63,183 nucleotides of DNA from Nitrospirota bacterium (GTDB lineage Bacteria > Nitrospirota > Thermodesulfovibrionia > UBA6902): assembly GCA_016234115.1 (NCBI GenBank), contig JACRHD010000029.1, positions 1 to 63,183 on the forward strand, read 5' to 3'. Each line of letters opens with the position of its first letter. Position 1 is the stretch's first letter. The notes under the pieces were generated by a model. The model saw only the letters and a program-made list of their open reading frames with translations, was not told the origin of the DNA and did not search any database. The position numbers and the translations under genes were made by a program. Shown here in pieces: positions 1-63,183 of the stretch.

Positions 1-150
1 GAGACCACAGAGGAAAAAAATAAATATTAATCCACAGATTATACTGATTAACACAGATGTATTTAGAAATATTGTTTCAATCTGTGAAATCTGTGTAATC
101 TGCGGATAAATAAATCTCTTCTCTGTGCCCTCTGTGGTTAGGTGGTGGAT
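1..150. repeat. Dispersed ~150 bp AT-rich repeat, copy 1
   Basis: This non-coding block is nearly identical, with a handful of differences, to 25746-25894. It is built from words such as 'ccacagag' and 'ctgtgaaatctgtg' that pair with each other, so the block can fold on itself. Shorter pieces of the same words occur near 11298-11366, 16309-16345, 16640-16672, 25664-25745 and 25975-26040. The rest of the stretch up to the transketolase start shows no gene. An AAGGAG ribosome-binding site at 247-252 precedes the ATG at 260. Confidence 0.85.
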
Positions 151-259
151 TCCGGTTGTCCTCCGGCGGTTTATCTTCACTTCAAACAAATGATATAATG
201 TCTTACCCGAAGCTTATGATGTTAAAAAAACTATCGAAATAATACCAAGGAGAACGTTT

Positions 260-1102
260 ATGAGCGTGATGACAAAAGGTGGGGTCGGCGACGCCGGCGA
301 GCTTAAAGAGATCGCAAAAAGGGTGCGTCTCAATATCCTTCATATGCTGACAAAGTCCGGCTCCGGGCATACAGGCGGTTCGCTTTCGGCCGTCGACGTG
401 GCTGTAGCTATTTATTTCTCGAAGATGAGATTCAACCCCAAAGACCCCTTCTGGAAAGACAGGGACAGGTTCATTCTTTCAAAAGGACACGCGGCCCCAT
501 TGCTCTACGCGATCATGGCGGAGGCGGGATATTTCCCTGCGGAGGTCCTCAACAATCTGCGAAAGATCGAATCCCCTCTCCAGGGCCATCCCTGCTGCAA
601 GAGACTTCCAGGTGTCGAGGTCTCGACCGGCTCTCTCGGGCAGGGACTCTCCGTCGCAAACGGCATGGCCCTTGGACTGAGACTCGACAATAACCCGGCC
701 CGGGTCTACTGCATCATGGGAGACGGTGAAATCCAGGAAGGACAGATATGGGAAGCCGCAATGACCGCCGCCCATTATAAAATAGACAACCTTTGCGCCG
801 TGGTCGACAACAACGGTCTTCAGATAGACGGCCCTGTGCAGAGAGTCATGGGCATTGCCCCGATACATGATAAATGGTCCTCTTTCGGCTGGCACGTGAT
901 CGACATTGACGGGCACAATATGGAGAAGATCCTCGAAGCGCTGAACGAGGCCGAAAGGACCAGGGGCAAGCCGACGGTCCTCATCGCCAATACCACAAAG
1001 GGCAAAGGTGTATCTTTCTTTGAGGATAAAGTAGAATATCACGGGATTACGCCTACGCCGGAAGAATATGAAAGGGCGGTAAAGGAGATACACAATGGGT
1101 GA
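260..1102 (+). CDS. Transketolase, N-terminal (ThDP-binding) subunit
   Basis: This is the N-terminal half of a split transketolase. It transfers two-carbon ketol units in the non-oxidative pentose phosphate pathway and is expected in the cytosol as a complex with the product of the next gene. The 280 residues carry the substrate/cofactor loop GHTGGSLSAVD (about residues 36-46) and the thiamine-diphosphate motif, GDGEIQEG followed about 25 residues later by NN. The length fits the separate N subunit found in many archaea and bacteria. The ATG at 260 has AAGGAG seven bases upstream. It overlaps the C-subunit gene by 8 bp (ATGGGTGA), so the two are translationally coupled. Such split enzymes are sometimes hard to tell from other ThDP enzymes, but the pairing makes transketolase clear. 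Confidence 0.93.
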   Translation: MSVMTKGGVGDAGELKEIAKRVRLNILHMLTKSGSGHTGGSLSAVDVAVAIYFSKMRFNPKDPFWKDRDRFILSKGHAAPLLYAIMAEAGYFPAEVLNNLRKIESPLQGHPCCKRLPGVEVSTGSLGQGLSVANGMALGLRLDNNPARVYCIMGDGEIQEGQIWEAAMTAAHYKIDNLCAVVDNNGLQIDGPVQRVMGIAPIHDKWSSFGWHVIDIDGHNMEKILEALNEAERTRGKPTVLIANTTKGKGVSFFEDKVEYHGITPTPEEYERAVKEIHNG

Positions 1103-2081
1103 GAGAGAAATAAAGGGTCAGGGGGCAGGGGTCAAGGGGCAGGAAGAAGGAAGGAAACCGAAGGCCACGAGGGATGAATATGGGGAAACGCTGTTTGAGC
1201 TCGGCAAAAGGCGCCCGGACATCGTAGTACTCGACGCCGATCTCTCTTCATCGACCAAGACGGGCAAATTCGCAAAGGCGTTCCCCGACAGGTTTTTCAA
1301 TATGGGAATTGCGGAGCAGGACATGGTCGGCGCCGCCGCGGGTCTTTCCCTTACGGGCAAGGTCCCCTTCGCGTCCACCTTTGCCGTCTTTGAGACCGGC
1401 AGGGCGTGGGACCAGATAAGGCTGACTGTCTGCTATTCAAATACAAACGTAAAGCTCGTCGCAACACACGGGGGGATTACCGTCGGCGAGGACGGCGCCT
1501 CCCACCAGGCGCTCGAAGACATATCCCTGATGAGGTCTCTCCCGAATATGACGGTGATAATCCCCGCCGACGCCCTGGAAACGGCTTCGGTCATAAACAC
1601 CGTGGCCGAATACAAAGGCCCCGTGTATGTTCGCCTTGGAAGGGCAAAAGTGCCTTATATAATGCCGGAAGATTACAGGTTCAGGATCGGAAAGGCATTC
1701 GTGTTTCATATCGGGAAAGACGCCAATATCATTGCCTCGGGGATAATGGTCGCCGCCGCGTTGAAGGCGGCTGAAATCCTGAAAAAAGCCGGCATCGACG
1801 CCGGGGTCGTCAATATGTCCACGATAAAACCCCTCGACGAGGAAGCGCTGCTGAGCGCGGCCCGGGGTTCAAAACTTATCGTCACCGCTGAGGAGCATTC
1901 CATAATAGGAGGACTCGGCGGCGCGGTATGCGAGTTCCTTTCGGAAAACCATCCTGTGCCCGTTAAGCGTATAGGGATCAGAGATACATTCGGCTGCTCC
2001 GGAAAACCGGATGAGCTGCTTAAGATCCACGGCCTGACGGCTGAGGACATCGTAAGCGCGGTAAAGACCGCGCTTAAATAA
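1095..2081 (+). CDS. Transketolase, C-terminal subunit
   Basis: This is the partner of the preceding gene. It holds the pyrimidine-binding domain (about residues 25-185, including GIAEQDMVGAAAGL with the Glu that activates ThDP) and the C-terminal transketolase domain (about 200-325). The 328 residues are slightly longer than usual because residues about 7-20 are encoded by a G-rich repeat at 1115-1147 (GQGAGVKGQ). The same repeat encodes similar peptides in LarC, LivF and LivM. The conserved protein begins at about residue 24 (TRDEYGETL). The start ATG at 1095 lies inside the end of the N-subunit gene. No closer start codon fits the conserved N-terminus, so the repeat appears to be translated. 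Confidence 0.92.
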   Translation: MGEREIKGQGAGVKGQEEGRKPKATRDEYGETLFELGKRRPDIVVLDADLSSSTKTGKFAKAFPDRFFNMGIAEQDMVGAAAGLSLTGKVPFASTFAVFETGRAWDQIRLTVCYSNTNVKLVATHGGITVGEDGASHQALEDISLMRSLPNMTVIIPADALETASVINTVAEYKGPVYVRLGRAKVPYIMPEDYRFRIGKAFVFHIGKDANIIASGIMVAAALKAAEILKKAGIDAGVVNMSTIKPLDEEALLSAARGSKLIVTAEEHSIIGGLGGAVCEFLSENHPVPVKRIGIRDTFGCSGKPDELLKIHGLTAEDIVSAVKTALK

Positions 2082-2083
2082 AT

Positions 2084-2109
2084 CAAATAAGTCTTATATG
2101 ACTTATTTG
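2084..2109. repeat. Perfect 10-bp inverted repeat between tkt and ftsE
   Basis: CAAATAAGTC (2084-2093) and GACTTATTTG (2100-2109) form a hairpin with a 6-base loop, followed by an A/T-rich tract with a T run. It could weakly terminate the transketolase transcript. Its words (aagtc, gactta) also fit the repeat families seen throughout the window. A related stem, ACTTATTTG...CAAATAAGT, occurs at 6470-6493. Confidence 0.6.
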
Positions 2110-2127
2110 ACTTATATTTTTTAATAA

Positions 2128-2790
2128 ATGATCCAGTTTATAAACGTCTCAAAGTCTTATGACGGTGACATAGTCCTCAAAGACGTCTCCTTCACGATTG
2201 AAAAAGGCGAGTTCGCCTTTCTGACCGGCCCCAGCGGCGTGGGAAAAACGACACTGCTGAAGCTCATCTACTGCGCGGAACGCGCTGACACGGGAGAGAT
2301 CGTCGTCGGCGGATGGGACCTGAAGAAAATCAGACAACGGACCATTCCTTATCTCAGGCGCAGTGTAGGCGTCGTTTTTCAGGACTTCCGGCTGCTGATG
2401 AATAAGTCGGTGTTCGACAACGTCGCGCTCGCCCTCAGGATCCACGACATGCACCCCCAGGAAATAAAACAGTACGTCGGAGACGTCCTCAGAGAAGTCA
2501 AGCTGAAGCACAAAGAGAACATATTGCCCGAGCACCTCTCCGGCGGCGAACAGCAGAGGGTCGTCATCGCGCGGGCCATGGTATCCAAACCGACCGTCAT
2601 ACTCGCGGACGAGCCTACCGGCAACCTCGACGCGGACACGTCAAAGGCGATCATGGGCCTTTTCAGGGAAATAAACGCCAGGGGCGCGACGGTCCTGATC
2701 GCGACCCATAACGATTCCCTTTTTCACGGCATGGGCCGGAGGGTCTTTTACCTGAAAGACGCTCATATTGAAAAGGAGGTCGTAGAATGA
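2128..2790 (+). CDS. ftsE: Cell-division ABC transporter ATPase FtsE
   Basis: FtsE is the cytoplasmic ATPase of the FtsEX complex, which couples divisome assembly to activation of peptidoglycan hydrolases. The 220-residue protein has Walker A GPSGVGKTTLL (about residue 36), the ABC signature LSGGEQQRV (about 137) and Walker B VILADEPTGNLD (about 158), followed by an H-loop ATHN. The length is typical of FtsE. It overlaps ftsX by 4 bp (ATGA), and an EnvC-like gene and ctpA follow, which settles its identity among ABC ATPases. The ATG at 2128 has only an A/T-rich stretch upstream and no good ribosome-binding site. The start is chosen because it matches the usual FtsE N-terminus (MIQF). Confidence 0.95.
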   Translation: MIQFINVSKSYDGDIVLKDVSFTIEKGEFAFLTGPSGVGKTTLLKLIYCAERADTGEIVVGGWDLKKIRQRTIPYLRRSVGVVFQDFRLLMNKSVFDNVALALRIHDMHPQEIKQYVGDVLREVKLKHKENILPEHLSGGEQQRVVIARAMVSKPTVILADEPTGNLDADTSKAIMGLFREINARGATVLIATHNDSLFHGMGRRVFYLKDAHIEKEVVE

Positions 2791-3671
2791 GAATGGTTTT
2801 ATTTGCCGTCGAGACCGCCCTGAAGAGCCTGTGGCATGAGAAATGGATAAACCTCCTCACGGTCCTGTCGATCAGCATCGGCCTGCTGATAATAAGCGCC
2901 TTTGCGGCGATAACACAGAACCTGGACTCGGTCCTGAAGCGCTGGTCCAGGGATTTCGGGCTTGTCGTATATCTTAAAGACGACTTGAGCAGTGAGGCGG
3001 AAGATACTTTAAAGGCCTTTTTTCAGAATGATTCCGACATCAGGGAAATCAGGTATATTTCAAAGGAACAGGCGATCGAGGACCTGCGCCTGACTCTGGG
3101 CAGGCAGAAGTCCGTACTCGAAGGCTTCGATAACAATCCCCTCCCCTCTTCCTTCGAGCTTACGCTGAAGAGCGAGTTGCTGAACGCGGCCTATGTGGAG
3201 CGGAAGGCCTCGGAAATCAAAGCGCTCAACGGCGTCGACGATGTGCAGTACGGCGAGAAATGGCTGTCGTCGCTCAGCGCCCTCGCAAACATCATGAAGG
3301 TCAGCGCCGCCTTTTTAGGCGGGGCAGTATTCATCGCCATCGCGTTTATCACATACAGCACTATAAAAATATTTTTCTACAGGCGTAAAGACGAGATCGA
3401 GACCCTGAAGCTGTTAGGAGCGACCGCAAGCTTTATCAGGCTGCCGTTTCTGCTTGAAGGTCTTATAATAGGCGTAATGGCGGGCGTCCTCAGCTCAATA
3501 GGCCTTTTTTCCGCGTATGAGCTCATCGTAAGCAAGGTATCGGAATTTCTGCCTTCGATCAATATAGTCATGGTCCCTCTTACCCTGAAGGCGTATTTCC
3601 CGGCCCCGCTTGCAGGGGCGCTTATGAGCTTCCTGGGGAGTATTGTGGCTGTAGGAAAGATAAAATACTGA
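2787..3671 (+). CDS. ftsX: Cell-division permease-like protein FtsX
   Basis: FtsX is the inner-membrane partner of FtsE and passes ATPase-driven changes to periplasmic hydrolase regulators. The 294 residues contain an N-terminal membrane segment (about 22-44), a periplasmic domain (about 50-165) and three further membrane helices (about 170-290), the standard four-helix FtsX layout. The gene overlaps ftsE by 4 bp. Its TGA stop directly begins a tandem repeat of AGAAGTGAG-type words that fills the gap to the EnvC-like gene. The partner it is expected to regulate is the EnvC-like protein encoded next. Confidence 0.95.
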   Translation: MRMVLFAVETALKSLWHEKWINLLTVLSISIGLLIISAFAAITQNLDSVLKRWSRDFGLVVYLKDDLSSEAEDTLKAFFQNDSDIREIRYISKEQAIEDLRLTLGRQKSVLEGFDNNPLPSSFELTLKSELLNAAYVERKASEIKALNGVDDVQYGEKWLSSLSALANIMKVSAAFLGGAVFIAIAFITYSTIKIFFYRRKDEIETLKLLGATASFIRLPFLLEGLIIGVMAGVLSSIGLFSAYELIVSKVSEFLPSINIVMVPLTLKAYFPAPLAGALMSFLGSIVAVGKIKY

Positions 3672-3770
3672 AGTGAGAAGTCAGAAGTGAGAAGTCAGAA
3701 GTGAGAAGTCAGAAGTGAGAAGTCAGAAGTCAGAAGTTAGAAGTCAGAAGTTAGAAGTGGGAAGTGGGAA
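3672..3770. repeat. Tandem repeat of ~14 bp units (agtgagaagtcaga)
   Basis: About seven imperfect units fill the whole gap between ftsX and the EnvC-like gene. The complementary words (acttctcacttcc) lie inside the EnvC-like coding region at about 3857-3883. The two could pair into a long stem around the start codon at 3771. Confidence 0.9.
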
Positions 3771-4997
3771 GTGAATGATACGGCAAGAGAACTGATAAAT
3801 CGAAAATTGAAAACATCAAAGATCTTCTGCTTTTTATTTTTTATTTTTTATTTTTTACTTCTCACTTCCCACTTCTCACTTCTTTTCGCCGCCAACACAA
3901 AAAAAGAACTTTCTGAAATCGAAGAAAAGCTCAGGAAGAAAAGACAGCAGGTCCAGGAAACCATAAAGCAGGAAAAATCCATACTCTCGGAGGTCGAACA
4001 GATAAACAAGGCCATTAAGCGAAGGCAGCAAGAGCTGAAGGATTATGAAAAGCGCATCTCGCAAACGCAGACGCATATCAAAAACCTCGAAGAAGAGATC
4101 TCGTTGCTTGCCGGCAGGATGGAACAAAGGAGACAGGACCTGAAAGAACGCCTGAAGGTCCTCTACAAACAGCAGTACGGGGGAAAGGCGCTTATACTGA
4201 TCGCGGCGGGCGATTACCAGGACCTGCTCAGAAAGAGCAGGTACATGAGCCTTATTACGTATATGGACAAAAAGATGATTGACGCCTTCGGCGATGATAT
4301 CAATGAAGCGAACGTCAAGAAGAAAGAGCTGGAGGTCCTGCACAAAGGCCTCGAGATCAGCAAGGCCAATGTCCAGAAAAAAAAGAACGAGACGCAGTCT
4401 GAGCTCGACAGAAAAGACAGACTGCTGGCGTCCGTCAGGAGTAAACGGGACTCATACGAAAAGATGGTAAAGGAATTGGAGGAATCGTCGGAGAGAATTC
4501 GCGAGATGATTGAACAGCTCGATAAGGAGAAGGCCGCCGGGACTTTTGCCGGCAAGGACTTCGGCTCGATGAAGAGACGCCTGACCTGGCCCGTAGAGGG
4601 CGAGGTCATCGTGCCCTTCGGAAAATACCTCGACCCGCAATACAATATCTCCGTATTCAAGAACGGTATCGAGATCAGGCCCGTCAACGGGGGAGAGCCC
4701 AAGGCCGTAGCTGACGGCAGCGTTGTGTACGCAGACTGGTTCAAGGGATACGGGCTCCTGTTGATAATCAATCACGGCAGCGGTTATCATACGCTCTACG
4801 GTCACCTGTCCGAGATTTTTCACAAGTCGGGTGATATAATTAACAAAGGAACCGTCGTGGGAAAGACAGGCGAGTCGGGACTTTTGAACGTCCCTACCCT
4901 GTATTTCGAGATCAGATTCAAGGGGAAGCCGGTGGACCCCATGCAATGGCTGAAGAAGAAAAATTCAAAAAAACAACGTACGATATCTCCTGAATAG
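3771..4997 (+). CDS. EnvC-like murein hydrolase activator (coiled coil + degenerate LytM/M23 domain)
   Basis: The protein is expected to be exported to the periplasm, bind FtsX and activate cell-wall amidases at the septum. Its 408 residues show a hydrophobic export signal (about 18-40), a long charged coiled coil (about 45-260) and a C-terminal M23/LytM domain (about 295-400). The first zinc-ligand motif of active M23 peptidases (H...D) is replaced by NGIEIRPVNG, while the later YGHLS is kept. It is therefore probably an inactive EnvC-type activator rather than a peptidase. The core of the signal peptide (residues about 28-37, LLLTSHFSLL) is encoded by the complement of the tandem repeat just upstream. 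The GTG start at 3771 directly follows that repeat and is uncertain. A TTG near 3807 is another possibility. Confidence 0.88.
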   Translation: MNDTARELINRKLKTSKIFCFLFFIFYFLLLTSHFSLLFAANTKKELSEIEEKLRKKRQQVQETIKQEKSILSEVEQINKAIKRRQQELKDYEKRISQTQTHIKNLEEEISLLAGRMEQRRQDLKERLKVLYKQQYGGKALILIAAGDYQDLLRKSRYMSLITYMDKKMIDAFGDDINEANVKKKELEVLHKGLEISKANVQKKKNETQSELDRKDRLLASVRSKRDSYEKMVKELEESSERIREMIEQLDKEKAAGTFAGKDFGSMKRRLTWPVEGEVIVPFGKYLDPQYNISVFKNGIEIRPVNGGEPKAVADGSVVYADWFKGYGLLLIINHGSGYHTLYGHLSEIFHKSGDIINKGTVVGKTGESGLLNVPTLYFEIRFKGKPVDPMQWLKKKNSKKQRTISPE

Positions 4998-5035
4998 ACC
5001 ATTCAGCAGAGCTAATCAAGAACACGGGAGGAAGG

Positions 5036-6379
5036 ATGTTCAGACATAAAAAGGCTTTCATTTTGTTCTTCGCTGCGGCGCTTGTTCTAAGCGGTTATCT
5101 GATAAGCAAAGAAGGACTCCTGGACAGGGTCGATGCTGAAGAAAGGGAGCATTATTCCAAGCTCAAGACTTTCGCGGAGACCCTGTCGATAGTAAAACAG
5201 AACTACGTCGAAGAGGTCGACGAGAAAGAGCTTGTGACCGGGGCCATCAAGGGGATGCTCAACCAGTTGGACCCGCATTCCTCTTTCATGACGCCCGACA
5301 TCTACAAGGAGCTCCAGATAGACACAAAAGGGGAATTCTCCGGTCTGGGCATTCAGATAAGCATAAAGGACAAAATGCTGACTATCATTGCCCCCATTGA
5401 AGACACACCCGCTTTCAAGGCCGGCGTCAAGGCGGGAGACAGGATCATCAAGATAGACAACGAAGCGACCAAAGACATAACCCTGCAGGACGCCGTTAAT
5501 AAAATGAGGGGCCCCAAGGGTTCGTCGGTCACCATAACAATACTGAGAGAGGGATGGGACAAGACAAAGGACTTCACCCTCGTCAGAGACGTAATCCAGA
5601 TCAAGAGCGTAAAGCACAAAGTGATCGACGAAAAAATAGGATATCTGAAAATCACGCAATTCCAGCAAAAGACAACCCAGGAGCTTGAAGACGCCCTGAC
5701 AAAGCTGAAGAAGGAAGACATAACCTCCCTGATACTCGACATGAGAAACAATCCCGGGGGGCTCCTCAACGGCGCGGTCGAGGTGGCAAGCCCGTTTATG
5801 CAGGAAGGGAAGCTTGTCGTGTACATAAAGGGAAGGAGCGGCGACAAGCAGGAATTTTTCACCATCCGCACCAAACAGGTCGATTACCCGATGGTCGTCC
5901 TTGTCAACGAGGGAAGCGCCAGCGCTTCCGAGATAGTGGCCGGGGCGCTGCAGGACGCGGGACGCGCGGTGGTGCTCGGGACCCAGACCTTCGGAAAGGG
6001 GTCCGTGCAGACGGTGATTCCTCTGAGCGACGGCTCCGCGCTGCGCCTGACGACCGCGAGATATTACACCCCCAAAGGCAGATCGATCCAGACAACGGGG
6101 ATAACGCCCGATATAGTCGTCAAACAGAAAATGAAGGAAGAAGCAAAGACGCATCCCGTCATAAGGGAGAAAGACCTCAAGCAGCATCTCAAAAACGATG
6201 TGGCAAAGGAAGACGTCGAGAAAGCGCCGGAGGTCAAAGACCAGGATGAAGAAAAGATCGATATCGAGACCGTTGAGTCCCCCTCGGAGCTCACTGAAGA
6301 GGACGACACCCAGCTCCAGCGCGCCGTGGACCTGCTCAAGACGTGGAAGGTATTCAAAGACCTGCCGGTAGCCGGATAA
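5036..6379 (+). CDS. ctpA: Carboxy-terminal processing protease CtpA/Prc (S41 family)
   Basis: This is a periplasmic serine protease that trims or degrades proteins from their C-termini, often acting on cell-wall enzymes. The 447 residues contain a signal anchor (about 8-25), a PDZ domain (about 95-175) and the S41 catalytic core (about 190-350). The nucleophile Ser is in GSASASEI (about residue 300) and the catalytic Lys in FGKGSVQ (about 323). The C-terminal 80 residues are acidic and charged. The ATG at 5036 is preceded by GGGAGGAAGG. The gene follows the EnvC-like gene after 38 bp, an order common in bacteria and consistent with a cell-wall remodelling operon. A strong hairpin terminator follows. 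Confidence 0.94.
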   Translation: MFRHKKAFILFFAAALVLSGYLISKEGLLDRVDAEEREHYSKLKTFAETLSIVKQNYVEEVDEKELVTGAIKGMLNQLDPHSSFMTPDIYKELQIDTKGEFSGLGIQISIKDKMLTIIAPIEDTPAFKAGVKAGDRIIKIDNEATKDITLQDAVNKMRGPKGSSVTITILREGWDKTKDFTLVRDVIQIKSVKHKVIDEKIGYLKITQFQQKTTQELEDALTKLKKEDITSLILDMRNNPGGLLNGAVEVASPFMQEGKLVVYIKGRSGDKQEFFTIRTKQVDYPMVVLVNEGSASASEIVAGALQDAGRAVVLGTQTFGKGSVQTVIPLSDGSALRLTTARYYTPKGRSIQTTGITPDIVVKQKMKEEAKTHPVIREKDLKQHLKNDVAKEDVEKAPEVKDQDEEKIDIETVESPSELTEEDDTQLQRAVDLLKTWKVFKDLPVAG

Positions 6380-6402
6380 TTTAAGTTTTTAGTTGTTGTC
6401 AC

Positions 6403-6440
6403 AAAGGGAGGACTGGTTTCCACCAGCCCTCCCTTTTTAC
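6403..6440 (+). terminator. Intrinsic terminator after ctpA
   Basis: AAAGGGAGG...TGG (6403-6416) pairs with CCA...CCTCCCTTT (6423-6436) around a short loop, and a T run follows. It closes the tkt-fts-ctpA group of genes. Confidence 0.85.
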
Positions 6441-6465
6441 TTCTGCATTTCGGGAATCCTTTGTT

Positions 6466-6519
6466 GGTTACTTATTTGGCCGCGCAAATAAGTGACCGGG
6501 GTTTGGGGCAGAGCCCCAA
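6466..6519. repeat. Two adjacent hairpins between ctpA and the Host_attach gene
   Basis: The first stem pairs 6466-6478 with 6485-6497 (core ACTTATTTG/CAAATAAGT). The second pairs TTGGGGC (6503-6509) with GCCCCAA (6513-6519) and ends one base before the stop codon of the minus-strand gene. They may stop transcription arriving from the right. Confidence 0.65.
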
Positions 6520-6960
6520 TTATTCAAAACGACTTACGACCTCAGCCTTGGGAAGGTTCGTTAAATCAGCCGGAATGTTCTTGTCCATCCTGGCCTTTAC
6601 CTCAGGCTCCAGTTTATCGATGATCTCATTGATAAGCTTCTTGCCGGCGGCCAGGTGCCATTTTTCACAGTCGTCATGTTTAATCAGGGCATTAATATCC
6701 ATCGCTATCATTTTTCCAATTTTCCTTGCGATTTCCGATTCAAGATGGTGAGGCTCTCCATAACCCTTGGCAACCTCGCCTTCACCCCCACCTCCAACGA
6801 ACCTCCCTGCAACGTCGCTCAATTTTTCCGACAGCTTGCCATGCCCTTCAAGGGTATCAAAACTTTCTATCAGCTCAATATCAGGCCTTCCAAGCGGATC
6901 ACGCCTTACCTTGTAGGCCCTGAAGTGTCCCAGATCAACCGCGATTATAATTGTGCTCAT
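6520..6960 (-). CDS. Host_attach (eRF1-like baeRF) family protein
   Basis: This small cytoplasmic protein resembles the 'protein required for attachment to host cells' family (PF10116), a bacterial relative of archaeal/eukaryotic release factor domain 2. Its molecular role is poorly known. Recognisable features are the N-terminal beta strand STIIIAVDLGHFRAY, a central conserved segment and the C-terminal signature DKNIPADLTNLPKAEV (about residues 126-141). A Gly-rich loop GGGGEGE lies at about residue 55. The ATG at 6960 is chosen because AAAGGA lies seven bases upstream. An ATG 45 bases further upstream lacks a site. The gene is monocistronic and divergent from the glucan synthase. Family assignment rests on pattern only. 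Confidence 0.7.
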   Translation of the reverse strand: MSTIIIAVDLGHFRAYKVRRDPLGRPDIELIESFDTLEGHGKLSEKLSDVAGRFVGGGGEGEVAKGYGEPHHLESEIARKIGKMIAMDINALIKHDDCEKWHLAAGKKLINEIIDKLEPEVKARMDKNIPADLTNLPKAEVVSRFE

Positions 6961-7112
6961 AATATTCCTTTCATTCAGCGCGTCGCTACCGTTTCTTATT
7001 CCCATTATATCAGGCCGTGAATGATTGTAAAGACGTCAGGGAAGGCTGAGCAGGGGCCCCGCCGGGTCGCGCCTGCCATTGGTTCACTCTTTCCGTCTTT
7101 TCATGTATACTT

Positions 7113-7124
7113 TATAATCACTAA
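7113..7124 (+). promoter_or_regulatory. Possible -10 box (TATAAT) giving a leaderless glucan synthase mRNA
   Basis: A perfect TATAAT at 7113-7118 lies only five bases before the ATG at 7124, and no ribosome-binding site is visible. If this is the -10 element, transcription would start at or beside the start codon. The -35 position (about 7090-7095) does not match the consensus, so support is modest. Confidence 0.35.
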
Positions 7125-8857
7125 TGGACCTTGCTCTTGATAAATGGAACAAAGACTGGACCCTGCTGAGCCGTTTTTTCAGGGCCAATGAGATTGCCCG
7201 CATATCTGAAAAGCTCGGTCACCTGAAAATAGAGAACGTAGTCTTCTGCTCCTTTGAAAACCGGTTCGCCAAAAGCGGCGGCCTGGCCGCGGTGACCACG
7301 AACATCCTGCCCTTCCTGAAAGAGGTCAATAATATCCCGAATGTCGTACTGATGACCCCTTTCTATCCGAACATAATAGACAAAAGCAACCTTGGCTCCA
7401 CGGGCATTTTTTTCAGCGTCCCGTACAAGAATAAAAATATACACGCCGAATTATATGAATACACATGGAACTACAGCTTGCCCCGGGCCGGCAGACTGAA
7501 AGAATATTACCTGAAGGCCGACGGTTTCTTCGGGGCTGGAAGCAGGATGCGGGACCCTTATCTTTATAACGAAAACAACGGCCGTGTGAATGAAGAAATG
7601 ATGAGGGAATCTTCCCTCTTTTTCTGCAGGGCGGTCCCGGCGGCCCTCAACGCGCTGGGCATCCGGGAAAATATCGTATTTCACCTGCAGGAATGGCAGA
7701 CGGCCCTTCTTGCCCTGACTTCAAAGGAGGCGATGCTGGACGGCACTCTGAAGTCATGCGGCAGCGCCCAGACCATGCATAATTCATACGATTGCTTTGT
7801 CCCTTTCGAGCTCCTGACCGGGATTGCCGGCAGCTCATTGAGGCAGAAGATATCCCTGATGAATGAGACCGGTTTGACCGCATATCAGATCGGCCTTCAG
7901 GTGGTTGACGCCCCGGTCACTACCGTGAGCGAGCATTTTGCCGCCGAATTCACGTCCGACGTGCTCCAGACCGAATATTTCGCGCCGCACCTTCAGGGTA
8001 TATTCAGAAACAGCGGAGTTTACGGCGTGAATAACGGCTCGTTTACCGGCGTAGCTGCCGAATATTCCGGGCTGCAAAACGGCGCCGTCGAGGAAGTCAG
8101 GAAGATAAAGCTGAAAAAGAGAAAGGCCCTGCTGAAAGTCCTCGCGTCCTACAAGCCGAAAGAGCGTTTCGGCGAGCTTACGTATAAAGGCAAAACCATA
8201 TCGGCCCTGCCGGACAAAATACCGCTCGTTGTAATGAGCGGAAGATATGACCCTTTGCAAAAAGGCTATGACGTCCTGCTGCGGGCCGTTGAAAAATTCA
8301 GCGAAGATGAAATAAAGGTCATCATGACCCCTCTGACCGTTCGCCCTTCCGACCTCGATTACTTTTATGAAGCGGCCTGCAAATGCAGGGGCAACCTGAC
8401 GGTCCTGCCCATGAGGCTTGAAAAGGGATATCATGAATTGCAGACCGGCGCCACCTTCGGGTTGATGCCGTCCATATACGAGCCCTTCGGGGCCGCGGTG
8501 GAGTACATGGCGGGGGGCACGGTCAATATCGGCAGGGCCACGGGAGGGCTTATCGACCAGGTCGATACCGGGTGCGGTTTCCTCTTCAGGGAAGACGCTG
8601 TTTTCTCCACGCCTGAAAACATTCGGGCCTTTGCCGAATCCGGGAATATTGTACAGATGAGAAAAACAAACCCCTGGCTGCAGAGCATGGCGGACAACCT
8701 TGTCGAGGCCCTGAAAAAGGCGGTCTACGTGTACCAGTATGACCCGGACGGATATTACAAAATGGTCCTCAGGGGCTTCGGTAAAATCAAACATTTCACC
8801 TGGGACTCCAGCGCTGAAAAATATTATCGGGTCTATGAAAAGGTAACAAAGATTTGA
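7124..8857 (+). CDS. Glycogen/starch synthase-like glycosyltransferase (GT5 type)
   Basis: This probable ADP- or UDP-glucose-dependent alpha-glucan synthase extends alpha-1,4 chains in the cytosol. The 577 residues show the GT5 N-terminal nucleotide-sugar loop FAKSGGLAAVTTN (about residue 48; the K-x-G-G-L motif), a GT-B linker and the C-terminal donor-site motif SIYEPFGAAVEYMAGG (about residue 448). RATGGLIDQV follows. The protein is about 100 residues longer than E. coli GlgA and diverges in its first 35 residues, so it belongs to an unusual GT5 branch. No other glycogen genes (glgB, glgC, glgP) are near. A downstream exporter gene begins 43 bases after its stop. Confidence 0.82.
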   Translation: MDLALDKWNKDWTLLSRFFRANEIARISEKLGHLKIENVVFCSFENRFAKSGGLAAVTTNILPFLKEVNNIPNVVLMTPFYPNIIDKSNLGSTGIFFSVPYKNKNIHAELYEYTWNYSLPRAGRLKEYYLKADGFFGAGSRMRDPYLYNENNGRVNEEMMRESSLFFCRAVPAALNALGIRENIVFHLQEWQTALLALTSKEAMLDGTLKSCGSAQTMHNSYDCFVPFELLTGIAGSSLRQKISLMNETGLTAYQIGLQVVDAPVTTVSEHFAAEFTSDVLQTEYFAPHLQGIFRNSGVYGVNNGSFTGVAAEYSGLQNGAVEEVRKIKLKKRKALLKVLASYKPKERFGELTYKGKTISALPDKIPLVVMSGRYDPLQKGYDVLLRAVEKFSEDEIKVIMTPLTVRPSDLDYFYEAACKCRGNLTVLPMRLEKGYHELQTGATFGLMPSIYEPFGAAVEYMAGGTVNIGRATGGLIDQVDTGCGFLFREDAVFSTPENIRAFAESGNIVQMRKTNPWLQSMADNLVEALKKAVYVYQYDPDGYYKMVLRGFGKIKHFTWDSSAEKYYRVYEKVTKI

Positions 8858-8900
8858 TGACTTCCAGCCCGGTCACGCTGAGAGGACCCGGTCCGCGGGC

Positions 8901-9449
8901 ATGACCTCTTTCCTTACTTCCCTCGCATTCGTGGTCCTTGCGGAGATGGGCGACAAGACCCAGCTTCTGGCCATGGCCTTTGCGTGCAGATACCGGTGGC
9001 AGACCGTCATGTGGGCGGTGTTCTGGGCAACGGCCGCGAACCACCTTCTCGCGGCGGCCGCAGGGGGCTATCTCGCGGCAATTGTGCCGATGCGCTACAT
9101 CAAAGTCGCGGCCTCGGTGTCTTTTATATTATTCGGGTTATGGACCATTCGAGGGGATTCCCTCCACGGCGAGGACAAGCGGTTCAACTTCAGTCCCTTC
9201 TGGACGGTCGCGGTTGCGTTCTTCATCGCTGAAATGGGAGACAAGACCCAGCTTGCGACCATTGCGCTTGCCGTACAGTTCAAAACCATTATCACCGTGT
9301 GGATGGGAACGACCCTGGGCATGCTTGTATCAAACGCCATCGGCATAACTGCAGGAATCGTTATGGGCAGGAAACTGCCGGAGAGGCTGATTAAATGGGC
9401 AGCGGCGCTGATCTTTATCGCCTTCGGGATATTCGGCCTTTATCAGTAG
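8901..9449 (+). CDS. GDT1/UPF0016 family Mn2+/Ca2+ exporter
   Basis: This inner-membrane cation exporter belongs to the TMEM165/GDT1 family, whose bacterial members remove excess manganese or calcium. The 182 residues form six predicted helices in two homologous halves. Each half carries the family signature E-x-G-D-K-T-Q: AEMGDKTQLLA at about residue 14 and AEMGDKTQLAT at about residue 111. The second half-helix pair is separated by a polar loop (about 85-100). The ATG at 8901 has only weak upstream purines. The stop TAG is the first part of an inverted repeat shared with the convergent helicase gene. No manganese riboswitch fits in the 43-base gap upstream. Confidence 0.88.
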   Translation: MTSFLTSLAFVVLAEMGDKTQLLAMAFACRYRWQTVMWAVFWATAANHLLAAAAGGYLAAIVPMRYIKVAASVSFILFGLWTIRGDSLHGEDKRFNFSPFWTVAVAFFIAEMGDKTQLATIALAVQFKTIITVWMGTTLGMLVSNAIGITAGIVMGRKLPERLIKWAAALIFIAFGIFGLYQ

Positions 9450-9533
9450 TTAGTAGTAAGTAGCTGGTAGTTAAGGGGTAGCTTTAAGAAGCTTTTCCTT
9501 CACTACTTGCTACTAACTACTTAACTGCTAACT
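9447..9533. repeat. Inverted repeat (agtagttagtagtaag...) shared by two convergent genes
   Basis: The left arm (about 9445-9475) and right arm (about 9505-9533) are complementary versions of words like TAGTTAGTAGTAAGTAG. The TAG stops of both convergent genes (9447-9449 and 9528-9530) lie in the arms. The hairpin may act as a bidirectional terminator. Confidence 0.8.
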
Positions 9534-11105
9534 CTTTCGTCCTTCTTTCGCCTTTGTAATAAGGGGCCATCTCCCTTTCTTGGTCTTCCTGAAATGCTCC
9601 AGCACCATTTCCGCTTCGTGAAAAGGGAGCGTCACGAATGAAAACTTCTCAAGGATCTGTATCTGCCTGATCTTGTCTTCCCTGATGCCGCACTTGTCTT
9701 TAATGAAGTCCGCGAGCTTCTTCGGCGACAGGCCGTCCTTTTTTCCCTTCGCCACGAAGAGCCTCGACCTGCCCTTGAAGTCCACGGTCGCATCCTCAAT
9801 TTCGGTATAGCTCTTTGCATCCAGCTCTTCATGAAAAGAATGCTGCAGGATGGCCGCCAGCGTCTCCACGGCGTCGTTTTCCTCAAGAAGCTCCCGGGCC
9901 ATTTCGAGGTACGTCTCTGCCGGGCGGGACCTTATAATTTCCGCAAATTCAGCCTTGATCCGCTGTTTTTTTGTGTCGATGACGTCCTTCACGTTGGGGA
10001 GTTTCGCCTTGCGGATGTCCGTCTTCGCTTCCTTTCGGATGTATTGCAGCTTCCTGTACTCACCCGGAGTGATGAAGGTTATGGCGGTGCCTTCCTTGCC
10101 CGCCCTTCCCGTCCTTCCTATCCTGTGCACGTATGATTCCGGGTCCTGGGGAAGAGCGTAGTTGATCACGTGCGTGAGGTCCTGCACGTCTATGCCCCTG
10201 GCCGCCACGTCGGTGGCGACAAGTATATTCACCTTGCGCTTTTTAAACTTGCCTAATATCTTCTCCCTCTGGCCCTGCGAGAGATCGCCGTGGAGCGCGT
10301 CCGCGTCATAGCCCCTGTCGATCAGGCGGTTGGCGACCGCGTCGACATCGAGCTTGGTCCTGCAAAAGATGAGCCCGTAAAAAGCATCTTCTATATCGAT
10401 GATCCTGCTCAGGGCCTCGAACTTGTCCGCCTCGGAGACCTCAAAATAAATCTGGTCCGTCTGACTGACGGTGAGGTCCCCCTTCTGTACGCCGATGAGC
10501 TCGTATGCGCTCATGTACTTTTCGGCAATACGCATGATCTCCTTCGGCATTGTGGCTGAAAAAAGCATGGTCCGTTTACCGGCAGCAGTCTTCTCCAGTA
10601 TTTCCCTGACCTCATCAATAAAGCCCATGTTCAGCATCTCATCGGCCTCATCGAGAACAAGGTGAGATATGTTCTCCAGATTCAACGCGCGGCGCTTCAG
10701 ATGGTCGATTATCCTGCCGGGTGTGCCGACGACTATATCGACCCCTTTTTTCAGGGTCTTCAGTTGCATCTCAATAGACTGTCCTCCGTAAATCGGGACG
10801 ATGGTCATCTTCTTCTTTCCCTTCAGGGAATTGATTTCTTCCGCCACCTGTACGGCAAGCTCCCTGGTGGGAGTGAGAACAAGCGCCTGTACGCTCCCTG
10901 AATTCTCTCGCAGAAGCTCTATCATCGGCAGCCCGAACGCCGCGGTCTTGCCGGTGCCGGTCTGCGCCTGTCCTACAACGTCCTTTATTCCGGCAAGGAT
11001 CACCGGGATCGTCCTGGCCTGGATCGGCGTCGGCTCTTCATAGCCTTTACGTTTAAGTACCCTTAATGTGTCTTCGGATAATCCCAGCTCTTCAAATGAT
11101 TTCAT
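9528..11105 (-). CDS. deaD: DEAD-box ATP-dependent RNA helicase (DeaD/CsdA-like)
   Basis: This cytoplasmic RNA helicase unwinds structured RNA in ribosome assembly or mRNA turnover, often at low temperature. The 525 residues carry the Q motif (PTPIQARTIP), motif I AQTGTGKT (about 46), motif II DEAD (about 153), motif III SAT (about 184), motif VI HRIGRTGRAG (about 329), and a C-terminal DbpA-type RNA-binding domain (about 440-515). That C-terminal domain places it with DeaD/DbpA rather than RhlE. The last residue and the stop codon fall in the inverted repeat shared with the convergent exporter gene. The start is ATG at 11105. Confidence 0.93.
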   Translation of the reverse strand: MKSFEELGLSEDTLRVLKRKGYEEPTPIQARTIPVILAGIKDVVGQAQTGTGKTAAFGLPMIELLRENSGSVQALVLTPTRELAVQVAEEINSLKGKKKMTIVPIYGGQSIEMQLKTLKKGVDIVVGTPGRIIDHLKRRALNLENISHLVLDEADEMLNMGFIDEVREILEKTAAGKRTMLFSATMPKEIMRIAEKYMSAYELIGVQKGDLTVSQTDQIYFEVSEADKFEALSRIIDIEDAFYGLIFCRTKLDVDAVANRLIDRGYDADALHGDLSQGQREKILGKFKKRKVNILVATDVAARGIDVQDLTHVINYALPQDPESYVHRIGRTGRAGKEGTAITFITPGEYRKLQYIRKEAKTDIRKAKLPNVKDVIDTKKQRIKAEFAEIIRSRPAETYLEMARELLEENDAVETLAAILQHSFHEELDAKSYTEIEDATVDFKGRSRLFVAKGKKDGLSPKKLADFIKDKCGIREDKIRQIQILEKFSFVTLPFHEAEMVLEHFRKTKKGRWPLITKAKEGRKS

Positions 11106-11571
11106 CGCTTAATGTGTCCTTCCTTCAAACCATGCCGCCCGCCCGACAAGCGTCGAACTGCGCATTTATCTCTTCATTCCATTTCAACAGGGCGACCGGT
11201 TTTTAACAGGTAATAGTTGAAGATAAATTTGACGCTAATTGTAGACACTTTATCACATTCCTGCCTGTATTTTCAATGGGACAACGTTTCCAGAATCCAC
11301 CACATAACCACAGAGGTCACAGAGAAAGGATTTATTTATCCGCAGATTTCACAGATTTCACGGATTTTGTGTTTCGAGAGTCCCTCCCGAAACCGGTCCG
11401 TTCAATTCCGGGGGATGACAAGGTATGTAAACAGTAGGATTGATTTCGGGAAGGATTCCCGAAATACAGAAAGCGGGGATGCATGGATTACACACACATG
11501 GATTACACAAAGTTGCTAATTCTCCCGGCGGTATTTTAGACTAAATTTGTTTTTTCACTGAAAAAGGAAGC
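11106..11571. other. 466-bp gene-free interval with dispersed repeat words
   Basis: The interval lies between the divergent helicase and the type II secretion operon. It holds a piece of the ~150 bp dispersed repeat (about 11298-11366, words 'ccacagagg' and 'cagatttcac'). It also holds an inverted pair, TTTCGGGAAGGATTCCCGAAA (about 11445-11465). The promoters of both flanking genes should be here but none is clear. AAAAAGGAAG at 11561-11570 is the ribosome-binding site of gspG. Confidence 0.6.
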
Positions 11572-12105
11572 ATGACTGTATCATATAAGAAAATTCAAAA
11601 TTCAAGATTCAAGATTCAGGATTCAGGACCGGAAGAGTCCGCAATTTTGAATCTTGAATTTTCAATTTTGAATCCCCGCAAAGCAGGACCGGGGTTTACC
11701 TTTATCGAGGTCATGGTGGTCATGATCATCATCGCCCTCCTCGCCGCGCTCATCGCGCCCCGGCTGATCGGCAGACTGGACGAGGCGAAGGTCACCGAAG
11801 CCCGGATCCAGATAAAAAACTTCGAGACCGCGCTCAGGCTGTTTAAGGCGGACAACGGTTTTTACCCGTCCACTGAACAGGGTCTCGAAGCATTGATCAC
11901 GCAGCCCTCCACCGGTCAGGTCCCCGAACATTACAGGCCCGGAGGCTATCTGGAGAAGAAAGGCCTTCCGAAAGACCCGTGGGGCCGTGAATACATCTAT
12001 ATCTCGCCCGGGACACAGGGGGATTACGATATAGTGACCTACGGGGCGGACGGTCAACCCGGCGGAGAAAAGTATGATGCGGACATCTCGAACTATGATG
12101 ACTGA
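11572..12105 (+). CDS. gspG: Type II secretion major pseudopilin GspG
   Basis: GspG is the main subunit of the periplasmic pseudopilus that drives type II secretion. It is cut by the prepilin peptidase before the Phe of G-FTFIEVMVVM and N-methylated. The mature part has the hydrophobic helix (FTFIEVMVVMIIIALLAALI), the GspG signature GFYPSTEQGLEAL and the calcium-loop region near the C-terminus (YGADGQPGGEKYDADI). The leader is unusually long (about 40 residues) because it is translated from an inverted repeat of TTCAAGATTC words (11591-11627 with 11643-11674) followed by a CCCCGCAAAGC hairpin. The same layout precedes gspH, gspI and gspJ. AAAAAGGAAG precedes the ATG. gspG heads a tightly overlapping operon. 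Confidence 0.93.
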   Translation: MTVSYKKIQNSRFKIQDSGPEESAILNLEFSILNPRKAGPGFTFIEVMVVMIIIALLAALIAPRLIGRLDEAKVTEARIQIKNFETALRLFKADNGFYPSTEQGLEALITQPSTGQVPEHYRPGGYLEKKGLPKDPWGREYIYISPGTQGDYDIVTYGADGQPGGEKYDADISNYDD

Positions 12106-12649
12106 ACAGATTAATTCAAGATTCAAGATTCAAAATTCAACATCGGAAAATTCCTCAATTTTGAATTTTGAATTTTTAATTTTGAATTCCCGCAAAGCGG
12201 GATCGGGCTTCACCCTTTTTGAACTGGTTGTTGTCATTTTCATCATCTCGCTCACGACGGCGCTGATAATGCCGTCCTTCTGGGACACGGGAGAAAAGGC
12301 GTTAAAATCCGAGGCGAAGCGAATGAGCGGCGCTCTGAGATATATTTACGACGAGGCGGTCGGCAAAAAAATAATATACACGGTCAAAGTCGACCTGGAC
12401 GACTCCTCGTGGGGATTTGAGAGCGAAAGAGAAGCCCGTTCTTACAGCCTCGGTAATGACGTCGCGTTTAAAGACGTCATGGTCCCTTCTCACGGCGAGA
12501 TTTCCTCCGGAGAGGTAACAATCGAATTCGGGCCCCTCGGTCCGGCCGAACCGTTGACCCTGCACCTGATCAAAGACGATCTGGAATATACAGTCATGTT
12601 CAACCACATAAGCGGCAGGGCAAAGATATTTGAAGGATATGTTCTTTAA
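12074..12649 (+). CDS. gspH: Type II secretion minor pseudopilin GspH
   Basis: GspH is a minor pseudopilin of the pseudopilus. The prepilin motif is SGFTLFELVVVIFIISLTTA, with cleavage after Gly and Glu at position +5. The C-terminal domain is beta-rich, as in GspH/FimT proteins. The leader is encoded by the second copy of the TTCAAGATTC inverted repeat (12113-12140 with 12156-12188). The ATG at 12074 has GGAG six bases upstream and overlaps gspG by 32 bp. ATGs at 12095 and 12098 that overlap the gspG stop are alternatives. Assignment as GspH rather than another minor pseudopilin rests on order and size. Confidence 0.82.
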   Translation: MMRTSRTMMTEQINSRFKIQNSTSENSSILNFEFLILNSRKAGSGFTLFELVVVIFIISLTTALIMPSFWDTGEKALKSEAKRMSGALRYIYDEAVGKKIIYTVKVDLDDSSWGFESEREARSYSLGNDVAFKDVMVPSHGEISSGEVTIEFGPLGPAEPLTLHLIKDDLEYTVMFNHISGRAKIFEGYVL

Positions 12650-13091
12650 AGATTCAAGATTCAAAATTCAAGATTCAAGATTCAGGATTCAGGATTCAAG
12701 ACCGGAAAGCCTCCCCATTTTGAATCTTGAATTTTCAATTTTGAATCCCCGCGAAGCGGGCGCGGGCTTCACCCTTCTTGAAATCATGATCGCCCTTGCG
12801 ATCATCGGCATATCCCTGATGACTGTCCTTCATACGGTCAATTATCACGCGGGCATTTCTGACGCCAATACCGTCACCACGCAACTGACCCAGCTTGCCA
12901 AGGAGCAGTTGTTCAATCTTGAAGCGAACCCTGCGGCCTCCGCCGGTAATATTGAAGGGACCTCTTTTACCTACGAAAACATCGTTTCGGAGACAGGCGA
13001 GCCGGGCATTATAGAGCTTAAGACAATTGTGAAAGGTCAGGACAGGGAGATCGAGCTCAGGGAGCTTATCGCCGGAGCGGCGGTAGAATGA
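12639..13091 (+). CDS. gspI: Type II secretion minor pseudopilin GspI
   Basis: GspI is a minor pseudopilin of the tip complex with GspJ and GspK. The prepilin motif is AGFTLLEIMIALAIIGISLM, and the short mature domain (about 105 residues) fits GspI. The leader contains the third copy of the TTCAAGATTC inverted repeat (12651-12700 with 12717-12747), followed by CCCCGCGAAGCGGG. The ATG at 12639 overlaps gspH by 11 bp. A TTG nine bases earlier is also open. The gene overlaps gspJ by 4 bp (ATGA). Confidence 0.87.
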   Translation: MFFKDSRFKIQDSRFRIQDSRPESLPILNLEFSILNPREAGAGFTLLEIMIALAIIGISLMTVLHTVNYHAGISDANTVTTQLTQLAKEQLFNLEANPAASAGNIEGTSFTYENIVSETGEPGIIELKTIVKGQDREIELRELIAGAAVE

Positions 13092-13795
13092 CAAATTCAA
13101 GATTCAATATTCAAGATTCAATATCGGAAAAGTCCTCAATTTTGAATTTTGAATTTTCAATCTTGAATTCACGCGAAGCGGGGGCGGGATTTACCCTCAT
13201 CGAGGTCCTCATCAGCCTCACCCTCCTGGTCATCGTATTGGGCGCGGTTTACGGCTCATTCTTCTCGGTCCGGCGCGTCCTGGACAGGTTTGACGACGTG
13301 TCCGTTAAATATCATGAGGCCCGCACCGCGCTCGATATCATGAGGCGCGAAGTCGAAGGCGCGCTGTTAAAGAACGCCGGCGGCGGGCAGGCCGATACCC
13401 GCGTTGAAATTGCAAACAGTACGGCCTTCGTCATCAAAGACAGGGACGTATTGGGCAAGAGCGCCTCCGAGATGAGTCTGACGGCCCTCTCCTTCAGGGG
13501 CAGCTCGGTAAATGCCCTTTCATATTATGTGGAAGAAAAAGACGACAAACTGATTCTCCTGAAAAAGGAGGCCCCTCACGGTGTCCGGTCCGGAGAGTAT
13601 TCGACCGGGGTGATCGAAGGGATAGAAGGTTTCAGTGTCGAGACTTTTTTCAGGGACAGGTGGGTCAGGACATGGGACACTGCCGATACCGGCAAGCTGC
13701 CCGAGGTTGTCAGGGTGAGCATATCTTTTGAGGACAACGGCAGGACGGTAAAGCTTACGGAATACGCGCGGCCGAGGGTCGGGGGGAAGCTGTGA
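13088..13795 (+). CDS. gspJ: Type II secretion minor pseudopilin GspJ
   Basis: GspJ is a minor pseudopilin that binds GspI and GspK at the pseudopilus tip. The prepilin motif is AGFTLIEVLISLTLLVIVLG. The mature domain (about 200 residues) has the GspJ length and its C-terminal beta-sandwich character. The leader holds the fourth copy of the TTCAAGATTC inverted repeat (13092-13124 with 13137-13170), whose spacer TCGGAAAAGTCCTC is nearly the same as in gspH. ATG at 13088 overlaps the gspI stop, and the end overlaps the GTG of gspK, which shows translational coupling through the operon. Confidence 0.88.
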   Translation: MTNSRFNIQDSISEKSSILNFEFSILNSREAGAGFTLIEVLISLTLLVIVLGAVYGSFFSVRRVLDRFDDVSVKYHEARTALDIMRREVEGALLKNAGGGQADTRVEIANSTAFVIKDRDVLGKSASEMSLTALSFRGSSVNALSYYVEEKDDKLILLKKEAPHGVRSGEYSTGVIEGIEGFSVETFFRDRWVRTWDTADTGKLPEVVRVSISFEDNGRTVKLTEYARPRVGGKL

Positions 13796-14745
13796 ACATA
13801 GGGCAGAAGGCTGAAGGCAGAAGGCTGAAGGCAGAAATCGAAAATCGAAAATCAAAAATCAAAAAACAGAACGGTTCGGCCCTCATTATAACGCTCCTGA
13901 TGATAACTGTCCTTGTGGCGCTTGTGGTCGAATTTGCTTATGAAGTATATATCGACACCACGTCGCTGTCCAACTGGAGCAATGCGCAGAAGGCGTCTTT
14001 CATCGCCAAATCAGGCCAGACCATCAGCACGAAATTCATTGAAGAGGTAAAGAGGCGTCAATACACCGACATCGCGGAATTTGTCCTGCCGGTGACTGAA
14101 AATCTCGGTCCCGGCGCCACTCTCCTGCTGAAGATGGAAGACGAGAACGCGAGGTTTAATATTAACAGTATAATATACGAAAAAAACGGCGAACTTAATG
14201 AAAGGGCGCTTTCATCGTTGAAAAAGCTCTTTAAATACCTTAACATTAATCCTGACGTTGCGCTGTTTATCGCGGACTGGATAGACCCGGACGACGAGCC
14301 GAGACTGCCTTTCTCGGAAGACGGCGCGAAAAATACTTTTCTCTGGAGCACGGAAGAGCTTAAATTGATAAAAGGAGTAGACCGGGACGTGTTCGACAGG
14401 ATCAGTCCCTTCATAACAGTGTACGGAAATAATCTGATAAATATAAATACCGCGAAGCTGCCTGTCCTTGTAAGTCTGCATGAAGATATTACGGAGGCCC
14501 TTGCAGTCAGGATCATGGATTACAGAGAAAGCACCCCCTTTGAATCTACGGGCCAAATTGTCAATGTATCGGGAATGGAAAGCCTCGGGACACAGCTCCA
14601 ATGCAGCCTGCAGTGGGGTTGCTTTATCGATATAAAAAGTTCGAATATAAGGATCACGACCACGGCCACGGTCAATGAAATCACACGCAAAATTGAGAGC
14701 GTCGTGGACACCTCGAGAAAGATATACTTCTGGAGAGAAGCTTAA
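13792..14745 (+). CDS. gspK: Type II secretion pseudopilin GspK
   Basis: GspK is the largest minor pseudopilin and caps the pseudopilus tip. The prepilin-like segment NGSALIITLLMITVLVAL (residues about 27-44) lacks the usual Glu at +5, as GspK proteins do. A helical domain follows (about 100-220) and a helix-hairpin-helix-like segment (ININTAKLPVLVSL, about 222-235) typical of GspK. The start is a GTG overlapping the gspJ stop. The first 25 residues are encoded by another word repeat (cagaaggctgaagg followed by aaaatcgaaaatc, 13799-13867), so here too the leader is repeat-derived. gspL follows one base after the stop. Confidence 0.9.
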   Translation: MNIGQKAEGRRLKAEIENRKSKIKKQNGSALIITLLMITVLVALVVEFAYEVYIDTTSLSNWSNAQKASFIAKSGQTISTKFIEEVKRRQYTDIAEFVLPVTENLGPGATLLLKMEDENARFNINSIIYEKNGELNERALSSLKKLFKYLNINPDVALFIADWIDPDDEPRLPFSEDGAKNTFLWSTEELKLIKGVDRDVFDRISPFITVYGNNLININTAKLPVLVSLHEDITEALAVRIMDYRESTPFESTGQIVNVSGMESLGTQLQCSLQWGCFIDIKSSNIRITTTATVNEITRKIESVVDTSRKIYFWREA

Positions 14746-14746
14746 T

Positions 14747-15796
14747 ATGAAGTCAGGGTTCATAGACTGGACTGAAGGGCTTATCAACCTTTACGTCTTT
14801 GACGGGCAGACGCATGACGACACCCTTTCCATTGAGGTGGAAGGCGGGTTAAATTCATCATCGCTCGCGCAGCTTCTGAAACCGGGCCTCGAGCAGATAT
14901 ATATCAGCGTCCCGCATTCTTCTTTGAGCCTGCGCGAGCTGACCTTTCCTTTTTCCGACAGGACCAAGATCAACGATATTATTTCTTACGAGCTGGAAGG
15001 GCTGCTGTTGGGCGGCGTCGGCGATTACGCGATCGACCATATAATCACGGAGACCTCCGGCAGCGGGTGCAAGGCGCTGGCCGCCTGCATTGAAAAGACA
15101 AAGTTGGCGGAAATTATCGGCGTCTTTTCATCTGCCGGACTTGAGCCCAGGGTCGTCACTTCGCTCGACCTGCGTCTTGCGGCGGGCAATATCGCGCGGC
15201 TCGTCGAAGGACTGCAACACGACGGAGACGCGCGGATCAGGGCCGCCCGCGAAGAGCTCATGGCCCCTTCGATAAACCTCAGAAAGGACGAGTTTGCGTA
15301 TACCGGGGACACCGAGCGTATGAAGAAGGCCCTCCGCGTGACGGCGTCTCTTCTGTTGCTGCTCGGGCTGATATTTTGCGCCTATACGGCCCTTGAGCTC
15401 ACTGCGAGGAAAAAGGAAAACAGGGCGCTTTCAGGGGAATTGCAGAATGTTTATCGCAATGTATTTCCGGAGGACAGAAAAATTGTGGACCCGGTGAAGC
15501 AGTTCAGGGGAAACCTGAACCTTCTGAGGGAGAAAAAAGCGGTGTTCGGGGGAGTCCCCGTACTCGACATACTTAACGATATCGCCGGGCCTGGAAAGAA
15601 TAATGTCGTCCTTTACGAATTCAGCGCCGACGGAAAAAATCTTATCGTAAAGGGGACCGCTTCTTCATTCGAGGAAGTGGATTCGCTGAAAAATTCCCTG
15701 TCTGCTTCGTTTGAAGGCGTCAAGGTGACAGGCTCTGATTCCACCGCCGATAAAAAAATCAATTTCAGTATCCTGATGCAGGAGAAGAACCCGTGA
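14747..15796 (+). CDS. gspL: Type II secretion inner-membrane platform protein GspL
   Basis: GspL links the secretion ATPase to the inner-membrane platform. The 349 residues have an N-terminal actin-like cytoplasmic domain (about 1-190), one membrane helix (about 212-233, TASLLLLLGLIFCAYTALEL) and a periplasmic ferredoxin-like domain. The ATG at 14747 has GGAGAGAAG upstream and begins the conserved MKSGFIDWTEG. An ATG 72 bases upstream inside gspK is open but not favoured. The gene overlaps gspM by 4 bp. The ATPase gene gspE and the platform gene gspF are not in this window. Confidence 0.87.
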   Translation: MKSGFIDWTEGLINLYVFDGQTHDDTLSIEVEGGLNSSSLAQLLKPGLEQIYISVPHSSLSLRELTFPFSDRTKINDIISYELEGLLLGGVGDYAIDHIITETSGSGCKALAACIEKTKLAEIIGVFSSAGLEPRVVTSLDLRLAAGNIARLVEGLQHDGDARIRAAREELMAPSINLRKDEFAYTGDTERMKKALRVTASLLLLLGLIFCAYTALELTARKKENRALSGELQNVYRNVFPEDRKIVDPVKQFRGNLNLLREKKAVFGGVPVLDILNDIAGPGKNNVVLYEFSADGKNLIVKGTASSFEEVDSLKNSLSASFEGVKVTGSDSTADKKINFSILMQEKNP

Positions 15797-16308
15797 TAAA
15801 ACCGGTCCGTAAAATATTGTTCTTTGACAGGCCCGTTTCAATATTGTCGCTCCTTGCCGTTGCGGCCGTTATCTCGGCGGCGGTGATCTCTTCTTATGCT
15901 GGAAAGATCACGAAATCGAACATTACCCTGAAATCCCAGCTTGCCGAATTACAATCTCTCAGTCGTGAGCTGGTCGGGACAAAGGCCCTTGTTGAATCGA
16001 AAGAAAAGAAGATCGGACTGACCAGGACCGGCGGCGTCGTGCCTGTGCTGGAGCAGACCCTGCAGTCGTTAGGCATGAAGGCCAGGGTGATAAAGCCTCT
16101 GAGAACAAACAAAGTAAAGGAATATACCGAAGAGGACGCGGAGCTCGAGATACAGGACGCCGACCTCAACAGTATCGTCAATCTCCTGTACAAAATTGAT
16201 AATTCGCCTGCCCCGATGAAGATAAAGAACGCCTCCGTCAGGGCGGGCTTCGAGGACCCGGACAAATTTGTACTCAAGCTGACGGTGTCGCTGATAAGTA
16301 AAGGATAG
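15793..16308 (+). CDS. gspM: Type II secretion protein GspM (PilO-like)
   Basis: GspM is a bitopic inner-membrane protein that pairs with GspL. The 171 residues show one membrane helix (about 16-36, ILSLLAVAAVISAAVISSYA), a coiled-coil segment and a small ferredoxin-like periplasmic domain. A GTG start overlaps the gspL stop. Sequence conservation in this family is low, so position after gspL and size carry the call. Confidence 0.8.
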   Translation: MIKPVRKILFFDRPVSILSLLAVAAVISAAVISSYAGKITKSNITLKSQLAELQSLSRELVGTKALVESKEKKIGLTRTGGVVPVLEQTLQSLGMKARVIKPLRTNKVKEYTEEDAELEIQDADLNSIVNLLYKIDNSPAPMKIKNASVRAGFEDPDKFVLKLTVSLISKG

Positions 16309-16677
16309 ATCAGCCACGGATTTACACGGATGAACACGGATAATTTGAAATATGGCGCTTCCGGAAATTGTGTGAGCGGCATCGTCATTCCCGCAGTCCT
16401 TTGAGCGGGAATCCAGTTCATTTAAATGAAAAGATTTTTTGTCTATATTCTTTGCAGTAAACGAAATGGCACCTTATATACGGGAATTACATCAGACTTG
16501 ATTAAACGTGTTTATGAACATAAGGATGATTTGGTATTGTAGTATCTGTGAAGATACTGGAGTCCCGCTTAAACATGCGGGAATGACGTCTTAAGCAAGC
16601 TTTTCACAGGAGAACCTGAAGAACCATAATTAGAAAATAATCCGTGACAATCCGTGCAAATCCGTGGCTGAATATTT
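16309..16677. other. 369-bp interval with repeat words inside the gsp operon
   Basis: The interval between gspM and gspN contains words of the ccacagag/cacggat dispersed repeat at both ends (16313-16345 and 16640-16672). It holds an inverted CATTCCCGCAGTCC/TGAGCGGGAATCC palindrome (about 16386-16414) and its partner (about 16562-16588). In the middle is a truncated GIY-YIG reading frame. No promoter is clear. Confidence 0.65.
16426..16542 (+). pseudogene. Truncated GIY-YIG nuclease (YhbQ-like) fragment
   Basis: The 38-residue frame begins MKRFFVYILCSKRNGTLYTG and continues ITSDLIKRVYEHKDD, then stops. That is the first half of a stand-alone GIY-YIG nuclease domain (usually 80-95 residues), with the variant core VYIL...LYTGIT. 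The lost part includes the metal-binding Glu. It sits between palindromic CATTCCCGC elements, with which small GIY-YIG genes are often associated. It is most likely a remnant, not a functional nuclease. Confidence 0.75.
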
Positions 16678-17460
16678 ATGAAAAAAGTCCGCTATCTAAT
16701 TCTTGTTATCGCAGCCATCCCCGTCTTCATAATCCTCGTGTGGTTTTTTGCCGTACCCGACACACTGATAAAAGAAAGAATCGAAGAGTCGATATCAGGC
16801 CGGGGTCAGGGTAATATCAGTGCGAACGTAACAGGATTCCGAAAGGGTATCTTCTTCTCCGCCGGTGCCGACGCCCTCGAGATATCTCTTGACGGCATGC
16901 CCGCGCTGACTATAACGGAGCTCGAAGGTTCATTTAATCCCCGTCAGCTTTTATCCGGGGGACTCGTCTTTTCCATCAAAGGCAGGATCGGCACAGGCGC
17001 TGTCACGGGGACATTACAGTACCCCTCGGACGGAGAGATCAAAATCGAGGCGGCGGAGCTGAGCTCCATCCCGTATCTTTCCCGCGCCGGCATCGACAGC
17101 GGCGGATATGTGTCCTCGGTCATTACTATTAAAGACAACAGCGCGCGTATCGAGTTCCGGGTCCCGGATCTGGCTGTCAGGGGGGCCGATTCCGTGGTCC
17201 CGTTCATTGAGACCTTTCACAAGACGCAGGGGGTCATCTCCGTCACCGGCAATGATGTGATGGTCGAGTCTTTAAGCCTCGAGGGGGAAAAAGGCTTTGC
17301 CCGGCTGAAAGGTGGAATAAAGAACGGGACAAAGGACCTCAGCCTTGAACTTATGCCCGACATGAAAAAACTGAATTCGTTGGAGTCGATGCTTATCGGC
17401 AAGTACCAGGTCTCTCCGGGATATTATGTCATACCCGTCAAGGGGACATTGACCCGGTGA
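16678..17460 (+). CDS. gspN: Type II secretion protein GspN
   Basis: GspN is an accessory protein of type II secretion with one N-terminal membrane anchor (about residues 6-26) and a large beta-rich periplasmic part related to AsmA-like folds. The 260 residues match the bacterial GspN type found after gspM in Deltaproteobacteria and Nitrospirota. It is separated from gspM by repeats and a nuclease remnant, so an originally compact operon may have been opened by insertions. The ATG at 16678 lacks a strong ribosome-binding site. Confidence 0.75.
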   Translation: MKKVRYLILVIAAIPVFIILVWFFAVPDTLIKERIEESISGRGQGNISANVTGFRKGIFFSAGADALEISLDGMPALTITELEGSFNPRQLLSGGLVFSIKGRIGTGAVTGTLQYPSDGEIKIEAAELSSIPYLSRAGIDSGGYVSSVITIKDNSARIEFRVPDLAVRGADSVVPFIETFHKTQGVISVTGNDVMVESLSLEGEKGFARLKGGIKNGTKDLSLELMPDMKKLNSLESMLIGKYQVSPGYYVIPVKGTLTR

Positions 17461-17555
17461 CCCTCCCCGCCACCGGAAAAGACGCCACCCCTTTCTTTAT
17501 TCCCCTCTTGAGAGGGGTAAGGGGTGTGTTTAAACCCATGACTGTGAATGGATCC

Positions 17556-17585
17556 AAAAAAAACCCCCTTTTTTTCAAAAGGGGG
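17556..17585 (-). terminator. Intrinsic terminator of the PEP-CTERM gene
   Basis: On the minus strand, CCCCCTTTT (17577-17585) pairs with AAAAGGGGG (17564-17572), and an uninterrupted run of eight T follows. The block also belongs to the 'aaagggggataaggggg' word family seen near 33107-33152 and 52930-52991. Confidence 0.8.
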
Positions 17586-17618
17586 AATAAGGGGGAAATA
17601 GTTATTAAGACAAGGTCG

Positions 17619-18149
17619 TTATTTCTTTCTCTTTAAATAAGTCCTCACTCCCAGCGCGACGCCGCCGATTATAAACAGGGTCGAGCTTACCGGCTCCGGG
17701 ACGATAGGGGCGGTTGTTCCGCCATACGCAAATTTTTTCCCATCGGGGCTTTTAAATTCAGCTACAAAGTCGCTTTCACCCAATTGATAATTAATAGTGA
17801 AACTGAACCCGCCCATAGAACTGTCGGGAGCTATGTAATAATTCTGGTTGAGCGCCATCGTATTAATAAAAGTGTTTGTTACAGGGCCGTTCCATACTGT
17901 GCCGACCCACCCGGTGGGAAGGGGCATGCCCGTAGTCATCGATAACTGATCGAAATAAAAAAACACCTTATACAGGGACTCTCCCTGCGTGGATGTGTTA
18001 TTGAATATGAAATCATACTGATACGAGCCGTTCTCCAGATCGATTTCATTATACAAAACGCTCGCGCTTGGCGATGCCAGCGCCGTCCCGCAGAACATAA
18101 GCAGGCATGCCAGAAAAACCATCATTGTTAGTACCTTGCCAAGTTTCAT
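17619..18149 (-). CDS. PEP-CTERM sorting-signal protein
   Basis: This exported protein should be sorted by an exosortase and linked to the exopolysaccharide matrix or outer surface. The 176 residues have an N-terminal signal peptide (about 1-25, ending TALASPSA), a beta-rich middle domain of unknown role and a C-terminal PEP-CTERM tail. The tail is the motif VPEP (about residue 150), a hydrophobic helix STLFIIGGVALGV and basic residues KRKK. GGGAGAT precedes the ATG. No exosortase gene (xrtA/epsH) is in this window. It is followed by its own terminator, and a lipoprotein gene lies upstream in the same direction. Confidence 0.88.
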   Translation of the reverse strand: MKLGKVLTMMVFLACLLMFCGTALASPSASVLYNEIDLENGSYQYDFIFNNTSTQGESLYKVFFYFDQLSMTTGMPLPTGWVGTVWNGPVTNTFINTMALNQNYYIAPDSSMGGFSFTINYQLGESDFVAEFKSPDGKKFAYGGTTAPIVPEPVSSTLFIIGGVALGVRTYLKRKK

Positions 18150-18186
18150 AACTATCTCCCTTGTCTTAAGTTTTTATATAATTAAT

Positions 18187-19812
18187 TCATTCCGATATCG
18201 TGAATGAGCCCCCAATCAGGGGCAAAGGTCCGTTGCTGGGGACCGGGGCAGCTACACCATCAATCTCAAAACCCATTGCATCATCGCTTCCATTATTAAC
18301 GGCTACATGAAGCCACTGCGCGGTCATCCCACCGTCTTTAACTGTGGCCTTAAAAGAATGTCCTGCTTCACCGTTGAGCTTCCCGAAGCCCACAATAGTG
18401 ACCGTCGTTCCGCCTGATGAGCTTTGCCTGGTTGGGGCGCCGATGGTTACGGCCTCGAAAATTGTATTATCCTCATAGTCATATCTCAATGACCCCCCTC
18501 CGGTAAGGGAGACGTCCAGATTCAAGGTTGCACGAAGACAGGTTTGACCAATGCCGGATACGTTTCCATTTGACAGGGTATAGCCCACGCCGTCAGTTAT
18601 AGCTATAGGGCCGGCGGCTGCAACCGGGGACGGAATTTCGTCGATCTCAAACCCTATTTTATCGGTAACTCCATCCTTCACTGATGCTTTAAATTCATGG
18701 GGCGTCGCTTCTCCATTGATGGTCCCTGACCCTCTAATGGTTACGACGCCATTATTGATTGATGGGGGATTAATGGCTGTTGCCGCGAAATACATCTCCT
18801 CGAAGTCATAAGATAACGAACCCGTTCCGTCAGAAGATACGTTCAGGTTCAGGGTCGCGCAGAACGGACCGATTTGACCAACGCCGGACACAGCCGCCGG
18901 AACGACGATGAGCGCATCTGTTACTTCGATAACTTCAATGCGATTACATACCAACCCCCCAAAGTCCGGGTCGTCCATCATATCATCAAGGTCTTCCATA
19001 TTCGCAAAGCCCAGGGGAATGTCGTTCAGGGAAAACATTAACTGCCCGGTCTCCGATATCTCTATTTCACCGTTGTGAATGACCGCGTCGAGGGCGAGGC
19101 CGTTTGTCTCAAAGGCGTCCGTCAGGGGATTTACGTCCCCCGCCTGAAATTCTTCAAGGACAGGCGCCAGGAAGGCCATAATGCTTTCGATTGCCATATC
19201 GAGATGGCTTTCCATTACATCTGCATAGTCCGCGCAATTATCGAAAACCACCTGCGGATCGGCAACGCCGCCGCCCGCCTGGGCTATCGCTACAAGCACC
19301 GCTGTATGAGTCAGTTCATTAATATTTGCATTCCCTGACGGGTCGTTGGTAGCGGAAAAAAGCTCCGCCGGTAATTTGGTTACAGGGTCTGTGAATTCTA
19401 TCTTGAGGAAAAAAGGAGGGGTAAGTCCTGTTACATCTATCTCGTAATGACCTTCAGCATCCGTATCAGCCTCGCGGTCGATGTCGTTGCCTGTGCTGTC
19501 TTTCAATGAAACATGCCCAGGGAATATCGCTGCGCCTGTCGCTGCCGTACCGGATAAAATTAATGTCGCGGCAGGCGGATTTTTGTCATCAATTATCGTG
19601 GGGCCGGTCGACGGATCGCCGGAGGTTGAACTGCCTCCCCCTCCTCCTCCGCAGGACACCAGGGTCATCGACATTATGACAACCGCCGACAACATAAAAG
19701 CCCTGAGCCTGAAACGCACCGCCAAATTTATGATCATGACCGATATCAGCAGGAATGCCGATAGAATGTCCCATATTAATGATGCCCTACTGTATTCAAC
19801 CCATTTCCTCAT
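18187..19812 (-). CDS. Predicted lipoprotein with two tandem beta-rich repeats
   Basis: The function is not recognised. The 541 residues begin with hydrophobic segments, the second ending in a lipobox (TLVSC, about residue 54) followed by Gly/Ser-rich linker residues. Next come a carboxypeptidase-regulatory-like or Ig-like domain (about 80-150), a helical middle part (about 150-300) and two related ~110-residue repeats. Both repeats begin V-S-G-(V/I)-G-Q and contain the pattern ATLNL-x-V then G-x-G-x-(I/L)-NGEA. AAGGAGG precedes the ATG at 19812. A start nearer the lipobox would give a more normal signal peptide. It probably faces the outer membrane surface or periplasm. Confidence 0.75.
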   Translation of the reverse strand: MRKWVEYSRASLIWDILSAFLLISVMIINLAVRFRLRAFMLSAVVIMSMTLVSCGGGGGGSSTSGDPSTGPTIIDDKNPPAATLILSGTAATGAAIFPGHVSLKDSTGNDIDREADTDAEGHYEIDVTGLTPPFFLKIEFTDPVTKLPAELFSATNDPSGNANINELTHTAVLVAIAQAGGGVADPQVVFDNCADYADVMESHLDMAIESIMAFLAPVLEEFQAGDVNPLTDAFETNGLALDAVIHNGEIEISETGQLMFSLNDIPLGFANMEDLDDMMDDPDFGGLVCNRIEVIEVTDALIVVPAAVSGVGQIGPFCATLNLNVSSDGTGSLSYDFEEMYFAATAINPPSINNGVVTIRGSGTINGEATPHEFKASVKDGVTDKIGFEIDEIPSPVAAAGPIAITDGVGYTLSNGNVSGIGQTCLRATLNLDVSLTGGGSLRYDYEDNTIFEAVTIGAPTRQSSSGGTTVTIVGFGKLNGEAGHSFKATVKDGGMTAQWLHVAVNNGSDDAMGFEIDGVAAPVPSNGPLPLIGGSFTISE

Positions 19813-20167
19813 TACTTATTTTCCTCCTTCATCCGGCTTGACCGGCAAGGGATTAAAAGTGGCCGGTAAAATTATCTTCATTTGTTAGTTGATGAGCTTC
19901 ACCGGGTAAAACCATGAAATTGCTTAAGCAATTAACATGCCTAAAAATTCCAAGGACACAGCGTATTATTATTCTTAATAAACAGTCAGTTACAATAATG
20001 ATAATTAATCGGCCGGATGAAGTAATGTGCCGAGGCACAATTGCCCATGTCACAACACTGTGCCATGTTACAAAAGACGGGTCCAGTGGAAAGTGGCAAG
20101 GGCCAATGCAAAAGCATTCCCCTGGACCCTTGCCCCTTGCCCCTGGACCCTGTTAAAATGCAATGCC
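19813..20167. other. 355-bp intergenic region with a 16-bp palindrome and a G/C-rich inverted repeat
   Basis: The region is between divergent genes. AATTGCTTAAGCAATT (19918-19933) is a perfect palindrome that could be an operator. At 20080-20153, words of the GGGGCAAGGGGTCCAGG family form an imperfect inverted repeat around CAATGCAAAAGCATT, ending just before ribD. No promoter is convincing. Confidence 0.55.
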
Positions 20168-21292
20168 ATGAACGATGAAATATATATCCGAAAGACGATA
20201 TCTCTTGCGGCCAGGGGTAAAGGCAGGACTTCTCCCAATCCCATGGTCGGAGCTATTGTCGTCAAAGGGGGCAAGATCATTGCCGCCGGTTATCACAGAA
20301 AGGCGGGCACGCCGCATGCCGAGGCCCTCGCGCTGAACAGGGCGGGGAAAGAGGCCAAAGGCGCAACACTTTATATAAACCTCGAACCCTGCTGCCATAC
20401 CGGCAAGAGGACCCCGCCCTGCACAGGCGCCATTGTGCGGGCAGGCATAAAGAAAGTCGTCGTTTCAATGATAGACCCTAATCCGCAGGTCGCGGGCAAG
20501 GGGTTGAAAGAGCTTGAGAAGGCGGGGCTCAGGACGCTGTCGGGCGTCATGGAAGAAGAGGCGAAGAAGCTGAACGAGTCCTTCATTAAATACATCACAA
20601 AAAAGAGACCCTTCGTAATCCTGAAAATAGCGCAAAGCCTCGACGGCAGGATCGCGACCGCCTCGGGCGAGTCAAAATGGATCACCGGCGGGAAGGCGAG
20701 AGAACACGTGCATAAGCTACGCAATGAGCTCGACGCAATACTTGTGGGCAGCGGCACGGTAATAAAAGACGACCCGTCGCTTGACTGCAGGACCAGGGGA
20801 GGGAGAAACCCTTACAGGATAATCGTGGACAGCAATTTAAACATACCTCTCGAGGCAAAGGTATTAAGACATGACGACGGTAAGACGATTATCGCGACAA
20901 TCGACTTAAATTCAAAATTCAAAATTCAAAATTCAAAATTATTGAAGGCGCAGCAGAAAAAGTCAGACCTGTTGGCCGACATGGGCGTCCGTATTCTCAC
21001 AGTCAAAGAAAAAGACGGCAAGGTCGATTTGAAATCCCTGATGAAAGAGCTCGGCAGGCTCGAGATAACGAGCGTAATGATCGAAGGCGGCTCAACGATA
21101 AACGCCTCGGCCCTCGCAAGCGGGATTGTGGACAAGGTCTTGATCTTTGTCGCCCCGAAAATAATAGGCGGGACCGATTCCATCCCCTCAATAGGCGGAA
21201 AGTCGCCTGCCCTTCTGAAAAATGCGTTTACGCTGAAAGACCTCCGGATGAAAAAGCTCGGCGGGGATTTTCTGTTTGAAGGGTATTTGTAG
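20168..21292 (+). CDS. ribD: Bifunctional riboflavin biosynthesis deaminase/reductase RibD
   Basis: RibD carries out the second and third steps of riboflavin synthesis: deamination of the pyrimidine and NADPH reduction of its ribose. The deaminase domain (about 1-145) has the zinc motif HAEALALNRAG and EPCCHTGKRTPPCTGAIV. The reductase domain (about 150-370) has the glycine-rich GGSTINASALASGIVD region. An insertion of repeat words (ttcaaaattcaaaattc, about 20908-20940) encodes about 13 residues (NSKFKIQNSK) in a reductase-domain loop. The ATG at 20168 starts the conserved N-terminus. An in-frame ATG further upstream would translate the G/C-rich repeat. The other rib genes are not nearby. Confidence 0.92.
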   Translation: MNDEIYIRKTISLAARGKGRTSPNPMVGAIVVKGGKIIAAGYHRKAGTPHAEALALNRAGKEAKGATLYINLEPCCHTGKRTPPCTGAIVRAGIKKVVVSMIDPNPQVAGKGLKELEKAGLRTLSGVMEEEAKKLNESFIKYITKKRPFVILKIAQSLDGRIATASGESKWITGGKAREHVHKLRNELDAILVGSGTVIKDDPSLDCRTRGGRNPYRIIVDSNLNIPLEAKVLRHDDGKTIIATIDLNSKFKIQNSKLLKAQQKKSDLLADMGVRILTVKEKDGKVDLKSLMKELGRLEITSVMIEGGSTINASALASGIVDKVLIFVAPKIIGGTDSIPSIGGKSPALLKNAFTLKDLRMKKLGGDFLFEGYL

Positions 21293-21327
21293 AATTTCAA
21301 ATTTGAAATTTCAAATTTCAAATTCCC
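21292..21327. repeat. Self-complementary aaatttgaaatttc repeat after ribD
   Basis: Alternating AATTTCAAATTTGAAATTTC-type words follow the ribD stop and can fold into a hairpin. They belong to the TTCAAAATTC word family and may serve as a terminator. Confidence 0.6.
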
Positions 21328-21368
21328 GCCATTGCAACCCCCTGCTCTTTCTGAGATAATGCCTTCAA

Positions 21369-22834
21369 ATGGGAAGCCTGAAAAAAATGTTCAGTCCCTG
21401 CGCCGTCGCCCTCATCGGCGCGTCGGAGAAGACTGGTTCGGTCGGCAGGGCCATTCTGGAAAACCTTCTTTCGTCTAAGGACCTGAAGGTCTTTCCCGTA
21501 AATCCGAATTATAAAACCTTGTCCGGGACACAATGTTACCCCACGATCAACGAAGTCCCCAGGGCAAATAGACCTCGCCGTCATAGCGACAAAGGCGGCT
21601 ATCGTGCCTCAGAACGTTGAGGAATGCGGCGTGGCCGGCGTCGAGGGCGTCATCATAGTCTCCGCGGGTTTTAAAGAGACGGGCGCAGAGGGAGAGAAAT
21701 TAGAGGAGAGGATAAGGGAGACGAGAAAAAAATATTCCATGAGGATTGTAGGCCCTAACTGCCTCGGCGGAAGTAACCCACAAAAGCGACCTGGGCGGCG
21801 TCATAACAGGCATAGATTCGGACGAGAAGTTAAGGAAGGAATATGAGAGATTAATAAAGCGCATTAAAGAAAACGTCCCGGGGCAAGGCACAGGCATCAC
21901 CGTCCAGAAGATGCTTGAAAAGATCGATTACGAGATCATCTTGGGGGCGAAAAAGGACAAGGATTTCGGCCCGGTCATTCTCTTCGGCATGGGCGGGACC
22001 GCGGCGGAAATGTTCAGAGACTTCTCCATCGGCCTTCCGCCGCTGAACCAGACCCTGGCCCGGAGGTTGATGGAGGAGACGATAATATATAAAATGCTCC
22101 AGGGTTACAGGCGGAGGCCGCCTGCCGACATCAAACAGTTGGAGCAGATCATAGTGAGCTTTTCAAACCTGATTGTGGACTTCCCCGAGATAGACGAGAT
22201 AGACATAAACCCCCTCGCGGTTTCAGAGGGAAAGGCATATGCCCTTGACGCCAGAATAATCATAGACAGGGGCGCGTTGGACCATTTGCCTCCCTACACT
22301 CATATGGTGATCTCGCCTTATCCCACGAGATATGTCATGCCGTGGAGAATGACCGACGGGACAGAGGTATTGCTAAGGCCGATAAGGCCCGAAGACGAAC
22401 CGCTGGAATACGAGATGCTGTCCACCCTGTCCGATGAGACCCTGAGGGGGAGGTTCTTCCAGGTCATCAAGAATATCCCTCATGAACTGCTGATCAGGTT
22501 CTGCAACATAGACTACGACAGGGAAATGGCGTTTGTCGCCGAGCTCAGGGAAGCGGAAAAGAAGAGGATAATCGGGATCGGGAGGCTGATCATCGACCCG
22601 GACTTCAGAAGCAGCGAGTTCGCGATCGTCATCCATGATGAATTCCAGGGGAAAGGTCTCGGATATAAACTCGTGGACATGCTCATCGGCATTGCCCAGG
22701 AGAAGGGTCTGAAAGAAGTCACCGGCAGTGTGCTTACGGAAAACAGCAGGATGCTTCAGATCTGCGCGGAGCTCGGATTCAAAATAACCCACTCGCGCGA
22801 CGGCGTCAGCAGGTGCGTGCTGGCGTTGATGTAG
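21369..22834 (+). pseudogene. Decayed acyl-CoA synthetase (NDP-forming)/GNAT acetyltransferase
   Basis: The intact family (Pat-like, about 700-900 residues) joins an NDP-forming acyl-CoA synthetase to a GNAT lysine acetyltransferase. Here the N-terminal CoA-binding domain starts MGSLKKMFSPCAVALIGASE. The frame is then lost at an extra A near 21561 and resumes as DLAVIATKAAIVPQNVEECG. A second break near 21769 joins VGPNCLG directly to AEVTHKSDLGG of the ATP-grasp domain. That removes roughly 400 residues of the synthetase core. From there the frame is open to 22834 and keeps the ATP-grasp end and a complete GNAT domain (about 22340-22830, with GKGLGYKLVDMLI). The acetyltransferase end could still be made from a start such as ATG 21911. 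The TAG stop lies at the edge of a GTAGGGGCG repeat word. Confidence 0.85.
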
Positions 22835-22860
22835 GGGCGCCTGCGTGTGCGCCCTGCCAT

Positions 22861-23973
22861 TTAATTCCGTCTTTTCGCTCCGATATTCCCTCCGACAGCA
22901 AATTCGCTATACGGCAACAGGGACATCAACTTCAGAAAGAAAATACTCAATATGATAGTGGCCGCATAATAAAGCAGGCAATATGCCCAGACAAGGGCTT
23001 CAGTCATGCCGCCAAGCATGGGACCCATCATATACATTACAAGGAGATGGACCATGTATATTCCAAAAGAATATTTGCCGATGACAATCATGATTTTCTT
23101 CAGCATACTTGTTCCTTCAAGTAATTTTACCGACCACCTGTAAAGAAAAATATAAAAGAGAATGAAAAGAACGGGAACAAGGAATATGTCCTTAAACGTC
23201 TTGTATGAAGGCGGGACGTCAAGGTGAAAGTAACTCTTGCCTGCCTTGGAGAAAGCAAACAGAAACATCACCACAAAAAACAAATAAATATATTTCCGCT
23301 CCCCGGACTCCCTCCTGATGGAGTCGGTATTGCCGCTTATATAAATACCCGTCGCAAAATATATCAAATAAAAAAACACCGATTTGTCCGCCTGGGCCAA
23401 TATGAGACGATTGATAAACGAAGGACCGGCGCCGGCCAGGGAATTGATGTCGGCGTAGAAATATATCCAGCAGAATTTTATCAGCAACACGCAGATAAAC
23501 AGGATCAAAAAGTTATGTCTGAAGAACCGGCTGTCAATCAGTCTTACAACAAATGGATACAAGACATAAAGTTTAATTATCAATATAAAAAACCAGAAAT
23601 GGGGCGTTGCAGTCCCCGTCAGCAATTTCGCCGCCGCGTCGGACAGGAGAAACGGCCGGCTATAGCCTTGATATGATTCCGGCCACAAATATCCAGGCAG
23701 CATGTATAAGAAAGAAAAAACAAGATAGGGGGGAATGACCGACGACGCCCTCTTCCTGTAAAAATCAATCAGGGAGAAGTCCCGTCTGTACTTCAGTCCC
23801 AGGACAAACCCGGAAATCAGAATAAATAACGCGACCGCATAATTCAAACAGTAAGCTAAAGATTCGAATAATGCTTTATTGTAATTCCACAAGGTATCGT
23901 TAAGGGCATGCAGCGCCACGACGCCCAGGATGGCGAACGCCCTCAAGATTTCAATTTCCTCAAATTTTTTCAT
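22861..23973 (-). CDS. Acyltransferase family 3 membrane protein
   Basis: This inner-membrane protein of the acyltransferase-3 (OafA/WecH-like) family probably adds acyl groups, such as acetyl, to surface sugars or similar substrates. The 370 residues form about ten hydrophobic helices. The N-terminal motif EIEILRAFAILGVVALHAL contains the family's conserved R and the catalytic-type His (about residue 22). FWFFILIIKLYVLYP is another conserved segment. The substrate cannot be read from the sequence. The gene stands alone between the decayed synthetase gene and the MotB-like gene. Confidence 0.87.
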   Translation of the reverse strand: MKKFEEIEILRAFAILGVVALHALNDTLWNYNKALFESLAYCLNYAVALFILISGFVLGLKYRRDFSLIDFYRKRASSVIPPYLVFSFLYMLPGYLWPESYQGYSRPFLLSDAAAKLLTGTATPHFWFFILIIKLYVLYPFVVRLIDSRFFRHNFLILFICVLLIKFCWIYFYADINSLAGAGPSFINRLILAQADKSVFFYLIYFATGIYISGNTDSIRRESGERKYIYLFFVVMFLFAFSKAGKSYFHLDVPPSYKTFKDIFLVPVLFILFYIFLYRWSVKLLEGTSMLKKIMIVIGKYSFGIYMVHLLVMYMMGPMLGGMTEALVWAYCLLYYAATIILSIFFLKLMSLLPYSEFAVGGNIGAKRRN

Positions 23974-24001
23974 AGATGCGATGCAGAAACCGGGCCTGCC
24001 G

Positions 24002-24679
24002 TCACGCCTCCATGCGTTTCAGCCGGATCTCGACGCGCCTGTTTTGCGCCCTGTTTTCAGGCGTGTCGTTCGGGGCGACGGGCCTCTGGTCCGCGTTGCC
24101 CTTGATGGAGAGGCGCGACGAATCAATACCGTGGTCATTAATGAAATACTTCAATACTCCCGCGGCCCGCGCAACCGACAGCTCCCAGTTGGATGGATAG
24201 CGGAACGTGTTGATCGGGACATTGTCCGTATGGCCGGTTATCTCCGCGTGGAAGTAAGGATATTTATGGATGACTTCTGCAATGTTGTCCAGCACCGGTT
24301 TGAAACTGTCGAGTACGTCGGCCTCCGCAGGCCTGAAAGTGACTCTTTCTTTTATCGTGATAATGATCTCCCTGCCGGTCGCGAGGACAGTAATATCGTC
24401 ACTTAGGGCAAGGGCGTCCATACCGGATTTTATTTCATCACTGATCTCTTCCCCGGCTGCAGCCTCTGTCCGGTCCGGCCTCGCGGCAGGCCGCGCATGA
24501 CTCTGCTCTTCGGCAGTCCCGGTCTTTTCATCGGCGCCGGGACCCTTTGACATAACAACAAACATTATAAAGAAGACGAGCAGCAGGGACAACAAATCGC
24601 TTAGAGAAATGAGCCAGTTGCCGTCACTGTCCGTTGTTTCATCAAATCCGTCCACAAGCCTTTTGTATTTGTATGTCAC
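24002..24679 (-). CDS. MotB-like OmpA-domain stator protein
   Basis: This is the partner of the upstream MotA-like protein in a proton- or sodium-driven stator complex. The N-terminal membrane helix has the ion-carrying Asp in SLSDLLSLLLVFFIMFVV (residues about 24-41). The C-terminal OmpA/MotB peptidoglycan-binding domain (about 105-220) contains EITGHTDNVPI and RIKGNADQRPVAPNDTPENR-type signatures. The GTG at 24679 with AAGGGA eight bases upstream is preferred. A longer reading frame would translate a repeat block. No flagellar genes are nearby, so the pair may serve another motor or envelope function. Confidence 0.85.
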   Translation of the reverse strand: MTYKYKRLVDGFDETTDSDGNWLISLSDLLSLLLVFFIMFVVMSKGPGADEKTGTAEEQSHARPAARPDRTEAAAGEEISDEIKSGMDALALSDDITVLATGREIIITIKERVTFRPAEADVLDSFKPVLDNIAEVIHKYPYFHAEITGHTDNVPINTFRYPSNWELSVARAAGVLKYFINDHGIDSSRLSIKGNADQRPVAPNDTPENRAQNRRVEIRLKRMEA

Positions 24680-24693
24680 GTCTTCGGTCCCTT

Positions 24694-24782
24694 CAGAGAA
24701 GTGACGAGTAACAAGTGACAGGCAGTATTTTAAGCTTCCCGTCACATGTAATTGATTTTACTCGTCACTTGTCACTGTCTTT
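24694..24782. repeat. Inverted repeat (gtgacgagtaacaagtgac) between the MotB- and MotA-like genes
   Basis: The left arm (about 24699-24721) and right arm (about 24754-24778) are complementary word repeats. The family also occurs at 37049-37121, upstream of livF. It separates two genes that would otherwise be coupled. Confidence 0.75.
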
Positions 24783-25574
24783 TCAGACATTCTGTGCGGT
24801 CACGGCTTTGCCGATTTCTGCCGGCAGATCAAATACCTCTTCCCGGCACCCTCTTATTCTCTCCTCGATCTTAAGGGGGTGCTCCATGTTCTTTATGGCA
24901 AGTATGCCCTCGATCGTAATATTCATAATCAACTCGGATTCTATGGCCTGCTCCTTCAGTTTTGCGCTCAGCGGCAGCATGATCAGGTTGGAGATAATTA
25001 CCCCGTAGAAAGTGGACATAAGGGCCACAGCCATCATAGGGGCAATCGTATCGACGGATTCCATGTGCCTGAACATTTTAATGAGGCTGATGACAGTGCC
25101 TGCCAGTCCGAAAGAAGGGGTAAGGCGCGCGGCCGTCTTCAGCAGGTTCATACCGTGGTCCCGGTTGACGAGCCTGATCGTCATTTCCCGTTCGAGGATA
25201 TTTTTTATATCGTGGTCGCCGTAGTTATTTATCAGCAGTCTCGCCCCGAGTCTCAGAAAATCGTCTTCTATGCCCTTCACTTTATGTTCCAGGCTCCTGA
25301 TGCTCGTTCTCATGTACGTCCTTGAAATATCGAGAATGTCCTTAACCACGGAATCCCTGTCCCTTTTCCCTGAATAAGCCTGGATTATGTCATATATTGT
25401 ATTGCGTATCCGTAAAAAAGGGAACCCTACACACAGGGCAACGGCAGTCCCTCCGGCAACGATCAAAAAGGCGTCGAGGTTAAAAATCATTGACAGGCCG
25501 ATGTCCCTGAAGACCGTCAGGGCGAATAACACCAGGCTGATTGTTATAACTGCTCCGGGGACAATGTTCATCAT
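24783..25574 (-). CDS. MotA-like stator protein
   Basis: This inner-membrane ion-channel subunit belongs to the MotA/TolQ/ExbB superfamily. The 263 residues contain four membrane helices: two at the N-terminus (about 5-25 and 29-50) and two in the C-terminal half (about 150-175 and 185-210). The conserved segments are LTPSFGLAGTVISLI, with the MotA Pro, and MAVALMSTFYGVIISNL. Charged residues in the cytoplasmic loop (about 60-145) resemble those of MotA. GGAGAT precedes the ATG. The MotB-like gene follows downstream. The layout favours MotAB over ExbBD because the partner has an OmpA domain. Confidence 0.87.
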   Translation of the reverse strand: MMNIVPGAVITISLVLFALTVFRDIGLSMIFNLDAFLIVAGGTAVALCVGFPFLRIRNTIYDIIQAYSGKRDRDSVVKDILDISRTYMRTSIRSLEHKVKGIEDDFLRLGARLLINNYGDHDIKNILEREMTIRLVNRDHGMNLLKTAARLTPSFGLAGTVISLIKMFRHMESVDTIAPMMAVALMSTFYGVIISNLIMLPLSAKLKEQAIESELIMNITIEGILAIKNMEHPLKIEERIRGCREEVFDLPAEIGKAVTAQNV

Positions 25575-25745
25575 TTCCGATCTCCAATCACTGAGTGTAA
25601 GTAAATACCTTCCGGCAAAATAGCAATTAACATGCCGGGACCGGACCCGGCCTGTTTATGGAGTTAGGCCACAGAGAACACAGAGAAAAGATTAAAAGAC
25701 AATATATTAAGACATCCCTGATTCACCATCAAAAGACAAGCCACA

Positions 25746-25894
25746 GAGACCACAGAGGAAAAAAATAAATATTAATCCACAGATTACACTGATTAACACA
25801 GATGTATTTAGAAATATTTTTTCAATCTGTGAAATCTGTGAAATCTGCGGATAAATAAATCTTTTCTCTGTGACCTCTGGGTTAGGTGGTGGAT
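25746..25894. repeat. Dispersed ~150 bp AT-rich repeat, copy 2
   Basis: This copy is nearly identical to 1-150. Flanking parts of the 479-bp gene-free interval 25575-26053 contain further fragments of the same words (25664-25745, 25975-26040). No gene or clear promoter is seen in the interval. Confidence 0.9.
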
Positions 25895-26053
25895 TTTGGA
25901 CATAAAGTCATTACACCCTTCCGGTGAAAGCAAAAAAAGATACAAATATGATTAGTAAGTTTTTAAAAATAAATTCTTTTATCTCTGTGGCCTCTGTGGC
26001 TAATTGCCGTTTTTAGGGTAGGAACAAATTTACCACAGGAGTAATTTTTTCCC

Positions 26054-26311
26054 CTACGGCGCCCTCAGACCCTTCCTCAGTTTTTCATCCGCCCTGACAA
26101 TCTCATCAACACTGTCCCCGCTTATCTCCCACGAATAATCGTCCTTCGCGTTCCGCTTGAGCTTGATCTTCAGCGGTTTCTCCGGCTTTACCGCTGCTAT
26201 CTCCGGGACCTGTCTGAAGACGGGTCCTTCCTGTTTGCCTTTGGATTCGGTGCAGGCGTGCGCGAAGAACAGCAGTGTGCCTGCGCATAAGATTAATCTG
26301 ATATTTTTCAT
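26054..26311 (-). CDS. Small predicted lipoprotein
   Basis: This is an 85-residue protein of unknown function. A signal peptide ends in the lipobox FAHAC (Cys about residue 20), and the mature 65 residues are charged and hydrophilic. AGGAGGGG precedes the ATG at good spacing, so it is likely real. It lies upstream of a repeat and is followed on the minus strand by the gene-poor repeat region. No domain is recognised. Confidence 0.7.
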   Translation of the reverse strand: MKNIRLILCAGTLLFFAHACTESKGKQEGPVFRQVPEIAAVKPEKPLKIKLKRNAKDDYSWEISGDSVDEIVRADEKLRKGLRAP

Positions 26312-26322
26312 GTCCCCTCCTG

Positions 26323-26392
26323 TTAGCTGTCAGCAATCAGCATTCAGCTAAAAGCTGACCGCTGATTGCTGATCGCTAATAGCTTTTATACC
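26323..26392. repeat. Inverted repeat (agctgtcagcaatcagc / gctgattgctgatcgct)
   Basis: Complementary word arms lie between the small lipoprotein gene and nadE. The TAG stop of nadE (26376-26378) lies in the right arm. The same family occurs at 32011-32085 between larB and gpsA. Confidence 0.8.
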
Positions 26393-28106
26393 TGTTCGTA
26401 ATCGGAAAGCGCCTGTCCTTGCCGAAGGCCCTCGGTGTTATCTTTATGCCCGGAGGCGCCTGTCGCCGTTTGTACTCAGCGAGGTCGACCATCCGCACCA
26501 CATCCTGGATGCGGGCGACCTCGTATCCTTCTTCAACGATCTCATCGAAACTCCGGTCTTCCTCCACATAGGCCTTCAGTATGGGATCGAGCACCGGATA
26601 AGGAGGCAGTGTGTCCACGTCCCTCTGGTCGGGCCTCAGCTCCGCGGTAGGCTCCCTCCATAGGACCCTTTCAGGGATCAGGTCCCGGCCCGCCTTCAGG
26701 TTCCTCCATTTGCAGAGCTTATACACCAGCGTTTTGGGAACATCCTTAATTACAGCAAACCCTCCGGCCATGTCGCCGTATAAAGTCGCGTAGCCCACGC
26801 TCATCTCGGACTTGTTCCCGGTCGTCAGCACAAGCCACCCGAACTTGTTGGAAAAGGCCATCAATATATTGCCCCTTATCCGCGCCTGAAGGTTCTCTTC
26901 GGTAATATCAGGCGGCATACCCGCAAAGCTCCCGGACAGGACTTTCAAATATGTCTTCAGAATGGCGTCGATGGGAACATTCAGGATCTTGATCCCAAGG
27001 TTACGCGCGTGACCGTACGCGTCTTCATAACTGATTTTCGATGTATACACAGACGGCATGAATACGCCGTGGACATTCTCTTTCCCAAGCGCGTCCGCCG
27101 CTATGGTCGCCACCAATGCGGAGTCAACCCCGCCGCTCATACCGATGACCACATTCCTGAAGCCGTTCTTCCGTACATAGTCCCCGGCGCCCAGCAGAAG
27201 GGCTTTGTATATTTCCTCCTCATCGGGCATCTTCCCGACCGTCTTGCGCTTTATCTCTGTCCTTTTGCCCTTTTTAGGGCGGAAAGGTATGGTCCTCTTT
27301 TCCACGTATTCGTCCTTTTCCAGCAACGTCATCAGGTCCCTTTTCTCTTTCGCGGACGGACGCCTTGTCCTGCCGGAAATTTCGATATCGGCCATAATCA
27401 TCTCTTCCCTGAACTGCCTGCCCCTTCCCGTTATGTCGCCTTTGGCGTTGACGATCAGGCTCCCTCCGTCAAAAACCAGCTCGTCCTGCCCCCCGACCGT
27501 GTTTACGTAAACGATCACCGAGCCGCACTCGACGGCGCGCGTCGACAGCAGGTCTTCCCGGATCGAGAGTTTACCCACATGATAAGGCGAGGCGTTGATA
27601 TTGAGAATAATTTCAGCGCCCGACAGCGCCTGTATTTTAGGAGGCCCGTTTTCCCGCCAGATGTCTTCACAGATGTTGACGCCAATGAGCGTCCCTCCCA
27701 GATCGTAGACCGGGAACCTCCTGCCCGCCTGAAAATACCGGTATTCGTCAAAGACGCCGTAATTCGGAAGATACTTCTTGTGATAGATATCGATAAGCGC
27801 GCAATCGGCAATCACCGCGGCCGCGTTGTATATGCCTTGATTTCTGTCCACGAAACCGACGACGGCAACGATGTCCTTTGCGGCTTCCCTGATTTTATGC
27901 ATGGCGCTGATGTTGTCCCGGATAAACTGATGTTTCAGGAGAAGGTCTTCCGGTGGATATCCCGTCACCGCCAACTCGGGAAAAACAACAATATCGGCCT
28001 TCGAGGCCCTTGCCTTCTTTATATAGGAATGGATCTTTTTCAGGTTCCCTGAAAGATCGCCGACGGTCGGATTCATCTGGGCGAGCGCTATCCTGAGTGT
28101 TTTCAT
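26376..28106 (-). CDS. nadE: Glutamine-dependent NAD+ synthetase NadE
   Basis: NadE makes NAD+ from deamido-NAD+ in the last biosynthetic step, using glutamine as nitrogen donor. The 576 residues have an N-terminal nitrilase-type glutaminase domain (about 1-270) with the Glu-Lys-Cys triad: FPELAVTGYPPEDL, HKKYLPNYGVFDEYRYF and GVNICEDIW. The ATP-pyrophosphatase domain (about 300-560) has the P-loop GMSGGVDSALVATIA. The length is normal for the two-domain type. The gene is alone on the minus strand, and its stop codon is provided by the inverted repeat downstream. Confidence 0.95.
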   Translation of the reverse strand: MKTLRIALAQMNPTVGDLSGNLKKIHSYIKKARASKADIVVFPELAVTGYPPEDLLLKHQFIRDNISAMHKIREAAKDIVAVVGFVDRNQGIYNAAAVIADCALIDIYHKKYLPNYGVFDEYRYFQAGRRFPVYDLGGTLIGVNICEDIWRENGPPKIQALSGAEIILNINASPYHVGKLSIREDLLSTRAVECGSVIVYVNTVGGQDELVFDGGSLIVNAKGDITGRGRQFREEMIMADIEISGRTRRPSAKEKRDLMTLLEKDEYVEKRTIPFRPKKGKRTEIKRKTVGKMPDEEEIYKALLLGAGDYVRKNGFRNVVIGMSGGVDSALVATIAADALGKENVHGVFMPSVYTSKISYEDAYGHARNLGIKILNVPIDAILKTYLKVLSGSFAGMPPDITEENLQARIRGNILMAFSNKFGWLVLTTGNKSEMSVGYATLYGDMAGGFAVIKDVPKTLVYKLCKWRNLKAGRDLIPERVLWREPTAELRPDQRDVDTLPPYPVLDPILKAYVEEDRSFDEIVEEGYEVARIQDVVRMVDLAEYKRRQAPPGIKITPRAFGKDRRFPITNRYKSY

Positions 28107-28470
28107 ATTTTAAAATAATAATGAGGTCTGTCTTTAAAGTCAATTTTGAAAAAGGGATTTACTAATGAGGTCGTAATTAAAGAGACATAAATCAGCCGTC
28201 ATGCCCGAGGTCCTCAATCGGGCATCCATAGATCGGGCAAGCCCATGGTTCGACAGGCTCACCATGACAAGCTTGTCACCCTGAGGCCCTGAGTTTATCG
28301 AAGGGTCGAAGGGTAGATTATGTCGGGCCTTGTTAATGAGCTCATTGAACTTATTGACTCAGCCACTTGCCGGATATATAATTTATTCACATTTTCTTCA
28401 AAATCATATGCATAATGTAAGCTGAATATAATCACACGTCAAAGATAACCATCAACCCACGGGAGAGGAT
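28107..28470. other. 364-bp interval with palindromic repeat (cgaggtcctcaatcgggcatcc...)
   Basis: About 28170-28330 holds a repeat made of CGGGCATCC and the palindrome GGCTCACCATGACAAGCTTGTC. Similar sequence occurs at 44540-44660 and 51920-52007. The interval separates the divergent nadE and degP genes. GGGAGAGG precedes the degP start. No promoter is certain. Confidence 0.65.
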
Positions 28471-29910
28471 ATGCTTTCAAGAAAATTTTATATTTATGTT
28501 GTCCTTTTATCGATTTTAATTGCCGGCCCCGGGCTTCAGCAAAATGCATGTGCCGAGACCTTAAAGGTCCCTGAAGAATCCGTCGATTTCCTGACAAAGA
28601 CGGGAGAGGCCCTCTCAGACATAGCTGAGGCCGTCAAACCGGCGATAGTCAATATCTCGACTACAAAAACGGAAAAAATCACGAGTTCGCCTATGGACCC
28701 CTTTTTCAACGACCCGTTCTTCAGGAGGTTCTTCGATGAGAGGTTCAGACACCCGGACACACCCCGCGAACGGAGGTCCTTCAACCTCGGCTCCGGCGTC
28801 ATTGTTTCAGCCGACGGATATATACTGACGAACAGTCACGTAGTCAAAGACGCGGACAAGATAAAAGTCACCCTTTCCGACAAACGGGAATTTACGGGAA
28901 AAGTCATCGGCAATGATCCGAAGACTGAAATATCGGTGATCAGGATAGAGGCCAAAGGCCTGCCTACCATACCTGTGGGAGATTCCGATAAATTAAAAGT
29001 GGGCGAGATGGTCCTGGCTGTAGGGAGTCCCTTTGGTCTGGCGCAGACGACTACGATGGGGATAGTGAGCGCCCTTGGAAGGAACATCGGGCTTGCGGAC
29101 TATGAAGATTTCATCCAGACGGACGCCGCGATCAACCCCGGGAATTCCGGCGGGGCGCTGGTCAACGCGCGAGGCGAGCTTATCGGAATAAATACGGCCA
29201 TCTTCAGTACGTCCGGGGGTTATCAGGGCATTGGTTTCGCGATCCCGAGCAACCTCGCCAAGACTGTCATGAAGAGCCTCATTGAAAAAGGCAAGGTGGT
29301 CAGGGGCTGGCTCGGTGTGTCGATACAGGAGGTAACCCCCGAGCTCGCCCAGCAGTTCAAAATGAAGGACGACCAGGGCACTCTCGTGGCTGACGTCGTG
29401 GAAGGCGGCCCTGCCGAACAGGCCGGCCTCTCGCGCGGCGATGTTATCATTGAATTTGACGGCAAAGAGATAAATGACCCGTCGCAACTGAGGAACATGG
29501 TTGCAAATACGCCTCCCGGAGTGAAGAAGGAGATGAAGATCATTCGTGAGGGAGAGACCATGACCATGTCGCTTACTATCGGCGAGCTGCCCGCTGAGAC
29601 CGAAAAGGTCCCGACCAGATATGAAAACGCCCTGAGGGGGGTGGTGGTCCAGAACCTTACGCCCGAGGTTTACAGACAGTTGAATCTACCCGAAAAGATG
29701 CGCGGCGTCATCATTACCGGGATTGAAGATGACAGCCCCGCGGAATCCGCGCTTCTGCCGGGGGACGTTATACTCGAAATAAACAGGAAGGCCGTCTCGA
29801 ACTCTGAAGATTATAAAAATATCGTGTCCGAGATAAGACCTGACAAGGACATCCTGCTTCTGATATTCCGCAAAGGCTCGACGATCTTTGTGACAATCGG
29901 AGGGGAATAA
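28471..29910 (+). CDS. degP: Periplasmic serine protease DegP/HtrA
   Basis: This is a periplasmic protease and chaperone of the HtrA family that degrades misfolded envelope proteins. The 479 residues contain a signal peptide (about 1-28), a trypsin-like domain (about 60-270) with the triad His in TNSHVVKDAD, Asp in KTEISVIRIEAK and Ser in NPGNSGGALVN, and two PDZ domains (about 285-375 and 390-475). GGGAGAGG lies upstream of the ATG. Two PDZ domains fit DegP/DegQ/MucD, which cannot be separated here. Confidence 0.94.
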   Translation: MLSRKFYIYVVLLSILIAGPGLQQNACAETLKVPEESVDFLTKTGEALSDIAEAVKPAIVNISTTKTEKITSSPMDPFFNDPFFRRFFDERFRHPDTPRERRSFNLGSGVIVSADGYILTNSHVVKDADKIKVTLSDKREFTGKVIGNDPKTEISVIRIEAKGLPTIPVGDSDKLKVGEMVLAVGSPFGLAQTTTMGIVSALGRNIGLADYEDFIQTDAAINPGNSGGALVNARGELIGINTAIFSTSGGYQGIGFAIPSNLAKTVMKSLIEKGKVVRGWLGVSIQEVTPELAQQFKMKDDQGTLVADVVEGGPAEQAGLSRGDVIIEFDGKEINDPSQLRNMVANTPPGVKKEMKIIREGETMTMSLTIGELPAETEKVPTRYENALRGVVVQNLTPEVYRQLNLPEKMRGVIITGIEDDSPAESALLPGDVILEINRKAVSNSEDYKNIVSEIRPDKDILLLIFRKGSTIFVTIGGE

Positions 29911-29918
29911 TAATTTCG

Positions 29919-30000
29919 TAGGGGCGATTCGGCGAATCGCCCTTCTCCGGGCGACCCGCCGGGTCGCCCCTACATGCAAGGGCGGGTTTGAAACCGCCCC
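29919..30000. repeat. Palindromic GTAGGGGCG...CGCCCCTAC repeat between degP and larC
   Basis: Three nested inverted units (gtaggggcgattcggcgaat, gggcgacccgccgggtcgccc, aagggcgggtttgaaaccgc) fill the space between convergent genes. The TAG stop of larC lies in the GTAGGGGCG edge. Related elements are at 22832-22856, 31240-31265, 37905-37930 and 59968-59988. Confidence 0.8.
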
Positions 30001-31202
30001 TACCTTATTGCCTTCATGACCTCTAACAGCGGGACATTGAATCTCTCAGCTATCTTTTTGCAGTCCTCATACTCGACAGACGACTTTTGCTTCTTGTTCT
30101 TCATGCGGGAGAGCTTTACGTTTACGCTGCCGAATTTCGTCTTCACCGGCTTAATCTCCCTGTCGAGTGTCTTTCTCTCTGCCCTGTAAAATCTGACGCC
30201 GATGCTGGTAGTTTCCGTAAATATAATATCCATCAGTTTTTCCCGGACGTCCTCCCCGCAGAGCACGCTCAGCCTGACGCCGGGCCTTCCCTTCTTCATG
30301 ATTACCTGCGTCAGAAAGACGTCGAGCGCGCCCGCCCTGAAAAGTCTTTCCATGACGTATTCATAAACCTGCGGGTTCATGTCGTCGATATTGGTCTCGA
30401 TGACTGTTATTTCCTCTGCTGAACGCTGTACGCTGAACGCTGAACGCTTTCCAATAATCATCCCCAGCACATTCGGCTGCTCCCTGAAATCCATGCTGCC
30501 CGCGCCGTACGCGGTCTTGACAATGCTCATCTCCGGCATCGGCCCGAACCCCTTCGCAAGCGACGAGACAAGAACTGCTCCCGTGGGGGTCGTAAGCTCA
30601 AACCGGATGTCCGACGCATAAGCAGGCTTGCCCCTCAACAATTCAACCGTCGCGGGGGCCGGGACAGGCAGGTCCCCGTGTTCAGTCTTTATCGTACCGC
30701 TGCCGAGGTTTAAAGAAGAGGAAAGTACGGTTTCAATTCCAAGGACGTCAAGCCCTATAAGGGTCCCGAATATGTCAACGAGGCAGTCAACGGCGCCCAA
30801 CTCATGGAGATGCACATCCTGCATCTTTTCCCCGTGCACCCTGGCCTCAGCCTCAAAAAGCCTCTTGAATATCGCCGAGCCTTTCCGCTTTATCTCTGAA
30901 GAAAGCCTTGAAGCCTTTATAATCTTCTCAATGTCTTTCCATTTTTTTGCTTCCCGTGTTCCGTGTTTTATGTTCTGTGTCTTGGCCCCTGGCCCCTGGC
31001 CCCTGGCCCCTCGTATCTCCACCTCCACCTTCGTCGCCCTGATCCCGGCCCTTTTCACTTTTTTGACAGTTAATTCATATCCGGTTACGGGAAGTCCGGC
31101 GAGTCCTTCTTTCAGGTCTTCAAGCGGGACGCCGGCGTCAACCAGCGCGCCGAGGAGCATGTCTCCGCTTATGCCTGAAAAACAGTTAAGGAATGCGATC
31201 AT
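30000..31202 (-). CDS. larC: Nickel-pincer cofactor biosynthesis protein LarC
   Basis: LarC is the CTP-dependent cyclometallase that puts nickel into the pincer cofactor used by lactate racemase and related enzymes. The protein (about 400 residues) begins MIAFLNCFSGISGDMLLGAL and has the DUF111 signatures DVHLHELGAVDCLVDIFG and ETNIDDMNPQ. It is read as one frame, unlike the Lactobacillus gene, which needs a frameshift. Two repeat-derived stretches are inserted: residues at about 80-92 (GARGQGPGAKTQ, from a GGGGCCAGGG repeat) and a short FSVQRSA word repeat before the last domain. The ATG at 31202 matches the family start. larB lies 62 bp upstream in the same direction. Confidence 0.9.
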   Translation of the reverse strand: MIAFLNCFSGISGDMLLGALVDAGVPLEDLKEGLAGLPVTGYELTVKKVKRAGIRATKVEVEIRGARGQGPGAKTQNIKHGTREAKKWKDIEKIIKASRLSSEIKRKGSAIFKRLFEAEARVHGEKMQDVHLHELGAVDCLVDIFGTLIGLDVLGIETVLSSSLNLGSGTIKTEHGDLPVPAPATVELLRGKPAYASDIRFELTTPTGAVLVSSLAKGFGPMPEMSIVKTAYGAGSMDFREQPNVLGMIIGKRSAFSVQRSAEEITVIETNIDDMNPQVYEYVMERLFRAGALDVFLTQVIMKKGRPGVRLSVLCGEDVREKLMDIIFTETTSIGVRFYRAERKTLDREIKPVKTKFGSVNVKLSRMKNKKQKSSVEYEDCKKIAERFNVPLLEVMKAIR

Positions 31203-31264
31203 GGTTCCGTTATTCTCATTTACGGCCGGATTGGAATTCCGTAGGGGCAATTCATGAATTGTTC

Positions 31265-31999
31265 CTACAATAAATTAATCTTGTGCGCCAGGACCCCTGC
31301 CCCGAAGCCGTTGTCTATATTCACTACCGCAATGCCGGGAACGCAGGAATTCAGCATTGCAAAAAGCGCCGTAAGGCCCCCGAAACTCGTGCCGTAGCCT
31401 ATCGACGTCGGGACCGCAATTACTGGTTTGTCCGTCATCCCGCCGACAACGGACGGAAGCGCGCCTTCCATCCCTGCCACGACTATAATTACGTGAGCGT
31501 CTTTGATATAATTCCTGCTGCCCATAAGCCTGTGCAGCCCCGCCACGCCTACGTCATACACGGTATCGACTTTACTGCCTAAAAAGGACGCGGTCACAGA
31601 GGCCTCTTCGGCAACCGGGATATCGGACGTCCCGGCGGTAAGGACCAGGATGTTGCCCCTCTTTTTCTTTTCCTCGCCGATTGAGATCATACCTGACGCG
31701 GGGTGGAATACGGCATTCCTTATCTTCAGGGAATTATAAATTTTCTCCGTCGCCTTGGATATCAGGAAACTCCTGCTCTTTTTATACATCGCATCAGCTA
31801 TGGAGATTACCTGCCCCTCCGTCTTTCCCGAAGCAAAAATGACCTCGGGCACGCCCTGCCTGAGATGCCTGTGGTGATCGACCTTTGCAAACGCAATATC
31901 TTCATACGGGAGATGCTTCAGCTCTTTGACGGCCGATTCAACGGAAACAGTCCCATTCCTGACCGAATCGAGGATTTTTTTTATCTCTTTGTTTGTCAT
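31265..31999 (-). CDS. larB: Pyridinium-3,5-biscarboxylate mononucleotide synthase LarB
   Basis: LarB carries out the first step of nickel-pincer cofactor synthesis: carboxylation and hydrolysis of nicotinic acid adenine dinucleotide. The 244 residues end in a PurE-like domain (about 115-240) with AGTSDIPVAEEASVTA and the Gly-rich motif PTSIGYGTSFGGL. Pairing with larC supports the call. The sulfur-transfer enzyme LarE and the racemase LarA are absent from this window, so they must lie elsewhere if the pathway works. Confidence 0.92.
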   Translation of the reverse strand: MTNKEIKKILDSVRNGTVSVESAVKELKHLPYEDIAFAKVDHHRHLRQGVPEVIFASGKTEGQVISIADAMYKKSRSFLISKATEKIYNSLKIRNAVFHPASGMISIGEEKKKRGNILVLTAGTSDIPVAEEASVTASFLGSKVDTVYDVGVAGLHRLMGSRNYIKDAHVIIVVAGMEGALPSVVGGMTDKPVIAVPTSIGYGTSFGGLTALFAMLNSCVPGIAVVNIDNGFGAGVLAHKINLL

Positions 32000-32010
32000 T
32001 TTTTTAGCTA

Positions 32011-32085
32011 TTAGCTTTCAGCTATCAGCGGTCAGCTAAGGAAATCGCCCTGGCTGATTGCTGAATGCTGATCGCTGAGCGCCTC
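32011..32085. repeat. Inverted repeat (gctattagctttcagctatcagc / gctgattgctgaatgctgatc)
   Basis: This is a second member of the AGCAATCAGC word family, with complementary arms at about 32008-32038 and 32051-32083, between gpsA and larB. Confidence 0.75.
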
Positions 32086-32087
32086 TT

Positions 32088-33077
32088 TCAGAACTCCGAT
32101 TTCAGCGTCCTTTTCATAAGCATCTTTACCGCCTCGGCAGGCGATTTGTCTTTATATATGACCTTGTAAACCTGCTCAACTATCGGCATTTCCACGCGGA
32201 ACTTTTTTGCAAGCTCATACGCCGACAACGCCGTAGCGACCCCTTCGGCAACGCTCTTCGTCGATGAAAGGATGTCCCTCAGGGTCATGCCCTTGCCGAG
32301 ATTTACGCCCACTGTGTAATTTCTCGACAATGGTCCCGTGCACGTCAGGACCAGGTCTCCCAGTCCGCTCAGGCCTGAAAAGGTCCTCGGATCAGCTCCC
32401 GCCGCGCTGCCGAGTCTTATGATCTCGGCAAGCCCGCGCGTGATGAGGGCCGCCCTTGCGTTGTGCCCGAGACCGAGACCATCGCAAATTCCGGAGGCGA
32501 TTGCGATAACATTTTTCAGCGCCCCTCCGAGCTCGACGCCGGTTATGTCCGGGTGGGTATATACCCTGAAATATGAAGTATTGAAGATTTCCTGCAGATG
32601 GAGCCCCAGTGCGGGGTCCTCCGCGGCAAGTGTCACGGCCGTCGGGGCCCTGCTTATTACCTCTTTTGCGAAACTGGGTCCTGAGAGGACCGCGATTTTC
32701 CGGTCCGTCAATTCCCGCAGGACAGCAGACACCGTCAGCAGCGTGCCCTGCTCTATGCCCTTTGATGCGCTGATTATAACGGCGTCCGCGGGGATAACGC
32801 CCGCAACGCCCTTGTATACCGGGCGCGTAAACTGGGTCGGGACGACATTCACTATATACCGCGCCTTTCCGACGGCGTCCTTTAAATTTACCGTTGCTTT
32901 AATGTTCGGAGACAGCGATACGCCGGGAAGATAAGTGCTGTTGGCGCGGCAGCGGTTTATCTCGTCCGCGACATTCTTCTCAAGGGCCCAGAGGGTGACA
33001 TCATATTCTTTGCCGGCCAAAAGATTGGCGAGGGTCGTCCCCCAGCTCCCGGCCCCTATGACTGAAATGTAGCTCAT
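32088..33077 (-). CDS. gpsA: NAD(P)-dependent glycerol-3-phosphate dehydrogenase GpsA
   Basis: GpsA reduces dihydroxyacetone phosphate to sn-glycerol-3-phosphate for phospholipid synthesis. The 329 residues have the N-terminal Rossmann motif IGAGSWGTTLANLLAG and the catalytic/substrate region GVELGGALKNVIAIASG with the conserved Lys, followed by GHNARAALITRGLAEI. The length is normal. It lies downstream of glnS on the same strand after an 82-bp gap with a repeat, so it may be co-transcribed. Confidence 0.96.
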   Translation of the reverse strand: MSYISVIGAGSWGTTLANLLAGKEYDVTLWALEKNVADEINRCRANSTYLPGVSLSPNIKATVNLKDAVGKARYIVNVVPTQFTRPVYKGVAGVIPADAVIISASKGIEQGTLLTVSAVLRELTDRKIAVLSGPSFAKEVISRAPTAVTLAAEDPALGLHLQEIFNTSYFRVYTHPDITGVELGGALKNVIAIASGICDGLGLGHNARAALITRGLAEIIRLGSAAGADPRTFSGLSGLGDLVLTCTGPLSRNYTVGVNLGKGMTLRDILSSTKSVAEGVATALSAYELAKKFRVEMPIVEQVYKVIYKDKSPAEAVKMLMKRTLKSEF

Positions 33078-33106
33078 AATTTATGTGTCGCCGATTTAGT
33101 CTGAAA

Positions 33107-33152
33107 ATCTCCCCTTGCCCCTCTTTGTAAAAGGGGGATAAAGGGGGATTTT
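33107..33152. repeat. Repeat of the cccctttgtaaaagggggataaaggggg family
   Basis: The block lies between glnS and gpsA. CCCCTCTTTGTAAAAGGGGG can form a hairpin. The same family is seen at 17500-17600 and 52930-52991. Confidence 0.6.
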
Positions 33153-33159
33153 TCATAAA

Positions 33160-34857
33160 TCATTTCCCTTTCTGCGCCTTCTCAACCTTTGCCCATGTAT
33201 CTTTCAGCGTTACGATGCGGTTGAATACGGGCCGCTCAGCGGACGAATCGGGGTCGGCGCAGAAATACCCCAGCCTCTCGAACTGATACCTGTCGCCCGG
33301 CTTCGCGTCCGCAAGGCATGGTTCACCTTTGCATGACGATAATATCTCAAGCGAATCAGGGTTTATAATCGATTTAAAATCCTTTCCCTCTTCCACATCG
33401 TCCGGGTCCGCCTTCAGCAGCAGATAATTATACATGCGCGCCTCGGCTTCTACCGCATGCGCGGCAGAGACCCAGTGCAGTGTGGCCTTTACCTTGCGCC
33501 CGTCAGGCGAATCCCCGCCTCTTGTGGCAGGATCATACGTGCAGTGCAGCTCTGTAATCTCTCCGCTCTTTTCATCTCTGAGCGCCTTGACGCATGTTAT
33601 GTAATAGGCGTACCTGAGCCGGACTTCGCGTCCCGGCGCCAGGCGGTAAAACTGCTTCGGAGGGTCCTCGCGGAAATCCTCCCGTTCAATATACAGCACT
33701 CTCGAAAACGGGACCCTGCGCGTTCCCATGCCGGGGTCTTCGGGATTGTTAACGGCGTCGAGCTCTTCTGTTTGATCTTCCGGGTAATTGATCAGCACCA
33801 CCTTGAGGGGACGAAGCACGGCCATAACGCGGGGGGCCCGCTTATTCAGGTCTTCACGGATACAATATTCAAGGAGGGCCATATCCACGACGCTGTCCCT
33901 CTTTGCCACCCCTATGCGGTCGCAAAAATTCCTTATGGACCCCGGTGTATAACCCCGTCTGCGAAGGCCGGAGATCGTCGGCATGCGGGGATCATCCCAT
34001 CCCCTCACATGTCCTCCATCAACAAGCTGGAGGAATTTCCGCTTGCTCATGACCGTGTAGCTCAGGTTCAGCCGCGCAAATTCTATCTGCTGCGGATGAT
34101 AGACGTTCAACTGATCGAGGAACCAGTCGTACAGCGGGCGGTGGTCTTCAAATTCCAGAGTACAGATGGAATGAGTGATCTTCTCTATCGAATCGGAGAC
34201 GCAGTGGGCAAAATCGTACATCGGATAAATACGCCACTTGTTCCCCGTCCTGTGATGTTCAGCGTGAAGAATGCGATAAATGACCGGGTCGCGCATATTG
34301 ATATTGCCGGAGGCCATGTCGATCTTCGCCCTCAGGGTACAGGCGCCTTCAGGAAATTCCCCGGCGCGCATACGCTCAAACAGGTCGAGGTTCTCTTCGA
34401 CGGAGCGGCTGCGGTAAGGGCTTTCTTTTCCAGGCCCGGTCAGGGGGCCGCGATACTGCCTTGTTTCATCAGGACTCAAATCGCACACGTAGGCCTTTCC
34501 CATCCGTATCAACTGTACGGCGTAATCGTACATAACGCTGAAATAGTCCGACGCATAATACATCCTCTCCTGCCAGTCAAACCCGAGCCAGCGGACGTCC
34601 TCTTTTATGGATTCCACATATTCGACTTCTTCTTTAGTAGGATTGGTGTCATCGAACCTCAGGTTGCAGAGGCCGTTGAAGTCCCTTGCGATGCCGAAGT
34701 TGAGGCAGATGGATTTTGCATGTCCGATGTGCAGATACCCGTTGGGCTCGGGAGGGAAGCGGGTATTTACCCTTCCGCCGTACTTGCCCGTCTTCAGGTC
34801 TTCCCTGACGATCTCCCTGATGAAATCAGTCGGACGCTCCGACACCTGCCCCGTCAT
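33160..34857 (-). CDS. glnS: Glutaminyl-tRNA synthetase GlnRS
   Basis: GlnRS attaches glutamine to tRNA-Gln. The class I signature [20 protein letters not shown] (about residues 27-46) and the KMSKS-type [11 protein letters not shown] (about 261) are clear. The C-terminal anticodon-binding beta-barrels follow. Direct GlnRS is found in only part of the bacteria, so this organism need not rely on the GatCAB route for Gln. The ATG at 34857 with AAGGAA upstream starts like E. coli GlnS ([14 protein letters not shown]). In-frame starts at 34875 and 34881 would add 6-8 residues. Confidence 0.95.
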
Positions 34858-34951
34858 GTCTTGTTCCTTTTCCATCGGCAATAAGGTCCTGTATTTTTTG
34901 ATAAGGATTATTTTAACACATAATCCGGTTTTGCAGGCCGGCTTCAGCCTT

Positions 34952-36061
34952 CTACGGCTTCCAGTGTTCAGTGAACTTGCCGCCTTTGGTTATCCATACC
35001 ACGTAAGGGGACACGGTCACGTCTCCCTTGGCGTCGAATTTTATGTTGCCCAGGGCGCCGCTGAATTCCATGGAATGGAGTTTGTCCATTACCGCTTTGC
35101 CGTCGGTCGTTCCCGCGGCCTCAATGGCCTTCAGCATTATATTCCCCGCGTCATATGCATAAATGGAATACGGGCCGAGCTCGCCGTACTTCTTCTGATA
35201 TTGTTCAATAAAAGCCTTCGCGGTCGGGATGCCGTTGGGGTCGGGGCTGAAAGTAAGATAAGTCCCTTCCGCAGAATCCGCTCCCGCGATCTCCACGAAC
35301 TTCGGGTCGATGACCCCGTCGCCGCTCATAAAAGGGACGTCCATGCCCAACTCGCGGGACTGTCTTACGAGCAGTCCTCCTTCAGGATATATTCCGCCGA
35401 AGTATATCAGCTCCGGCTTCTTTTCCCTGATGGAGATCAGCACGGTCTTGAAATCCTTGTCTCCCTGCACGATGCCCCCATAATATACGACCTCCGCCTT
35501 ATCGCCGATGAATTTCTTAAATTCATCCGCAAGCCCCTGCCCGTACGTGGTCTTGTCGTGTATCACGGCAAGCCTCTTCAGATGCAACTGCGTGGTCACA
35601 AAATCCGCGGCGACCTTGCCCTGCTGGTCGTCCCTTCCGCACACCCTGAAGACGCCGGGATACCTTTTTTCCGTCAGTTGGGGATTTGTGGACGCGGGCG
35701 TTATCATGGGAATGCCCGCGCGATTGTATACGTCCGACGCGGGAATGGAACAGCTTGAATTGAAATGCCCGATCACGCCCTTTGCTCCCTGGGTGACGAA
35801 TTTATTCGCGATAGAGACCGCCTGCTTGGGGTCCCTCTGGTCATCTCCGACAATGAGCTCTATCTTTTTGCCCAAGACGCCGCCTTTACTGTTCCATTCC
35901 TCCACCGCGAGGGTCACGCCGTTTTTGAAATCCATACCCATCTTGGCCTGATCGCCGGTCATCGGGCCGCCAATGCCGATCTTTATCCCGTCCTCTTCCT
36001 TCTTGACACATGCGGTCAGGACAGCGAGTGAGCATAAAATCAGAAATAACTTTTTTATCAT
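34952..36061 (-). CDS. livJ: Branched-chain amino-acid ABC transporter, substrate-binding lipoprotein LivJ-like
   Basis: This periplasmic binding protein delivers branched-chain amino acids or similar ligands to the Liv permease encoded upstream on the same strand. A lipobox LTACV (Cys about residue 18) suggests membrane anchoring. The periplasmic-binding fold type I domain covers residues 25-365, with the family pattern [20 protein letters not shown] and [20 protein letters not shown]. The gap to livF (260 bp) suggests a separate or internal promoter. The ligand cannot be set from sequence. Confidence 0.92.
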
Positions 36062-36321
36062 TCCCTCCTCCTTGTTTATCTGTTCCTGTTTAGTTGCGCT
36101 TGCAGGGCGACCATTCAGGGTTGCCGAACGTCCGGCTGAAGACCTGCCCTGCGGATTATTGATCCGGATAAATTTCCAAATTGAAGAAATTGTAGCAGAA
36201 AAGAAAAATGCTTACAAGAAATTATGTTGTAACGCGGATTATTCACAAATATCGTACTGCGGCAGGCATGATTAGTCCGGCTCAAACAGTTGCTTCCGGC
36301 TTTCAGCTCTTCGCGCTTTGC

Positions 36322-37044
36322 CTATTCCCCCAGATATGCCTTTTTGATATGAGGATCGCTGAGAAGCTCGTTGCCGGGGCCCTCCCCGGTAATCGTGCCG
36401 GATTCCATTACGTATCCCCTGTGGGACAGTCTTAAGGCGGCCTTCGCGTTCTGTTCTACCAGCAGTATCGTCAACCCCCCTGCATTGAGGTCCCTGATCG
36501 TCCTGAAAATCTTGCCGACAATAATCGGCGCGAGCCCGAGAGAAGGCTCGTCAAGGAGAAGGAGCCTCGGCTGTGACATGAGCGCCCTCCCGATAGCCAG
36601 CATCTGCTGCTCTCCCCCGCTTAAAGTGCCTCCAAGCTGTTTCTGTCTCTCATGCAGCACAGGAAAAAGGCTGAAGACATAATCCAGTTGGGAAGCAAAA
36701 TCCCCCTTGCCCCCTGCCCCTTGACCCTTGCCCCTTAAGAAAGCTCCCATCTCGAGGTTCTCTCTCACAGTCAGCTTCGGGAAGATCCTGCGTCCTTCCG
36801 GGACCTGGGATATGCCCATGGAGACAATTTTATGGGCCGGCAAGCCACGGGTCTCATTCCCTTCAAAATATATTGTGCCCCCCGCAGGCGCGAGGACGCC
36901 TGATATAGTCATCAGGGTAGTGCTCTTGCCGGCCCCGTTGCTGCCTATAAGGCAGACGATCTCTCCCCGACCGACTTCAAGGCTTATGCCCTTTACAGCC
37001 TCAATGCGCCCGTACGACGTGCGGATGTTTTCAAGTTTCAGCAT
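36322..37044 (-). CDS. livF: Branched-chain amino-acid ABC transporter ATPase LivF
   Basis: This is one of two ATPases of the Liv importer. It has Walker A IGSNGAGKSTTLMTI, signature LSGGEQQMLAIGRAL, Walker B LLLLDEPSLGLAP and the LivF length. An in-frame insertion between the Q-loop and signature, encoded by the GGGGCAAGGGGTCA repeat (36701-36736), gives the residues GKGQGAGGKG. That stretch is not found in ordinary LivF and is probably a surface loop. The ATG at 37044 begins the conserved MLKLENIRTSYG. A repeat of the gtgacaagtaacaag family lies upstream. Confidence 0.93.
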   Translation of the reverse strand: MLKLENIRTSYGRIEAVKGISLEVGRGEIVCLIGSNGAGKSTTLMTISGVLAPAGGTIYFEGNETRGLPAHKIVSMGISQVPEGRRIFPKLTVRENLEMGAFLRGKGQGAGGKGDFASQLDYVFSLFPVLHERQKQLGGTLSGGEQQMLAIGRALMSQPRLLLLDEPSLGLAPIIVGKIFRTIRDLNAGGLTILLVEQNAKAALRLSHRGYVMESGTITGEGPGNELLSDPHIKKAYLGE

Positions 37045-37048
37045 AATA

Positions 37049-37121
37049 AAATAAGTAACAAGTAACGAGTGACAAGTGACGGGAAGTTCAGGCAACATCT
37101 ATCACTTGTTACTTGTCACTA
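37049..37121. repeat. Inverted repeat (agtaacaagtaacgagtgacaagtgac) between livF and livG
   Basis: Complementary word arms (about 37051-37080 and 37099-37119) between two operon genes belong to the same family as the block at 24694-24782. Confidence 0.75.
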
Positions 37122-37883
37122 AAAAACCTCCTCTTTCCCTAAATACGCCTCTATCACCTGCGGATTATTGCGTATCTCATCCGGCGTCCCCTCAGCAATC
37201 TTCACGCCATGGTCGAGGACGACGATCCGGTCTGAAATACCCATCACAACCTTCATGTCGTGCTCTATGATAACGACCGTCTTTCCCCATTCCCTGATCT
37301 TCCTGATAAGCTCCATCAACGCGAGCGACTCCTGGGGGTTCATGCCGGCCGCGGGTTCATCAAGCAGCAGCAGTTTCGGTTCGGAGGCCAGGGCGCGCGC
37401 GATTTCAAGCCTCTTCTGGTCCCCGTAAGGAAGGTTCTCCGCAAGCGTTCCGGCATACCCGGCAATCCCGGTGAACTCAAGATACTCAAGCGCCCTGGCT
37501 TTTATGTCGTCTTCTTCCTTCACGAATCCCCTGGTCCCCATAACTGCCGCAAGCAGGCCTTTCCCCGACCTGCAGTGCTGGCCGATCATGGCGTTTTCGA
37601 GGACGCTCATCGAGCCGAATACCCTGATATTCTGAAAAGACCTGGCAATACCCATTGCCGTTATCTCATGGGCCTTACTGCGGGTGATATCTTTTTCTTC
37701 AAACAGGACCTTGCCCTTTGTCGGGGTGAGCATCCCTGTCAGGCAGTTGAATAATGTCGTCTTGCCCGCACCGTTAGGTCCTATGATGCTGAGGACAACG
37801 CCCTGCTTCACCCTGAAGCTCACTTCCTCGACGGCCTTGAGTCCGCCGAATACCTTTGTCAATGCCCTGACTTCCAAGATCAT
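37119..37883 (-). CDS. livG: Branched-chain amino-acid ABC transporter ATPase LivG
   Basis: This is the second ATPase of the Liv importer. Walker A IGPNGAGKTTLFNCLTG, LivG-type signature LPYGDQKRLEIARALASEP and Walker B LLLLDEPAAGMNPQES are present. About 254 residues are encoded from the ATG at 37883, which has AGGA eight bases upstream and begins MILEVRALTKVFGG. Two in-frame upstream starts would add ten residues. It lies between livM and livF in the usual H-M-G-F order. Confidence 0.94.
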   Translation of the reverse strand: MILEVRALTKVFGGLKAVEEVSFRVKQGVVLSIIGPNGAGKTTLFNCLTGMLTPTKGKVLFEEKDITRSKAHEITAMGIARSFQNIRVFGSMSVLENAMIGQHCRSGKGLLAAVMGTRGFVKEEDDIKARALEYLEFTGIAGYAGTLAENLPYGDQKRLEIARALASEPKLLLLDEPAAGMNPQESLALMELIRKIREWGKTVVIIEHDMKVVMGISDRIVVLDHGVKIAEGTPDEIRNNPQVIEAYLGKEEVF

Positions 37884-37923
37884 ATTTTGTATCCTATTCA
37901 TACGGGCGAACAACCGTTCGCCC

Positions 37924-39015
37924 CTACGCTGCCCCTTGACCCCTGACCCCTGCCCCCTTTTTTATAAGTCCCTCCGGCCTGAATATCATCATAAGCACAA
38001 GACCGACCCCGAGGGCCAGCATCCTGTACAACTGAAAATCCCGTAACATCTCCGGCAACAGCACGAGTATCAGCGAACCTAACAACACCCCCGGAATGCT
38101 CCCAAGCCCGCCCAGGATAATCATGCAGACGACAAAAACGGATTCCATAAAGGTAAAGCTTTCAGGCGATACAAAGTGCATCTTGCTCGCAAACAACGCC
38201 CCGGCAAGACCTGCCCAGAAGGCGCCGAAGGTCAGGGCCATGAACTTGTATTTTCTTGTATTAATTCCCATTGCCTCCGCGGCGGTCTCGTCCTCGCGGA
38301 TCGACAGCCAGGCCCTGCCCGTCCTTGAATGATAAACGCGCTTTACGACGAATGCGGCCAGGAGCACAAAACTTAGAACGAGATAATAATAGGACGTCAG
38401 GGAGGTCATCTCAAAACCAAAGACAACGGGAGAAGGAATATTCGATATGCCGTTCGGACCCTTCGTCACACTGTCCCAGTTGTTAAGAACAAGCCGGATT
38501 ATCTCTCCGAAACCGAGCGTGACTATGGCCAGGTAATCTCCCCTGAGCCTCAAGGCCGGGAACGCAAGGAGAAGGCCGGCCGTCGAAGTAATTATCAGCG
38601 TTGCCGGCAGGGCGCTCCAGAAGCCCAACCCGAAATTTGTAGTCAGCAGCGCGTTTGAATAGGCCCCTATGCCGTAGAAGGCGGCAAAACCGAGATGCAG
38701 AAGCCCGCTGAAGCCTATGACGATATTCACCCCCAGAGCAAGGATAATATAAATGCCCGCCAGTATGGCGACGTCGGTATAATAGTCGCGCGCGATAAAG
38801 GGAAAGGCGACGGCGGCCGGCATTAATAATAACGTCAGCAATCCTGTGTTGACCGGTATGGAAGGCTTCCCGATCTTTCCGAAGACAAGGGACAGGAGAA
38901 CAAAAACGGCATAGCACGCGCAGATCCCCAAAAAAAGATATGCGCCTCCTTTGATGCCCATAAAAGGCATGGACAGCAGCGCACACCAGAGCATGAATAA
39001 AACTTTCTTCAGCAC
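37924..39015 (-). CDS. livM: Branched-chain amino-acid ABC transporter permease LivM
   Basis: This is an inner-membrane permease subunit. The 363 residues form about ten helices, with the LivM/LivH-type motif LAIVTLGFGEIIRLVLNNW and GLGSIPGVLLGSLILVLLPE. After FRPEGLIKK, where the family normally ends, the last ten residues (GAGVRGQGAA) are encoded by the GGGGCAGGGGTCA repeat (37930-37960). The C-terminus was therefore extended by repeat DNA. Confidence 0.92.
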   Translation of the reverse strand: MLKKVLFMLWCALLSMPFMGIKGGAYLFLGICACYAVFVLLSLVFGKIGKPSIPVNTGLLTLLLMPAAVAFPFIARDYYTDVAILAGIYIILALGVNIVIGFSGLLHLGFAAFYGIGAYSNALLTTNFGLGFWSALPATLIITSTAGLLLAFPALRLRGDYLAIVTLGFGEIIRLVLNNWDSVTKGPNGISNIPSPVVFGFEMTSLTSYYYLVLSFVLLAAFVVKRVYHSRTGRAWLSIREDETAAEAMGINTRKYKFMALTFGAFWAGLAGALFASKMHFVSPESFTFMESVFVVCMIILGGLGSIPGVLLGSLILVLLPEMLRDFQLYRMLALGVGLVLMMIFRPEGLIKKGAGVRGQGAA

Positions 39016-39034
39016 AGACTACCTCTTTCAAGTT

Positions 39035-39093
39035 CGACCCCTTGGACCTTGGACACTGGACCCTTGACCCTGGACCCTTGACCCTTGACCCTG
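39035..39093. repeat. CCCTTGACCCTGGACCC word repeat between livH and livM
   Basis: Several tandem words (ttgacccttggac) fill the gap between the two permease genes. They are the same family as the stretches inserted in tktC, larC, livF, livM and the DNA glycosylase gene. Confidence 0.8.
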
Positions 39094-39100
39094 TAGTTTC

Positions 39101-40003
39101 TCACGGCTTCTGCCCCTCCGATTTCCCCAGGAGTCCGGTCGGTTTGATGAGCAATATCACAATCAGCACTATAAAGGCATAGGCGTCCTTGTATTCGCTC
39201 GACAGGTAGCTTGCCCCGAGGCTCTCTATCAGGCCCAAAACAAACCCGCCGATCATCGCGCCGGGGATGCTGCCGATGCCTCCGAGGACCGCCGCGGTGA
39301 ACGCCTTTATGCCCGCTATGTATCCGATCGAATAATTGACGAGGCCGTAATACATGGCGACCATCAGGCCCGCTACGGCGGCAAGACCCGAGCCGATGAT
39401 AAAGGTGACCGAGATTATCCTGTCGATGTTTATTCCCATAAGCGAAGCCATGACCTTGTCCTGGGCGACCGCCCTCATGGCCTTGCCCGTTTTAGTCTTC
39501 ATGATAAAGACATGAAGCCCTGCCATCAGGAGAATGGAGGCTATGATGATGAATATCTGGAGCGACGTCATAGTCACGTCAAGAAATTTCACAGTCGTCA
39601 CGGGCAGCACATGCGGGAACACCTTGTCCGTCGCGCCCTGGGTAAGCATCACATAATTCTGAAGGAAAATAGAGACCCCGATCGCGCTTATCAGGGGATT
39701 CAGCCTGGGGGCGTTCCTCAGCGGCTTGTAAGCGAGTTTCTCCACAGTAAAGCCATAGGCGGAGCAGACTATAACGGACATTATAAAAGTCAGAAAAAGA
39801 GAGAGGAACAGGCTGTACTGGGTGAGCCCCGACGCCGTGAAAATCCCCAGGAAAATTATCCCCAGATAGGCGCCGATCATATAAATCTCGCCGTGAGCGA
39901 AGTTTATCAGCTCAAGTATCCCGTAAACCAGCGTATAACCCAGCGCTATGAGGGCATACACCCCGCCCACCGTCAGGCCGTTGATTATCTGCTGAAGGAG
40001 CAT
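39101..40003 (-). CDS. livH: Branched-chain amino-acid ABC transporter permease LivH
   Basis: This is the second inner-membrane permease of the Liv importer. It has about eight helices, and the N-terminal motif INGLTVGGVYALIALGYTLV with ELINFAHGEIYMIGAYLG is diagnostic of LivH. The ATG at 40003 matches the family start. A TTG 18 bases upstream is also open. livH heads the liv gene group on the minus strand. The insertion-sequence cluster begins about 40 bp upstream, so its promoter region lies within or beside mobile DNA. Confidence 0.94.
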   Translation of the reverse strand: MLLQQIINGLTVGGVYALIALGYTLVYGILELINFAHGEIYMIGAYLGIIFLGIFTASGLTQYSLFLSLFLTFIMSVIVCSAYGFTVEKLAYKPLRNAPRLNPLISAIGVSIFLQNYVMLTQGATDKVFPHVLPVTTVKFLDVTMTSLQIFIIIASILLMAGLHVFIMKTKTGKAMRAVAQDKVMASLMGINIDRIISVTFIIGSGLAAVAGLMVAMYYGLVNYSIGYIAGIKAFTAAVLGGIGSIPGAMIGGFVLGLIESLGASYLSSEYKDAYAFIVLIVILLIKPTGLLGKSEGQKP

Positions 40004-40045
40004 AGCTTTGAATTTTAACAAATCGGAGCGAAGAATTGTTCTTGG

Positions 40046-40385
40046 TTGGGGTCAAACCTTCAAAATTCATTTATCATCCTCTCAGACAAACGGTTTATAT
40101 CTTCATTTTATGTTCGCTTTCGGTGTTTCAATCAAAAGGTGATAATGGTTATCCATCAATGCATATGCATGAAGAAGATATCCATATCCGTCTTTCGTCC
40201 TCTGCAATATTTCTAAAAACTTCTCCTTGTCCCTTGCCTTGAAAAATGTTTTTCCCCTCAAATTTCCCCTTGAGGTTATATGATAAAAAGCCTCTTCAAA
40301 CTCTACTCTCGGTTGTCTTGCCATGTCCCTTTCTTTTTCCCCTTTCCAACCTCTTCATAAATGACTTCTGAAGGTTTGACCCCAA
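40046..40385 (-). mobile_element. Deletion derivative of the Y1 (REP-type) transposase element
   Basis: TTGGGGTCAAACCTTC (40046-40061) and its complement GAAGGTTTGACCCCAA (40370-40385) bound a 340-bp element. The outer 40-60 bp of each end match the full-length copy at 40898-42090. An internal deletion joins codons after KANI directly to the last codons of the transposase, so only ends and the gene's beginning remain. It could be moved in trans by an intact transposase. Confidence 0.88.
40103..40324 (-). pseudogene. Truncated REP-associated tyrosine transposase
   Basis: The first 73 residues start MARQPRVEFEEAFYHITSRG and include the HUH-type pair in MDNHYHLLIETPKANI. The frame then ends because of the internal deletion, so the catalytic Tyr and the C-terminal DNA-binding domain are lost. 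It is about 85 percent identical in this part to the intact copy at 40912-41889. Confidence 0.85.
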
Positions 40386-40897
40386 TCTATTCCTGGACTT
40401 CAATTTCAGGTCGACCTGGTCGGAGCTCAGCTTGTTCGGGGTGGTAGCCCCGGCGAATGCTGCGCCGGACGACGAGGCAATCCTTGATGAAGCAACTCTA
40501 AAGCAGTTTAATCCAGCGTTCAACGGGATCGGCAGTGGAGAGATTGAGATTCTGGTCCAGCGTAGCCTGTTTTATGATCCATTTGTCTACATGCCGCCTG
40601 ATGTGACGGCGAACAATTGGATTCCTAACGTCGGTTTGCCTACGACGTACGGCATTCCCGGCCTTGAAGTGATCTTTAAATACATTGATACAATCGACCC
40701 GATCACCGGCTTACTGGTCCAGGGTGAGGAACTGATTGAGGCTGCCGTCGGTTTCACTGACACTCAGTTCAGATTCACAGTGGACCAGACCCCGGAGGCA
40801 CAGTTCCTGATTCCAAACATGTTTAATGATTATTGGGGAGATGGCGTTGTGAAAAGTTCGCTACCGAACTGTCCCATGTATTATGCAGCTGTGACCA
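40386..40897 (+). pseudogene. Unidentified gene fragment trapped between two transposase elements
   Basis: An open frame runs through the entire 512-bp segment without its own start or stop. It can be read as LFLDFNFRSTWSEL...GVVAPANAAPDDEAILDEA...and ends near CPMYYAAVTI before running into the next element. The encoded piece (about 170 residues) is rich in acidic, Pro and aromatic residues and looks like part of a secreted or periplasmic protein. No family is recognised. Both ends are cut exactly at the terminal repeats of the flanking elements, so this is an internal piece of a larger gene carried or split by transposition. Confidence 0.6.
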
Positions 40898-42090
40898 TTG
40901 GGGTCAAACCTTCAAAAATCATTTATCATCCTCTCTGACAGAAGGTTGACATCCTCTTTCAATCCCTTATCTTTCATCATCCTTCCTTCCAATTTTTTTA
41001 TTACTCCGCTAACCGCCGGCCCTTTGACTCCAAAAAAACTTCCTATTTCCTTGTTTGTCTTTTTATCACTTAGAAGCTTCATTAAATAGATTGCGATTTG
41101 CCTTTCTATTTTCCCCTTGCCGCGTCTAAGTAAATCCTCTTCCGAAATCCCATAGTGCCTGCAACAGGATTTTATTACTTTTTCGTCCGGGACTTCTTTT
41201 CTTAATCTCCTGATTTGCGGCAACTCATCGTCAGCAGTATCCTTCCCTAATAAATTTGTTATCTTTTCTTTAAATCCATCACTGCCAAGAACAAGTCCTG
41301 ATTCCAAGTCCTCAAATGGGTCCTTCACTCCTTCTATGCCCGATTCTACAAATAAATTATAAGCTTTTACCGCATCATCCCTTCTCTCTGAAAAACATCT
41401 CAAAGTGTCCGCTGTGGTAACGATATCATGTCCTGTCTTATCAGATGTGCCGTTGATATATGTCCGGTAACTTGTCCATTGAAACTGCTCAGGTCTCTGC
41501 ACTATCTTTGCCCTTACCGGATTTAAGTGAATGTATCTGTTCAACGTCACCAGATATGCGTCCTTATCCACTATGATCCCCTTGAATCTGCCCTGAAACA
41601 GATGACCGCTTCTTTGATACTTCCTGTTGATGTACACTGTATAGCTCGTATTTATGTTCTGCATTACCCGCGATATGTTCGCTTTCGGTGTCTCAACTAA
41701 GAGATGATAATGGTTATCCATCAAAGCATACGCATGGAGACGATATCCGTATCTGTCTTTTGTCCTCTTTAATATTTCCAGAAACTTTTCCCTGTCTCTT
41801 GCTTTAAAGAATATTTTCCCCCTTAAATTTCCCCTTGAGGTTATGTGGTAAAATGCCCCGTCAAACTCTATTCTCAATTGCCTTGCCATGTCCCCTGTAA
41901 GCCCATCCTTTCTATTTAATCATTTTGAAAACCTCAAATTAATAAAGCACGACGTCCAACAATCATCGCACCTTCTCCCCGCCATAAATGAAGAAATAAT
42001 AAAGTTGTCAAAGAACAAGTTACAGCCTATTTATGTAAGTCTAATTTCTTCTCTTACATCCAAAACTGACTTCTGAAGGTTTGACCCCAA
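40898..42090 (-). mobile_element. Full-length Y1 (REP-associated) transposase element with terminal inverted repeats
   Basis: The element runs from TTGGGGTCAAACCTTC (40898-40913) to GAAGGTTTGACCCCAA (42075-42090). It carries one transposase gene on the minus strand. Its last coding base pairs overlap the left terminal repeat. It lies seven bases after the stop codon of khpA. Terminal inverted repeats of 16 bp are unusual for Y1 transposases, which normally use subterminal hairpins. Confidence 0.88.
40912..41889 (-). CDS. REP-associated tyrosine transposase (TnpA-REP, Y1/HUH family)
   Basis: This single-strand DNA transposase moves or copies short hairpin elements. The 325 residues start MARQLRIEFDGAFYHITSRG. 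They have the HUH motif MDNHYHLLVETPKANI (about residue 60) and the catalytic Tyr in LNRYIHLNPVRAKIV (about 118). A C-terminal DnaA-like helix-turn-helix (about 235-300, with HYGISEEDLLRRGKGKIERQ) recognises DNA. The gene is intact and is the likely source of the related elements in this window. The last codons (about LLSERMINDF) overlap the terminal repeat. Confidence 0.93.
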   Translation of the reverse strand: MARQLRIEFDGAFYHITSRGNLRGKIFFKARDREKFLEILKRTKDRYGYRLHAYALMDNHYHLLVETPKANISRVMQNINTSYTVYINRKYQRSGHLFQGRFKGIIVDKDAYLVTLNRYIHLNPVRAKIVQRPEQFQWTSYRTYINGTSDKTGHDIVTTADTLRCFSERRDDAVKAYNLFVESGIEGVKDPFEDLESGLVLGSDGFKEKITNLLGKDTADDELPQIRRLRKEVPDEKVIKSCCRHYGISEEDLLRRGKGKIERQIAIYLMKLLSDKKTNKEIGSFFGVKGPAVSGVIKKLEGRMMKDKGLKEDVNLLSERMINDF

Positions 42091-42097
42091 CAATCTC

Positions 42098-42328
42098 CTA
42101 TTCCAGTATCTCAAGCACAAAGCGCTTGCCCAGCTTGGTGCCGGCGGCGCTGAGTATTGTCCTCATGGCCCGGGCCGTATTGCCCTGTTTGCCGATGACC
42201 TTGCCGATGTCGCCCTGGGCAACGCGCAATTCGAAAACAGTGGTTCTCTCTCCGTCAATTTCAGACACGACTACTTCATCGGGCTTGTCTACCAGGGCCT
42301 TCGCCATTAATTCAACAAGTGATTTCAT
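42098..42328 (-). CDS. khpA: KH-domain RNA-binding protein KhpA
   Basis: This small cytoplasmic RNA-binding protein (YlqC/KhpA, about 76 residues) has the KH loop [18 protein letters not shown] (about residues 42-59). In other bacteria it partners with KhpB and influences cell wall and division functions. GGAGGTTGAA before the ATG at 42328 sets the start. It is normally found between rpsP and rimM. Here a transposon lies immediately after its stop codon, and thiE precedes it instead, so the ribosomal operon has been rearranged or the gene has moved. Confidence 0.92.
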
Positions 42329-42469
42329 TTCAACCTCCGTTTCACTCCGGGCCACGCTTAGCCCGGGCTTTCAATAGTTATCACTTGGCAGAGATTTGCC
42401 ATGCGCAGCATTGACGCTCTCCTGCTCCGATTCTATTAAGAAGTAATCTATACCTTTATCGAGGGCCTG

Positions 42470-43117
42470 TCAACCCTTCTTTCCTTGTGCTCCATTCAAC
42501 GCTGCCAAAAACTTTTTCACATTCTCCCTTATATCTCCCCTTAAAATCGCCGACATGACGGCGACTGCATCCGCTCCCGATCTCAGCACGTCAGAAGCAT
42601 TTTCCCGGGAGATCCCCCCGATAGCGACAATCGGAATCGCCACGCGCCTTCTGACTTCTCTCAGCAACTTCAGCCCTTTCGGCGTCCCCGCGTCCTTGGT
42701 TGATGTCTCAAACATGGGCCCGAACCCGATATAATCCGCCCCTTCCCTCTGGGCCGCGACGGCCTGCTTCAGGCTGTGGGTTGAAACGCCGATTATTTTT
42801 TTTCGGCCCATTATCCTTCTTGCCTCCGCAACCGGCAGGTCCTCCTGACCGAGGTGAACGCCGTCCGCGTCTGCGGCAAGGGCGATGTCGATGTAGTCAT
42901 TGATGATAAAGGCGGCCCCATGTTTTCGGGCGAGTATGCGCACTGCAAGGGCCTGCCGGTAAAGGTCCTTCTTTGACATCTGTTTTTCGCGAAGCTGGAT
43001 TATACTGATACCCGAGGCCAATGCCCTGCACGCGATCTCAATGTGTGAGAGGCCCGCGAGCTGTCTGTCGGTGATAAGATAGAGGGGTGGACGGGACCTA
43101 AGACGCAGCCTTGCCAT
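42470..43117 (-). CDS. thiE: Thiamine-phosphate synthase ThiE
   Basis: ThiE couples the pyrimidine and thiazole parts to thiamine monophosphate. The 215-residue TIM barrel has the family motifs [64 protein letters not shown] and AIGGISREN. The gene overlaps accC by 20 bp, and khpA follows. No thiamine riboswitch is seen. Transcription probably comes from the upstream acetyl-CoA carboxylase operon. Confidence 0.95.
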
Positions 43118-44483
43118 TTGTCTTCGGCGCCTGGGCGTCCTGCCGGTTCATCCTCTCGAGAAAATGGGTATTGAACTTGCCGCTGATGAAATCCGGGTGG
43201 TCGAGGATATGAAGATGAAAAGGTATGGTCGTCCTGATCCCCTCGACCGCAAACTCCCTCAGGGACCTCTTCATCTTTGCAATAGCTTCTTCCCTGTCCC
43301 TGCCGTGCACGATCAGCTTCGCAATGAGAGAGTCGTAGTGGGCCGGCACGGTCCAGCCGGTGTAAGCCGCCGTGTCCACTCTCACGCCGGGGCCGCCGGG
43401 AGGAATAAACAGGGTGATCCTTCCGGGCGATGGAATGAACTTTTCCGGGTCTTCCGCGTTTATCCTGCATTCTATGCAGTGACCTGAAAACTTTATCCCG
43501 TTCTGCTTGAACGGCAGCGTCGCCCCCGCGGCGATCTTTATCTGCTCCTTTATTATATCTATGCCTGTTATCATCTCCGTGACCGGATGCTCCACCTGTA
43601 TCCTCGTGTTCACTTCCATAAAATATATCTGGTCGTCCTTGTCGAGAATAAATTCGATGGTCCCCGCGTTTCTGTATCTCAGCGCCCGCGCGGCCTTGAT
43701 CGCCGCATCGCCTATTCTCTTTCTGAACTTGGCGTTTGTAAAGACATAAGGCGCTTCTTCTATAAGTTTCTGGTGCCTCCGCTGGATGGAGCAGTCCCTC
43801 TCCCCCAGGTAAACAATGCTCCCTTTATTGTCGGCTAATATCTGGACTTCTATATGCCTCATTTCTGGGATATATTTTTCAATATACATGTCGCCGTTTC
43901 CGAAGGCCGCAAACGCCTCCTTCTGCGCCATGTGATACAGCGGGGTAAGGTCTTTTTCATCCTGCACTATCCTCATCCCCCTGCCCCCCCCGCCGGCCGA
44001 CGCCTTGAGGATTATCGGCAGGCCTATTTTCCTGGCCACCTTTAACGCGTCTTCTTCATCCTTCACAGGACTGTCGCTGCCGGGAACGACGGGGATGCCT
44101 CTCCTCTTCATTAACTGACGCGCCCTTGACTTATCGCCGCCGGTCCGTATGTTTTCCGCGGAAGGGCCTATGAATGTAATTCTTGAAGCGGTGCACGCCT
44201 CCACGAAGTGGGCGTTCTCGGAAAGAAATCCGTAGCCGGGATGAATGGCCTCGGAATCGGTAATTTCAGCGGCGCTTATTATCGCGGGAATGTTCAGATA
44301 GCTTTGCGCCGCCGAGGCTGGTCCGATACAGACGGCCTCATCAGCCATTCTTACATGCAGGGCGTTCCTGTCGGCTTCGGAATAAACTGCGGCCGCGGGT
44401 ATGCCGAGCTCATGGCAGGCCCTGATGACCCTTACCGCTATCTCACCCCGGTTCGCGATTAATATTTTTTTGAATAATGGCAT
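43098..44483 (-). CDS. accC: Biotin carboxylase AccC
   Basis: AccC is the ATP-dependent biotin carboxylase subunit of acetyl-CoA carboxylase, which starts fatty-acid synthesis. The 461 residues have the N-terminal [18 protein letters not shown], the ATP-grasp Gly-rich loop [10 protein letters not shown] (about 164-173), the catalytic signature [19 protein letters not shown] and a C-terminal domain ending in a short polar tail. accB lies upstream, separated by a repeat-filled gap of about 290 bp. Length and motifs are normal. Confidence 0.96.
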
Positions 44484-44778
44484 TGTTAAGAGTAACGAGT
44501 CAAGAGTAAAGAGTTATGTAGTTAAACGGTCAGTTAATAATAAGTTCATAAGTAAAGACACATAAATCAGCGTCATACCCGAAGTCCTTAATCGGGCATC
44601 CACCCTTCGACAAGCTCAGGGTGACAAACTTGTCATGGTGAGCCTGTCGAACCATGGATTCCCGCTTACTGACTGCCAACAGTAGGTGCTTTAGGCACGG
44701 GAATGACGAGCCTGTAATCATACTTATGAACTTCTTAGTAATACTTAACTCCTGACTCTTAACTCTTTACTCTAATCA
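44484..44778. repeat. Repeat-filled gap between accB and accC
   Basis: An outer inverted pair of words (gagtcaagagtaaagagt at about 44491-44515, tgactcttaactctttactc at about 44748-44772) encloses a palindromic repeat (about 44570-44710). That repeat is made of ATCGGGCATCC, CTTCGACAAGCTCAGGGTGA and CATGGTGAGCCTGTCGAA words. The same type occurs at 28170-28330 and 51920-52007. It separates two genes that are normally adjacent. Confidence 0.75.
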
Positions 44779-45237
44779 TTACGCCGGATCGATAAGAAAC
44801 AGGGGCTCGCCGTATTCAACCGGCTGCCCGTTTTCCACGAGTATCTTTGAGACGATCCCGTCCGTATCGCATTCAATCTCGTTCATGAGTTTCATGGCCT
44901 CCAAAATTCAAAGCACCTGGCCCTTCTTTACAGCGGCGCCGACTTCGACAAACGGAGGTGATTCCGGAGACGGAGACCTGTGGAATATGCCGACGATCGG
45001 AGACGTGATGGTCGCGACCGTTTGCCCCCCGGCTGACTCTTCTTTTTCCGCTCTCGTCTGTCCGGCGGGCGGCCCCGGCTGTCTCATGGGCTGGATAGCC
45101 TCGAAAGATGATAAAAACTTCTCTCTCCTGATTTTGAGCTTTGTGCCTTCTCTCTCGATCTGAAGCTCGGTAACGTCCGTTTCTCTCAGAAGCTCAATGA
45201 GTCTTTTTATCTCTTCAAGTTCCATTTCTTTCCCCAT
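44779..45237 (-). CDS. accB: Biotin carboxyl carrier protein AccB, with an in-frame UGA at the conserved Cys
   Basis: AccB carries biotin for acetyl-CoA carboxylase. The N-terminal part (about residues 5-45, [20 protein letters not shown]), the Pro/Ala-rich linker and the biotinyl domain are all recognisable. However, the frame is TGA at 44908-44910, just where AccB proteins have Cys (GQVL[11 protein letters not shown]). Downstream, [10 protein letters not shown] with the biotinylated Lys and the rest of the domain continue in the same frame to the TAA at 44779. A protein stopped at TGA would lack the biotin site and be useless. The site may be a sequencing error, a nonsense mutation, selenocysteine or readthrough. 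The start is ATG 45237 or 45225. Confidence 0.85.
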
Positions 45238-45295
45238 TTCTTTTCAGTTCCCGGCGTCTTTCGCGGGCGAGGCCTTAAGCGGCCTGAAGGTCGCG

Positions 45296-45856
45296 CTACC
45301 TTACCCTCTCAATATATTCGCCGGTCCTTGTGTCTACCTTAATGATATCACCCTCATTCAGGTGAAACGGCACTTTTACAGTGACTCCGGATTCCAGGAC
45401 AGCGGGCTTGCTGCCTCCGCTGGCGGTGTCTCCCTTGAAGCCGGGGTCCGTCTTCGCAATGGCCAACTCGACGAACATGGGGATTTCCACCGAAAGAGGC
45501 GTATCGATGTGAAACAGGATACTTACGGACATGTTCTCTTTCAGATATTTCCTGACATCCCCAAGCTGCTCCGTCGTCAAAGGGAACTGTTCGTAACTCT
45601 CATTGTCCATAAAGTAGAACAATTCACCTTCCTTATAAAGATACTGCGCGGTCTTCTCCTCGATCTCCGGGACCTCGAACTTTTCTCCGCTTTTGAACGT
45701 ATCTTCAAAAATGCTTCCCGTCTTCATGTTCCTGAGTTTCGTCCTGATGATCGCGCCGCCCCTGCCCATCTTGATGTGGTGAAAGTCCACAATTTCATGC
45801 GGCGCGTCCTTGAACGTTATCTTGGCCCCTCTTCTGAATTCACTTGTCGATATCAA
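45296..45856 (-). CDS. efp: Elongation factor P (EF-P), with Arg at the modified tip position
   Basis: EF-P helps ribosomes translate polyproline stretches. The 186 residues have the three EF-P beta-barrels. The loop that enters the ribosome reads HIKMGRGGAIIRTKL. Most bacteria have PGKGG with a modified Lys; this protein has Arg at residue 32. Arg-type EF-P in Pseudomonas and Neisseria is rhamnosylated by EarP, but the surrounding residues here are of the PGKGG type. No modification enzyme gene (epmA, epmB, earP) is in this window. It lies in the aroQ-pepQ-efp-accB-accC series. Confidence 0.94.
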   Translation of the reverse strand: MISTSEFRRGAKITFKDAPHEIVDFHHIKMGRGGAIIRTKLRNMKTGSIFEDTFKSGEKFEVPEIEEKTAQYLYKEGELFYFMDNESYEQFPLTTEQLGDVRKYLKENMSVSILFHIDTPLSVEIPMFVELAIAKTDPGFKGDTASGGSKPAVLESGVTVKVPFHLNEGDIIKVDTRTGEYIERVR

Positions 45857-45886
45857 TTAATAGCCTCCTGGTAATATAGGGTCCGA

Positions 45887-45961
45887 GGGACCAAGGGTTC
45901 GAGGGGTCAAGCGTTGTGCTTTTCCCTTGACCCCTTGAACCCTGACCCCTTGAACCCTTTT
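45887..45961. repeat. Inverted CCTTGACCCC / GGGGTCAAGG words between efp and pepQ
   Basis: The left arm (about 45887-45914) and right arm (about 45926-45958) are complementary and belong to the GGGGCAAGGGGTCA family. They lie inside the aroQ-pepQ-efp operon and may form a hairpin. Confidence 0.75.
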
Positions 45962-45963
45962 GT

Positions 45964-47025
45964 TTATATCGCCTTAAACTTTTTCGGCAGGGACGTCAGG
46001 ACTTCTGCTCCGGTTTTCGTAGCAACTACCATGTCCTCTATCCTCACACCTCCAAAATCCGGCACATAAATGCCGGGCTCTATCGTAAAGACCATGTTCT
46101 CCCTGATTGCGTCCTTACTGCGCCATGACAGGGACGGTTTCTCATGGACCGCAAGACCGATCCCGTGCCCGGCGCCGTGACCGAATTCCTCGCCGTACCC
46201 TTTGAGCGTTATATAATCCCTTGCCGCCGCATCGACCGTCTTTGCCGCGACGTTTGCCCTGACCGACGCAATCGCCCTTTTCTGGGCCTCAAGGACTATG
46301 GAGTAGATTTCCCGCTGTCTCGCGGTGTCACCGCCTTTTATCACAACGGTCCTCGTCATGTCCGAGTAATATCCCTCATACTCTCCTCCCCAGTCGAATA
46401 CTATGAAATCGCCGGCTCTTACAACCCTTCCGGTAGGTCTCGCATGAGGGCGCGCCGAAAAAAAACCAGAAGCTACTATAACCTCAAAGGGTAATGATTT
46501 GCAACCTTCATCCTTGAGAAATCCCTCAAGTTTCAGGGCGAGTTTTCGATCGGTTATTCCGGCCTTTATGAAAGGCTGCAACCGCCTGAAGGCCCTTTCA
46601 GCCCTTTGCGCGGCTTTCCTGATACGTTCAGTTTCCTCCGGCGATTTTATGGCCCTTATTGATTCCACCGCGTCTGTTACCGGTTTGAGCCTCAGTTTCT
46701 TTTTAAGTAATTTAGTGTAGGCCCTGAACGTCAGGTGGTGGTCTTCAAATCCAAGTTTCCTTATGCCTAACTCGCCGGCCAGGTCCTTTATCTCTTTTGC
46801 CCGCTCGGTACGCTCAATCCTGATGTCAAAGTCCTTAACATCGTACCGCGACTGCTCCTGGTATCTGAAATCAGTCACAAAGACAGCGTCCTTCCGGGTG
46901 ACAAGGGCATAGCCTGATGAACCGGTGAAGCCGGTGAGGTATTTGACGTTAAGGATGTCAGTAATTAGGGCCCCGTCAACCTTTGAATCCTTCAACTTTT
47001 TTCTGAGAAGCGATATTTTGTTCAT
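45964..47025 (-). CDS. pepQ: Xaa-Pro aminopeptidase (M24 family)
   Basis: This two-metal peptidase removes residues before or after proline from peptides in the cytosol. The 353 residues have an N-terminal creatinase-like domain (about 1-125) and the pita-bread M24 domain (about 130-350). The metal ligands appear in VFDWGGEYEGYYSDMTRT, HGAGHGIGLAVHE, FTIEPGIYVP and GVRIEDMVV. It is the usual partner of efp and aroQ. Aminopeptidase P and prolidase activities cannot be told apart from sequence alone. Confidence 0.94.
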   Translation of the reverse strand: MNKISLLRKKLKDSKVDGALITDILNVKYLTGFTGSSGYALVTRKDAVFVTDFRYQEQSRYDVKDFDIRIERTERAKEIKDLAGELGIRKLGFEDHHLTFRAYTKLLKKKLRLKPVTDAVESIRAIKSPEETERIRKAAQRAERAFRRLQPFIKAGITDRKLALKLEGFLKDEGCKSLPFEVIVASGFFSARPHARPTGRVVRAGDFIVFDWGGEYEGYYSDMTRTVVIKGGDTARQREIYSIVLEAQKRAIASVRANVAAKTVDAAARDYITLKGYGEEFGHGAGHGIGLAVHEKPSLSWRSKDAIRENMVFTIEPGIYVPDFGGVRIEDMVVATKTGAEVLTSLPKKFKAI

Positions 47026-47032
47026 GTTCTAC

Positions 47033-47482
47033 TCATTCACTCCTTGACCCGCTTTTCTTCGCAATAGACGCCGCGGCCCGCAGGCCGAGGAGGTAGCTTT
47101 CATATCCGAATCCGGAGATCTGTCCTGCGGCCACAGGGGCTATGAGGGAATTATGTCTGAATTCTTCACGCCTGTGAATGTTCGACAAATGCACCTCTAC
47201 AGCGGGAATTTCTACAGCCGCTATTGCATCCCGTATGGCGATACTTGTATGGGTATAGGCGGCCGGGTTGATGACAAGGGCCGCATAGTCGCCTGAATTC
47301 TGAATGAAATCCACAAGGTCTCCTTCATGGTTTGACTGCTTAATATCAAGGTCGACTTTCAATTCTTTTGAGAGCTTCTTCAGGAGCTCGTTGATATCGT
47401 CAAGGGTCTTCGTACCGTAGATCCCTGACTCCCTTTTGCCGAGGAGGTTGAGGTTTGGGCCGTGGATGACCAGTATTTTCAT
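47033..47482 (-). CDS. aroQ: Type II 3-dehydroquinate dehydratase AroQ
   Basis: AroQ is the dehydratase of the shikimate pathway. The 149 residues show [19 protein letters not shown] with the catalytic Tyr in the flexible loop, [16 protein letters not shown] and [17 protein letters not shown]. The length is typical of the dodecameric enzyme. It lies 7 bp before pepQ, at the head of the aroQ-pepQ-efp-accB-accC-thiE operon on the minus strand. Confidence 0.96.
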
Positions 47483-47573
47483 ATGTTCTCCGCCTTACTA
47501 TTATTTTATAGGCTATATAATAGCACAAACTCAGCCTGAAGCAAGAGAAAATATGATGTTTTTTTCAAAAGCA

Positions 47574-47603
47574 AAGGGGGCCTGAAATTTACCAGGCCCC
47601 CGG
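47574..47603 (-). terminator. Intrinsic terminator after the DUF1566/CARDB gene
   Basis: GGGGGCCTG (47576-47584) and CAGGCCCCC (47593-47601) form a strong hairpin. On the minus strand it is followed by TTTGCTTTTG. It lies between the convergent-side end of the large secreted-protein gene and the promoter area of aroQ. Confidence 0.65.
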
Positions 47604-47672
47604 ATTTGTGAGCGGCTGTATCTATCACGGATTGATAAACTCCCGGAGTGCGATATCTGTGAATAATCCGGG

Positions 47673-49847
47673 TTAAGGCGTTACGGTTATGGCCCTCGTT
47701 TTGTTATTGTTCGTCTCACTCAGCTCCGACACCACTTTGCCGGCGTCTGCCGCGCCTATGATGTAATAGGCCCCGGCAGGTATGTTCGAAGGTATTGTCA
47801 CGGATACCGTTACTGAACTTGCAGTCCCCCCGCCTAATGCTGGCACCGTTCTGCTGCCGAGATATCTGTCGCCGGCTCCAGGTGTCGTGTCGGCCGAGAG
47901 ATAGAACTTTGTCGTTGACTCAACTGCCGCACATCCGCCCTGGTTCTTTGTTGTGTCGGCTACTGTAATTACCGCGCCTTTTGCTGCTGAAGCGGGAGCA
48001 TTCAGGGCAGTTATCAGCAGGTCGGTTCCTGCGTATATCATTTTGCTTTTTATATTGTTGTTTTCGTTACTCTCTGTCACCGCGGCTGAACTGTCAGCCC
48101 GTGCAATGATATAGTATTTCCCCACTGCCGCTCCGGCCGGGATGGTGACTGTAGTTGTCCCTGAATTTGTTCCGCCTGCTGCCAGTGAAGGGACAGTCCT
48201 GCTTCCCAGTATCACATCGCTTGCATCGAGCGCCGTGTTCTTCGAAAGATATAATCCCGTCACGGATGCGTCCGCCGCGCCTGTACCCTGGTCTTTTGTC
48301 GAATCGCCTATTGATATGGTAGAGCCGCCGCAGGCTACTGCCGGGGCCGTCAGGCCGGAGACTATTAAATCCGGCGGAAAACAGTCTGAATCTGATGTGT
48401 CGATATCTCCATCGCAGTCGTTATCAGCCGTATCACTGCATGCAGCATTGCCATATGGACCTTCAGTTGCGCCGGGATTAATCGTAATGTCAAGTGGCGC
48501 ACAGTCACTTGACGTCGGATATCCGTCACCGTCATCATCCGTGTCCAGGTAATTTAATGTTCCATCTCCATCAGTATCGTCGTCCTGCGGATTGCCATTT
48601 CCATTGACATCTTCCTGAATTGTCGGAATTCCGTCATTGTCATCATCCATGTCAAGATAATCCGATATCCCATCACCATCCGTATCTTGTGTTCCTTCAA
48701 CGCTGTCAGGGACCCCGTCATTATCGCTATCAACGGTCCCGGACCGTACTGGCCAGACGCCATAGTTGCAGTCGCCCTTGTAGCCGTAGCACACGTCGCC
48801 ACTCCACATAGCGATGATCCATGAGCGGTTCGTTTCATAGACGAAAGTAGAGGACGTCCAGTAATAACTGGACTGCACATTTGCAAATGGATGACTATCA
48901 GGTAACACAGGATTGAAATTTGAGTAATCTATCAGACTGCGATGTTCTTTTCTGTTAGGAAGACGCCAGTCTGAATAACCGCACAAGGTTGAATTATTTG
49001 CAAACTCAAGCGCTGAATTCCATATCATTAATCCTGCGAGATTTGCGTTGCGGGACCACATAAGTCCTGTGAGAGTGTCGGTCACACAGTCGCCATTTAC
49101 TGTAAACCTCGGGTCGGGCCACGCGGCGCCCCTTTCCAAATCTCCATCATCTCCGGCCCGGTAACTCGTTGTCTGCCCCGTCTTCCAAATTTCCGAATAG
49201 CCAGATGATCCACCCCCCTGTCCTGATCGTACCGGCCAAACGTAATAACCGTCGCCAAAGTCCTTGCCGTCACTACCCAGGCCGCCGCCACTCCACATAG
49301 CGACGATCCATGCGTAGGAGGTATACTCCGCATGGGACGTAGACGACCAGTAGTAGTAGGAGTGCACATTATAAAAGCCCTGAGAATTAAGCCAGTTAGA
49401 TATGTTAGGCATATCTAAATTTACAAGGCTCTCAAGCTCATTAACATTAGGCAGGCTCCAGTCAGAGTAACCACATAAGGTTAACGCGTTCGCATAATCA
49501 ATCGCCTGGTTCCAATATCCCCCACTCAGCGAACCGTTTCTCGGCCACATCAATCCGGTCAGGTTGTCCGTCATGACGTCAGTAGACGGATCTGCATCAC
49601 AGTCAGATGATTGATCTGCGCAGGGTGCGCTTGCATTGCAGTAAGTTACAACAAACCTCGGTTCCGGCCAAGCCACCCCGGCCCGGATATCCCCATCCTG
49701 CCCTGTCCCCGCGCAGACTATCTCAACTCCTGCCGAGTCATAACACGTCGTCTGCCCGGTCTGAGGCAGTTGCACTGTCCCGGCAAGCGCCATCGATGCG
49801 ACAAGAAATAAAACCACGACTGACATCAATACAATTCTCTTTTCCAT
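47673..49847 (-). CDS. Large secreted protein with two DUF1566 domains, TSP3-type Ca repeats and two CARDB domains
   Basis: This is an exported surface or matrix protein of unknown function. After a signal peptide (about 1-22) it has two DUF1566 (Lcl-type lectin-like) domains (about 30-205 and 215-370), each with a TGLMWxRNxxL...W...CGYSDW-LPN pattern. A run of Asp-rich thrombospondin type 3 calcium repeats follows ([20 protein letters not shown], about 375-485), then two CARDB adhesion-type domains (about 495-610 and 615-724). AGGAGGGAGA before the ATG at 49847 sets the start. No anchor is visible at the C-terminus, so it may be secreted, possibly by the type II system. It is followed by a terminator. 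Confidence 0.85.
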
Positions 49848-50208
49848 TCTCCCTCCTAAATAAATTCTCAAAATTTATGCCGATCAAATTTGCATATTCA
49901 AATCATAAATGCCGCGAGGCGATAAGACCCCTGTCACTGATTTCGCTTTATATTTATTCAAAGATTGACAGGAGAGGCAAGAATTGCAGTGAGCCCTGAA
50001 ACCTCTCAACTGTATATGGGATATGCTATTTTAAAAAAGCACATCCTAACTTGTCAATTAAATTCGTTATTTGCACATTTGCGCAAATAAGTTATAAAAC
50101 CGTGCCCCAATAAATATCTTCGTTAATGACGATGCTATTGCCGGGATTGACCCGCGCAATGACGCGATGCCCATAATACAAAGGGGAAAGAGATGGATAT
50201 ACAGGCCG
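49848..50208. other. 361-bp interval upstream of the secreted-protein gene
   Basis: This is an AT-rich interval between two minus-strand genes. TTATTTGC (about 50070) and GCAAATAA (about 50086) form an imperfect hairpin. No reading frame with a ribosome-binding site and no other clear element are seen. It probably carries the promoter of the large secreted-protein gene. Confidence 0.5.
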
Positions 50209-51381
50209 TTATTTCTTCAACGCTGGCAACCTGTCAAGGATGACATCGGCAAGCTCGATCTTATTCATCAGGGGGTAATCCGTGCTCTTCCCGCTGCGGT
50301 CGATTATCGTAACAATATTAGTATCGACGTCGAACCCTGCGCCCTCTTGTGTTACGTCGTTGAGCACGATGAGGTCGAGGTTTTTCCGCTTCAATTTCTC
50401 CCTTGCGCTCTCAATGTCTTTCCCTGTCTCTGCGGCAAACCCGATCAGGAGGCGCTTGCCTTTTATGCTGCCGGCCTTTTTGAGGATATCGGGTGTCTTC
50501 TTTAAAGTGATTGATGAAATATCGCCCTTGCCGATCTTATTCCTGTTCATTACTGCGGGCGCAAAGTCGGCCACCGCGGCGGCCATGATTATGACTGTGG
50601 CCTTCGGGGCGCGCTTCAGTACGGCCGCTTCCATTTCCAGGGCCGTTTGTACGGGGACATATGAAATGTTGTCCGGCGGCGTCAGTGAAACGGGTCCGCT
50701 GACCAGGGTCACTTGCGCCCCCCTTCTCGCCGCGGCTTTTGCAATCGCAAAGCCCATCCTTCCGGACGAGCGGTTGGAGATGTACCGCACCGGGTCTATC
50801 GGCTCGACAGTAGGACCGGCGGTAACAAGGATATTATGCTTGCTTAAATCTTTGGGAGTAAGCGCGGAAACGGCGGCCTCGACAATTGCAGAAACTTCCG
50901 CCATCCTGCCCTCGCCTTCATCTCCACAGGCGAGACTTCCCGGGACGGGACCCACAAAATCAATATCCAGCTTTTTAAGCTCCCTTATGCTTTTTTGCAC
51001 TGAAGGATGCCGGTACATCCTGCAATTCATTGCCGGCGCAATCAGGATCTTCCCCTCATATGTCAGATAGAGATTTCCGGGAAGATCGTCGGCAATGCCG
51101 CAGGACAATTTATTGATCGTGTTCGCGGTGGCGGGGGCAATAAGAAACAGGTCCGCTTCTTTTGAAAGACTGATATGACTGAAGGGCTCGCTGAATAAAT
51201 TCGTGGAGACGGGTTTGCCGGTCACCGCTTCAAATGTCAGGGGCGCGACAAACCTGCAGGCGGCCTCCGTCATTACGACCCGCACGCTGAAGCCTTCATC
51301 AAGCAACCGGCGGGCCATATCAACGCTCTTATACGCTGCGATGCTGCCGGTAACGATAAGGAGGATGTTCTTTCCGTTCAT
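50209..51381 (-). CDS. coaBC: Bifunctional phosphopantothenoylcysteine synthetase/decarboxylase CoaBC
   Basis: CoaBC catalyses two steps of coenzyme A synthesis. The 390 residues contain the flavodoxin-like CoaC decarboxylase (about 1-185) with the active-site His in SHISLSKEAD, the PAMNCRMY motif and the Cys in LACGDEGEGRM. The CoaB ligase (about 190-385) has the motif GPTVEPIDPVRYISNRSSG and GFAAETG. It is the last gene of the yicC-remA-gmk-rpoZ-coaBC set. An inverted repeat lies upstream. Confidence 0.95.
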   Translation of the reverse strand: MNGKNILLIVTGSIAAYKSVDMARRLLDEGFSVRVVMTEAACRFVAPLTFEAVTGKPVSTNLFSEPFSHISLSKEADLFLIAPATANTINKLSCGIADDLPGNLYLTYEGKILIAPAMNCRMYRHPSVQKSIRELKKLDIDFVGPVPGSLACGDEGEGRMAEVSAIVEAAVSALTPKDLSKHNILVTAGPTVEPIDPVRYISNRSSGRMGFAIAKAAARRGAQVTLVSGPVSLTPPDNISYVPVQTALEMEAAVLKRAPKATVIIMAAAVADFAPAVMNRNKIGKGDISSITLKKTPDILKKAGSIKGKRLLIGFAAETGKDIESAREKLKRKNLDLIVLNDVTQEGAGFDVDTNIVTIIDRSGKSTDYPLMNKIELADVILDRLPALKK

Positions 51382-51386
51382 CTGAG

Positions 51387-51474
51387 TTAGAGTTACGAGT
51401 TACGAGTCAAGAGTCAAGAACGAAGGTTCAATCGCCTGTGCTTCACTCTTAACTCATAACTCTTGACTCTTCTC
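51387..51474. repeat. Inverted gagttacgagtcaagagtcaag / cttaactcataactcttgact repeat
   Basis: The arms (about 51387-51419 and 51444-51474) lie between rpoZ and coaBC. The word family is the same as at 44491-44515 and 44748-44772. Confidence 0.75.
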
Positions 51475-51475
51475 T

Positions 51476-51862
51476 TTATTCCCCGAATATATCTTCGATG
51501 GACCTCTTCTGTTCGGACTCGCTCTTTTCGCTCAGGTAAACCTTGAGGTCCTTTTCCAGCTCCGTCAGGTCTTCAGGCATGGTCTCTTTCTGCTGCGCCT
51601 CATCCATCATGCGTTTATGAACAAGCTTTTTGGCTTCTTCATTGGCCGTTATCGCCTCCTCGCCCGTAAGTATATTTACGGCGCCGGAGGCAACTTCCTG
51701 CAGGGCGAGGGTCGTTATCTTTTTTGCCTTGGTCGATATCCTGGGCAACGACCCTAACGACAGGTCCTTGGCCCTCTGGACCGCGGCGATGACCAGCCGG
51801 TAATTCCCGTCGATCTTCTTTTTGTCATATTCAATCGGCAGTGTGATTATATCCATATCCAT
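51476..51862 (-). CDS. rpoZ: RNA polymerase omega subunit RpoZ
   Basis: The omega subunit supports assembly of RNA polymerase. The conserved part (about residues 12-65) has DGNYRLVIAAVQRAKDL, an isolated basic segment with KKITTLALQEVASGAVNIL, and the TGEEAI helix. The protein is 128 residues, longer than most omegas (about 70-90), because of an acidic, Glu/Lys-rich C-terminal tail. GGAGGAAC precedes the ATG. Its place after gmk is the standard gmk-rpoZ order. Confidence 0.92.
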   Translation of the reverse strand: MDMDIITLPIEYDKKKIDGNYRLVIAAVQRAKDLSLGSLPRISTKAKKITTLALQEVASGAVNILTGEEAITANEEAKKLVHKRMMDEAQQKETMPEDLTELEKDLKVYLSEKSESEQKRSIEDIFGE

Positions 51863-51909
51863 TTTTGTTCCTCCCTGAGAATCATATATTAAATTTTACC
51901 ACCTTTTTT

Positions 51910-52007
51910 ACCACGCATGATCATTCCCGCAGTATTCTTGAGCGGGAAGCCGTCCTTCGACAGGCTCAGGATGACAAGCTTGTCATGGTGAGCCTGTCCA
52001 ACCATGA
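51910..52007. repeat. Palindromic repeat whose edge encodes the Gmk C-terminus
   Basis: Words CATTCCCGCAGTATTCTTGA, GCTCAGGATGACAAGC and the palindrome TGACAAGCTTGTCA form a hairpin-rich block between rpoZ and gmk. The last residues of Gmk (GWTGSP) and its TGA stop at 51983 are inside the block. Related copies are at 28170-28330 and 44570-44710. Confidence 0.8.
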
Positions 52008-52612
52008 GCCCTGATCAACTCCCTTATCTGCTTATGATCAATATTCTTCGTCCTGAGGCGCTCCGATATAATTATGCTTTCCAGCTCGCGGTAAGCCCTT
52101 TCAAGCCTGTCGTTAATGATAACATAATCATAGTCCTTATAGCCCTTCATCTCATCTTTTGCGTTGGAAAGACGCTCTCTTAATGCCTCCCCTGTTTCCG
52201 TCCCCCTTGTGGTGAGCCTCTTCTTAAGCTCCCGCAGAGACGGTGGAAGAATAAAAATATAAACAGCCCCCGCGCAGGTCTTCTTCAACTGCCGGGCGCC
52301 CTGGACGTCTATGTCAAGCAGAATATCATAGCCTTCCCTGTTCAGTTTTTTCAGCCTCCTGAGGGACGTGCCGTAAAAATTACCATGGACCATGGCCCAT
52401 TCGGCAAACTCCTTTCTGCGTATCATGTCCCTGAATTTCTTCTCGGTCACAAACGTGTAATGAACGTCCGGGGTCTCCCCTTTTCTCGGCGTACGCGTTG
52501 TGTAAGACACGGAGAGCGTGAGTCCGGGGACTTTGCGGAGCAGCTCGCGGCACAGGGTCGACTTGCCTGCCCCGGACGGCGCCGATATGACGAACAGCGC
52601 CCCTTCCCTCAT
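51983..52612 (-). CDS. gmk: Guanylate kinase Gmk
   Basis: Gmk phosphorylates GMP to GDP. The P-loop is [15 protein letters not shown] (about residues 9-23), and [11 protein letters not shown] is the GMP-binding motif, followed by [11 protein letters not shown]. The 209 residues are of normal length. The final six (GWTGSP) are encoded by the palindromic repeat downstream rather than by ancestral sequence. The gene overlaps the DUF370/remA gene by 4 bp. Confidence 0.95.
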
Positions 52613-52866
52613 TCTTCCTTAAATCTCTGCGTAACGGTCTCCACCTGCAGCGCGGACAGGATCACGTGGTCGCTGTCGGTAACGATGATCGCCCGCGTCT
52701 TCCGACCCTGTGTCGCGTCGACCAGTTTTCCCCTCTGGGTCGCTTCCTCGCGCAGTCTCTTCATCGGCGACGAACCGGGGTCCACAATCGCGATGACCCT
52801 CGAGGCGGACACGACGTTGCCGAAACCGATATTGACAAGAGGCACCCATTTTTCCGCTGTCTTCAT
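52609..52866 (-). CDS. remA: DUF370/RemA-like regulatory protein
   Basis: The protein is of the RemA/YlzA family (DUF370), whose Bacillus member is a DNA-binding activator of biofilm matrix genes. The 85 residues carry the family pattern [20 protein letters not shown] and [26 protein letters not shown] before the ATG at 52866 sets the start. Its place between yicC and gmk is the usual one in many bacteria. Function in this organism is not known. Confidence 0.9.
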
Positions 52867-52929
52867 GTTACGCTCCTCCCCGATAGAATACAAATAAGCA
52901 TTCAGCATAATTACACAATCACCCGTCAT

Positions 52930-52991
52930 CCCCCATTTTCAAAGGGGGAAGTTAATTCCCCTCATTGGCAAAGAGGGGTCAGGGGAGATTT
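52930..52991. repeat. Repeat of the 'tcccccattttcaaagggggaag' family
   Basis: Nested CCCCC...GGGGG and CCCCTC...GAGGGG pairs lie between yicC and remA. They are the same word family as at 17500-17600 and 33107-33152. Confidence 0.6.
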
Positions 52992-53001
52992 TGCAGTTAT
53001 T

Positions 53002-53850
53002 TTACTGCAAATTCTGTATCTGCTCCTTTATTTTTTCGATCTCGTGCTTCATTTCAATGACGTAGTTGGCGATCTCGATATCATTGGTCTTGGAGCCGAT
53101 GGTATTGACCTCCCTGCGCAGCTCCTGCGTCAGGAAGTCCAGCTTTTTGCCTATATCGTCGCCCGTCTTCAATAAGTTTTCGACGTGACCGACGTGACTG
53201 TTGAACCTGACGATTTCTTCCGTGATGTCCGCCCTCTCGATCAGGACCGCCGCTTCCTGCACCAGCCGCGCTTCGTCCATTATTATATTGCCCAGGAATT
53301 CCTTCAGCCTGTCGAGGAGTTTCTGTCTCGTCTCGCCGATGGTCCGGTTTCTCTTTTCGCCGATATCGGTTATATATTTACTCAGAAGCCTCACCCTTGC
53401 GGAGATATCGTCTATGAGGTTTTTGCCTTCTTCGGTCCGCGTCCTTTCGAGCTCCTGCATGGCGGTCCCAAGGGCCTCATTGACGTCCTCCACCCTGGAC
53501 TCATCCTCCACACGGAAAATGTCCCTGTACGAGGCTAAGACGTTGATATCTATTTCACCGGCCAGAGAAAGCTCTTCTTTCAGGGAAACCAGGGCCTGAT
53601 AATATTCGGCCGCGAGGGGCTTGTTGATCTTCATCCGGACAACGTCCGTGTCGGCCCTGTTGACGCTTATTTCAACGTGTCCTCGGGTGAACCTTGCCTT
53701 GACAGCTTTTCTTATATCGTTTTCGCAGTAATAGAGGACATGGGGCATCTTGACCTGAATATCGAGATGCTTGTGATTGAAAGAGCGCGCCTCGATCTTG
53801 ATATTGCCGGCAATCCCTATTCCGTAACCTGTCATTGACTGTGGCTGCAT
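53002..53850 (-). CDS. yicC: YicC family endoribonuclease-like protein
   Basis: This cytoplasmic protein belongs to the conserved YicC family, linked to RNA turnover in E. coli. It begins MQPQSMTGYGIGIAGNIKIE, with the family hallmark SMTGYG, and ends with the DUF1732 domain. Segments SHVGHVENLLKTGDDIGKKL and LDFLTQELRREVNTIGSKTN are highly conserved across YicC proteins. ATG at 53850 is likely. A TTG 12 bases upstream and an ATG 15 bases downstream are alternatives. It heads the yicC-remA-gmk-rpoZ-coaBC set. Confidence 0.95.
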   Translation of the reverse strand: MQPQSMTGYGIGIAGNIKIEARSFNHKHLDIQVKMPHVLYYCENDIRKAVKARFTRGHVEISVNRADTDVVRMKINKPLAAEYYQALVSLKEELSLAGEIDINVLASYRDIFRVEDESRVEDVNEALGTAMQELERTRTEEGKNLIDDISARVRLLSKYITDIGEKRNRTIGETRQKLLDRLKEFLGNIIMDEARLVQEAAVLIERADITEEIVRFNSHVGHVENLLKTGDDIGKKLDFLTQELRREVNTIGSKTNDIEIANYVIEMKHEIEKIKEQIQNLQ

Positions 53851-53942
53851 AGAACATAACAATATATACTTAGCGGAGTGAATATGTCAATTTTCCGGCA
53901 ATGAGGGTGTACGGCGCTTTCGTTATAATCGGCAGCGTCGCC

Positions 53943-54746
53943 TCAGTCCTGAAACACCGGCTTCTGCTCCTTCGCCGGTTCGGACACCTCCAACTGCGGG
54001 ACCTGAGAGTACCCTTCGTGTCTGAGAGAGGCCCGCAGTCTCCTGATAAGCTCGCCGCGCGAAATCTTCCCCTGGCTGTCTCTTATGTGTTTGCAAAAAT
54101 AGTATGTAAAAGCCCCGTTATACGTATTGCCGATAAGGGCGTCGGCGGACGTCTGGTTGCTTTTGCACCCGGCCCACAGCACATGGTTAAGGGTCTTCTG
54201 TGCCTCTCTTACCCCGAATCTTTTCACCTTAAGTCCGTCCTCTTCCCTGCTTTCGATGTCTATGGGCGGCTTGAGGAACCTGGGTTTCACGTCTTTGGGG
54301 GCCATGATGTCCCTTGTCCCCGTGCCTGAATGGCAGGCGTCCAACAATACTTCGAGATTGACGCCTTTAGGAAGCCCCCGGGCAATATTATAAAGGTCGT
54401 CGTCCACAATCAGCCCGCCGTCCCAGTCCGTGTCATAGGGGCAAAGCGCCTCATCCATGCGGTCTTTCAACTCATCGCCGTCACGGTCCCTGATCTGTGT
54501 GCCGTGTCCCGAATAATGGAATACAAGCGTGTCGCCTTTCTTGACGCCGGTTGCAAGCCATTTGAGGCGTTTCAGGATATTCGCCCTTGTCGCGCGGCCG
54601 TCGACAAGGACCCTGATGTCCGGGACCGTAAACCCGAAATACTTCAGCAGCACGTCCCGGATATTGGTAACGTCGTTAATGCAGCCGCTCAGGTCATTGA
54701 TCTGCTTGTAATCATTGATGCCTACCAGTAGAGCTTTCTTTGCCAT
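53943..54746 (-). CDS. Metacaspase-like caspase-fold peptidase (C14)
   Basis: This soluble caspase-fold cysteine peptidase probably cuts after Arg or Lys. The 267 residues form a type I metacaspase-like domain. The catalytic His is in VFHYSGHGTQ (about residue 81) and the catalytic Cys in LEVLLDACHSGTG (about residue 138). The segment DEALCPYDTDWDGGLIVDDD matches the metacaspase calcium-binding region. AAGGAG lies eight bases before the ATG. No signal peptide or fused domain is seen. It is the last gene of a minus-strand accessory cluster that includes a membrane protein and a Pvc16-like protein. Prokaryotic caspases often act in programmed death or defence, but its partner substrate is not visible. 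Confidence 0.9.
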   Translation of the reverse strand: MAKKALLVGINDYKQINDLSGCINDVTNIRDVLLKYFGFTVPDIRVLVDGRATRANILKRLKWLATGVKKGDTLVFHYSGHGTQIRDRDGDELKDRMDEALCPYDTDWDGGLIVDDDLYNIARGLPKGVNLEVLLDACHSGTGTRDIMAPKDVKPRFLKPPIDIESREEDGLKVKRFGVREAQKTLNHVLWAGCKSNQTSADALIGNTYNGAFTYYFCKHIRDSQGKISRGELIRRLRASLRHEGYSQVPQLEVSEPAKEQKPVFQD

Positions 54747-54852
54747 TTTGGGATCTCCTTTTTTAAGATTGGCAGTTTATCACCGTTCACACCGCGGCCC
54801 GCTGTCAATACAGTTGCAAACCGCATTATCTGATGTATTGTCTTATTCAGAC

Positions 54853-55803
54853 TTACTTCCCGGTCTTCTTGCCTATAAGGTCAAGAAACTTCTTCTGGTC
54901 AATCGGCCTTTCCCGGGGAGTGTAGTAATCTTTTGGAAACCAGATGAACTTAAAGATCGCATATTTTAAAGGATTATCAGTTATGGTTTTGTAACATACC
55001 ACGGCAAAGCGGTTGCCGTCGGGCAGAAATGTGTTGTCGGTAAGCGGCAAATCGGCCCATGAGGATGTAATGACCGGCATTACCACATTTTCATTATCCT
55101 TTATGTGCACCTGAAACGTGTTCTCTTCCCATTTTGCTTCCCTCATATTAATCTCGAAGGTGTGTTCATTGTCCTGAGAAGTCACTTTAACAAACTCCGC
55201 GCTGCCGATGTCTCTCATTACATACAATGTTGTGCCAGACTGCTTGAGGAGTTTGACAAATTCTTCTTTTTCTTTATCGTTCTGCGGATCTTCCGTAACG
55301 TAAAATGTATAGACTTTTGCGTCGCTGACTCCATCTCCATTGTTTTTTTGAAGCCCAGCCACCTGCCGGTCTATGATGCGCCGGATAATCGACCTCAGGG
55401 ATTGACGTGACTCATGAGTCGTCAGTTGCTTGTCAACGCTTTCAAGCAGCGGCTTGAATTCAAAATATTCATTGAAGTTGAGCGCCAGCAACTCTACAAG
55501 GATTTTTTGACGCTCCGCCGGGATGTCTTTGTCTTGGTTCGGACCCACGATCGGGCCGATAAGACTGCTGAACATATCGGCGCGCAACTGACTTTCAGCA
55601 GTTTCACGTTGACTGAGCAAGGTGACCCCGGCTATCTCGCGCTGGAAAGGCTGGGCAATAAAATAAGCCGCGAAGGCCGCTATAAGGGCCGCCACAGGGG
55701 TCCCAATCTTTTCAATTATATCGAGCCAGGTACGTTTCTGTTCTTTCTGATTGTCCCGGCCGGTAGTAGAGACCTGGTCTTTACTCTGATGCTCCGCGCA
55801 CAC
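54853..55803 (-). CDS. Membrane-anchored protein of unknown function
   Basis: The family is not recognised. The 316 residues have one strong membrane helix near the N-terminus (about 34-53, TPVAALIAAFAAYFIAQP) and then a long helical region (about 60-155) and a mixed alpha/beta C-terminal domain (about 165-300). GGAGAT lies upstream of the GTG start. It begins 14 bases after the stop of the small exported-protein gene and precedes the metacaspase gene by 106 bp, so the three look like one transcript. A membrane anchor next to a caspase suggests a sensor or effector, but this is inference. Confidence 0.72.
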   Translation of the reverse strand: MCAEHQSKDQVSTTGRDNQKEQKRTWLDIIEKIGTPVAALIAAFAAYFIAQPFQREIAGVTLLSQRETAESQLRADMFSSLIGPIVGPNQDKDIPAERQKILVELLALNFNEYFEFKPLLESVDKQLTTHESRQSLRSIIRRIIDRQVAGLQKNNGDGVSDAKVYTFYVTEDPQNDKEKEEFVKLLKQSGTTLYVMRDIGSAEFVKVTSQDNEHTFEINMREAKWEENTFQVHIKDNENVVMPVITSSWADLPLTDNTFLPDGNRFAVVCYKTITDNPLKYAIFKFIWFPKDYYTPRERPIDQKKFLDLIGKKTGK

Positions 55804-55817
55804 TCAGGCATCTCCTT

Positions 55818-56207
55818 TCACTTTAGGTCAATATCCTGCCTGATCGGCTCGGGTTGACTTATAATAGTTGCGCCTGTTCCGCTGTCTGGAAATACGACTG
55901 TATATATCCCGGTCTGCGGGAGAAAGACACTGTACGACCCGTTCCCGTCCGTCATAACATTTACTTCTGTTTCGCCTCTTTTTATTTTGAAAGCGGAACC
56001 GGTTTTTTTCTTTCCCTTCTCGGATACAGTCCCATAGACCATTCCGGCTTCTGCATAAGAAGTAAAACAGAAAAGAAGGACAAACGAAAGCGCTAAAACA
56101 GATAGCAGCCCTGATTTGTTAATATGCGTCCGAACGGCCCCGGGGAAACGATGGAGGACAAACTTGATGTTACTCGTGACAAATGAAAGCAATTCAATTC
56201 CCGTCAT
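55818..56207 (-). CDS. Small exported protein with carboxypeptidase-regulatory-like (Ig-type) domain
   Basis: A hydrophobic segment (about residues 32-53, LSVLALSFVLLFCFTSYAEA) is followed by a ~75-residue beta-sandwich of the carboxypeptidase regulatory type: GMVYGTVSEKGKKKTGSA and TDGNGSYSVFLPQTGIYTV. Such domains usually mediate surface or periplasmic binding. GGGAGG precedes the ATG, although the 31 residues before the hydrophobic segment are long for a signal peptide. It is coupled to the downstream membrane-protein gene by a 14-bp gap. Confidence 0.75.
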   Translation of the reverse strand: MTGIELLSFVTSNIKFVLHRFPGAVRTHINKSGLLSVLALSFVLLFCFTSYAEAGMVYGTVSEKGKKKTGSAFKIKRGETEVNVMTDGNGSYSVFLPQTGIYTVVFPDSGTGATIISQPEPIRQDIDLK

Positions 56208-56432
56208 ACTTACCTCCCCACATTTTTTATACTCAACCCGGATGCCCCTCGTGCCCTGAATAATACCCCAAAAATATAAACTATTTCCGGTTGAATATCT
56301 TGACCTTTATTGCTTTTCTTTTGACATATTTTATTCGACTGACGCCCAATTCATTTATTATCTTCACAAAAAGAACGGTCATACCGACGGGTATCCCGTA
56401 AACCTTTTAATATCTCTTCCGGAGCGGAAGGG

Positions 56433-57302
56433 CTATCTTTTAAAAGACGCGAGTCTGATCCCGAACTGCTCTTCAAGGTCGAAATCTATATTGTGGACTT
56501 CACCTCCGCCGTTTGCGATGCAGAGTTTCCTGCTCTTTACGTCGTCAATCCACCTGGGGTTGGCAGCCTCGGACCTTCGAATAGCGACGGCCCTCATCTT
56601 CCGGACCTCCCTGTCCTCGTCGGAAGGGTTGCCTGGAAGCGCGCTGAAATCGGAAAATATCCTCGATTTGACCAGCTTGCTTATGCTTCCGTTCTGTACC
56701 TTGATATCGAACATCAGGGCGACTGCCCGCTCCGACCAGAGACCGTATTCTTCACAAAGGGCCAGCGCTGAGTTATAGAGCCCGCTCGCGTATCTCGTCT
56801 GGATATTCTGGAATTCCCGCGTCCTCCCGAGCGATTTAAACATTCCGCCCCAGGGCTCGTAAAGATAGTGTCTGATCGGGTGCTGGATTGATCTCACGAA
56901 CAACATCATCTCCTCCCTTTCCGAATCCAGGGCCTCCTCCAGCACCCCCAGATTCGACTGGAAGATCGATTCAGTCACCTCCCTGTGACCGTTAATCATG
57001 TCGCGCAGAAGAGGCTGGAGGGACCCCTGACCGAAATTCCATTGAAGCACGCCGAAGCTCAAGCCCTGATCGTCAAAGTCACCGCTCAGGCCCGCAAAGC
57101 AGTCGGGAATCCCCCTTCTGATTTTGTTCCAAGCCTGAAAGATGCCATACATCACCTCCTGGTCAATTAACGTGTACTGGTTATGATAAGCCATGTGGGT
57201 GTGCTGCTGGAACCAGGCCCACACGCGGGGGATGGCGCGGGATTCCTGCAGGCGCCGCCATTTCTCCTCCTGCCCGATCAACCGCATAAAGCCGCCGATC
57301 AT
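56433..57302 (-). CDS. Probable lysozyme-like (peptidoglycan-hydrolase-type) protein
   Basis: No certain family is known. The segment GLSGDFDDQGLSFGVLQWNF followed by GQGSLQPLL (about residues 72-99) matches a pattern that, from memory, occurs in putative peptidoglycan-degrading or chitosanase-like proteins. A helical domain follows. That points to a cell-wall-active role, possibly the cell-wall component of an injection apparatus. No signal peptide is seen, so a phage-tail-like delivery would fit. The ATG at 57302, four bases after the previous stop, is taken as start. An in-frame ATG at 57383 overlaps the neighbouring gene. No ribosome-binding site is strong for either. Confidence 0.6.
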   Translation of the reverse strand: MIGGFMRLIGQEEKWRRLQESRAIPRVWAWFQQHTHMAYHNQYTLIDQEVMYGIFQAWNKIRRGIPDCFAGLSGDFDDQGLSFGVLQWNFGQGSLQPLLRDMINGHREVTESIFQSNLGVLEEALDSEREEMMLFVRSIQHPIRHYLYEPWGGMFKSLGRTREFQNIQTRYASGLYNSALALCEEYGLWSERAVALMFDIKVQNGSISKLVKSRIFSDFSALPGNPSDEDREVRKMRAVAIRRSEAANPRWIDDVKSRKLCIANGGGEVHNIDFDLEEQFGIRLASFKR

Positions 57303-57306
57303 GTTT

Positions 57307-57648
57307 TCAGCGGTACGCGTCCAGGACGCCAGGGGCGGCGGCATTTCTGTAAATCGGGTTCGCTGACTGGAAATCAAAGGCAAGGTCCGTGAAGTTGCTG
57401 AAGCAGGAATTCAACAGTTTCAAACCAATACGCAAGGTCTTCCCATCCGCCGAAATCAAGGCCGCGCCGGCTTCATCGGCTTCATACAATACATATAGTA
57501 TCCAGTCACGCGCCTTTGCCAGCAGTTTGCCGTTTCTGAGCAGCGCCGCAGTGTGGGAGGGTAAAACAAAATCGAAATCCCTGCATGCCGCATTGTAATA
57601 AACATGCGCTATACTCAACGTGAATAATATGCGAAATCGGGTGGTCAT
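57307..57648 (-). CDS. Short protein of a contractile-injection-system neighbourhood (possibly truncated)
   Basis: The 113 residues (MTTRFRILFTLSIAHVYYNA, CRDFDFVLPSHTAALLRNGK, LRIGLKLLNSCFSNFTDLAF) look like the N-terminal part of larger proteins that accompany DUF4255 proteins in injection-system clusters. The recognisable part ends abruptly at YRNAAAPGVLDAYR, so a deletion or frameshift may have removed the rest. It overlaps the DUF4255 gene by 4 bp (ATGA), which shows coupling. No domain name can be given with confidence. Confidence 0.6.
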   Translation of the reverse strand: MTTRFRILFTLSIAHVYYNAACRDFDFVLPSHTAALLRNGKLLAKARDWILYVLYEADEAGAALISADGKTLRIGLKLLNSCFSNFTDLAFDFQSANPIYRNAAAPGVLDAYR

Positions 57649-58211
57649 TGACTGTGAATATTCGTTTTAATTGTCATCAGCGGAAGCTGCACGGCCGTCC
57701 GCGCCTCATCCTGCAAGGCCACCATGCGTACTTTATAAATAACTGAAGGCAGTTGCTTGCCGCCGATAAAGGCCCATACCTGGTTTAACTGCTCATAACT
57801 GAGAGATTGCAGCTCCACGGACAGTTTCTCAATGTTTGCGTCGAGCGCCGGATATTCCGCCGACGTGAAGGAAGGGTGCGCCTGGAAAAACGTCAACACG
57901 TGGGAGATATATTTCAGCGCAACATCGTACACCTTGAAATTGGCGGCGAACAATACATGCAGGTTAAGCTTCAACTCAGGCTCCTGAAGGACGTGCCGAC
58001 CATTTATATTGACGTATTCAGGGAGGCGCGCCTTGAAGACCCGTTCCTCCTCTATATTAATAATAGAAGCGCCGATGGCGCCCTCAAAGGCATATTTGCC
58101 TGTTTCATTAACCACCTTGCACATATTCACTACCGCTGCGTTTGATCCGGTCCTGGTAATTATATGGGCGTTTAATTCATCTTTAAGAAACGTTAAGGCG
58201 CTGACCAGCAT
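57645..58211 (-). CDS. Pvc16-like (DUF4255) contractile injection system protein
   Basis: The protein resembles the N-terminal domain of Pvc16/DUF4255, the tail terminator-like component of extracellular contractile injection systems. The family pattern is clear: ALTFLKDELNAHIITRTGSN, SIINIEEERVFKARLPEYVN, ELKLNLHVLFAANFKVYDVA, TFFQAHPSFTSAEYPALDAN and YEQLNQVWAFIGGKQLPSVI. The ATG at 58211 fits this family's start. An ATG 18 bases upstream is also open. No tube, sheath, baseplate or ClpB-like ATPase gene is present, so this is an orphan or a cluster remnant. Confidence 0.85.
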   Translation of the reverse strand: MLVSALTFLKDELNAHIITRTGSNAAVVNMCKVVNETGKYAFEGAIGASIINIEEERVFKARLPEYVNINGRHVLQEPELKLNLHVLFAANFKVYDVALKYISHVLTFFQAHPSFTSAEYPALDANIEKLSVELQSLSYEQLNQVWAFIGGKQLPSVIYKVRMVALQDEARTAVQLPLMTIKTNIHSQ

Positions 58212-58302
58212 GGTGGGAAATATTAGCACTTTGAAGGCGGTAAGTCTTGACGTTTTTTGGATATTTTTTGACGTATTTTTTCAGCGGGCCGAAGAAGCGG
58301 GA

Positions 58303-59010
58303 TTATCTCCTTAAAGACTTTTTAAAGGCCGTCGGCGTGACATGCGCAATTTTATTGAACATCCTTGTAAAGTGAAACTGGTTCGTAAAACCGCAGGCGA
58401 ACGCCACGTCGTTCATTGAGAGCCCGTCCTCCTTTAAAATGTCCTTTGCCCTGGAGATGCGAAGCTCGTTTACATATCTTTTAAAGGTGACGCCTTTTTC
58501 CTTTTTAAATCGCTTCTCAAAACATGAGACGCTCATGCCGGCCTCCCTGGCGATAGAGGACAGTCTTATCTTCGTATTATAGTACTTGTGTATGCAGTAA
58601 ACGGCCCTTCCGATATTGTCTGATCTCCGGTTATTTATCGGGGTCATTATCCCGAACGCGCCCTTGATGCTCGCAATCAGCTCAGCCGTCTCAAAAGGTT
58701 TCTTCAGGTAATCCTTTACGCCGTGCCTGAAGACCTTGACCGCGAGATCCTCCGAACCGTTGGAGGCCGTAATAATGACAGGCATCAGGGGATTCAGCGA
58801 TCTGATAAACCGAAGCATCCTGAAGCAGGAGGCGTCGTCATCATAATTCAGCAATATAAGGTCGGAGCCGTTATGGAAGAAAAACTCACCCGCCTCATGG
58901 TAATCGGGTATTGCAATTATTTCACAGCCTGTTAATGAAGACCCGAGCCTTTCGTGATACCCGTCCGCGAAGGAGTCGATTATAAGTATTCTTTTCCTGA
59001 GACCTCTCAT
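58303..59010 (-). CDS. Degenerate receiver-AraC family transcription regulator
   Basis: The N-terminal receiver-like domain (about residues 5-115 of the product) keeps the fold (RILIIDSF, PVIITAS, DYLKKPFE), including Thr and Lys of the switch. The position of the phosphoacceptor Asp is Asn (LILLNYDDD), and only one of the two acidic-pocket residues is obvious. The C-terminal AraC domain (about 130-230) has two helix-turn-helix motifs (LSSIAREAGMSVSCFEKRFK and MNDVAFACGFTNQFHFTRMF). The start ATG at 59010 has GGGGGA upstream. It lies at the head of the accessory cluster and could control it. It may work without phosphorylation. Confidence 0.82.
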   Translation of the reverse strand: MRGLRKRILIIDSFADGYHERLGSSLTGCEIIAIPDYHEAGEFFFHNGSDLILLNYDDDASCFRMLRFIRSLNPLMPVIITASNGSEDLAVKVFRHGVKDYLKKPFETAELIASIKGAFGIMTPINNRRSDNIGRAVYCIHKYYNTKIRLSSIAREAGMSVSCFEKRFKKEKGVTFKRYVNELRISRAKDILKEDGLSMNDVAFACGFTNQFHFTRMFNKIAHVTPTAFKKSLRR

Positions 59011-59199
59011 GAATATGTCCCCCACATTTATTTATAAACCTTGAGCCTGTTACAATTCCGGTCCGACCCGGATTATTCCTGAAGCTGTGAATAATCCGGA
59101 CTACGAAAATAGTATCCGATTATAAAAACGATGTCAATTGTTATTTGGCTTTTCGCGGGTCGGTCCCGCGCTCCGGAAGCGGAGGGACAAGGCGGGAAT

Positions 59200-59931
59200 T
59201 TACGTCTTCAGCTTCTCAAGCACCTTCTGCATGTCGTCCCATGTGAGCCATTTATCTTTGGGGTTCCTCAGGAGATACGCCGGGTGAAATGTAGGCATGA
59301 AGGGAACATTTTTATATTCGCAGAACTTCCCTCTTGATTTACTTATAGGGGTCCCGGACCTCAGTAGGGACTGCGTCGATATCCTGCCTAAACCGACGAT
59401 TACGGCGGGGCTGATTATTTCTATCTGTCTCTCGACGAAAGGCATGCAGGTCGCGATCTCCTCTTCCCCGGGCTCCCTGTTGTTAGGCGGTCTGCATTTC
59501 ACGATATTGGCTATATATACTTCTTCCCTCCTGAGTCCGAGCTTTTTCAGCATGCGCGTAAGCAGTTGACCGGCTTCTCCCACGAATGGCCTGGCCTGGA
59601 TGTCTTCATCCCTGCCGGGACCTTCGCCGACAAACATCAGCCTCGCCTCAGGCGCGCCTTCGCCGAAGACGATGTTTTTCCTTCCGCTGCAAAGTTTGCA
59701 TCTCGTGCAGTCGCCGATTTCGTTCCTCAGCGCCTGAAGGGCAGAGCTTCTGTTCAGGGGCAAGGGGCAGGGGTCAAGGGGCAAGGGGCCGGCATCAGTA
59801 ATTTTATCAGCGCTCATTAATCTATGCTCTGTGCTCTCCGGCAGCTTCACCGGCAGATAATCAAAGCCGAGTTCACGGTAAAACTCCATGGCCTTTTTCA
59901 GGTCTTCGATTATGTCGCGGTTGTCTTTCAT
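59200..59931 (-). CDS. Uracil-DNA glycosylase, family 4 (Fe-S)
   Basis: This [4Fe-4S] uracil-DNA glycosylase (family 4, also called Udg-like DNA polymerase-associated protein) removes uracil from DNA. The motif GEGPGRDEDIQARPFVGEAG (about residues 102-121) and the C-terminal THPxH-like FHPAYLLRNP are family hallmarks. The four Fe-S cysteines are in CTRCKLC, KCRPP and ATCMPF. Residues about 44-60 (AGPLPLDPCPLPLNRSS) are encoded by the GGGGCAAGGGGTCA repeat on the opposite strand (59756-59790) and form an extra loop. The start ATG at 59931 fits the family. Confidence 0.88.
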   Translation of the reverse strand: MKDNRDIIEDLKKAMEFYRELGFDYLPVKLPESTEHRLMSADKITDAGPLPLDPCPLPLNRSSALQALRNEIGDCTRCKLCSGRKNIVFGEGAPEARLMFVGEGPGRDEDIQARPFVGEAGQLLTRMLKKLGLRREEVYIANIVKCRPPNNREPGEEEIATCMPFVERQIEIISPAVIVGLGRISTQSLLRSGTPISKSRGKFCEYKNVPFMPTFHPAYLLRNPKDKWLTWDDMQKVLEKLKT

Positions 59932-59987
59932 AGCGAATTCCGGCTCCCTCCCGTCAAGGGGGGGGCGACCCACCGGGTCGCCCCTAC

Positions 59988-60070
59988 TAAACTCTAAACT
60001 CTAAACTCTAAACTCTAAACTCTAAACTCTAAACTCTAAACTCTAAACTCTAAACTCTTAACTCTTAACT
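59988..60070. repeat. Tandem heptamer (aactcta) array
   Basis: About ten near-perfect 7-bp units (complement TTTAGAG) fill the gap between the DNA glycosylase gene and nadK, decaying to 'taactct' at the end. A CGACCC/GGGTCG palindrome of the GTAGGGGCG family sits just left. It looks telomere-like but has no spacers, so it is not a CRISPR. Confidence 0.95.
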
Positions 60071-60081
60071 CTGACTCTGTC

Positions 60082-60927
60082 TCACTCCCCCCATTTCAGT
60101 TTGGCGCGCAGTATTTGAAAATAGTCCCTGTCATGCAAAACGATAAACTTCGTTTTGTAGTCGGCCTTGCTTATCTTTATTCTGTCTTTCACTTTAAGGG
60201 GGAACCCCACCTGCCCGTCGAGCGTAAGATAGATATCATCTCCGTTTTTGACCGTGGCTTCAAGGACAAACGTGTCGGGCAGGACAATCGGCCTGCTCGT
60301 CAGGGTATGAGGGCATATCGGCGTCATCAGGAACGATTCCAGTGTCGGATACAATATCGGACCTCCGGCTGAAAGAGAGTGGGCGGTGGAGCCGGTGGGC
60401 GTAGATATGATCAGACCGTCCGCCCTGAAGGTGCTCACGTACCTTCCGTTTATGCTGATCTCGAGCTCAAACATCCTCGACAGCGCGCTCTTGTTCATTA
60501 CCACATCGTTAAGGGCGTTATGCCGGACTATCCGCCTGCGTCCGCGGAACACGTCGGCATGCAGCATGATCCTTTCCTCAAGACCGTACTCGCCGGAAAA
60601 GACCTTGTCGATTTCCTTATCTATTTCGTCCCTGCTGACCTCTGTTATAAAGCCGAGCCCCCCGAGATTCACTCCGAGAATCGGCACCCCGAGGCTTCCC
60701 ACGAGTCTCGCGACGCTTAGAAGCGTTCCGTCGCCTCCGAAGACGATAACTATGTCGGCTTTGCCGGGGATATCTTTCATCGGACAGCCTTTGATCTTCA
60801 GGGGAGAGGCAGTCCCTGCATCCACGTAAAAGCTGATCCCTTTATCCCGGAGACGTCCCACAAAATCCCTGACCGCATTGACCGCTTCGGGTTCACCCTT
60901 TTTCGCGACTATCCCTATTCTTCTCAT
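60082..60927 (-). CDS. nadK: NAD kinase NadK
   Basis: NadK phosphorylates NAD+ to NADP+ (ATP or polyphosphate as donor). The 281 residues have the catalytic GGDGTLLSVARLVG (about residue 66) and the substrate motif ADGLIISTPTGSTAHSLSAG (about 170-190). It overlaps tsaE by 4 bp, a frequent pairing. Its length is normal. The heptamer array lies just beyond its stop. Confidence 0.95.
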   Translation of the reverse strand: MRRIGIVAKKGEPEAVNAVRDFVGRLRDKGISFYVDAGTASPLKIKGCPMKDIPGKADIVIVFGGDGTLLSVARLVGSLGVPILGVNLGGLGFITEVSRDEIDKEIDKVFSGEYGLEERIMLHADVFRGRRRIVRHNALNDVVMNKSALSRMFELEISINGRYVSTFRADGLIISTPTGSTAHSLSAGGPILYPTLESFLMTPICPHTLTSRPIVLPDTFVLEATVKNGDDIYLTLDGQVGFPLKVKDRIKISKADYKTKFIVLHDRDYFQILRAKLKWGE

Positions 60928-61343
60928 ACGCCTATCCCTTCTATTTCGATTTCCCTGACATCTTCGCCTGAATAATCAAGTCTGACGCTGATATGTTTCT
61001 CCGGGACGGCCTGTCCGGCCCTCTCCGCCCATTCGATTACCGCTATGCCGCTTCCTCTTAAATAGTCCTGCAACCCTATTTCTTCTATCTCGTCAGAGAC
61101 CAGGCGGTAAAGGTCAATATGGTAAAACGGGACATCCGCGTCGTATTCGGCAATGATAGTAAAACTCGCGCTGGTTATATCACGCTCATTAATGCCGAAA
61201 GCCGAGGCGATGCCCTTGACCATTGTTGTCTTGCCCGCGCCCAATTCGCCGTAGAGGCAGACTACGTCTCCCTTTTTCAGCTTCTCCCCGATTCTCCTGC
61301 CGATGTCCTTTGTCTCCGCCTCGCTACTGCTGAGAAGCTTCAT
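60924..61343 (-). CDS. tsaE: tRNA threonylcarbamoyladenosine ATPase TsaE
   Basis: TsaE is the ATPase of the TsaBDE complex, which makes the t6A modification on tRNAs. The 139 residues have the P-loop YGELGAGKTTMVKGIASAFG, the SASFTIIAEYD region and the HIDLYRL motif, with a conserved Trp in VIEWAERA. It overlaps the CBS gene by 20 bp and nadK by 4 bp. Other members (tsaB, tsaD) are not in this window. Confidence 0.93.
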   Translation of the reverse strand: MKLLSSSEAETKDIGRRIGEKLKKGDVVCLYGELGAGKTTMVKGIASAFGINERDITSASFTIIAEYDADVPFYHIDLYRLVSDEIEEIGLQDYLRGSGIAVIEWAERAGQAVPEKHISVRLDYSGEDVREIEIEGIGV

Positions 61344-61785
61344 GCCGTATGGCCCTTACCATGTCCGCCTTGCCGATAATGCCTGTAACGGCCTTTCCTC
61401 TCAGTACGGGGAGCAGGTGGACATGCTGCTCGGCCATTATGGTCGCTATTTCGTCCAATGAAGTTTCTTCTGTTATGGACACGACTTTTCTCGTACAGAT
61501 TTCACCCACAGTGGTCGCCGCCATTTTTTTTATCTCGTCTTCCATCCTGCCCGAGCCAAGGAGGATAAAGGCGTCAAAGAGTCTGATTACCGTAGGGATG
61601 TGCAGCCGCGAGTTTTGTCTGATCAGATCATTCTCAGTAACGATCCCGACAAGCTTCCCGTCATCGTCGACTACAGGGACGCCGCTGATTTTACGCTCCA
61701 TCAGGACCCTCGCGAGTTCTTCCACGGTAGTCCCCGGTCCGACCGTCACAACATCTTTCGTCATGATATCTATTGCCTTCAGCAT
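61324..61785 (-). CDS. CBS-domain protein
   Basis: This small cytosolic protein has two CBS domains (about residues 1-65 and 85-150), which usually sense adenine nucleotides. The pattern MLKAIDIMTKDVVTVGPGTT is typical of such regulatory proteins. GGAGGAACG precedes the ATG at 61785. An upstream in-frame start would add 9 residues. It overlaps tsaE by 20 bp. Its partner is not obvious. Confidence 0.88.
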   Translation of the reverse strand: MLKAIDIMTKDVVTVGPGTTVEELARVLMERKISGVPVVDDDGKLVGIVTENDLIRQNSRLHIPTVIRLFDAFILLGSGRMEDEIKKMAATTVGEICTRKVVSITEETSLDEIATIMAEQHVHLLPVLRGKAVTGIIGKADMVRAIRHEASQQ

Positions 61786-61804
61786 CGTTCCTCCATAAAA
61801 AAAT

Positions 61805-61880
61805 AAATTCAAGATTCAAAATTCAAGATTCAACATAAACGCTTTGATCCGGTTTTGAATATTGAATATTGAATTTTGAA
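61805..61880. repeat. TTCAAGATTC-type inverted repeat between pgeF and the CBS gene
   Basis: AATTCAAGATTCAAAATTC words (61804-61835) and complementary TTGAATATTGAATTTTGAA words (61854-61880) can pair across a short spacer. It is the same family as the four pseudopilin leader repeats. Confidence 0.8.
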
Positions 61881-61890
61881 TGTTATTATA

Positions 61891-62583
61891 TTACCACATT
61901 CCTATAAAACCGCCCTGCCTTCCATGCGTCCCCATTGAGCGCCTGTATGAATAAAACCTTTCCGGATTACAGTAAGTGCATTCCCCCGACTGCCAGATGT
62001 TCTCCGGCAAAATCCGCATGCTCAGCGCCTGCATCCTGTTTGCGGACGAGAGATCGATATAATATTTATCTCCCTCTCTTCTGAAGTAATCTCCTTCCCC
62101 TGTCGCCTCCTCTACGGATGCCTTGACGTCTTCGTCAACCTCGTAACTGCACTGCCTGATGCTCGGTCCTATCGCCATCAGTATGTCGCAGGGGGATGAC
62201 CCGAACCGGTCCTGCATGGCCTGAATCGTCTCCTTTAAAATCTGTTTTGCGGTCCCCCTCCAGCCCGCGTGGACCGCCCCCGTCACTGCCTTGCCTCTGT
62301 CAAATAAAAGAATGGGGACACAGTCGGCGACCAATACCCCGATGAATATATTCTTTCTGACCGTAATGACCGCATCGGCCGTTTCAGGGGACGCGCCGCT
62401 TTCAAGCACCTGGACCCTGTTTGTATGCTTCTGGACCGGCAGATAAATTCCGTCCTTCGGTATGTTGAATTCCTGCGCCAGGGCCTCTCTTACATGATTA
62501 TGGCTGCTTACAAAACTCCTGACGGTAAAAAAAGCCCTGATACCGTGGAAGGTCAGACTCGGGGGGATTATAAACTTTTCCAT
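61891..62583 (-). CDS. pgeF: Purine nucleoside phosphorylase-like laccase-domain protein PgeF (YfiH)
   Basis: This protein of the YfiH/DUF152 family has been shown in relatives to act on purine nucleosides and also to hydrolyse certain muropeptide errors. The 230 residues have the family's metal-site residues: VADCVPILLFD with the Cys, AVHAGWRGTAK with the His, and the IGPSIRQCSYEV loop. It starts MEKFIIPPSL after the window-end IS cluster. The start ATG at 62583 is preceded only by weak purines. Confidence 0.9.
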   Translation of the reverse strand: MEKFIIPPSLTFHGIRAFFTVRSFVSSHNHVREALAQEFNIPKDGIYLPVQKHTNRVQVLESGASPETADAVITVRKNIFIGVLVADCVPILLFDRGKAVTGAVHAGWRGTAKQILKETIQAMQDRFGSSPCDILMAIGPSIRQCSYEVDEDVKASVEEATGEGDYFRREGDKYYIDLSSANRMQALSMRILPENIWQSGECTYCNPERFYSYRRSMGTHGRQGGFIGMW

Positions 62584-62940
62584 TTTTCAGAAATTTAACA
62601 TATTCGGCGATGTAATGAAAGGCCTGGACGGAAAGGTGTCAAGCCCAAATAAGAATGTCCGGTCTTTACCAAAATAGAAATGTCCGGTTTTCATGTTTGA
62701 GTTAACGCTGATTCTGTTTGCTGATAATTGGGCGCATGGTGTCAGATATGCTTATTGACATTTGAAATCGAAATAGTCAAGCCTGACCCCCAGCCTGACT
62801 GTAGTACAATTTGCAGTTTTTCCTTCAAATATTACCTTTTCAAGGGCTAACCCCAATCCCCTCTTACCTCTCATGAAATTCAGCCCTGTCCTGCTCATCC
62901 TCAAAAAAACTCGACCTGTTGATTCCACGCATGGCATGGT
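62584..62940. other. Gene-free interval with an apparent insertion-sequence end
   Basis: Two nearby direct repeats, AGAATGTCCGGT and AGAAATGTCCGGT (about 62651-62697), resemble ends of IS elements that read 'aatgtccgg'. The rest (about 62700-62940) has no coding gene with a ribosome-binding site. A 61-codon frame at 62752-62937 is considered spurious. The region probably holds the promoter of pgeF and old insertion debris. Confidence 0.4.
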
Positions 62941-62944
62941 GGCA

Positions 62945-63055
62945 TGGGGTCAAACCTTCAAAATTCATTTATCATCCTCTCTGACAGAAAGGTTCAATGT
63001 TTTTTCCTAATCACTGCCTTTAACCCGCAATTCAAAATGACATTTGAAGGTTTGA
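62945..63055. mobile_element. Short remnant of the Y1 transposase element (both ends, no gene)
   Basis: The left end TGGGGTCAAACCTTC and the following 35 bp match the elements at 40046 and 40898. About 55 bp further, GAAGGTTTGA (63046-63055) is the partner end, cut before the final CCCC. Only about 110 bp remain and no transposase is encoded. The break point at 63055 is where the IS110-type element begins, so it looks interrupted there. Confidence 0.8.
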
Positions 63056-63150
63056 TAATCATATAAAGGCACCCCCTATAGATATCAGAATCAATGAATC
63101 TGATATCTTATAGGCAACCAAAACATAAACCTTTTAATAGGAGGTGCCTC
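63056..63150 (+). promoter_or_regulatory. Structured 5' region of an IS110-type element, enclosing the ribosome-binding site
   Basis: An outer stem pairs AGGCACCCCCTAT (63067-63079) with ATAGGAGGTGCCT (63137-63149; one mismatch). Inside it is a hairpin AGATATCAGAATC (63080-63092)/GAATCTGATATCT (63096-63108) with an AAT loop. The AGGAGG of the ribosome-binding site (63139-63144) lies in the outer stem, six bases before the ATG at 63151. It could limit translation, and the region is where IS110 family members encode their guide (bridge) RNA. Confidence 0.7.
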
Positions 63151-63183
63151 ATGAGATTGTACACAGGATTCGATCTTCATTCA
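63151..63183 (+). CDS. IS110 family transposase (partial, N-terminus only)
   Basis: Only the first 11 residues (MRLYTGFDLHS) lie in the window. The start MxLYxGxDLHS is typical of IS110 family transposases, where the Asp is the first of the DEDD catalytic residues of the RuvC-like domain. The gene continues beyond the window. AGGAGG precedes the ATG and lies in a stem (see preceding entry). Confidence 0.8.
   Translation, partial: MRLYTGFDLHS

Follow-up and report, generated by a model that had tools for sequence, protein, structure and literature searches.

TIR-flanked Y1 transposases

RAYT-like genes that are flanked by terminal inverted repeats (TIRs) were named TIRYTs or TIRtrons by Di Nocera et al. 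in 2013 (PMC3733652). Their TIR families are moderately repeated, often occur as dimers or close inverted pairs, and show the motif GGGGWSAS in the majority of TIRYTs, though not in all. Quentin et al. (2018, PMC6006769) assigned most TIRYTs to TnpA_REP subclass 2.1, whose members harbor a C-terminal helix-turn-helix extension (Bac_DnaA_C, HTH_23 or HTH_28) and no REPs. Among the papers covered by a full-text search, no further one uses the term TIRYT or TIRtron. TIRYTs are known almost only from these two surveys, and their mobility had been left open.

The window analyzed here, a stretch of 63,183 nucleotides from a Nitrospirota bacterium, contains two Y1 elements in the same orientation with 512 bp between them. 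We consider it probable (roughly 0.85) that element 2 represents a TIRYT-type transposon that is autonomous and mobilizes deleted and miniature copies, and that both elements and the intervening fragment were gained between livH and a KH-protein gene. The TIRYT kind is already known and the result is incremental; this genome contributes unusually good evidence for past movement, namely deletion scars common to different copies, families of miniatures, and the absence of the unit from a congener. The scar-sharing deletion derivatives and the empty congener locus go beyond the published TIRYTs, and the genome also supplies defined TIRYT ends. An earlier note on this DNA had held TIRs to be unusual for a REP-type Y1 transposase, but a subclass with TIRs was described in 2013 and 2018 (PMC3733652, PMC6006769). 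Its characterization of such enzymes as single-copy, domesticated and without TIRs fits RAYTs, not the TIRYT subclass.

Organization of the element pair and its ends

The layout in the window sequence bears out the arrangement proposed in that note, a complete element and a deleted copy with clean inverted ends around an open stretch of 512 bp (Table 1). Exact GGGGTCAAACCTTC is present at 4/4 ends of the two elements, which share 221 nt of the common coding part at 85% identity as well as both ends. In the genome of 3.5 Mb (69 contigs) the 14-mer end has 14 exact matches and GGGTCAAACCTTCA has 18 matches with at most one mismatch, whereas the controls, a reversed pattern in the case of the 14-mer, gave 0 in both searches. 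This shows that the ends are not due to chance. The proposed TIR of 16 bp can be refined: the constant end runs from GGGG to CCCC, and the two outer bases, TT/AA here, differ among copies (AT/AT, AA/TT). The repeat is a constant core of 14 bp plus two variable outer bases, within an imperfect repeat of 24-30 bp. The G+C content of element 2 is 39.7%, compared to 50.7% for the window and 50.8% for the fragment. No target duplication was seen at the outer flanks of the pair (GGTT|AACA).

Table 1. Positions of the Y1 elements, the intervening fragment and associated features in the window.
Feature	Position	Strand	Remarks
Element 1, deletion derivative	40046..40385	-	340 bp; both ends and first 72 transposase codons kept
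Element 1, outer end (transposase-downstream)	40046..40061	+	
Element 1, truncated transposase reading frame	40103..40324	-	73 aa
Element 1, inner end (transposase-upstream)	40370..40385	-	
Gene fragment, 512 bp	40386..40897	+	single open frame, 170 codons from 40387; flush with both element ends
Element 2, complete Y1 element	40898..42090	-	1193 bp; constant ends at 40900 and 42088; GGGGTCAAACCTTC at both ends
Element 2, inner end (transposase-downstream)	40898..40913	+	
Transposase gene, intact	40912..41889	-	325 aa; Y1_Tnp and Bac_DnaA_C-like C-terminal helix-turn-helix
Element 2, outer end (transposase-upstream)	42075..42090	-	
MITE-B copy near window end	62945..63055	-	far TIR broken after GAAGGTTTGA by IS110-like element
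IS110-like element, left end	63056..63183	+	inserted in MITE-B end; runs off contig

The transposase and its relatives

The transposase of element 2, the only full-length copy in the genome, matches Y1_Tnp (Pfam E-value 4.5e-17) and, with its C-terminus, Bac_DnaA_C (4.9e-8; 33.3 bits at a cut-off of 31.5). With the NCBI model for REP-associated tyrosine transposases (NF047646, REP_Tyr_transpos) it scores 79.7 bits, 0.3 below the cut-off of 80. The HUH motif is H60-Y-H62, the catalytic-type Tyr119 lies within YIHLNPVRA, and all three residues (H60, H62 and Y119) are unchanged across 13 aligned sequences. Enzymes of this family use the tyrosine to cut and religate one strand at the two ends, and they generate no target duplication.

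Homologues occur in Nitrospirota, Scalindua, Deltaproteobacteria and further groups, the nearest named relative being from a Thermodesulfovibrionia MAG (73-74%), which makes this the probable class of the host. Relatives from the three named groups that are 57-74% identical have nearly the same TIR. Enzymes of at least 57% identity have ends that are nearly all GGGTCA[AG]ACCTTCA (L064 differs slightly), those at 48-51% have GGGTCAAACCTA(C/A)A, and near 40-45% identity GGGGTCAG continues with other letters; in distant relatives GGGGTCA is retained and the continuation differs. Ends and enzyme thus show parallel divergence, as recognition of the ends by the enzyme would predict. Y1 transposases encoded elsewhere in the genome (C48, C59, C51 and C8) are without such ends of their own. 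The enzyme of element 2, which joins a Y1 HUH domain to a DnaA-like tail for DNA binding, would act on the matched ends GGGGTCAAACCTTC.

Like TIRYTs, the element has a RAYT-related Y1 HUH transposase with a catalytic tyrosine, and its gene lies between long TIRs rather than GTAG REPs. GGGGTCAA agrees with GGGGWSAS at 7/8 positions, the last consensus base being A here; the Scalindua relative (58% identical) has GGGTCAG. The Bac_DnaA_C extension and the lack of REP-like repeats are shared with TnpA_REP subclass 2.1, which is likely identical with TIRYT, and an assignment to subgroup 2.1.2 is suggested by the DnaA_C domain. With the RAYT/REPIN system (Nunvar 2010, PMC2817692; Bertels and Rainey 2011, PMC3116915) the element has in common a related transposase and short nonautonomous inverted-pair elements, but its repeats are TIRs and not GTAG-tagged REP hairpins, its 11 places amount to a low copy number, and the enzyme gene itself looks mobile. 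Y1 chemistry and the expected absence of target duplication are as in IS200/IS605, whereas those elements have subterminal hairpins and no TIRs, in contrast to the exact TIR of 14 bp found here.

Deleted and miniature copies

Ends of the GGGGTCAAACCTTC type are present at 11 places in the genome: the two window elements, a copy of 72 bp on C1, one of 209 bp on C56, five MITE-B copies and two copies on C37. The MITE-B copies are near-identical and lie in five contexts, on C69 (114 bp), C8, C11 (at 62945 of the window), C55 and C60. A second miniature family, MITE-D, has two copies, and the two on C37 are of a miniature type other than MITE-B. Being short, non-coding and present in several copies with the TIRs of the autonomous element and unrelated flanks, the miniature copies fit a MITE of a TIRYT.

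Element 1 and the C56 copy have a common upstream end and a common internal junction (...CGAACATAAAATGAAGA/ATAAACCG...), and 207/212 aligned bases are identical (97.6%); C56 has lost an additional stretch between two ATAACC repeats. The flanks of the two copies are unrelated. A common scar in unrelated flanks indicates that the deletion derivative was copied to new places. Together with the miniature families this substantiates the suggestion of a mobile element with a MITE-like deletion derivative, and past mobility is well supported by these comparisons. Spread of the derivative would need a transposase acting in trans, and the common scars in unrelated flanks suggest that the enzyme mobilizes deleted and miniature copies in this way. 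No empty site was found for C56, whose two flanks match separate places in relatives.

A pattern search detected miniature elements with such ends in 28/249 relatives, with 0 in the control. Miniature TIRYT-type elements are widespread among the phylum genomes, which contain up to 7 copies each by one strict pattern (e.g. G020, G148 and G199), and outside the 2013 survey such phylum-wide miniatures are apparently undescribed. The copy of 72 bp forms a near-perfect hairpin (z = -8), while single ends fold no better than shuffles (z = -1.0 and -0.2).

GCAT adjoins the same end in all five MITE-B copies (C8, C11, C55, C60 and C69), which suggests that this subfamily either prefers such a flank or has ends that extend further. 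As a general rule a fixed 5' target GCAT was rejected, as it is absent beside the non-MITE-B copies. In the five copies of this genome for which both flanks can be read, the dinucleotide outside GGGG on one side of the element is complementary to that on the other. A match at positions -2 to -4 was found in 64/52/52% of 44 full elements, compared to about 30% expected, whereas a set of 49 copies, mostly miniature, matches at the first outer base only (57% vs 29%); in both sets the rows are related, so that p-values are optimistic. Palindromic target sites were set aside as an explanation, because families share the first outer base and a TIR that is longer by 1-2 bases is the simpler reading.

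Acquisition of the elements and the fragment

The elements and the fragment are located between livH and the KH-protein gene. A query with joined flanks aligns in order to a genome of the same genus, G002 (query 1-963, 79%, junction at 700). In G002, a spacer of about 37 bp separates livH from the KH gene, and the whole 2.04 kb is absent. In the congeners G004 and G007, livH directly adjoins the downstream genes thiE/accC and the fragment is likewise absent. Since congeners have the flanking genes side by side and no fragment between them, both elements and the fragment are gains in the host lineage, and would have arrived after its split from these congeners. About 30 bp of the spacer are not alignable between G002 and the window, and the insertion points are thus approximate. 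Where the element would be, this spacer (L177 about 1750-1786, G002:C29) has a palindrome of 22 bp, GCAGGGTCAGACCTGACCCTGC, which resembles two TIR ends back to back and is possibly a footprint or remnant, a target or a terminator.

The fragment is open over 170 codons in one frame, with neither a start nor a stop of its own. Its G+C content at the three codon positions (0.55/0.38/0.60) is of the coding type, and only 28/20,000 shuffles gave an equally open stretch. At the DNA level, no match to a donor was found in the genome itself and 61 relatives, and at the protein level none in 396 genomes of the phylum, where two weak matches of 19-21 bits were ignored. Searches of IMG/VR, plasmids, phages, Pfam, PHROGs, NCBIfam and the PDB also returned no match. 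From the gene order in the congeners we conclude that the fragment is a gain and not a split native gene. Of the suggestion that the element pair had moved a gene fragment, the foreign origin of the fragment at this locus therefore stands, while neither a donor nor a second composite was found. The gain at the livH-KH locus could have occurred by successive events trimming adjacent DNA or as a single unit via the outermost ends.

Under the first of these, to which we give somewhat less than even odds, a foreign gene arrived first, and two independent insertions with adjacent deletions then left its middle 512 bp. Such a course is consistent with the state of other copies. On C1 (G000:C1:112954-113549), the gene for a tungstate-type binding protein ends no more than a few bases away from the TIR of the 72-bp copy. 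The congener protein (L235), which matches Pfam PBP_like_2, extends about 100 residues past this break, so about 100 C-terminal codons were lost. We take the truncated gene to be tupA. Its truncation indicates that insertion is not always clean. An Rhs-type frame on C69 and another Y1 gene near 62945 also break at or near an element, and insertion beside lost DNA thus seems common. However, at least three events would be required at a single intergenic site, and the phylum sample contains no homologue of the fragment.

Alternatively, elements 1 and 2 may have acted as a composite transposon and moved the fragment as a passenger via their outermost ends, to which we give only slightly lower odds. 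Any matched end pair on one strand might serve for this. The two elements have the same orientation, the fragment directly abuts both, G002 lacks the entire unit, and the outer flanks (GGTT|AACA) show no duplication, all of which agrees with a single transposition. Against this, the genome holds no second copy of the unit, no donor gene was found, and the inner flanks are equally explained by stepwise insertion and deletion.

An old duplication at this site, or the splitting of a native gene, might be suggested by the proximity and homology of elements 1 and 2, but is very improbable, since livH adjoins the downstream genes without the fragment in G002, G004 and G007, and element 1 is 97.6% identical to the C56 copy, far more than the 85% that it shares with element 2 in the common coding part.

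That TIRYTs in general form an active mobile class, with miniatures spread in trans, carried coding DNA, one-sided erosion of genes by deletion where they insert, and landing sites for an IS110-type element guided to their TIRs, is an extension that we regard as rather unlikely.

An IS110-like element within the TIRs

At six copies, an element beginning with TAATCATATAAAGGCACCCCC is inserted directly after GAAGGTTTGA of the TIR. The sites are on C8, C11 (the window end), C55 and C60 and at both ends of C37, and the assembly breaks at each of them. The insertion is in the same end in the four MITE-B copies and in opposite ends in the two C37-type copies. As copy type and end differ, at least three independent insertions are implied; the four in MITE-B could go back to a single insertion that spread with the host element. 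The assembly contains only the first 118-128 bp of the inserted element, with a frame that starts MRLYTGFDLHS. From this N-terminal motif of 11 amino acids it looks like a member of the IS110 family; a related piece of 38 amino acids had no match in Pfam.

Members of the IS110/IS1111 group are characterized by a DEDD transposase and a bridge/seek RNA. They select their targets, REPs included, by guide RNA (PMC11208160, PMC11187229), and ISPpu9 inserts in REPs (PMC8450116). Compared with these REP-targeting elements (PMC11208160, PMC11187229), the position here is likewise fixed within a repeated, palindromic mobile end, in six copies, but the target is a TIR of the TIRYT family and only part of the IS was assembled. 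Through such recurrent insertion at one TIR position, the known targeting of REPs by the IS110 family would widen to TIRYT ends. Guide-RNA targeting of these ends by the IS110-like element is possible.
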